Source of the DNA: a virus
Virus record (IMG/VR): IMGVR_UViG_3300044729_002142
Location: 1-26,691 of that record
Reading direction: 5' to 3' (one strand)
Length of the DNA: 26,691 nt
Positions 1 to 26,691 of the stretch are shown one piece after another. The notes beneath the pieces are model-generated. The model was not told where the DNA came from. It searched no databases and saw only the letters and a program-made list of their open reading frames with translations. Within the stretch, counting starts at the first letter, position 1; each line of letters starts with the position of its first letter. The translations under genes were made by a program, and so were the position numbers.

Positions 1-40
1 TCCCCTAACGGAGACTTATTTTAATTATAATAATTAAAGG

Positions 41-625
41 TTATTGAACTTTCTTAATTTTAGAGATTTTACCTTCAAAAACATGTTTACCAACTTTAAT
101 AGTCATTAATTCATTAGATTTTTGAGTCGACTCAACCATTAATCCATTTTCACTTAATACTTCTTCAATAGTTTCTCTAACAATTTTTTTTATATCAGCT
201 GCGGATAAATTAAATGATGTATTTTGTTGTCTTGGTTGTTGTTGAGTTGATTCAGAAACAGGTTGTTTATTTCCCATTAATCTTGCAGCTTTTTCAATAA
301 CCTCATTTGATAATGTTGGTGCGTATGATTGTGGTTGTTGTATAGGATGTTCAATCATTAATTTTTTAATAGCATCTGGTAATTTAGAGTTTTTAATTCT
401 ATCTTCAGTTACTACAGGTGGTGATTTTGGTGTTGGGGGTGCTGAAGATAAATATTCTTCAGGAATATTGTAACTTGATTGTATTGGTTTCTCTTCGTAT
501 TCATCACGAGAATACGACTCAGACATACTTGGTCTATTTGATTTTGGTAATGAACCTCTGTCCATATCGTTATGTCTATCCATGATTTGTTTAGACACCA
601 TTAATTTTTCCATTAAACTATCCAT
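41..625 (-). CDS. Hypothetical low-complexity phage protein, possible head/core component
   Basis: No family recognised. The 194-residue product is mostly polar and probably disordered: Ser/Pro/Gln-rich stretches around residues 28-75 and 95-135, with Pro-rich PPTPKSPP near 65. Two segments look helical: about 77-92 (DRIKNSKLPDAIKKLMIEHP) and about 143-165 (ADIKKIVRETIEEVLSENG). The C-terminal 25 residues look like a small beta/basic tail ending in KIKKVQ. It is the last gene of a five-gene minus-strand block and overlaps the end of its upstream neighbour by 8 bases, so translation is probably coupled. Charged helices plus disorder would fit a scaffold, core or internal virion protein, but that is only inference. 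There is an early LME (residues 4-6) and an internal MIE, so cleavage by a prohead protease is possible but weakly supported. Confidence 0.75.
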   Translation of the reverse strand: MDSLMEKLMVSKQIMDRHNDMDRGSLPKSNRPSMSESYSRDEYEEKPIQSSYNIPEEYLSSAPPTPKSPPVVTEDRIKNSKLPDAIKKLMIEHPIQQPQSYAPTLSNEVIEKAARLMGNKQPVSESTQQQPRQQNTSFNLSAADIKKIVRETIEEVLSENGLMVESTQKSNELMTIKVGKHVFEGKISKIKKVQ

Positions 626-1022
626 TGTCTTCTAATTCAAATTTTGCACATATTTTTAGTCCTACCATACCTTTATCATCAGGATTGTAGAGTGGTCTTG
701 GTTCTGTGAAATTTTCTAAAGGATTAACAGAATAATTTCCTATTCTATCAACTCTAAATAACCTCCATCCTGGTAAAGGTTGTTCACCTTTTGAACCAGT
801 ATACGAAGCTCCTTCACGGTCCCAAGCTCTGATTACCATATTACCTTTTTTTGATGTTCCGTAACAGAATGGTTCAATAACTCTTAAACCTTTTCCTGTA
901 TAATTCCCATCATCATCTCCATCATAATAAATTGTTACCAAATTTTTATTTTTGATAGAAGAGGTAATATCATCAGTACTTGCTTCAACAATAACTTTTT
1001 TTAAAATATTGTAAAGTTTCAT
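618..1022 (-). CDS. WYL-like domain protein with capsid-targeting-like N-terminus
   Basis: A 134-residue protein. Residues 1-14 (MKLYNILKKVIVEA) form a short amphipathic peptide ending in I-V-E followed by Ala. This resembles the T4 capsid-targeting sequence (internal protein III begins MKTYQEFIAEA), which is cut after [I/L]-x-E. The remainder resembles a WYL domain: an opening helix (ITSSIKNKN), strand VTIYY, then GLRVIEPFCYGTSKKG, VIRAWD and GWRLFRVDRI, matching the usual r-x-I-E-P, wyl-x-A and FRldRI landmarks. WYL domains usually sense ligands or nucleic acids in regulators of transcription or defence. No helix-turn-helix is attached, so this is a stand-alone domain. Its start overlaps the stop of the downstream-numbered gene by one base. 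A late, head-packaged regulator injected with the DNA is inference. The WYL assignment is from motif pattern only. Confidence 0.7.
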   Translation of the reverse strand: MKLYNILKKVIVEASTDDITSSIKNKNLVTIYYDGDDDGNYTGKGLRVIEPFCYGTSKKGNMVIRAWDREGASYTGSKGEQPLPGWRLFRVDRIGNYSVNPLENFTEPRPLYNPDDKGMVGLKICAKFELEDNG

Positions 1023-1318
1023 TACGACGTAGGAGGAGTATTGTATTCTTTTCCTGGTTGATATGTGTTTATTTTAATTTCACTCTTTCTTTCAACATTA
1101 TCTGTGATGTTACCACCATTATAGATGTCTAAGAAACTACCTGTACCCTTACCTTGTAGGTCACCATCACCGATAGCATCTTTGTTTGTTGCTCCGTAAA
1201 TGTTTTTATCACCACCATAGTTATTTCTGGTAATTAAATCTTTTCTAATTCTATCTGAAATTTCAGATAACTTATTAGATGGTTGTTGTGTGTCAACTGG
1301 TTCTTTTTCTGCTGCCAT
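1022..1318 (-). CDS. Hypothetical small hydrophilic protein
   Basis: A 98-residue product of unknown family. It starts MAAEKEPVDTQQ, has one predicted helix around residues 16-32 (KLSEISDRIRKDLITRN), and is then rich in Gly, Asn and Asp (GGDKNIYGATNKDAIGDGD) and likely disordered. There are no transmembrane segments, cysteines or catalytic motifs. It lies between the WYL-like gene (one-base overlap) and the 136-residue gene (4-base gap), so it is probably co-transcribed from the promoter at 2616-2623. Function is unknown. A minor virion or assembly component is the only guess the context allows. Confidence 0.65.
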   Translation of the reverse strand: MAAEKEPVDTQQPSNKLSEISDRIRKDLITRNNYGGDKNIYGATNKDAIGDGDLQGKGTGSFLDIYNGGNITDNVERKSEIKINTYQPGKEYNTPPTS

Positions 1319-1322
1319 AATT

Positions 1323-1733
1323 TTAAAGTATTTGTCTCATTATTTCGTTTATTCTTTTTAAACTCTCAACCACTTCTTTATTATTTTCATATAATTTTGA
1401 ATGTGGTTTATCTGTTATATTTCTTGGGTCATTTTTTTGGTGTGCCGATAAATATTGGTTTTGCATACCCGAATCACTAGCATCTCTTTTTTGTCTATTA
1501 ATACTTCCTCTATCAGAACCTAAATTTTGGGTAATAAATGATTTTAATGAATTTAAATCTCTACCCTGAAACTTATTGTTATCAATATCGTGAAGAATTT
1601 TTTTCATGTTTTGGTATGTAAGATACCCATTAGTAAAAATATTTTTTATAGTGGTTTCATCTTTATGATTTTCTAAAGAATTTAAAACATTTTCAGGAAT
1701 CTCATATTTTTTTCCGTATAATTCGTTGTTCAT
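1323..1733 (-). CDS. Hypothetical protein
   Basis: A 136-residue protein I do not recognise. The N-terminal half is helical and charged (YEIPENVLNSLENHKDETTIKNIF, then YLTYQNMKKILHDIDNN). The centre is polar, low-complexity and Arg/Ser/Asn-rich (about 75-110). The C-terminus is another helix, EVVESLKRINEIMRQIL, with heptad-like hydrophobic spacing. Its start overlaps the end of the 290-residue gene in ATGA fashion (1730-1733), so the two are likely translationally coupled and may act together. Two helical ends around a disordered centre would suit an adaptor or scaffold-like protein, but no function is assigned. Confidence 0.7.
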   Translation of the reverse strand: MNNELYGKKYEIPENVLNSLENHKDETTIKNIFTNGYLTYQNMKKILHDIDNNKFQGRDLNSLKSFITQNLGSDRGSINRQKRDASDSGMQNQYLSAHQKNDPRNITDKPHSKLYENNKEVVESLKRINEIMRQIL

Positions 1734-2602
1734 TTCTTTAATATTTTAATTAAATCATTTAATTCTAAACCTTCTTTCTCAGCAATTTTTTTAATATTTT
1801 CTAAGTTTTTCATTAATAATTTACTAACACCACTTTTCTTTTTACCAACCTCTTTGTCCGAACTTTTTTTACCTAAAACAATATCCTCAACCATATCAAC
1901 TGCTTGTTGTTTTTTAATATTTTCGAGCTCCGATTTTTCTGAAATTGTCATTCTATCAATAAAACCTTTTTGTTTTTTGATTTTTTTAGGTACTGCATTT
2001 AATTTTCTTCTATGTTTTTCAGCGTCAGGTTCTTTACCTTGTTGTCTTGTTCTTTCAGCGGCCTCATCTTTATCTAAACCTAATTCTTTAACAAATGTTT
2101 TAAAAGTTTCAGGACCATTTTTGTCTTTTGTTTCTTCATAACCAAATGCATCGGAAAAGTCAGTTTCGTTAATTACCTCATCTGTTTCTTCTTCACCTTC
2201 ACCCCAATAAACACGATATCCACGAGTAATAGGATTGTTTGTTTGTCTTGTTGCAACAACCTCTTGGTCCATTGTACTCTTTGGTGCTAAGTAAGGGTTG
2301 TGAATTGGAATTTTTGAACTCAAAAAAGAACCGTCGTAATCAACCAATTCACCAAGTTCATCTTTCTTTTTTGTTAAAGTTTTTTTAACATCAGAATTAT
2401 TCTTTAATTTTTTTTCTTTTTGAATTTTTGAAATTGTTTTTTCAACCTCTTTTTTATTTTTTTTATCAAATTTTACAATTTCATCTTTTTTTCTAGCTTC
2501 AGTTAAAGTATTGCTAACACTAAAATAAACGGAAATAGTATCTTTACCCTCTTTGATATAGAAGTAATAAGGTGACGAAAAATATTCTTTATTAAATTCC
2601 AT
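1730..2602 (-). CDS. Hypothetical highly charged Lys-rich protein, first gene of minus-strand block
   Basis: A 290-residue protein with no recognised family. It has a short N-terminal part (MEFNKEYFSSPYYFYIKEGKDTISVYF) and is then dominated by Lys/Glu helices: about 40-85 (KKNKKEVEKTISKIQKEKK and following), 160-215, and 225-290. The last helix (SKLLMKNLENIKKIAEKEGL, then NDLIKILKK) looks like a coiled coil or SAP/HeH-like end. The overall composition recalls phage core or scaffold proteins and DNA-binding internal proteins, but there is no homology evidence. Residues 16-18 read I-K-E followed by Gly, a possible prohead-protease site. The ATG is chosen because a TATTTATA motif ends 13 bases upstream. 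It is the promoter-proximal gene of the 41-2602 block and divergent from the fibre gene. Confidence 0.72.
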   Translation of the reverse strand: MEFNKEYFSSPYYFYIKEGKDTISVYFSVSNTLTEARKKDEIVKFDKKNKKEVEKTISKIQKEKKLKNNSDVKKTLTKKKDELGELVDYDGSFLSSKIPIHNPYLAPKSTMDQEVVATRQTNNPITRGYRVYWGEGEEETDEVINETDFSDAFGYEETKDKNGPETFKTFVKELGLDKDEAAERTRQQGKEPDAEKHRRKLNAVPKKIKKQKGFIDRMTISEKSELENIKKQQAVDMVEDIVLGKKSSDKEVGKKKSGVSKLLMKNLENIKKIAEKEGLELNDLIKILKK

Positions 2603-2615
2603 TTGGTATTTTACA

Positions 2616-2623
2616 TATAAATA
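2616..2623 (-). promoter_or_regulatory. Putative late promoter TATTTATA (minus-strand block)
   Basis: On the minus strand this reads TATTTATA, 13 bases before the ATG of the 290-residue gene. It is one of a family of identical or near-identical octamers ahead of late-type genes in this window. It is arranged divergently with the plus-strand copy at 2636-2643. Confidence 0.6.
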
Positions 2624-2635
2624 CTTGGATTTAAC

Positions 2636-2643
2636 TATTTATC
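2636..2643 (+). promoter_or_regulatory. Putative late promoter TATTTATC (fibre gene)
   Basis: Reads TATTTATC, 6 bases before the ATG at 2650. Twelve bases separate it from the opposing copy, making a compact bidirectional promoter. If it acts as a -10 box the mRNA would be nearly leaderless. Confidence 0.55.
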
Positions 2644-2649
2644 AATAGA

Positions 2650-5487
2650 ATGGCTCAACAGAATATAAATCAGTTCAATTTTAAAAAGTGGTATGTTAAA
2701 CCCGTCCCAAAAATTTTTGACATTTGTTTAGCATCAGATGAAAAAGATTATAATGAAGAAGTTGTATTTTCAACTAATCTTATTGGTTATAATGATGGTA
2801 ATAGATTACCGATTTATTTTGATTTAAATAATCCTTTATCATCACAAAAACTAACGATTAACTATGGTGATTTTTTATCAGGTAATACTTTAGTTTCGTT
2901 AAATAACTACAATCCACTTAATCAAGATTTAAATTGTTTAACCGCATCTACATTATGTGATATAGGATTAACAGGTATAGATAACGGTTTAGTTCCTCAG
3001 ATGACTGGTGAAACAATTAATTATACGATGGGGTTATTCACTGGGTCAAGTAAGTGGGATAGATATCACTTTGACAGAAGAACAAAATTATTTCAAATAA
3101 CAGGTTATACTAATCCACCAAACGAAAGATTTTCGGGTAATACAAAAGACACCATTTATAATATGGTTTCAAAATCAGGTTTAACTATAACATATTATAA
3201 TCAATTATACGGCGGTTTTTACCAAGGGTTTTTTAAATTGTTTGGATATGACTACGAAACATTCCCAACCAGAACTAATGAAGGTTGGACTGCTGAAATG
3301 TTAATTAGACCAAGATATGTTGATGAATTTGCCCCGACATCATTTCAAACAACTTTAAATTTAACTTATCCTGAAAACGATAACACATTTTTTTATTTTG
3401 GAGCTAGAGCTGAAAATAAATTTTATCATCATGACTCAGGTTCACCATCTTCAGATAGTGGATATACAAGAGTAACTTCAGTTTTATCAGGATGTTTAGA
3501 AACTTGTGCGTGTTCAAACACGGGTGTTACCAATTCAAGATGTGTTGAGGTATACGAACCTTTAGTTTATAAAGCACAACATAATACCGATTGTAACTGT
3601 GGATGTAATGCAACCACACAAGTCCCAAATAGTGATAAAGACCCGTTATACGACTCAATGTCAAATTCGTTTTCTTTAAGATTATCTGGTGACCCTAAAA
3701 ATCCAAAAGTCTGTGTTAAAGTATTAACATTTACAGGAGGATGTATTACAACGGGGACTTGTCCAACAACAGGAATTACTTATCAAACAGGTTATACTAT
3801 TACAGAATATTGTTCATCAAATCAAATTTTTGATTATTGTGAAGATTTAAATTCAGATTACACAACAAAAGAACATTGGATTTTAGTTGATTGTGTGTGG
3901 GAAAGAAGTACTTACTTTGATACTTGTGATTTATATTACAGGGGTGGATTAGGATTGATTAGTGATACAGAGTATGTTGATAGTTTATCAAATAATAGTA
4001 TCTTACTTATTCAACCACCTATTACTCATGAAGGTTCGGCACCTGCTGAAGAGGTTGAAATAGTTAACCTAAATGAAAGATGGTTAATTGAGAGAGAAGA
4101 TAGATTAGGTGTTTTAAAAATTTATATTAACGGAAGATTATTTTATGTTATTAATGGATTTGAAGAAGTAATTCCAAGAGCGTTAAACACAGAAAAAGAA
4201 AAACAATTAGGTGTTCCTTTTAACTTATCATGGGGTGGTGGTTCTCAAGGGTTAAGAGAAAGTTTAACCTTTACAGGATGTCCAACAACCTTAACAGGAT
4301 TGACTTACATGCAAGACCCTGAGGTTATGCCAAATCAAACTTTATCGGGAACTTCATTATCGGCATTAACTACTAATATTTTAATTGAACCAACATTTGG
4401 TGGTACGTTTGATGGTGCTATTTCACAATTTAGAATGTATACAGAACCATTAAGTTATCCCGAAGTTATACATAATTTTGAAATTTTAAAAAGTCCGTTT
4501 TTACTTTTTGATTATGGATGTCCTGACTGTTCAGATGGATTAATTAATGATATTTGTATAATAGTATCGGGAGATAATTTAACTTTTAGTTCAACTACTT
4601 TTGCGGATAAAACATTTAATTTGTATTATGAAGTTTCAGAAGATAACCCAAGATATTTAATTACTTCAAATCAAACATTTCCATTCACAGTAAATAATAC
4701 AACAATACCTAATTGTTGTTATAATAATTTTTATTTATATCTTATTGAAGAAGACCAAACTGTAATTTTAACATGTGTAATTCCAAACTTGCCAACACCT
4801 ACACCAACATTAACACCAACAAATACCCCAACTCCATCCGTAACTGCGACAATTGGTACAACACCAACACCCACAGAAACAAATACCCCAACACCGACAA
4901 AAACAGTGACACCAACACCAACAAAAACATCAACATTAACTCCAACACCAACAAAAACATCTACTCTGACTCCTACACCAACTATTACTCAAACACCTAC
5001 TAACACATCTACATTAACTCCAACTCCGACTGTTACACCGACTCTAAGTATAACTCCATCACCATCACCGGCAGAACCTTTAAAAATGTATGTAATAGGT
5101 AATCAAAAAGATGGTAATTGCTCAGTTTCAAGTATGGTAGTTCAATATAGAAATATTAATGGTAATTATGTAAGTCAAACTTTAGGTTCACGCACAGATA
5201 TTGGTTATATGACGGTTATATCTTATGCTAGTTATCCACCAAGATGGATATCAGGTCCTGCATCACCTGATGGATTTGATTTAATTGACTTAGGGACTTA
5301 TACACCAACAAGTTGTTATAATTTCCAGTTAACAACTTATTGTCAAACATTACCACCTGACTTAACTTTAAATTATGTGGATTGTAATGGTGTGAGTCAA
5401 ACTATAGACTACGCAGGTGAAAGTTTATATACATTTTCGGCTAGAACATTTACTGCGGAAAACAAAATTTACGTTGAAAACATATAA
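2650..5487 (+). CDS. Large fibre-like virion protein with LamG-like fold and Pro/Thr linker
   Basis: A 945-residue protein, probably a tail fibre or other surface-exposed appendage. Residues 1-210 are an Asn/Tyr-rich N-terminal region (MAQQNINQFNFKKWYVKPVP), possibly the virion-anchoring part. About 215-610 carries landmarks of a concanavalin/LamG-like sandwich (WTAEMLIRPRYV; FYFGARAENKFY; FSLRLSG; LKIYINGRLFYVINGFEEVIPR; FGGTFDGAISQFRMYTEPLS). A Cys-rich insertion interrupts it at about 275-435 (for example CLETCACSNTG and CNCGCN). Residues 715-807 are a TPT/TPTPTKT-type repeat, an extended linker. The C-terminal ~135 residues form a separate domain with several Cys. LamG-like folds commonly bind glycans, so a receptor-binding role is plausible. 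A TATTTATC motif lies just upstream. Fibre assignment is inference from composition and architecture. Confidence 0.68.
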   Translation: MAQQNINQFNFKKWYVKPVPKIFDICLASDEKDYNEEVVFSTNLIGYNDGNRLPIYFDLNNPLSSQKLTINYGDFLSGNTLVSLNNYNPLNQDLNCLTASTLCDIGLTGIDNGLVPQMTGETINYTMGLFTGSSKWDRYHFDRRTKLFQITGYTNPPNERFSGNTKDTIYNMVSKSGLTITYYNQLYGGFYQGFFKLFGYDYETFPTRTNEGWTAEMLIRPRYVDEFAPTSFQTTLNLTYPENDNTFFYFGARAENKFYHHDSGSPSSDSGYTRVTSVLSGCLETCACSNTGVTNSRCVEVYEPLVYKAQHNTDCNCGCNATTQVPNSDKDPLYDSMSNSFSLRLSGDPKNPKVCVKVLTFTGGCITTGTCPTTGITYQTGYTITEYCSSNQIFDYCEDLNSDYTTKEHWILVDCVWERSTYFDTCDLYYRGGLGLISDTEYVDSLSNNSILLIQPPITHEGSAPAEEVEIVNLNERWLIEREDRLGVLKIYINGRLFYVINGFEEVIPRALNTEKEKQLGVPFNLSWGGGSQGLRESLTFTGCPTTLTGLTYMQDPEVMPNQTLSGTSLSALTTNILIEPTFGGTFDGAISQFRMYTEPLSYPEVIHNFEILKSPFLLFDYGCPDCSDGLINDICIIVSGDNLTFSSTTFADKTFNLYYEVSEDNPRYLITSNQTFPFTVNNTTIPNCCYNNFYLYLIEEDQTVILTCVIPNLPTPTPTLTPTNTPTPSVTATIGTTPTPTETNTPTPTKTVTPTPTKTSTLTPTPTKTSTLTPTPTITQTPTNTSTLTPTPTVTPTLSITPSPSPAEPLKMYVIGNQKDGNCSVSSMVVQYRNINGNYVSQTLGSRTDIGYMTVISYASYPPRWISGPASPDGFDLIDLGTYTPTSCYNFQLTTYCQTLPPDLTLNYVDCNGVSQTIDYAGESLYTFSARTFTAENKIYVENI
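4792..5070 (+). repeat. In-gene Pro/Thr tandem repeat linker
   Basis: About 280 bp of degenerate repeats built from codons for Pro and Thr (units such as CCAACACCAACAAAAACATC), encoding residues about 715-807. The repeat register is imperfect: TPTPTKTSTLTPTPTKTSTL is the clearest duplicated unit, at about 4908-4980. Such tracts expand and contract by slippage or recombination and would tune the reach of the C-terminal domain. Confidence 0.85.
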
Positions 5488-5516
5488 TTTGACATTAATA
5501 GTTTAATTGGTTAAAC

Positions 5517-5553
5517 TTACCACACAAGGTAAATTCCGACCTTAATTTCGGAA
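5517..5553 (+). promoter_or_regulatory. Two small hairpins in the DNA polymerase leader
   Basis: TTACC (5517-5521) pairs with GGTAA (5528-5532). Directly after, TTCCGA (5534-5539) pairs with TCGGAA (5548-5553) around an 8-base loop CCTTAATT. The second ends 23 bases before the polymerase ATG. No T-run follows, so it does not look like an intrinsic terminator for the fibre gene. T4 gp43 represses its own translation by binding a leader hairpin with a 5-bp stem and 8-base loop. The similar geometry here is suggestive only, because this hairpin does not cover the start codon. Confidence 0.4.
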
Positions 5554-5576
5554 GCAAATACACCATTTTAAATTTT

Positions 5577-8357
5577 ATGATATCAAACGAAGAAATTGAA
5601 AATTTCCTTCAGGGAAATGATGACGAAAAATATATCGTCAGTGTAGAATACGATTACGTCAAAGATTGTGTTTGGAAAATTTTAGAACACCCAATTCACG
5701 GAAAACAAATTAAAAAAGATACTTTCATCCCATTTGCTTGGGTAGGTGATTTGCGTGGATTAAACTTTTATAAATCCTCAAAAGCATTACAAAAAGAGGC
5801 GATGACAAAACATAAAATTGTCATTGAAAAATTAAGAACTGATGGTAACGAAAGATTAGAGAAAGGTTTAACTTTTATGGTTAAATCATTGAACGGTTAT
5901 CGTTCACTTATTCAGTTTTTCAGAGATGGTGGTGTTGACCCATGGGGTGAAACAACAAAAGGATTAGTTTTAATATTGCCTCCTGTAGAACAATTTTTGG
6001 TTACAAAAGAAAAACGATTGTTCAAAGGATTTGATGATTACAATAGTATCACAAGATTTGTATTTGACTTAGAGACGACCTCACTTGAACCAAAGGATGG
6101 TCGTATCTTTATGATAGGAATGAAAACCAATAAAGGTTTTAGTCAAGTAATTGAATGTTCAGACGAAGACCAAGAAAGAGAAGGTATTATTAAATTTTTC
6201 AATACTATAGATGAACTTAAACCAAGTATCATCGCATCTTACAACGGGTTTAACTTTGACTGGTTTTGGATATTTGAAAGAGCCAAAGCGTTAAAGTTAG
6301 ATATTAAGAAAATTGCGAAGACATTAAATCCAATCAATCCAATTAAACAATCTGAAAGTATGTTGAAGTTGGCAAATGAGGTTGAGAGATTTAACCAAAC
6401 ATCCATGTGGGGTTATAACGTTGTTGATACATTACACGCAGTTAGAAGAGCTCAGGCAATCAATTCATCCATCAAATCTGCAGGTTTGAAGTATATTACT
6501 CAATACATTAAGGCGGAAGCACCTGACCGTGTTTACATTGACCATACAGACATTGGTCCGTTTTACGCAAAGAAAGAAGAGTTTTGGTTAAACATTCAAA
6601 ACGGAAAATATAAGAAAGTGGGTGTTGACCCAAAGATTGATGACGCTTGTTCTAAACACTCAAGTATCTACATTAAAACAACAGGTGATGATTTGGTTGA
6701 ACGATATCTTGATGATGACTTGGAAGAAACTCTAACGGTTGATGAAGAATTCAATCAGGGGTCATTCCTACTCGCATCTTTGGTTCCAACAACATATGAA
6801 AGGGTTTCTACTATGGGAACTGCAACATTATGGGAAATCCAAATGAGAGCTTGGTCATATAAAAACATGTTAGCGATTCCTAAAAAGAATGAAAAGACAG
6901 AGTTTGTTGGTGGATTATCACGACTACTTAAAGTAGGATATTCAACAGATGTATTGAAACTTGACTTCTCGTCACTTTACCCTTCAATACAACTTGTTCA
7001 TGATGTATTTCCAACTTGTGATATTACAGGTGCAATGAAGGGCATGTTAAATTACTTCCGTAATACTCGTATCAAGTATAAAAACTTGGCAAAGGAGTAT
7101 CAGGATATTGACAAAAAACAAGCAACATCTTACGATAGAAAACAATTACCGATTAAGATATTCATTAACAGCATGTTTGGAGCTTTATCTGCCCCACAGG
7201 TATATCACTGGGGTGATATGTATATGGGTGAACAAATTACCTGCACAGGACGACAATACCTTCGTCAGATGTTACGTTTCTTTATGAAACGAGGTTATAC
7301 TCCACTTGTATGTGATACGGATGGTATGAACTTCTCATTACCTGAAGGTGGTGTGGACGATAGAAGATACATCGGTAAGGGTAAGAATTGGTTAGTTAAA
7401 GAAGGTAAAGAATATACAGGTTACGACGCAGATGTTGCAGAGTTTAATGATACGTTTATGAAAGGGGCAATGGGTCTTGATTGTGATGGAACTTGGAAAT
7501 CTTGTATGAATATTGCTCGTAAGAACTACGCAACAATGGAACATAATGGTAAGATTAAACTTACAGGTAACTCAATCAAGAGTAAGAAACTACCACTTTA
7601 CATTGAGGACTTTTTGGATAAGGGTATTAAGATGTTGTTAGAAGGTAATGGACAGGCATTTGTTGAGTGGTATTATGAATATTTGGAAGTAATCTTTAAC
7701 CAACAAATTCCGTTAATGAAGATTGCTCAAAGAGCAAAAGTGAAACTATCTATTGACGATTATAAGAAACGTTCAAGCCAAAAAACAAAGGCGGGTAATA
7801 TGATGTCAATGATGGCCCATATGGAATTGGCAATTAGAGATGGTATCGCGGTTAGTTTGGGTGATGTAATATTCTATGTAAACAATGGAATTAAAGCTTC
7901 ACACGGGGATGTTCAGAAGGTAAATGAAAAAATGAGTAAAAAAGAAAAAGAACAGTATAGTTTATTTCATGGTAAAGAACCTGTGTTAGGTTCACACGTC
8001 CAACTTAATTGTTATCGTATTGACCCGTCAGATTTAGAGAATAACCCTACTATGACAGGTGAATATAATGTTGCGAGAGCAATTGTTACCTTTAACAAAA
8101 GAATTGAACCTTTGTTAATTGTGTTTAATGAAGAAGTTAGAAATAATCTAATTGTCACTGACCCTAAAGACAGAGGTTTATTTACTAAAGAGCAATGTAG
8201 ATTAACAAATGGTATTCCTTTTGAATCTGGTGACCAAGATAGTATTGAAGATTTGTTAACTATTACAGACCAAGAAATGGTGTATTGGGGTAAACGAGGG
8301 ATTGACCCTGAATATATTTATGAATTAGCAGAAGAAGGATGGGAAGAAATGGTCTAA
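5577..8357 (+). CDS. Family B DNA polymerase, T4 gp43-like
   Basis: The 926-residue replicative polymerase with 3'-5' proofreading exonuclease; T4 gp43 has 898. Exo I is FDLET (D164, E166), Exo II YNGFNFD (222-228), Exo III YLDDD (Y377, D381). FVGG precedes motif A, DFSSLYPS (D463). Motif B is K527 with NSMFG (531-535), Phe replacing the usual Tyr. Motif C is CDTDG (D580, D582), where most relatives have DTDS. Catalytic aspartates are all present, so it should be active. There is no late-type TATTTATA motif upstream, unlike the virion genes, which fits early expression; the leader holds two hairpins. It lies between virion genes and converges with the 111-residue gene, overlapping it by four bases. 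Codon use looks less extreme in AT than in the neighbouring structural genes (more CGT Arg). Confidence 0.96.
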   Translation: MISNEEIENFLQGNDDEKYIVSVEYDYVKDCVWKILEHPIHGKQIKKDTFIPFAWVGDLRGLNFYKSSKALQKEAMTKHKIVIEKLRTDGNERLEKGLTFMVKSLNGYRSLIQFFRDGGVDPWGETTKGLVLILPPVEQFLVTKEKRLFKGFDDYNSITRFVFDLETTSLEPKDGRIFMIGMKTNKGFSQVIECSDEDQEREGIIKFFNTIDELKPSIIASYNGFNFDWFWIFERAKALKLDIKKIAKTLNPINPIKQSESMLKLANEVERFNQTSMWGYNVVDTLHAVRRAQAINSSIKSAGLKYITQYIKAEAPDRVYIDHTDIGPFYAKKEEFWLNIQNGKYKKVGVDPKIDDACSKHSSIYIKTTGDDLVERYLDDDLEETLTVDEEFNQGSFLLASLVPTTYERVSTMGTATLWEIQMRAWSYKNMLAIPKKNEKTEFVGGLSRLLKVGYSTDVLKLDFSSLYPSIQLVHDVFPTCDITGAMKGMLNYFRNTRIKYKNLAKEYQDIDKKQATSYDRKQLPIKIFINSMFGALSAPQVYHWGDMYMGEQITCTGRQYLRQMLRFFMKRGYTPLVCDTDGMNFSLPEGGVDDRRYIGKGKNWLVKEGKEYTGYDADVAEFNDTFMKGAMGLDCDGTWKSCMNIARKNYATMEHNGKIKLTGNSIKSKKLPLYIEDFLDKGIKMLLEGNGQAFVEWYYEYLEVIFNQQIPLMKIAQRAKVKLSIDDYKKRSSQKTKAGNMMSMMAHMELAIRDGIAVSLGDVIFYVNNGIKASHGDVQKVNEKMSKKEKEQYSLFHGKEPVLGSHVQLNCYRIDPSDLENNPTMTGEYNVARAIVTFNKRIEPLLIVFNEEVRNNLIVTDPKDRGLFTKEQCRLTNGIPFESGDQDSIEDLLTITDQEMVYWGKRGIDPEYIYELAEEGWEEMV

Positions 8358-8689
8358 GACTGTTTCAACCCGTCTGACGAAACTATAAACCACGAACCAA
8401 ATGCGTAATATAGTTCAACACAAGCACCTTTTTCAATATTAATTTCACTATACTCTTCATCAATCAAACCCTCAATGGGTTTGATTTTTGTATTTGTAAG
8501 AGCTTTTACTATTACGTGGTCAGTATTTTTGTGATTTAAAATAACTTCGATTAATCCTAACTCTTTTGTAATAATCACTGATTCACCTTCAGTTGTGTAT
8601 ATCTCATCAGATATCATACAAACTTGTGATGTTAATAAAACTTCTTCCCCGATAACACGTTTCATCGGAATTGATTTTTGTATACTCAT
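8354..8689 (-). CDS. Small beta-rich protein, fibre-domain-like
   Basis: A 111-residue protein, mostly beta strands. The C-terminal half (HVIVKALTNTKIKPIEGLID, then CVELYYAFGSWFIVSSDG) resembles the short repeat found in many phage tail-fibre and decoration proteins, where a strand, a turn containing I-x-G, and a final x-G-x-W-x-I/V pair form a beta module. It follows the gp13-like gene with a 3-base gap and probably shares its transcript. A small virion decoration or neck/fibre accessory protein is the likely role, by context only. There is no cysteine or catalytic signature. The first ATG is used; a second Met at residue 9 is possible. Confidence 0.6.
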   Translation of the reverse strand: MSIQKSIPMKRVIGEEVLLTSQVCMISDEIYTTEGESVIITKELGLIEVILNHKNTDHVIVKALTNTKIKPIEGLIDEEYSEINIEKGACVELYYAFGSWFIVSSDGLKQS

Positions 8690-8692
8690 AAT

Positions 8693-9823
8693 TTAAATAA
8701 CATATAGATTTCTTGGGAACGCTCTAAACTTCATTTGTTTGTTAAGATTTTCAGCAATTAACGCTTCTCGTTCCATTATTTTTTCAGGTCTTAATCTTGT
8801 TAATCTACCATCGGCACCAATTAATTCCTCAATCAATTTTGTTTTTTCATCTTTACCTTCAGTTGCTAAAGTGGCGTAATCCATAGTTAACTCAGAGTCA
8901 GGTGTCTTTAAGTTACCCGAATATTTTCCTCTAACTTTTGATAATGTTTCTTTACATCCTGCAACAAAATATCTTCTAACCCACTGTTGTGCCGGTTCAT
9001 TTAAATCAGCCCAAGCAATTGCGTTAATTGGTACATCTGAAGGAAGTTTGATAATATCAGGGTTTGCAGCTAAACAAGCGTCTCTATCCTCAGGACCAAC
9101 ATCATAATACCAATACCAAACTTGATGATGGTTTAATGACGCATTACCAAAATCAAATTTACCACCCGGTGTTTGCATTAAATGAATTGCTTTTTTACCA
9201 TTAGGTAACCCTGTAATTCTATAAGTTAAATCACCTCCAATAATTCTTCTTTGGATATTAATTTCTTGCATTCTTAATAACATGTCAAATGCCGGCATCA
9301 TAAAGTAAGAACCTGAACCTCCCATTTGAGCAAAACCGCCAGGTCCACCTATACCTGTACCACCTAATGCTCCAAAACTCCATGGGTCAAATAATACGTT
9401 GTTTAGAGTTGCTGGTGTGAACCATAGTAATTCATTAATTTCACGACCTGCAGGAATTTCATAAATCTGTTGGTTTGGGACTAATGTAATAAAATCTTTT
9501 TTAAGTTCCCAATCACCAAGTGGGGATGATTGTAAACCAACTATTTTAGAGTATGCTTGTGCGTATCTGTTTTCGTAATCTAAACTCTTAGTTACGAATG
9601 CTCTTGATAAAGATTGTGTGTCTAAATTTAAATTGTATAATGAAGTCCATTGTGATTCAATTAACCAATCTTGAACATATTGGGAATAGTCCCCGATAGA
9701 AAATTCTAAGATTGAGTCCATTTGTTCATCTTCTAATTCAATTGAACGAATTGGAGCTCCTAATACGTGTCTAACTTTTGTATATAGTTGACTTCTGTAT
9801 GGTTCTGCGATTATTGTATTCAT
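8693..9823 (-). CDS. Probable neck / head-tail connector protein, T4 gp13-like
   Basis: A 376-residue protein. The N-terminal helical region (RSQLYTKVRHVLGAPI, then MDSILEFSIGDYSQYVQDWL) is typical of head-tail adaptor proteins that dock under the portal. It is followed by a beta segment (KKDFITLVPNQQIYEIPAG), a Gly/Met/Phe-rich loop about 145-180, and C-terminal helices (EPAQQWVRRYFVAGCKETLS; LIEELIGADGRLTRLRPEKI). It is longer than T4 gp13 (309). The context supports neck function: gp14- and gp15-like genes lie nearby, though on the opposite strand. A TATTTATA motif sits 15 bases upstream of the ATG, between it and the SOD-fusion stop. The gp13 name rests on weak pattern similarity and gene company, so an alternative structural role remains possible. 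Confidence 0.6.
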   Translation of the reverse strand: MNTIIAEPYRSQLYTKVRHVLGAPIRSIELEDEQMDSILEFSIGDYSQYVQDWLIESQWTSLYNLNLDTQSLSRAFVTKSLDYENRYAQAYSKIVGLQSSPLGDWELKKDFITLVPNQQIYEIPAGREINELLWFTPATLNNVLFDPWSFGALGGTGIGGPGGFAQMGGSGSYFMMPAFDMLLRMQEINIQRRIIGGDLTYRITGLPNGKKAIHLMQTPGGKFDFGNASLNHHQVWYWYYDVGPEDRDACLAANPDIIKLPSDVPINAIAWADLNEPAQQWVRRYFVAGCKETLSKVRGKYSGNLKTPDSELTMDYATLATEGKDEKTKLIEELIGADGRLTRLRPEKIMEREALIAENLNKQMKFRAFPRNLYVI

Positions 9824-9838
9824 GAAGTGATATTTCTA

Positions 9839-9846
9839 TATAAATA
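9839..9846 (-). promoter_or_regulatory. Putative late promoter TATTTATA (gp13-like gene)
   Basis: Minus-strand TATTTATA, 15 bases before the gp13-like ATG. It starts immediately after the TGA stop of the upstream SOD-fusion gene, so the neck gene can be transcribed independently. Confidence 0.6.
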
Positions 9847-11352
9847 TCAATTCACAGTATAAATTAAATCTTGTGTTGGAATTTTAAACATACTTGAACT
9901 AAAGGCAACAGTTTTGTTTTTAAAAATATAAACTTCTTTGTTAATATTTGAAAAAATTAACAAGTCGGTATTAAATTTTTTAACAAACCCTCTGATTTTT
10001 ATATTATAAAAACCATCAATTACTTCCATACTTAAAATTGGTTTTACTTGAGCATTTTGTATTTTGTTGTCAAAATTAACAGTTAAATCAGTTCCCGCAA
10101 AATCCTCTTTTGAACCTAAACTACCAACTACAACTGCTGTACCCTCACCAAATTCTTGATTGATTTTTTTTGCAACATACTCCTCAAGTTGACCACCTTT
10201 ATCATGGGTTCTTTTTAAAAGTTTCATAATTTTATCAAGAGTTTTAGACCCTTTAAAAATTCTTTCACCAAAAAACTCCATATAAGAACAAAATTTATTT
10301 ATCTCTTCTACTTGTTGTGAAGGTGTCACACCAATAAAATTTAATGTAGGTTTATTTATTTTTGTAAGAACAACATTCAAATCATCAACTAAAATTTTAA
10401 ATCCAATATAGTTTGTATTTAATTTATTAATTACTGAACGACCTGGTTGTTCTAAGTCGTAAATACCTGAAGATGAACCTTCAGAGTGTTGATTGTTTTC
10501 ATGCCATTTATCAGATAAAACTCTTTTCAACGTATTATCAATACATCTTCTATAAGTCCAAAGAACATTTTTGTTGTTACTAAAAATATCTGAGTAGTCA
10601 GATACGTTTTCGTATAAAAGTTTTTTTTGTGAAGTTGACTCGTTCAATTTTTTTTCAGTTTTTGATTTGTATAACTCATTAACAAATTCCCAGTTGATTA
10701 CTTCCCAAAAATTTTCAATATATTCGTCTCTTTTGTTTTGGTATTTTAAATAATAAGCGTGTTCCCATAAATCCAAACCTAACAACGGAAAACCACCCTT
10801 GTTTATTATATTCATAAGTGGGTTGTCCTGATTTGAGGTGGACATAACTTTTAATCTACCTGTATCAGTTAACACTAACCAACACCATCCTGAACCAAAT
10901 CTTTTTCTTGAGATTTCTTCAAATTTAGTTTTGAAGTTACGATACGTCCCATATTGTTTAACAATCTTTTCAAATACTTCACCACTTGGTTTTTGTGGTG
11001 TGGGTGATAACATTTTCCAAAACAATGCATGATTAAATGCTCCACCTGCGTTATTTCTTATTGTTGTATTATACTTTGAAATTTGTTTAACAATATTCTC
11101 CAATTCAACATCACCATAATCTTTTTTACGAAGAGCTGAATTTAATTTTTTTACATACCCCTTGTAATGTTTCTGATAATGGAACTTCATTGTTTCAGGG
11201 TCAATAAATCTTCTTAATGATGCGTAACCATAAGGTAATTTATCAATACCTATGGTTTTCATTTCGTTAATAAAAAATTTGGTTTCAGGTTGAGTTTCCT
11301 CACCTAATATACGACTAACTAATGACTCTGATACTAAATTTAACGATTTCAT
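9847..11352 (-). CDS. Fe/Mn superoxide dismutase fused to PD-(D/E)XK nuclease-like domain
   Basis: A 501-residue fusion. Residues 1-18 (MKSLNLVSESLVSRILGE) resemble a capsid-targeting peptide ending L-G-E. Residues about 35-230 are an iron/manganese superoxide dismutase with all four metal ligands by comparison with E. coli SodA: H58, H108 (NHALFW), D194 and H198 (DLWEHAYY). Y66 and Q175 (NQDNPLM) match the Mn-type active site. The C-terminal part (about 250-501) has E390/E391, GTD (D422) and QVK (435-437), the E...D...QxK pattern of restriction-endonuclease-like nucleases. Between them KKLLYEN (243-249) offers a second [L]-x-E site. A late-type motif lies 4 bases upstream. SOD chemistry is well supported; the nuclease activity, head packaging and cleavage are inferred. 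Phage SOD genes are rare, and I know of no described fusion like this. Confidence 0.9.
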   Translation of the reverse strand: MKSLNLVSESLVSRILGEETQPETKFFINEMKTIGIDKLPYGYASLRRFIDPETMKFHYQKHYKGYVKKLNSALRKKDYGDVELENIVKQISKYNTTIRNNAGGAFNHALFWKMLSPTPQKPSGEVFEKIVKQYGTYRNFKTKFEEISRKRFGSGWCWLVLTDTGRLKVMSTSNQDNPLMNIINKGGFPLLGLDLWEHAYYLKYQNKRDEYIENFWEVINWEFVNELYKSKTEKKLNESTSQKKLLYENVSDYSDIFSNNKNVLWTYRRCIDNTLKRVLSDKWHENNQHSEGSSSGIYDLEQPGRSVINKLNTNYIGFKILVDDLNVVLTKINKPTLNFIGVTPSQQVEEINKFCSYMEFFGERIFKGSKTLDKIMKLLKRTHDKGGQLEEYVAKKINQEFGEGTAVVVGSLGSKEDFAGTDLTVNFDNKIQNAQVKPILSMEVIDGFYNIKIRGFVKKFNTDLLIFSNINKEVYIFKNKTVAFSSSMFKIPTQDLIYTVN

Positions 11353-11356
11353 TAAT

Positions 11357-11364
11357 TATAAATA
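11357..11364 (-). promoter_or_regulatory. Putative late promoter TATTTATA (SOD fusion)
   Basis: Minus-strand TATTTATA, 4 bases from the ATG of the SOD-nuclease gene and just after the helicase stop. This implies the SOD fusion is switched on as a late gene separately from the helicase. Confidence 0.58.
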
Positions 11365-11365
11365 C

Positions 11366-13126
11366 TTACTTACTATTGATTTCGTTAAGTATTTGTTCAA
11401 CAATATCTACAGAATTTTCATCTATATCACCCATAACCGTACCAATAATTTGTTTCTTCTTTATAAGAATGTCGTAGATAACACCTTCAATCGTATTTTC
11501 AAATAGTGGGTAATATATTGAAACTGAATTTTTTTGTCCGTATCTGTAAGCTCTGTCTTCCGCCTGACTATGTTCTGCGGGAACAAATGATAAGTCATTC
11601 ATAATAACGGCTTCACCTGCCGTAAGAGTTAATCCGACACCTGCAGCTTTCATGTTACCACAAAAAACTTGTATTTTATCACTCTCTTGGAACTTATCAA
11701 CCGCATCTTGTCTTGCAGGTTTAGATGTTGAACCATCTAAATAAACAGATTTCTTACCAAAATGTTCGTGTATCTTTTTTAAAGGTTCTGTGAAGTTACT
11801 GAAGATAATAACTTTTTTGCCTTGCTCAATAATGTTTTCGGCAAGTTCAATTGTAATTGGTATTTTTTCTTCGGCAATAACTTGTCTTACTTTCATAAGT
11901 TTTGTGAACTGAACCGATAACGATTTTGATTCGTCTTGTCTGTTGTTATACCAATCATAATACTCACCCATCAACCCTTCGTATAATCTTGATTTTAAAC
12001 GGAGGTAAACAGGTGTCATAATTTTTTCAGGTAAATCCAAAACTTCAGTTTTTAATCTTCTTAAAATTTGACGAGAAGTTCGTTCTCTTAATTCTTCTAA
12101 ATTAGATGCTCCTGTTACATTCCAAATCTTTTTACCACCAACTCTAAACTGATAACCACCACAATATCTAATTGCGTATGCTTGCCAGTTTTGACTTACA
12201 GGGCTATCAATAAGTTTCAAAATATTATAATAATTCATAGGACGAGAAGTCATTGGTGTTCCCGTCAATAACCAAAGTTTTTTAATGTCTTTGGTTACAT
12301 CCATTATAATCTTTGTTCTCTGAGCTTGAGCGTTTGAAACATAATGCGCTTCATCAATAACAACCAAATCAAATTTTGAATTAAGGATTATTGAGTTTAA
12401 TTTATCTTTTGGGTCGTGGAAGTTTTTAAGTATGTCGTAATTAAGAATTACATAATCAGCCTGTTCATACTTTTTACCTTCACATATGTAAATTGTTTTA
12501 TCAGTATAGTTTCTAATTTCCCTTTCCCAATTTATCTTAAGTGATGCTGGACAAATAATTAATACTTTATTAGCTCCACTTTCTAACGAAGCGATAACGG
12601 TACTTGTTGTTTTACCAAGTCCCATGTCATCGGCTAAAATGAACTTATCGTTTTTTAATAATTTTTCTATGGCTTCTTTTTGGTGGGCAAGTGGTGGTCG
12701 GTTTTCATATTTTGTGTAATCAACATCAACCAAGTTTTCGGTGTGTTGTTTAATAACTGCAGCTTTAGGTATCCAAAAATCGTGAATAGTCTCACCACTA
12801 AAAATCTTACCCCAAATGTGATATGATTTATCTTTCTCAATTAAAATCTTTTCAACATAGATTTTATCAGGTTCTTTAATAAAAGGATTGTCGGCAACAA
12901 GTTTTTGAGAAAAGTATGAGTCAATCTCAACCCATTTTTTAGCAACTTTTGGAACTACTGAATTGAAGTCAATCACATAATCACATTGAGCTCTCGTTGG
13001 GAGATACTTTTTATTTGACTCAATTTGTTTCTTTAACTTAAGGATATAGTTATTTGACCCCTGATAATTTTCAAGAATGGATATTGCTTGTTGTTCAATA
13101 CTTAAATGTCCTGTAGAAGTTGTCAA
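11366..13126 (-). CDS. SNF2-family DNA helicase/translocase
   Basis: A 586-residue superfamily 2 ATPase of the SNF2 branch. Motif I is ADDMGLGKTT (K about 172), motif II DEAH (D258), motif III LLTGTPM. A C-terminal RecA domain has VIIFSNF, YLDGSTSKPARQDAV, GVGLTLTAGEAVIMND and the Snf2 motif VI QAEDRAYRYGQ. The N-terminal ~150 residues are a separate, unassigned domain. SNF2 proteins translocate on double-stranded DNA. A fork-remodelling or recombination role, like the SMARCAL1-type enzymes or the unrelated T4 UvsW, is inference. The only in-frame start before motif I is TTG at 13124-13126, and a TAA stop lies 9 to 7 bases upstream of it, so this uncommon start is forced. No TATTTATA precedes it, consistent with non-late expression. 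The gene is divergent from the neck gene at 13184. Confidence 0.92.
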   Translation of the reverse strand: MTTSTGHLSIEQQAISILENYQGSNNYILKLKKQIESNKKYLPTRAQCDYVIDFNSVVPKVAKKWVEIDSYFSQKLVADNPFIKEPDKIYVEKILIEKDKSYHIWGKIFSGETIHDFWIPKAAVIKQHTENLVDVDYTKYENRPPLAHQKEAIEKLLKNDKFILADDMGLGKTTSTVIASLESGANKVLIICPASLKINWEREIRNYTDKTIYICEGKKYEQADYVILNYDILKNFHDPKDKLNSIILNSKFDLVVIDEAHYVSNAQAQRTKIIMDVTKDIKKLWLLTGTPMTSRPMNYYNILKLIDSPVSQNWQAYAIRYCGGYQFRVGGKKIWNVTGASNLEELRERTSRQILRRLKTEVLDLPEKIMTPVYLRLKSRLYEGLMGEYYDWYNNRQDESKSLSVQFTKLMKVRQVIAEEKIPITIELAENIIEQGKKVIIFSNFTEPLKKIHEHFGKKSVYLDGSTSKPARQDAVDKFQESDKIQVFCGNMKAAGVGLTLTAGEAVIMNDLSFVPAEHSQAEDRAYRYGQKNSVSIYYPLFENTIEGVIYDILIKKKQIIGTVMGDIDENSVDIVEQILNEINSK

Positions 13127-13172
13127 ATTATTTTAATTAACTATACAACTATAATAATAATCAAAAAAGAAA

Positions 13173-13180
13173 TATTTATC
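13173..13180 (+). promoter_or_regulatory. Putative late promoter TATTTATC (neck cluster)
   Basis: TATTTATC, only 3 bases before the ATG at 13184. It heads the gp14-like, zinc-ribbon and gp15-like transcript. Its location argues against a start further upstream in the same frame. Confidence 0.55.
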
Positions 13181-13183
13181 AAT

Positions 13184-13699
13184 ATGTCAAATAGAATAGT
13201 TCCAATAACAAGATTAGGTAAATTTTTCGGAGCGGAAGATTATAGCTTAGATATTAGTATGGGTAGAGAGTGGTTAGAAGGGGATATGAACTTCACTCTT
13301 GTACTATATCGTGTTGACAAACAGAAGACAAATGTTGATGATGTGTATGGTGAGGCTTCCGTTGATGGTATTAAATTTTTACCACCTATTGAGTTTAAAG
13401 CTTATCTACAAATTGTTGCCCCTGAAAATAAATTTCTTGGTTCAAGTAAGATTAATCAAATGGAACCGGGTAATGCAAGAATTTCAGTTTATCAAAAACA
13501 TTTAGATGAATTAGAAATTGACATAGAACTTGGCGATTATATTGGATATTATGAAACTGAAACTCAAGTGAGATATTATGTAGTTAATAATGATGGTCGT
13601 GTTGTTTCAGATAATAAGCATACATACGCAGGGTACAAACCATTTTATAGAACAATAAACGCATCTCCTGTTATGGAAAACGAATTTAGAGGATTATAA
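13184..13699 (+). CDS. Probable neck protein, T4 gp14-like
   Basis: A 171-residue protein. The frame is open further upstream, but the ATG at 13184 is chosen because the late-type motif sits 3 bases before it and the upstream residues overlap the divergent helicase. The body is beta-rich: EFKAYLQIVAPENKFLG, then ELEIDIELGDYIGYYETETQ, VRYYVVNND, and a Pro/Phe-rich end (YAGYKPFYRTINASPVMENE). T4 gp14 likewise has an E-V/L-x-L-x-I segment, a GDLIYFP turn, and late F-x-I-x-W and PFYQ. That parallel plus the order (followed by gp15, then gp18 and gp19) suggests a neck/head-completion role joining head and tail. It is shorter than T4 gp14 (256). Moderate confidence by synteny. Confidence 0.65.
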   Translation: MSNRIVPITRLGKFFGAEDYSLDISMGREWLEGDMNFTLVLYRVDKQKTNVDDVYGEASVDGIKFLPPIEFKAYLQIVAPENKFLGSSKINQMEPGNARISVYQKHLDELEIDIELGDYIGYYETETQVRYYVVNNDGRVVSDNKHTYAGYKPFYRTINASPVMENEFRGL

Positions 13700-13700
13700 A

Positions 13701-13859
13701 ATGAAAATTATTATTTCTAAAGAACAATTAAAAATGATTGTTGAATCAATACAAGATGGTAGGGTGATTTGTAATTGTGGATGGTCTTGGGATTTATCTG
13801 ACGGAGGAAACGACCCATATATTTGTCATAAATGTGGTAATAATAATGAAGAAAAATAA
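13701..13859 (+). CDS. Small zinc-ribbon protein with capsid-targeting-like N-terminus
   Basis: A 52-residue ORF nested exactly between neck genes. Its ATG follows the previous stop by one base and its TAA overlaps the next ATG (TAATG). The N-terminus MKIIISKEQLKMIVES is a short amphipathic segment with I-V-E followed by Ser, like T4 capsid-targeting peptides. The remainder has CNCGWSWDL and YICHKCGN, giving C-x-C and C-x2-C pairs about 20 residues apart that would bind one zinc. Similar CxCGWSW...DPYxCHKCG modules are a recurring feature of Bacteroidota-phage proteins as I recall, but I cannot verify this. The function is unknown. A nucleic-acid-binding or protein-binding accessory packaged in the head is possible. 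The tight operon fit and intact frame support it being real. Confidence 0.8.
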   Translation: MKIIISKEQLKMIVESIQDGRVICNCGWSWDLSDGGNDPYICHKCGNNNEEK

Positions 13860-14911
13860 TGGCATTACCAAAAATTAAAAAAAAGTTACCACTTACATAC
13901 CCACCTGTTGGTTATGAACGAAGAGAACAACTTCTTGAGGATATCAATAGGGATGGTACATATTTGCCTAAATCATTATTACATGAAGATTTAGATGGTG
14001 GGTTTTTAGAGTTTGTTAAAAACGATTTGAGAACTTCAGTTTCAGGTAAAGATATTAAAGTTGTGGATATATTGATGACCACTCAAAACTGGTCTCAATT
14101 TACTCAAACTTGGGATTTTAATAATATCGACAAGAATGTTCAACCTCCATTTATTACTACAATAAGAACTCCTGAAGTTAAATTTGGGACAATACCGTCA
14201 TTAAAATATAATATCCCAAACAGAAAACAGTATTACTACGCAGCAGTTCCAACATGGGATGGACAAAGAAAAGGTATGGACATTTATACAATACCTCAAC
14301 CTGTTCCTGTTGATATAAAATATTCTGTTAAAATTATTTGTAACAGAATGAGAGAATTAAATAAGTTCAATCAGGTTATAATTGAAAAATTTTCATCAAG
14401 ACAAGCTTACACACAAATTAAAGGTCACTATATTCCAATACAACTTGACGAAGTTTCTGACGAGTCAGTTATGGATTTAGAAAAACGTAGATATTATATC
14501 CAAAGTTATTCTTTTACTTTACAAGGATTTTTAATTGATGAAAATGAATTTGAAGTTAAACCTGCGGTAAGTAGGTCTTTATTACTTATGGAAGTTGCTC
14601 CAAGAAAAACAAAAAGAAGAGTTAACAAAATACCACCAAACCCTAATAGAATACCTTTAGATATTTTATTTCCTGTTGGTACTACGGCGTATACCCAAAC
14701 ATTTGAGTATACAACAAATATTAAACTAATTGATTCTGAAAATATAACATCATACTCAATGTATATTAATGGTCTTTTTTATGGGACGGATATACAACAA
14801 CTTATTACGGGAGAAATACAGATTAATACAAATGATGTTTTAACTATTCAGATTATTAAGACAAATAATTCTTTACAATCTAATTTCCAACTTGAATCAA
14901 TACTGATTTAA
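13859..14911 (+). CDS. Tail terminator / sheath stabiliser, T4 gp15-like
   Basis: A 350-residue protein. The core (about residues 60-245) follows T4 gp15: YPPVGYERR and a disulphide-free N-terminus, TPEVKFGTIPSLKYNIPNRK, then VPVDIKYSVKIICNRMRELN (T4 has SPIKMIYELSIFTRYEDDMF), followed by IQLDEVSDESVMDLEKRRYY and FTLQGFLID (T4 AAIDEAIDGDNLSRRRIEWS and FEVNGWMYP). gp15 forms the hexameric ring capping tube and sheath and binds the neck. It exceeds T4 gp15 (272) by a C-terminal beta-rich extension about 255-350. It overlaps the zinc-ribbon stop, so is translated from the same mRNA. Its last four bases overlap the convergent antisense gene. Confidence 0.82.
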   Translation: MALPKIKKKLPLTYPPVGYERREQLLEDINRDGTYLPKSLLHEDLDGGFLEFVKNDLRTSVSGKDIKVVDILMTTQNWSQFTQTWDFNNIDKNVQPPFITTIRTPEVKFGTIPSLKYNIPNRKQYYYAAVPTWDGQRKGMDIYTIPQPVPVDIKYSVKIICNRMRELNKFNQVIIEKFSSRQAYTQIKGHYIPIQLDEVSDESVMDLEKRRYYIQSYSFTLQGFLIDENEFEVKPAVSRSLLLMEVAPRKTKRRVNKIPPNPNRIPLDILFPVGTTAYTQTFEYTTNIKLIDSENITSYSMYINGLFYGTDIQQLITGEIQINTNDVLTIQIIKTNNSLQSNFQLESILI

Positions 14912-15093
14912 TTTTCTCCGTAGATATCTTTTTTTTCCGAACAATTTAATTCAATAAGTTTTTCAATAAACCTATGAATTTTCAATCCATGTTTTAAGCA
15001 ATGTTTTTTTAACAACAAATGTGATTCTTCAGATATCTTAAGGTTCTTTATTTTCAAGGTAGAAAAAAGTAAGATTTTATTCTTACTAATCAA
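14908..15093 (-). CDS. Small helix-rich protein, ribbon-helix-helix-like
   Basis: A small protein, 61 residues from TTG at 15091-15093 or 49 from a second TTG at 15055-15057 (product starting MKIKNLKIS). The second start fits better: similar small proteins begin M-K-x-K-N-x-K-I-S-E-E. The core KISEESHLLLKKHCLKHGLK followed by IHRFIEKLIELN has the strand-helix-turn-helix pattern of ribbon-helix-helix DNA-binding proteins. It is convergent with gp15 (4-base overlap) and isolated on the minus strand inside the tail cassette, as expected of an independently acquired or early-expressed regulator. A TATTTAT on the same strand overlaps the first TTG, so it would serve the second start. Function is unproven. 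Confidence 0.6.
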   Translation of the reverse strand: MISKNKILLFSTLKIKNLKISEESHLLLKKHCLKHGLKIHRFIEKLIELNCSEKKDIYGEN

Positions 15094-15135
15094 TAAATAG
15101 TTCTTTAGACCAATAGTTTTTCAAGTTTTATAGAA

Positions 15136-15143
15136 TATTTATC
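15136..15143 (+). promoter_or_regulatory. Putative late promoter TATTTATC (tail sheath)
   Basis: TATTTATC followed by an A/T-only leader, 32 bases before the sheath ATG at 15176. The long A-rich leader before the ATG is what strong Bacteroidota-type translation starts look like. Confidence 0.6.
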
Positions 15144-15175
15144 AATAAATAAATTTTAAACAATTAAATTAAAAA

Positions 15176-18100
15176 ATGGCTACAGCAAACAAAGTATTCG
15201 TTTCTCCAGGTGTTTATACCTCAGAGAGAGATTTATCTTTTGTTTCACAAAGTGTTGGTGTAACTACTTTAGGTATTGTGGGTGAAACTCTTAAGGGTCC
15301 CGCATTTGAACCTATATTCATCACTAATTATGATGAATTCCAAACTTATTTTGGAGGTACGTTACCTGAAAAATTTGTGAATACACAAATCCCAAAATAT
15401 GAGGCGGCATATATTGCTAAATCATATCTACAACAATCTAACCAATTGTATGTAACAAGAATTTTAGGTCTATCAGGTTATGATGCAGGACCGTCTTGGT
15501 CAATAACCACAGTTGCAAATGTTAATTGCAGTACAGTTGGAATAACAGGAGGAACATCTTTCTCTATTGATTTCACAGGTTCAACTGCTTCAACAACATC
15601 TGTACAATTTACCTCAGCGGTTCCAAGTGTAATAAGTGGAAACACATATTATACTAATGGTTACACACAATTTGATGGTGGAACATCTACAATTTTAGGC
15701 GACTTACAAACACAATTACATAGTATTTTAGTTACTAATAGTACATCAGGAACTTCGGCTTATTATTTTGGTCCAGTTTCAGGTACTCAAGCAACTGCAA
15801 ATATTGTTGCTGGATTAACGGCTTCAACTAATGTATTTGGTGTTAATAGTATTACATCAACAACTATTGATTATTGTTCGGGTACAAATGACGCTTGGTT
15901 CTATGCTAATTTTGTTCCACCCGCTAACGGTAACGCATATTATGGTAATTCATATTACACAAATGTTTCTTCTTTATCGGGAACCGCTTACGGAGTTGCA
16001 GGCTCATTTACAGGTACGGTATCAGGTTTTTATTACGGATTCTCGGGAACAAGTTATTCAGGATATAACAATCTTGTTGTTGCAACTTTACGTTCAAGAG
16101 GTATTACTCAATATTCATCAACCTTACACGGACCACAATATCAAGTGACAGGTACTTCTGATGTAACAATGATTGGTACAGGTAGTTATTCAGGAATAAG
16201 TCAAAATCCTTATGCTACTTTCTTGATTTCAGGTAGAACTTATGAAAACGACACGTTTAGTTTTGAGACATCATTTGCAACATCACAAGCTAACTATATT
16301 AGTAGTGTGTTTGGTGTGTCAAATTTCGCTAAAGACAGAACTGAAGTTCCTTTGTTTGTTGAAGAAAGATATTCAACAATGTTGGATTATGGATATAATC
16401 AAGGATTTATTCGTGGATTAAACGCTAATAATTTTATTTCTTTAGGTGATGCAAGAACTTCAACAAATACTGATACAACTGGTTTCTATTTAGAGAGATA
16501 CCAAACACCTTCATCTCCTTGGGTTGTTTCTGAACTTAGAGGTAATTTAGTTTATAAATTATTCCGTGTTTATACCATTCCTGATGGAAATGCCGCAAAC
16601 AGAGAAGTTAAGGTTTCTATTGCAAATATCTCATTTAACAATGGAACATTTGACTTGATAGTTAGAGATTTCTATGATACAGATGCTAACCCATCAGTTA
16701 TTGAGAAATTCACTAATTGTACATTAGATGCTACAAATAACAGTTTTGTGGCTAAGAAGGTAGGTTCTATCGACGGTGAATACGCAATTCTTTCTAAATA
16801 TATTATGTTAGAAATGAATGAAGAAGCTCCGTTAGACGCTCTTCCTTGTGGATTTGAAGGTTTTATAACAAGAAGTTATACTAATGGTACATCTCCTTTC
16901 CCTGTCTATAAAACACACTATGCAATCCCTGGTGAAGTAATTGCGAATCCTCCATTTGGTAGTTCTACAGGTGGTGATAATGCAGTAACTAGTCCTGGTG
17001 ATAATAAAAGAAGAACTTATTTAGGTATTTCATCTTCAGTAGGTGTTGACGCAGATTTCTTCGACTATAAAGGAAAACAAAGACCTGTTGGTGATTTGTG
17101 TGAAGAAGGTAGTTACAACAACTGGCCAAACACAACAAAAGGTTTCCACATGGATAGTGGGGCAACTGTTGTAACGGTAAGTGGTGTTACACAATTTGAA
17201 GTTGGTGATGGTTCATTTAGTTCTGAACCAACAGATTCAACTAATCCATATTACTTCCTATACTCAAGAAAGTTTAGTTTCTTAGTACAAGGTGGTTTTG
17301 ACGGATGGGATATCTACGATGAAAGAAGAACAAATGATGATTCTTACGCTCTTGGGCAGACTAAATTTAGAGCTGGTTTTTGTCCACAAGCACCATATCC
17401 AACATCAACAGGATGGGGTTCATTTAAAATTATCACTATTGAAGACGGCACAATTGATTACGCAAACACCGACTATTACGCATACTTGTTAGGTATTAGA
17501 ACTTTTGCTAATCCTGAGGTAACAAACATCAATGTTCTTGTAACACCTGGTGTTGATTATGTTAATAATAGTGGATTAGTTGAATCTGCAATTGATATGA
17601 TTACAAACGAAAGAGCGGATTCAATCTATGTTTGTACAACTCCTGACTTTAACCTATTACAAAACTCAACTTCGATGGATAATTTAATTTACCCACAAGA
17701 AGCGGTTGATAGTTTAGAACAAACAGGAATTGACTCTAACTACACAGCAACTTACTATCCATGGGTTCTTACTCGTGATACAGTAAATAACACTCAAATC
17801 TATATTCCAGCAACTGCTGAAGTTACAAGAAACTTAGCGTTAACTGATAACATAGCGTTCCCATGGTTTGCAACTGCGGGTTACACAAGAGGTATTGTAA
17901 ATGCGGTTAGAGCTAGAAAGAGATTAACTCAAGAAGATAGAGACACTCTTTACAAAGGAAGAATTAACCCAATCGCAACTTTCAACGACGTTGGAACTGT
18001 CATTTGGGGTAACAAAACTCTTCAAATTGCTGAATCAGCATTAGACAGAATTAACGTTAGAAGATTGTTATTACAAGCTCGTAAATTGATTTCTGCGGTG

Positions 18101-18355
18101 GCTATCAGATTGTTGTTTGAACAAAATGATAATACAGTTAGACAACAATTCCTTGACTCTGTTAATCCAATCTTAGATGCTATTAGAAGAGACAGAGGTT
18201 TATATGACTTCCGTGTAACAGTACAAAATACTCCTGAAGACTTAGATGCTAACCAATTAGTAGGTAAGATTTATATCAAACCAACTAAAGCATTAGAGTT
18301 CATTGATATTGAGTTCTTAATTACACCAACAGGAGCGTCTTTTGAAGACATCTAA
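15176..18355 (+). CDS. Contractile tail sheath protein, T4 gp18-like, with large insertion
   Basis: A 1059-residue sheath subunit; T4 gp18 has 659. The N-terminus has the family signature FVSPGVYTSERDLSFVSQS, TLGIVGETLKGPAFEP and QLYVTRILG. About residues 105-345 are a Gly/Ser/Thr/Tyr-rich beta segment without a T4 counterpart, probably an extra domain on the outer sheath surface. The family fold resumes at about 350 (FLISGRTYENDTF) and continues through ALPCGFEGF, the helical ARKRLTQEDRDTLYKGRINP and the C-terminal RRLLLQARKLISAVAIRLLF, ending in VGKIYIKPTKALEFIDIEFL, the strand-exchange domain that locks subunits together. Hexameric rings of this protein contract to drive the tube through the envelope. 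It has its own late-type promoter and a strong terminator right after, so is probably a very highly expressed single-gene unit. Confidence 0.95.
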   Translation: MATANKVFVSPGVYTSERDLSFVSQSVGVTTLGIVGETLKGPAFEPIFITNYDEFQTYFGGTLPEKFVNTQIPKYEAAYIAKSYLQQSNQLYVTRILGLSGYDAGPSWSITTVANVNCSTVGITGGTSFSIDFTGSTASTTSVQFTSAVPSVISGNTYYTNGYTQFDGGTSTILGDLQTQLHSILVTNSTSGTSAYYFGPVSGTQATANIVAGLTASTNVFGVNSITSTTIDYCSGTNDAWFYANFVPPANGNAYYGNSYYTNVSSLSGTAYGVAGSFTGTVSGFYYGFSGTSYSGYNNLVVATLRSRGITQYSSTLHGPQYQVTGTSDVTMIGTGSYSGISQNPYATFLISGRTYENDTFSFETSFATSQANYISSVFGVSNFAKDRTEVPLFVEERYSTMLDYGYNQGFIRGLNANNFISLGDARTSTNTDTTGFYLERYQTPSSPWVVSELRGNLVYKLFRVYTIPDGNAANREVKVSIANISFNNGTFDLIVRDFYDTDANPSVIEKFTNCTLDATNNSFVAKKVGSIDGEYAILSKYIMLEMNEEAPLDALPCGFEGFITRSYTNGTSPFPVYKTHYAIPGEVIANPPFGSSTGGDNAVTSPGDNKRRTYLGISSSVGVDADFFDYKGKQRPVGDLCEEGSYNNWPNTTKGFHMDSGATVVTVSGVTQFEVGDGSFSSEPTDSTNPYYFLYSRKFSFLVQGGFDGWDIYDERRTNDDSYALGQTKFRAGFCPQAPYPTSTGWGSFKIITIEDGTIDYANTDYYAYLLGIRTFANPEVTNINVLVTPGVDYVNNSGLVESAIDMITNERADSIYVCTTPDFNLLQNSTSMDNLIYPQEAVDSLEQTGIDSNYTATYYPWVLTRDTVNNTQIYIPATAEVTRNLALTDNIAFPWFATAGYTRGIVNAVRARKRLTQEDRDTLYKGRINPIATFNDVGTVIWGNKTLQIAESALDRINVRRLLLQARKLISAVAIRLLFEQNDNTVRQQFLDSVNPILDAIRRDRGLYDFRVTVQNTPEDLDANQLVGKIYIKPTKALEFIDIEFLITPTGASFEDI

Positions 18356-18370
18356 TTAACTTAAATTTAA

Positions 18371-18399
18371 AAAGACCCTCACGAAAGTGGGGGTTTTTT
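18371..18399 (+). terminator. Intrinsic terminator after sheath gene
   Basis: ACCCTCAC (18375-18382) pairs with GTGGGGGT (18387-18394) around a GAAA tetraloop, with one T-G wobble, followed by TTTTT. The flanking A/T tracts could extend the stem. Confidence 0.9.
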
Positions 18400-18409
18400 A
18401 TTTACATAA

Positions 18410-18417
18410 TATTTATA
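18410..18417 (+). promoter_or_regulatory. Putative late promoter TATTTATA (HAD gene)
   Basis: TATTTATA between the sheath terminator and the HAD-gene ATG, only 3 bases from it. It supplies independent transcription after the terminator. If it is a -10 element, the first ATG (18421) would be at or before the transcript start and the ATG at 18427 might be used. Confidence 0.55.
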
Positions 18418-18420
18418 GAT

Positions 18421-19236
18421 ATGAAAATGTTTTTAGTAGAAAAATTTGAAGAAGAAATTACACCCGATTTAAAGTATTATGCTTTTGACTGGGATGATAA
18501 TATTCTTACAATGCCAACACAAATAATACTTCGTACTGAAGATGGTGAAGAAGTTGGTATGTCAACAGAAGACTTTGCGGAATATCGTGTGAAAGTTGGA
18601 GTTGAACCTTTTGAATATAAAAAGAAAACAGTTGTTGGATTTGCTGACGACCCGTTCAGAAATTTTGGAACCAAGGGGGATAAGAGGTTCATTATCGACG
18701 CGATGATGGCAAAAGAAGGACCAGCTTGGGGAGACTTTGTTGAAGCGGTTAATGGGGGTTCAATCTTTTCAATTGTTACCGCAAGAGGACATTCACCATT
18801 GGCTTTACGTAGAGCTATCGAAAATATGATTGAAACTAATTTTAGAGGAATATCTAAAAAAGAATTGGTTAAAAATTTAAGAAAGTTTAGAAAGTTTGCG
18901 GGTGAGGAAGATATGAAAGATAAAGAACTTATAAATGCTTATATGGATATGAATAAGTATTATCCTGTAACATTTGGAGACGGTTCCGCTCAAAGTCCCG
19001 AAAAAGGAAAGGTAGATGCTTTAAGAGAGTTTCAACAATATGTAAAATATTTAGCAAATATACTTAAAAAACCAGTAATGTTTAAAGATGATATTAGTAA
19101 TAATTTTATTCCTAAAATAGGATTTTCAGATGATGATTTAAGAAATCTAGAAAAAGTTAAAGATGAATTATCAAAAGACCCAGAAAATATTATTCAAACA
19201 ATATCAACACATGGTGGTAAAAAGCAAAACTATTAA
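18421..19236 (+). CDS. HAD-superfamily hydrolase-like protein with capsid-targeting-like N-terminus
   Basis: A 271-residue protein. Motif I is AFDWDDNIL (D23 nucleophile, D25), motif II IVTARGHS (T120), and a late acidic loop GFSDDDLRN supplies the motif IV aspartates; TFGDGSAQSPEKGK may hold the motif III Lys. HAD enzymes use the first Asp to remove phosphate from small molecules, proteins or nucleic-acid ends. The substrate here is unknown. The N-terminus MKMFLVEKFEEE contains L-V-E followed by Lys and resembles the other short leading peptides in the window, so head packaging is possible. It is inserted between the sheath and tube genes, flanked by a terminator and promoters, which looks like an added gene ('moron') in the tail operon. 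The last ~40 residues are charged and probably flexible. Confidence 0.8.
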   Translation: MKMFLVEKFEEEITPDLKYYAFDWDDNILTMPTQIILRTEDGEEVGMSTEDFAEYRVKVGVEPFEYKKKTVVGFADDPFRNFGTKGDKRFIIDAMMAKEGPAWGDFVEAVNGGSIFSIVTARGHSPLALRRAIENMIETNFRGISKKELVKNLRKFRKFAGEEDMKDKELINAYMDMNKYYPVTFGDGSAQSPEKGKVDALREFQQYVKYLANILKKPVMFKDDISNNFIPKIGFSDDDLRNLEKVKDELSKDPENIIQTISTHGGKKQNY

Positions 19237-19244
19237 TATTTATA
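19237..19244 (+). promoter_or_regulatory. Upstream TATTTATA copy before tail tube
   Basis: TATTTATA directly after the HAD stop, 108 bases before the tube ATG. It is the first of two copies in this gap. The 67 bases between the copies contain no ORF and no strong hairpin that I can see. Confidence 0.45.
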
Positions 19245-19311
19245 AACTGGACTTATAGCAAGTTTGAATAAAAAAAAACCTAAAGTAAATAGAAAAATTT
19301 TCGATAGGGAC

Positions 19312-19319
19312 TATTTATA
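19312..19319 (+). promoter_or_regulatory. Putative late promoter TATTTATA (tail tube)
   Basis: TATTTATA 33 bases before the tube ATG, followed by an A-rich leader, the same arrangement as at the sheath gene. Probably the main tube promoter. Confidence 0.6.
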
Positions 19320-19352
19320 ATAAAATAAAAGAAAAATTTAAAACAAAATAAT

Positions 19353-19838
19353 ATGGCTGATTTATTAATGAAAATGCCGATACCCTACGAACCAAAAAGG
19401 AAGAATAGGTTTATCATGTCTTTTAACGACTTGGGTATTAACGAATGGTATGTAGAATCAACAAGTAGACCTTCTTTAACGATTAACTCTACTGCGATTG
19501 ATTTCTTAAATACTAAAACTTATGTTGCGGGTAAGTATGAGTGGGGAGAAATCTCTGTAACTTTCCGTGACCCAATTGGACCTTCAGCATCACAAGCGTT
19601 GATGGAATGGGTTCGTCTACATGCTGAGTCTGTAACAGGACGTATGGGATACGCTGCAGGTTATAAGAGAGATATTTTCTTAAGTCTATTAGACCCGACA
19701 GGTGTTGTAATTGAAAAGTGGGTTCTTAAAAACACATTCCTTACAAAAGTTGACTTCCAAGGATTATCTTACTCTGAAGATGGATTGGTAACTATCCAAG
19801 CATCTTTAAGACCTGACTACTGTATATTATTATATTAA
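19353..19838 (+). CDS. Tail tube protein, T4 gp19-like
   Basis: A 161-residue protein (T4 gp19 has 163). The N-terminus MPIPYEPKRKNRFIMSF, the centre YEWGEISVTFRDPIGPSASQ followed by ALMEWVRLHAESVTGRMGYA, and the C-terminal YKRDIFLSLLDPTGVVIEKW and LTKVDFQGLSYSEDG follow the tube family closely throughout. Stacked hexamers form the rigid inner tube through which DNA passes, surrounded by the gp18-like sheath. It is a single-gene unit: two late-type motifs upstream and an intrinsic terminator 22 bases after the stop, matching the expectation of very high expression. Confidence 0.95.
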   Translation: MADLLMKMPIPYEPKRKNRFIMSFNDLGINEWYVESTSRPSLTINSTAIDFLNTKTYVAGKYEWGEISVTFRDPIGPSASQALMEWVRLHAESVTGRMGYAAGYKRDIFLSLLDPTGVVIEKWVLKNTFLTKVDFQGLSYSEDGLVTIQASLRPDYCILLY

Positions 19839-19860
19839 TATTATTTACTTTCTTATATTC

Positions 19861-19884
19861 AAACCCACGAAAGTGGGTTTTTTT
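19861..19884 (+). terminator. Intrinsic terminator after tube gene
   Basis: Perfect 8-bp stem AAACCCAC (19861-19868) with GTGGGTTT (19873-19880), GAAA tetraloop, then a T-run. Nearly the same core (CCAC-GAAA-GTGG type) as the sheath terminator. Confidence 0.92.
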
Positions 19885-19907
19885 ATTTACAATAAATAAA
19901 AATAAGG

Positions 19908-19917
19908 TATTTTTATA
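19908..19917 (+). promoter_or_regulatory. Degenerate late-type motif (gp26-like gene)
   Basis: TATTTTTATA, with two extra T compared with TATTTATA, 10 bases before the ATG at 19928. Possibly a weaker promoter for a protein needed in few copies. Confidence 0.4.
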
Positions 19918-19927
19918 ATAAAAAACT

Positions 19928-20677
19928 ATGAGTGACAATATAAATCAAATGAATTTAGACCTTCCACACGACGTGGTATTACTACCAAGCGAGGGTAGAT
20001 TTTATAAAAATAAGAAAAAATCTGTTAAGGTTGGATATCTAACTGCTGCCGATGAAAACATTTTAGCTTCAGTTAACAATTTAAGTGGTGACCAAATTAT
20101 TACTAATTTAGTTAGAAGTAAATTATATGAACCTGATATTAGACCTGAAGAAATGTTAGAGGGTGATTTAGAGGCTATTTTGGTTTTTTTAAGAAATACT
20201 TCATTTGGTGCTAATTATGATTTTACTTTAATTGACCCTGAAACTGATAAGAAATTTGAACATACTATAACACTTGAGTCTTTAGATTTCAAAAAAAGTG
20301 ATGTTGAACCTAATTCAGAAGGTTTGATTTCTTTAGTTTTACCAAAAACAAAGAAAGAAATTAAAATTAAATTTTTAACATACGGAGAAAGTCAAAGTAT
20401 TAGTCGACAGATTGACTCTTACCCAAAGGGTATGGTTTCACCTTCAGTAACTCTGAAGTTGACTAAACAAATTATTGAGGTTGAAGGTAACCGAGAAGAA
20501 AGTGCAATTGCGGATTTTATATCTAAAATGCCAATCATGGATTCAAAATACATAAACAACTTCATTAGAGAAAACGAACCTAAGTTGGATTTAGTGAGAG
20601 AAATAACAGCCCCATCTGGAAAAAAGGTACTCACCCGTGTGACCTTTGGGGCGGAGTTTTTTCGCCCTTTCTTCTGA
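19928..20677 (+). CDS. Baseplate protein, T4 gp26-like
   Basis: A 249-residue protein. The beginning (DLPHDVVLLPSEGRFYKNKK then VKVGYLTAADENIL) matches the LPSkG.FY...V.vryLTa.DE pattern of the T4 gp26-like baseplate family. So do GDLEAILVFLRNTSFGANYD in the middle and the end, FISKMPIMDSKYINNFIREN, LDLVREI and FFRPFF. In many relatives the end holds a C-x2-C zinc site before the final strand. Here it is APSGKKV with no cysteine in the whole protein, so no zinc is bound. It probably takes part in building the baseplate hub. Its 3' end overlaps the small gp51-like frame, copying the gp26-gp51 order of T4. Confidence 0.72.
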   Translation: MSDNINQMNLDLPHDVVLLPSEGRFYKNKKKSVKVGYLTAADENILASVNNLSGDQIITNLVRSKLYEPDIRPEEMLEGDLEAILVFLRNTSFGANYDFTLIDPETDKKFEHTITLESLDFKKSDVEPNSEGLISLVLPKTKKEIKIKFLTYGESQSISRQIDSYPKGMVSPSVTLKLTKQIIEVEGNREESAIADFISKMPIMDSKYINNFIRENEPKLDLVREITAPSGKKVLTRVTFGAEFFRPFF

Positions 20678-20822
20678 GTATTTAAAAAATTTATTGGACC
20701 AATATTATCTATTGGGTTCCAAAATACATCTGTCATATTCCGATTTCATGAAAATGCCGTCTTATCACCGTAGATATTTGGTTGATAAGGTTATTGAAAT
20801 TAATACACCTAAAAACGAATAG
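20646..20822 (+). CDS. Small overlapping baseplate assembly protein, T4 gp51-like
   Basis: An unusual small ORF that overlaps the last 32 bases of the gp26-like gene in the +1 frame and ends at TAG 20820-20822. The frame opens after a TGA at 20640-20642. The first possible start is TTG at 20646, giving 58 residues. The distinctive part is EYLKNLLDQYYLLGSKIHLS, then YSDFMKMPSYHRRYLVDKVI, which has the Y-x-D/E-L/F-M-x-MP-x-x-x-R-x-Y pattern of gp51-like baseplate hub assembly proteins of T4-type phages; these usually follow gp26. No ATG occurs before the conserved part, so expression must use TTG, coupling to the upstream stop (TGAG), or a frameshift at TTTTTTC (20657-20663) that would join it to the gp26-like protein. 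Confidence 0.65.
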   Translation: MGRSFFALSSEYLKNLLDQYYLLGSKIHLSYSDFMKMPSYHRRYLVDKVIEINTPKNE

Positions 20823-20827
20823 TAGGT

Positions 20828-20835
20828 TATTTATA
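20828..20835 (+). promoter_or_regulatory. Putative late promoter TATTTATA (tape measure)
   Basis: TATTTATA, 16 bases before the ATG at 20852 and 5 bases after the gp51-like stop. Confidence 0.58.
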
Positions 20836-20851
20836 TAATAAAGATTAAATT

Positions 20852-22879
20852 ATGTTTCATTACTTACATGGAGGAGGTGGAGGAACCACCCCAACTGCTG
20901 ACGATTTTTTAGGCGAATCGATTAAGAGTGCCGGATTAAGCAGATATCAGGAGATGGGTGAAGGATTAAAAACCCTTAGTACAACTATACAGTCAATGGA
21001 CGCTGAAGCTGCTAAATTTGCTAAGACAATGGGACGTACAACTGAAAATAGTTTAGGTCTTAAACAAAATTTAAACGCTTCGTATAGTTCAATAGTTGAT
21101 TTAGGTGGTAAAATGAGTGACGCCGTTGACATGCAAGAAGGTCTTTTTAAAGCGAGTGGAAGAAATTTAGTTTTACTTAAATCACAAGCTGCTGAATTAT
21201 TCGCGGCGTCCAGTGTTTCAGGAATAGGTTCTGAAAAACTACAAGAATCGTTTTATGATGTAGGTATGGAGGTTGCCCACATTGGGGAGAATATGTTTAA
21301 GATTTCAGAAGTTGCTAGTCAAATGGGAGTTAACGCTCAAGCGGTTTCTGTGACTGTAACTGGAAATTTAGATAAATTAAATAGATACGGTTTTGTAAAT
21401 GGGGTTGAAGGTTTGGCAAAAATGGCGTCAAAGGCTCAGGCCTTAAAATTTGATGTGACTCAAACTTTTAATTTAGCCGAAAATTTAATGAGTCCCGAAA
21501 AGGCAATTGAAGTGGCGGCTTCTATACAAAGGTTAGGAGGTGCTGCAACAGCGTTAACCGACCCTTTAAAATTAATGGATTTAGCACAAAATGACGTTGA
21601 AGGACTTCAAGAGGAAATTGCTAAATTAGCAAAACAGTATACATACTTTGACGAAAAAACACAATCCTTTCAAATTATGAAAGGGGCTAAAAGTCAACTT
21701 AGAGAAGTCGCTTCCGCCCTTGATATTGACAGAGCAGAATTTGAAAAATTAGCTTTATCGTCAGCTAATTTAAACAAAAAAATGTCAGAAATGAGATTAG
21801 GGTTTGACGCATCAAAAGAAGACAAAGAATTACTTGCAAATCTTTCTCAATTAGAAAATGTTGCAGGAGGTGGAAAAGAATATAAAGTAAGTTATTTTGA
21901 TAAAGACGGTGTTGAACAAACTAAAAAATTATCAGAAATTAAAGAAAAAGATTTAGAGATTATTAAACAAAGTAATAAACCTAAAATAGTTGATAAAGAT
22001 GACCCGGCAGCAAAACAATTAATTGAAATGGCTAAAGGACAATTAGGTGAATACGGTCAATTAGTTGCTGCTCAGGAAAAAATTGCAAATACAATATCAA
22101 ACACTATTGGAGGGTCAAAACTTGGACAAGATTTATTATCTGGCGCTAAAAAAGAATTTAAAGAGACAGCAGATAGTATTGGTAAAAATTTTGGAGCTGG
22201 TTCTGTATTTGAATCAAAATTAAACAGTGGTGCTTTAAATATAGATAATACAACAAAACTTTTGGCAGCAATGATTCAAGGGGACTTTAAAAAAATAATG
22301 GAGCAAATGGTGACAATAAGTACTATTGCAGGTACGGGTGTTAGCGGATTTGTAACAGAAGAAAAGAAAAAAATTAAAGATACGTTATTCGACCCTAAAA
22401 AGGGAGACCAAATTAAAGATATGAATGTTGCCAGTGTTAATACAATAAATTTTACTGGTACAATTGCTGAAATCGCAGCAAGAATGAGTGACGGTTTTTA
22501 TACACCAGTTGGTGATACTATTAAAACTCCTAGTGGTAATATTGAGATTCATGAAAAAGACTATTTCTTAGCTGCAACTCAATTACCTGATGTGTTACAA
22601 AAAAGTGTTAACAAAGGTTTAATGGACGTTTTAAAAATTGAAAGACAAACTATGAACGCAGCAATGATGTCAACAAATACACAAACTCAACCTCAGTCTC
22701 AACCACAAAAACAAGAAGTTGTTCATACAGTTAATTTTAAAGTATCTGTTGATACACCAAGAAATAAACTAAGTGACATGTTAGTTGAGGAACTACCTAA
22801 GAATCCAACCTTGATGCAATATATTGTTAAACATTTTGACAATACAAAAACTTCAGGTGGAATGACATCTAAAAAATAA
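20852..22879 (+). CDS. Probable tape measure / baseplate hub protein
   Basis: A 675-residue, largely helical protein: Ala/Leu/Lys/Glu-rich heptads over about residues 30-300, a charged middle, and a weakly hydrophobic patch about 485-510 (MEQMVTISTIAGTGVSGFV). A Gln-rich segment (TQTQPQSQPQKQ) precedes a beta-like end. It begins MFHYLHGGGGG. Length and helical content fit a tape measure, which sits inside the tail tube and sets its length; T4 gp29 has 590 residues. With the usual ~0.15 nm per residue this predicts a tail of about 100 nm, close to T4. Position after gp26/gp51-like genes and before the large baseplate gene agrees. No sequence motif proves it, and the strong hydrophobic segments of many tape measures are missing. 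Confidence 0.68.
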   Translation: MFHYLHGGGGGTTPTADDFLGESIKSAGLSRYQEMGEGLKTLSTTIQSMDAEAAKFAKTMGRTTENSLGLKQNLNASYSSIVDLGGKMSDAVDMQEGLFKASGRNLVLLKSQAAELFAASSVSGIGSEKLQESFYDVGMEVAHIGENMFKISEVASQMGVNAQAVSVTVTGNLDKLNRYGFVNGVEGLAKMASKAQALKFDVTQTFNLAENLMSPEKAIEVAASIQRLGGAATALTDPLKLMDLAQNDVEGLQEEIAKLAKQYTYFDEKTQSFQIMKGAKSQLREVASALDIDRAEFEKLALSSANLNKKMSEMRLGFDASKEDKELLANLSQLENVAGGGKEYKVSYFDKDGVEQTKKLSEIKEKDLEIIKQSNKPKIVDKDDPAAKQLIEMAKGQLGEYGQLVAAQEKIANTISNTIGGSKLGQDLLSGAKKEFKETADSIGKNFGAGSVFESKLNSGALNIDNTTKLLAAMIQGDFKKIMEQMVTISTIAGTGVSGFVTEEKKKIKDTLFDPKKGDQIKDMNVASVNTINFTGTIAEIAARMSDGFYTPVGDTIKTPSGNIEIHEKDYFLAATQLPDVLQKSVNKGLMDVLKIERQTMNAAMMSTNTQTQPQSQPQKQEVVHTVNFKVSVDTPRNKLSDMLVEELPKNPTLMQYIVKHFDNTKTSGGMTSKK

Positions 22880-22897
22880 AAAAATACCAAGTCATTC

Positions 22898-22905
22898 TAT
22901 TTATT
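22898..22905 (+). promoter_or_regulatory. Putative late promoter TATTTATT (large baseplate gene)
   Basis: TATTTATT, 14 bases before the ATG at 22920, inside the 40-base gap after the tape measure gene. Confidence 0.5.
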
Positions 22906-22919
22906 AATAAAATCACCCA

Positions 22920-25900
22920 ATGAGTGAAAGCGCTTTAGATTATTCAAGTTCAGAGTTTTTTAGGAATCGTCTTGTCACAAGAAACCTAAAACCATACAAT
23001 GTTGAGGGGGCTTTCCAATCTTCAATTTCTAACCCATATTATGAGGTAAATGTTGCTGACAACTCAGTTATTGACTCACCAAATGTTAATAATGAAATTT
23101 TTACTGAAGCTCAACAAGAAATTATACCAAATCAATACGGTCCTACAGGAGGTTTCCAAGACGCTTCAGGTTTTATTAATAAGACAACAGGACAGGTAAA
23201 TGAAAATTCAACTAATCAATTAGAATATTGGCCGTTACAAAACGATACCAATATGGATTTGATTAATGAACAATGGATTAACTTGGCGGAAGTTAGTAAT
23301 AAATTTATTCCCAACGGTGGTTATGAAGGGTTATTTTTTGCAGATACAAAAATTTTAGCAAAAAATGGAGGTACCACTGATTACAATCCATTAAATTTAC
23401 CATTTGTTGTTGGGAATTATTCATTAGCTGATTTGATTTTTGGTGGTGATAGTTTAGTACAACAAGATTCATACTTATTACAAATATCCGTTCTTGAATT
23501 AAGAAAAGCGTTTCAATATAGAATTGCTCAAGAACTACAACAAACAAGTGTTGCTAATAACTTATCAATTAATAGTAATCCTTTACAATCAAGTTTACTT
23601 GCGTCTAATCAAATTCAATTAAGTTATTTAGATTATCATATTACAGTTCCTGATGGGGTTTTAGATTTTACGGCTGATTTAGGACAAAGAATAACAGGTG
23701 CCTATTTACCATTTTCACCAATTGAAGGAGATTACTTTAACTTTTCACCAAGACAACCTAAAACAGGTCTTGGTAGATATGTTCAAAGATTAAGTAATAA
23801 TGACGGTAGTGCTTCAGTAAAATTTTTAGCAAATACTGGTGGTGGCCAAAAATCAATTTTATTTGCTAATTTAGAATATAACCGATATAGTCCAAACTAT
23901 GATAGAAATATCACAAGAGCTGGTCAGGTGTTAAATAACATATTTGGTGATATTGGGAGAAGAAATTCTCAAGATGATAGTGGTAATCTATATGTTGGAG
24001 GTAAAGACGAATTAAAATACACAACATCACCCGCAGGTCAAACACCTGATAATGGGTACGGAGAACCAACTGGTGCAGTTGTATTAGGTCCTGATGCTGT
24101 TGGTAAGTTATATGAAGGTGACCAAAACTTTGCTTTTGGTTTAAATGATAATAATACTCTTGTTGGAGGATTTGTTTGGACAAGAACAGGTGATGAAGAC
24201 TTTGGTGATTTATTTGGACCTGAAGGTGAATCATTTGGTGTTGATTTTAGTAATAACACTGCATTTAATCTAAGTGATAGATATTCATCATCTTTAAATT
24301 ATGAGTTTAAACGAGGTTCAATATTAGATAATACTCAAAGATTAATTGATTCGGCACCTACCAGTGGATTAGCCAGAAGATTACATGCCGGTAACGCAAT
24401 TAATCAAATGTCAAAAGTTTTTAATGATGGATATAAAGAATTAACAAAAGGTTCTAAAGTTATTAGATACGAAAATACTAACGGTAAATTAGTAGGTAAA
24501 GAATATGGAAGATTATTTACCAAAGATAAACCATATCAGTTGTACCAAGATTTACAAAGTACGGTTGCAAATACAAGTGGTAGTGAAACTAATGGTAACA
24601 TAAGAAAGTTTAGTAATTCTGTTCTTGATTCTACATATAATTTAAATATTGCACCGTGGAAAGGACAAGGGTCAACAAATATTATTGGAGGACAAGTTAA
24701 GAAATACATGTTTTCAATTGAAAATTTAGCTTGGAAAGGAAGTGCCTTGTTTAATGATTTGCCTGGATGTGAAAAAGGACCTAATGGAGGTAGAATAATG
24801 TGGTTTCCACCATATGATTTAACATTTGGTGAAACTGTTTCTCCTAATTTTGACGGAACATCATTTTTAGGTAGACCTGAACCAATTTACACATATAAAG
24901 AAACGAGTAGGAGCGGTTCGTTATCATTTTCAATTATTGTAGACCACCCTTCTGTTTTAAATTTGATTGCTAAAAAAGAATTACAGAATGATTTAACTGA
25001 AAAGAAAGATTCGGTTATTGAATCATTTTTTGCAGGAGCCGCTAAATTTGATTTATATACATTAGCGGCAAAATTTGCGACATTAGATTTAAATACCCTT
25101 AAAGAATTACAAGAAAGTGTTCTCTCAAGTAATCAAACTTCAGCAGAACAAGCAACGTTAATTAATTCAGATTTAAAAGAAGGTGATTCAGTTGCCAAAG
25201 ATTTACCAAATTTCTCTACATATCAAGGATATGGTGCGTTTTTTCCGGAAATAGATACCGATACCGCTTCAAGTACTGATTATGAAACACTTTATAATCA
25301 GTATATGCTCCAAAAACCAATTTACAGTGGGTATGTTTATACAAGTGGTACTTCACTTTTATTTCCAGTAATAACTCAAAACTATGATAAATTAGTACTA
25401 TTAAGAAGTGAAATATTAAAAGCGGTAACATCACAAAATTGTGAAGTTGTTATAGAAATGAATGGAGTTAAATTTCCAGGTATTGGGGATAATTCAAGTG
25501 AATCAAATAACAAAGCGTATATTGACTCTTTAAAATTATTTTTCTCTAATTTAACTGAAGATAACGAATCTTTAGGTAAGTATATCCAAAGTGAGGCAGT
25601 TAAATTTATTTATTCAAATTTACTTTTAACAAATGCTGAAACTAAAGACAATAGTGGAATGCCAACATTTGTTGATTGTAATGTTGATTTAAACGGAGAT
25701 GCTGAAACTTATAGTGTTGTTGCAATGTGTTCAAGATATGTAAGTTTTAAAAGTATTAATGTAACACCTAAAAATCCGTCAAACGCAAACGCCGGTTCAA
25801 GTACTAATTCTGAAAACATTGCAAATCAAACCGCAATTAACGGATTACCAAAACCACCATCTCCTGTAGATATTCAAAAAAAGAATTTAAGTAAAAGATT

Positions 25901-26691
25901 ATTAAGAACAAAACTTTTAAATGAATGTGATTATTTTGAAGTTTTAAAACAAACTGACCCATTTGCATATACATCAATTACTGATAAAATAAAATTATTT
26001 CAACCAGCATTTCATGCTATTACTCCTGAAGGATTAAATAGTCGATTAACTTTTATACAACAGTGTGCAAGACCCGGTAATACAATACCTGTTATTAATG
26101 AGCAAGGTGAACAAGATACATCAACATCAACGTTTAACACTAATTTTGGTACTCCACCTGTATTAGTTATTAGAGTTGGTGATTTCTATAATACAAAGGC
26201 AATTCCTGAAACGATACAAATACAATATGAAAATTTAGATATTAATCCTGAAGGTATTGGATTACAACCAATGATTGCAAAAATAACTATGAGTCTTAAA
26301 TTTATTGGGGGTAGTGGATTAAAAGGACCTATTGATAAATTACAAAATGCTCTTTCATTTAATTACTATGCAAATACTGAAATGTATGATGAAAGGGCTG
26401 AAGCAACTGAAGATACTACAGCATTGGATGACGCTTTATTTACGGCAATTACTTTAGCGGAACCGTTGGCAACATTCAATGATATTCAAAATATACCTTC
26501 AGCAACTAAAACAATTGGGGATATTTTAACAACAATTCCATCTGGTGATACTCAAACAGGTACTATTCAGTATAAAAATTTCTTTGATAACTATATTACT
26601 CAAACACAAGATTATTTTTTAACAACTTTAAATTTTATTGAAAGTTCAATAAATAATTATAATTTTGGAATTTACGCTCAAATGACATTTG
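22920..26691 (+). CDS. Very large baseplate/tail structural protein, 3' end beyond window
   Basis: An open frame from ATG at 22920 to the last base without a stop: at least 1257 residues. No Shine-Dalgarno sequence. The N-terminal ~500 residues are Asn/Gly/Tyr-rich beta structure (YSSSEFFRNRLVTRNLKPYN is a close paraphrase of the start, which reads MSESALDYSSSEFFRNRLVT). Around 600-690 there are KYMFSIENLAWKG, IMWFPPYDLTFGETV and LGRPEPIYTYKETSRSGSLS, then FSIIVDHPSVLNL, a pattern seen in tail/baseplate proteins. Around 1015-1165 are FQPAFHAITPEGLNSRLTFI, VLVIRVGDFYNTKAIPE and IDKLQNALSFNYYANTEMYD. I recall these paired motifs from large structural proteins of marine Bacteroidota T4-like phages but cannot check. 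A baseplate hub or wedge role is inferred from position after the tape measure. Confidence 0.78.
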   Translation, partial: MSESALDYSSSEFFRNRLVTRNLKPYNVEGAFQSSISNPYYEVNVADNSVIDSPNVNNEIFTEAQQEIIPNQYGPTGGFQDASGFINKTTGQVNENSTNQLEYWPLQNDTNMDLINEQWINLAEVSNKFIPNGGYEGLFFADTKILAKNGGTTDYNPLNLPFVVGNYSLADLIFGGDSLVQQDSYLLQISVLELRKAFQYRIAQELQQTSVANNLSINSNPLQSSLLASNQIQLSYLDYHITVPDGVLDFTADLGQRITGAYLPFSPIEGDYFNFSPRQPKTGLGRYVQRLSNNDGSASVKFLANTGGGQKSILFANLEYNRYSPNYDRNITRAGQVLNNIFGDIGRRNSQDDSGNLYVGGKDELKYTTSPAGQTPDNGYGEPTGAVVLGPDAVGKLYEGDQNFAFGLNDNNTLVGGFVWTRTGDEDFGDLFGPEGESFGVDFSNNTAFNLSDRYSSSLNYEFKRGSILDNTQRLIDSAPTSGLARRLHAGNAINQMSKVFNDGYKELTKGSKVIRYENTNGKLVGKEYGRLFTKDKPYQLYQDLQSTVANTSGSETNGNIRKFSNSVLDSTYNLNIAPWKGQGSTNIIGGQVKKYMFSIENLAWKGSALFNDLPGCEKGPNGGRIMWFPPYDLTFGETVSPNFDGTSFLGRPEPIYTYKETSRSGSLSFSIIVDHPSVLNLIAKKELQNDLTEKKDSVIESFFAGAAKFDLYTLAAKFATLDLNTLKELQESVLSSNQTSAEQATLINSDLKEGDSVAKDLPNFSTYQGYGAFFPEIDTDTASSTDYETLYNQYMLQKPIYSGYVYTSGTSLLFPVITQNYDKLVLLRSEILKAVTSQNCEVVIEMNGVKFPGIGDNSSESNNKAYIDSLKLFFSNLTEDNESLGKYIQSEAVKFIYSNLLLTNAETKDNSGMPTFVDCNVDLNGDAETYSVVAMCSRYVSFKSINVTPKNPSNANAGSSTNSENIANQTAINGLPKPPSPVDIQKKNLSKRLLRTKLLNECDYFEVLKQTDPFAYTSITDKIKLFQPAFHAITPEGLNSRLTFIQQCARPGNTIPVINEQGEQDTSTSTFNTNFGTPPVLVIRVGDFYNTKAIPETIQIQYENLDINPEGIGLQPMIAKITMSLKFIGGSGLKGPIDKLQNALSFNYYANTEMYDERAEATEDTTALDDALFTAITLAEPLATFNDIQNIPSATKTIGDILTTIPSGDTQTGTIQYKNFFDNYITQTQDYFLTTLNFIESSINNYNFGIYAQMTF

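Follow-up and report, generated by a model that had tools for sequence, protein, structure and literature searches.

A stand-alone WYL-domain protein with a predicted capsid-targeting leader, conserved across a group of lake phages

WYL domains occur in HTH-WYL-WCX regulators such as PafBC, BrxR, CapW and DriD (Pfam PF13280). The ligand face of CapW consists of a Tyr and an Arg-x-Phe-x3-Arg motif (Arg183/Phe185/Arg189), and the Tyr of the W-Y-L letters is absent from this protein (PMC9122588). Some Pif1 helicases also end in a WYL domain without HTH, which is fused to the helicase and whose arginines are believed to make the contact with ssDNA (PMC9964779). A different group of proteins is relevant for the N-terminal end of the product described here. 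The T4 internal proteins IPI, IPII and IPIII and the Alt protein bear a CTS, are processed by gp21 and are ejected. The gp21 cut falls directly behind L/I-x-E; for a cargo to be packaged into the head and delivered to the host, residues 1-10 of IPIII are sufficient (PMC9026906). Phage P1 DarA and Hdf, whose roles were tested in P1, are likewise head-internal, conserved and linked to anti-restriction, and DarA is trimmed at its N-terminus.

The stretch of DNA analysed here (the window) is a 26.7-kb fragment (26,691 nucleotides) of virus record IMGVR_UViG_3300044729_002142. Its positions 618..1022 (-) carry an exact open reading frame, with the ATG at 1022 and the stop ending at 618, encoding a product of 134 AA. 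That this is a real gene is borne out by its relatives, its single copy per record and an invariant gene order. In IMG/VR, close relatives of the protein number 16 and wider ones at least 124; the gene was present in exactly one copy in all 12 related records tested, and 110 distinct phage sequences of the family were gathered for residue counts. PHROGs and NCBIfam gave no match to the protein, and of three genome-contig matches two (L085 and L086) were spurious. Six loci encode longer, 210-217 AA WYL proteins with an extra C-terminal segment of alpha-helical appearance (SKAAExYRQIYxELExR...).

Results of profile searches and structure modelling agree on the fold of the product. Pfam PF13280 aligned with residues 17-96 of the window protein at 15.4 bits (E 0.019), which is below the 21.8 cut-off. 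Among the relatives, however, 14/14 close ones match WYL at E<=1 (best 1e-6), 30 in a set of 43 relatives match it at E<=0.01 (best 1.2e-6), and a match at 6.3e-7 was obtained with the PADLOC WYL models. An AlphaFold model of the window protein based on a 43-sequence alignment had a pLDDT of 76.8, and a relative modelled with the leader removed reached 83.6. When the two models were compared with the PDB by Foldseek, the leading 8 matches of the one and the leading 18 of the other were all WYL proteins, namely PafBC, BrxR, DriD (in its ssDNA-bound structure) and CapW; in the second search Sm proteins came after these. The E-values of the fold matches are modest (best about 8e-4), yet the agreement across matches is strong. 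A PDB sequence search with the protein and with profiles A1 and A2 returned chance matches only. We conclude from the family matches and the models that the 618-1022 (-) product has a WYL fold, weakly assigned by the single sequence and firmly by the family, with the mature, Sm-like barrel domain predicted at residues 14-125 (648..983, minus strand). The WYL-like domain proposed in the sequence-only reading is thus upheld, and structure prediction, which that reading had named as a check, gave an Sm-like/WYL fold, so that the refuting outcome named there, a fold of another kind, did not arise. The domain also stands alone as had been claimed, as neither HTH nor WCX is found in the single-domain protein.

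Comparison with the HTH-WYL-WCX regulators shows a common WYL fold and ligand face (Tyr and R-x-F-x3-R/K); the phage protein differs from them in lacking HTH, WCX and the W-Y-L letters, and in having a leader. The stretch corresponding, as judged by eye, to the namesake strand reads NMVIRAW or NxVLRAW. Y33, R87 and F89 are each invariant in 110/110 distinct phage sequences, and position 93 is occupied by K in 85 and by R in 25 of them. The R87-x-F89-x3-R93 motif (744..764, minus strand; R or K at 93) has the spacing of Arg183/Phe185/Arg189 in CapW, a residue correspondence made by motif spacing and not by structural superposition. Judged from these residue counts, the WYL ligand face is kept despite the lost letters. 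A further motif, YNPxDKGM at residues 112-119 (666..689, minus strand), is common in alignment A3 to leaderless bacterial and huge-phage relatives; its N113 is present in 110/110 and D116 in 109/110 phage sequences.

The WYL domain lies within 300-418 AA proteins in three phages of 634-642 kb. Shorter relatives of about 97 AA, for example Aliarcobacter WP_263515104.1 and Deinococcus pDrdII WP_162865729.1, consist of the same domain at 28-39% identity and share with the phage protein the R/EP, G-x-S, WRxF and Y(N)-x-x-D motifs, but have no N-terminal leader. As such leaderless stand-alone proteins exist in bacteria, archaea and phages, the earlier premise that WYL domains normally sit behind an HTH is incomplete. 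Several of the short proteins are encoded in putative defence operons. A leaderless stand-alone WYL gene adjoins PDC-S46 at one bacterial locus, PDC-S06 with LmuB-like and NucC-like genes at another, and an OLD/GajA-like gene at a third; close to a Rhodococcus copy there is a gene annotated as an ATP-dependent endonuclease. Other copies had no obvious defence neighbour, so that the link of these relatives to defence operons is suggestive only. In the three putative defence operons named above (L084, L087 and L088), the stand-alone WYL protein is possibly a small regulatory or sensor subunit of the system.

The phage proteins are distinguished from the short relatives by residues 1-13, MKLYNILKKVIVE (984..1022, minus strand), a predicted capsid-targeting propeptide with a predicted cut after E13. 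In the AlphaFold model of the window protein residues 1-12 are disordered (pLDDT<50), and in the alignment the leaderless proteins of bacteria and plasmids start at about residue 15. An [I/L]-x-E closes the leader in 110/110 distinct phage sequences, with E13 equally invariant, and the leader is 13 residues long in 102/110. A literature search for the leader string gave no match. Genes for a gp21-type (S77) protease and for a gp23-type capsid protein are present in 9/9 long related records, but not in the window itself. The capsid propeptide of the related phages ends in ENQAS-x-LINE|[AS], a position which we take to be homologous to the T4 gp23 cut site, and the leader ends of the WYL proteins (ILE|VAS, INE|VAS, IVE|AST) are closely similar to it. 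The capsid-targeting-like peptide of the sequence-only reading therefore gains more support than had been stated, from the invariant [I/L]xE, the leaderless relatives and the protease and capsid genes of related records. That the leader is a capsid-targeting signal of T4 type is well supported, indirectly, by comparison of sequences. A gene that lies between portal and gp21, and putatively encodes a prohead-core protein, was considered as a further bearer of a shared cleavable leader; since its [LI]xE end is found in only some genomes and the motif is broken in others, the idea was dropped.

The likeness to the T4 internal proteins and Alt covers the short N-terminal leader ending in L/I-x-E, the fact that the genomes concerned also encode gp21-type protease and gp23 capsid protein, and the variety of bodies behind similar leaders. 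On the last point, we compared the frequency of [LIV][ILV]xE at residues 6-13 with that at residues 30-120. The pattern was 2.7-5.0 times enriched in five related genomes and 2.5 times in the cultured Flavobacterium phage immuto, against a ratio of 1.0 in a low-GC plasmid control, and with D replacing E the ratio was about 1-2. A leader HMM was seeded from two genomes, and three further genomes were left unseeded. At score>=12 its matches were N-terminal in 47/48 cases, and in the unseeded genomes in 12/12, 9/9 and 5/6. At score>=5, 82 proteins had the match at their N-terminus, among them the WYL protein of some genomes; their bodies fall into 62 unrelated families. A stricter motif with a following [ASVIENQD] was found at 179 N-termini, whereas 200 shuffles gave 60 on average and 80 at most. 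With a looser leader pattern, in which an MK start was forced, N-termini could not be told apart from internal windows; this was achieved only by the position-specific [LIV][ILV]xE test, by the HMM and by the control with the plasmid. The WYL leader itself scored 5.3 (G001) and 4.9 (G002) against the HMM and below zero in G006 and G007, indicating that it shares the architecture of the class and not the dominant RLTESDL-type sequence. About 80 proteins of five related phage records have short basic leaders, such as MKKIVRLTESDLxRIVKRVIxE and MKELIRHILKE, before 62 unrelated bodies; from their N-terminal sequences, these proteins are possibly a large head-cargo set.

As the leader is kept in every related lake phage examined, the phage probably carries the sensor-like protein inside its particle. 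In the reading that we favour, and hold to be moderately probable, the product is a head-packaged WYL domain, trimmed by a gp21-type protease, probably ejected with the DNA and having a conserved job in early infection; packaging, cleavage, ejection, ligand and role are all predicted here. Residues 1-13 would dock the protein into the prohead core, and the T4 gp21-type protease would cut after E13 during head maturation, so that only the WYL domain would stay with the packaged DNA. The trimmed domain would probably enter the host with the DNA. Its Arg/Phe/Tyr face would most likely bind single-stranded nucleic acid or a nucleotide-type ligand, and the task that the domain performs as infection begins would be conserved throughout the phage group. 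Such a cargo would differ from the T4 internal proteins in being a WYL domain, in its leader sequence and in being universal in the clade. If packaged, it would be, as far as we know, the first case of a WYL domain inside a virus particle.

The gene lies in a tightly packed block, as seen from overlapping start and stop codons. Its stop overlaps by 8 bases the start of w1 (194 AA; 41..625), and its start overlaps by one base (TAATG) the stop of w3 (98 AA; 1022..1318). Upstream follow w4 (136 AA; 1323..1733) and w5 (290 AA; 1730..2602), the first gene of the block, which is divergent from a 945-AA open reading frame at 2650. All four conserved neighbours are on the minus strand, and no function could be assigned to them. 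The order w5-w4-w3-WYL-w1, then glycosyltransferase-like, PolB-type exonuclease and dUTPase genes, hardly varies except for extra genes that are occasionally inserted after w1. The late-type virion operon of the sequence-only reading is shown only in part, since the four co-directional neighbours have no assigned function and these three genes lie downstream. The exonuclease and dUTPase genes would suit a protein whose leader is not a packaging signal and which acts late in the cytoplasm as a nucleic-acid binder, with exonuclease, dUTPase and glycosyltransferase as partners. We regard this as quite unlikely, because the invariant [I/L]xE on a disordered leader, missing from the leaderless relatives, and the genome-wide leader class are hard to explain otherwise than by packaging. 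In one related record an intein-like insert, which contains a homing-endonuclease-like open reading frame, apparently splits the dUTPase gene (L036, 9739-11626).

Anchoring on w3 and w1 recovered the WYL gene in 160/160 loci, in 159 of them with both neighbours, among the 80 best matches per query. Its mean identity of 59% is the highest in the five-gene block (38-54% for the others), while the capsid protein (79%) and the protease (76%) stand above it. This invariance of a syntenic core gene bears on what a packaged WYL domain would do. It could also mark a protein that is packaged and trimmed but serves head morphogenesis or DNA organisation, having no role in the host cell. The basic median pI of the mature family (8.9; the window member is acidic, 5.1), the effect of IPIII on T4 head assembly (PMC9026906) and the P1 proteins DarA and Hdf, which line the capsid and touch DNA (PMC12810830), point the same way, DarA and Hdf being of unrelated fold. 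Yet scaffolds do not usually have a ligand-sensing fold, and the leaderless bacterial homologues lie among defence genes and not in phage head modules, and we consider the head-part role unlikely on the whole.

The same conservation argues against a lineage-specific arms-race gene. The sequence-only reading had proposed a domain that, once delivered, could titrate or mimic host regulators or anti-phage sensors; what is titrated would be the ligand of host WYL regulators or of such sensors. This proposal is consistent with a fold closest to defence and DNA-damage regulators, with the leaderless genes beside PDC-S46, PDC-S06/NucC-like and OLD/GajA-like genes, and with T4 IPI being a packaged anti-restriction protein. 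However, the packaged counter-defence proteins of T-even phages are diverse (PMC3012670 for both), whereas the WYL gene is universal and well conserved in its clade, favouring a core function over titration of host regulators; we judge the proposal the least probable of those weighed here. An invariant gene is unlike fast-evolving counter-defence, and is explained no less well by a conserved role inside the head or early in infection. A bolder reading, speculative and in our opinion improbable, is that of a virion-delivered sensor, a bare WYL domain akin to the stand-alone WYL proteins of bacterial defence operons, by which the signal of a host WYL-linked defence would be captured or misread right from the first minute, the WYL protein being the sole universal member of the leader-tagged cargo set.

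A gene for ribosomal protein bS21 is found on the opposite strand beside the protease gene in 8/9 long related records. The same bS21/protease layout is seen in Bacteroidota-infecting bS21 phages (PMC9723584), which makes Bacteroidota hosts likely; the related phages are probably, by gene layout, Bacteroidota jumbo phages of the bS21 kind. The WYL protein points to a large class of proteins with such leaders in lake phages that are abundant; proteins of this class may enter the host by injection, and the leader would offer a simple sequence test for head cargo. A search for the generic leader sequence in cultured phages found nothing. By the positional pattern, the leader class seems to be present in a cultured Flavobacterium phage, which opens the idea to laboratory testing. 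In Flavobacterium phage immuto_2-6A a like leader, MKKVMGNLADLLLE|E, is seen on a gene annotated as deoxyribonucleotidase, and the capsid propeptide appears to end in IVSE|A. In the window itself, a Fe/Mn superoxide dismutase with a long C-terminal extension (9847-11352, minus strand) has a start, MKSLNLVSESLVSRILGEE, that resembles the leaders, and its gene adjoins that of a SNF2-family helicase (11366-13126, minus strand).
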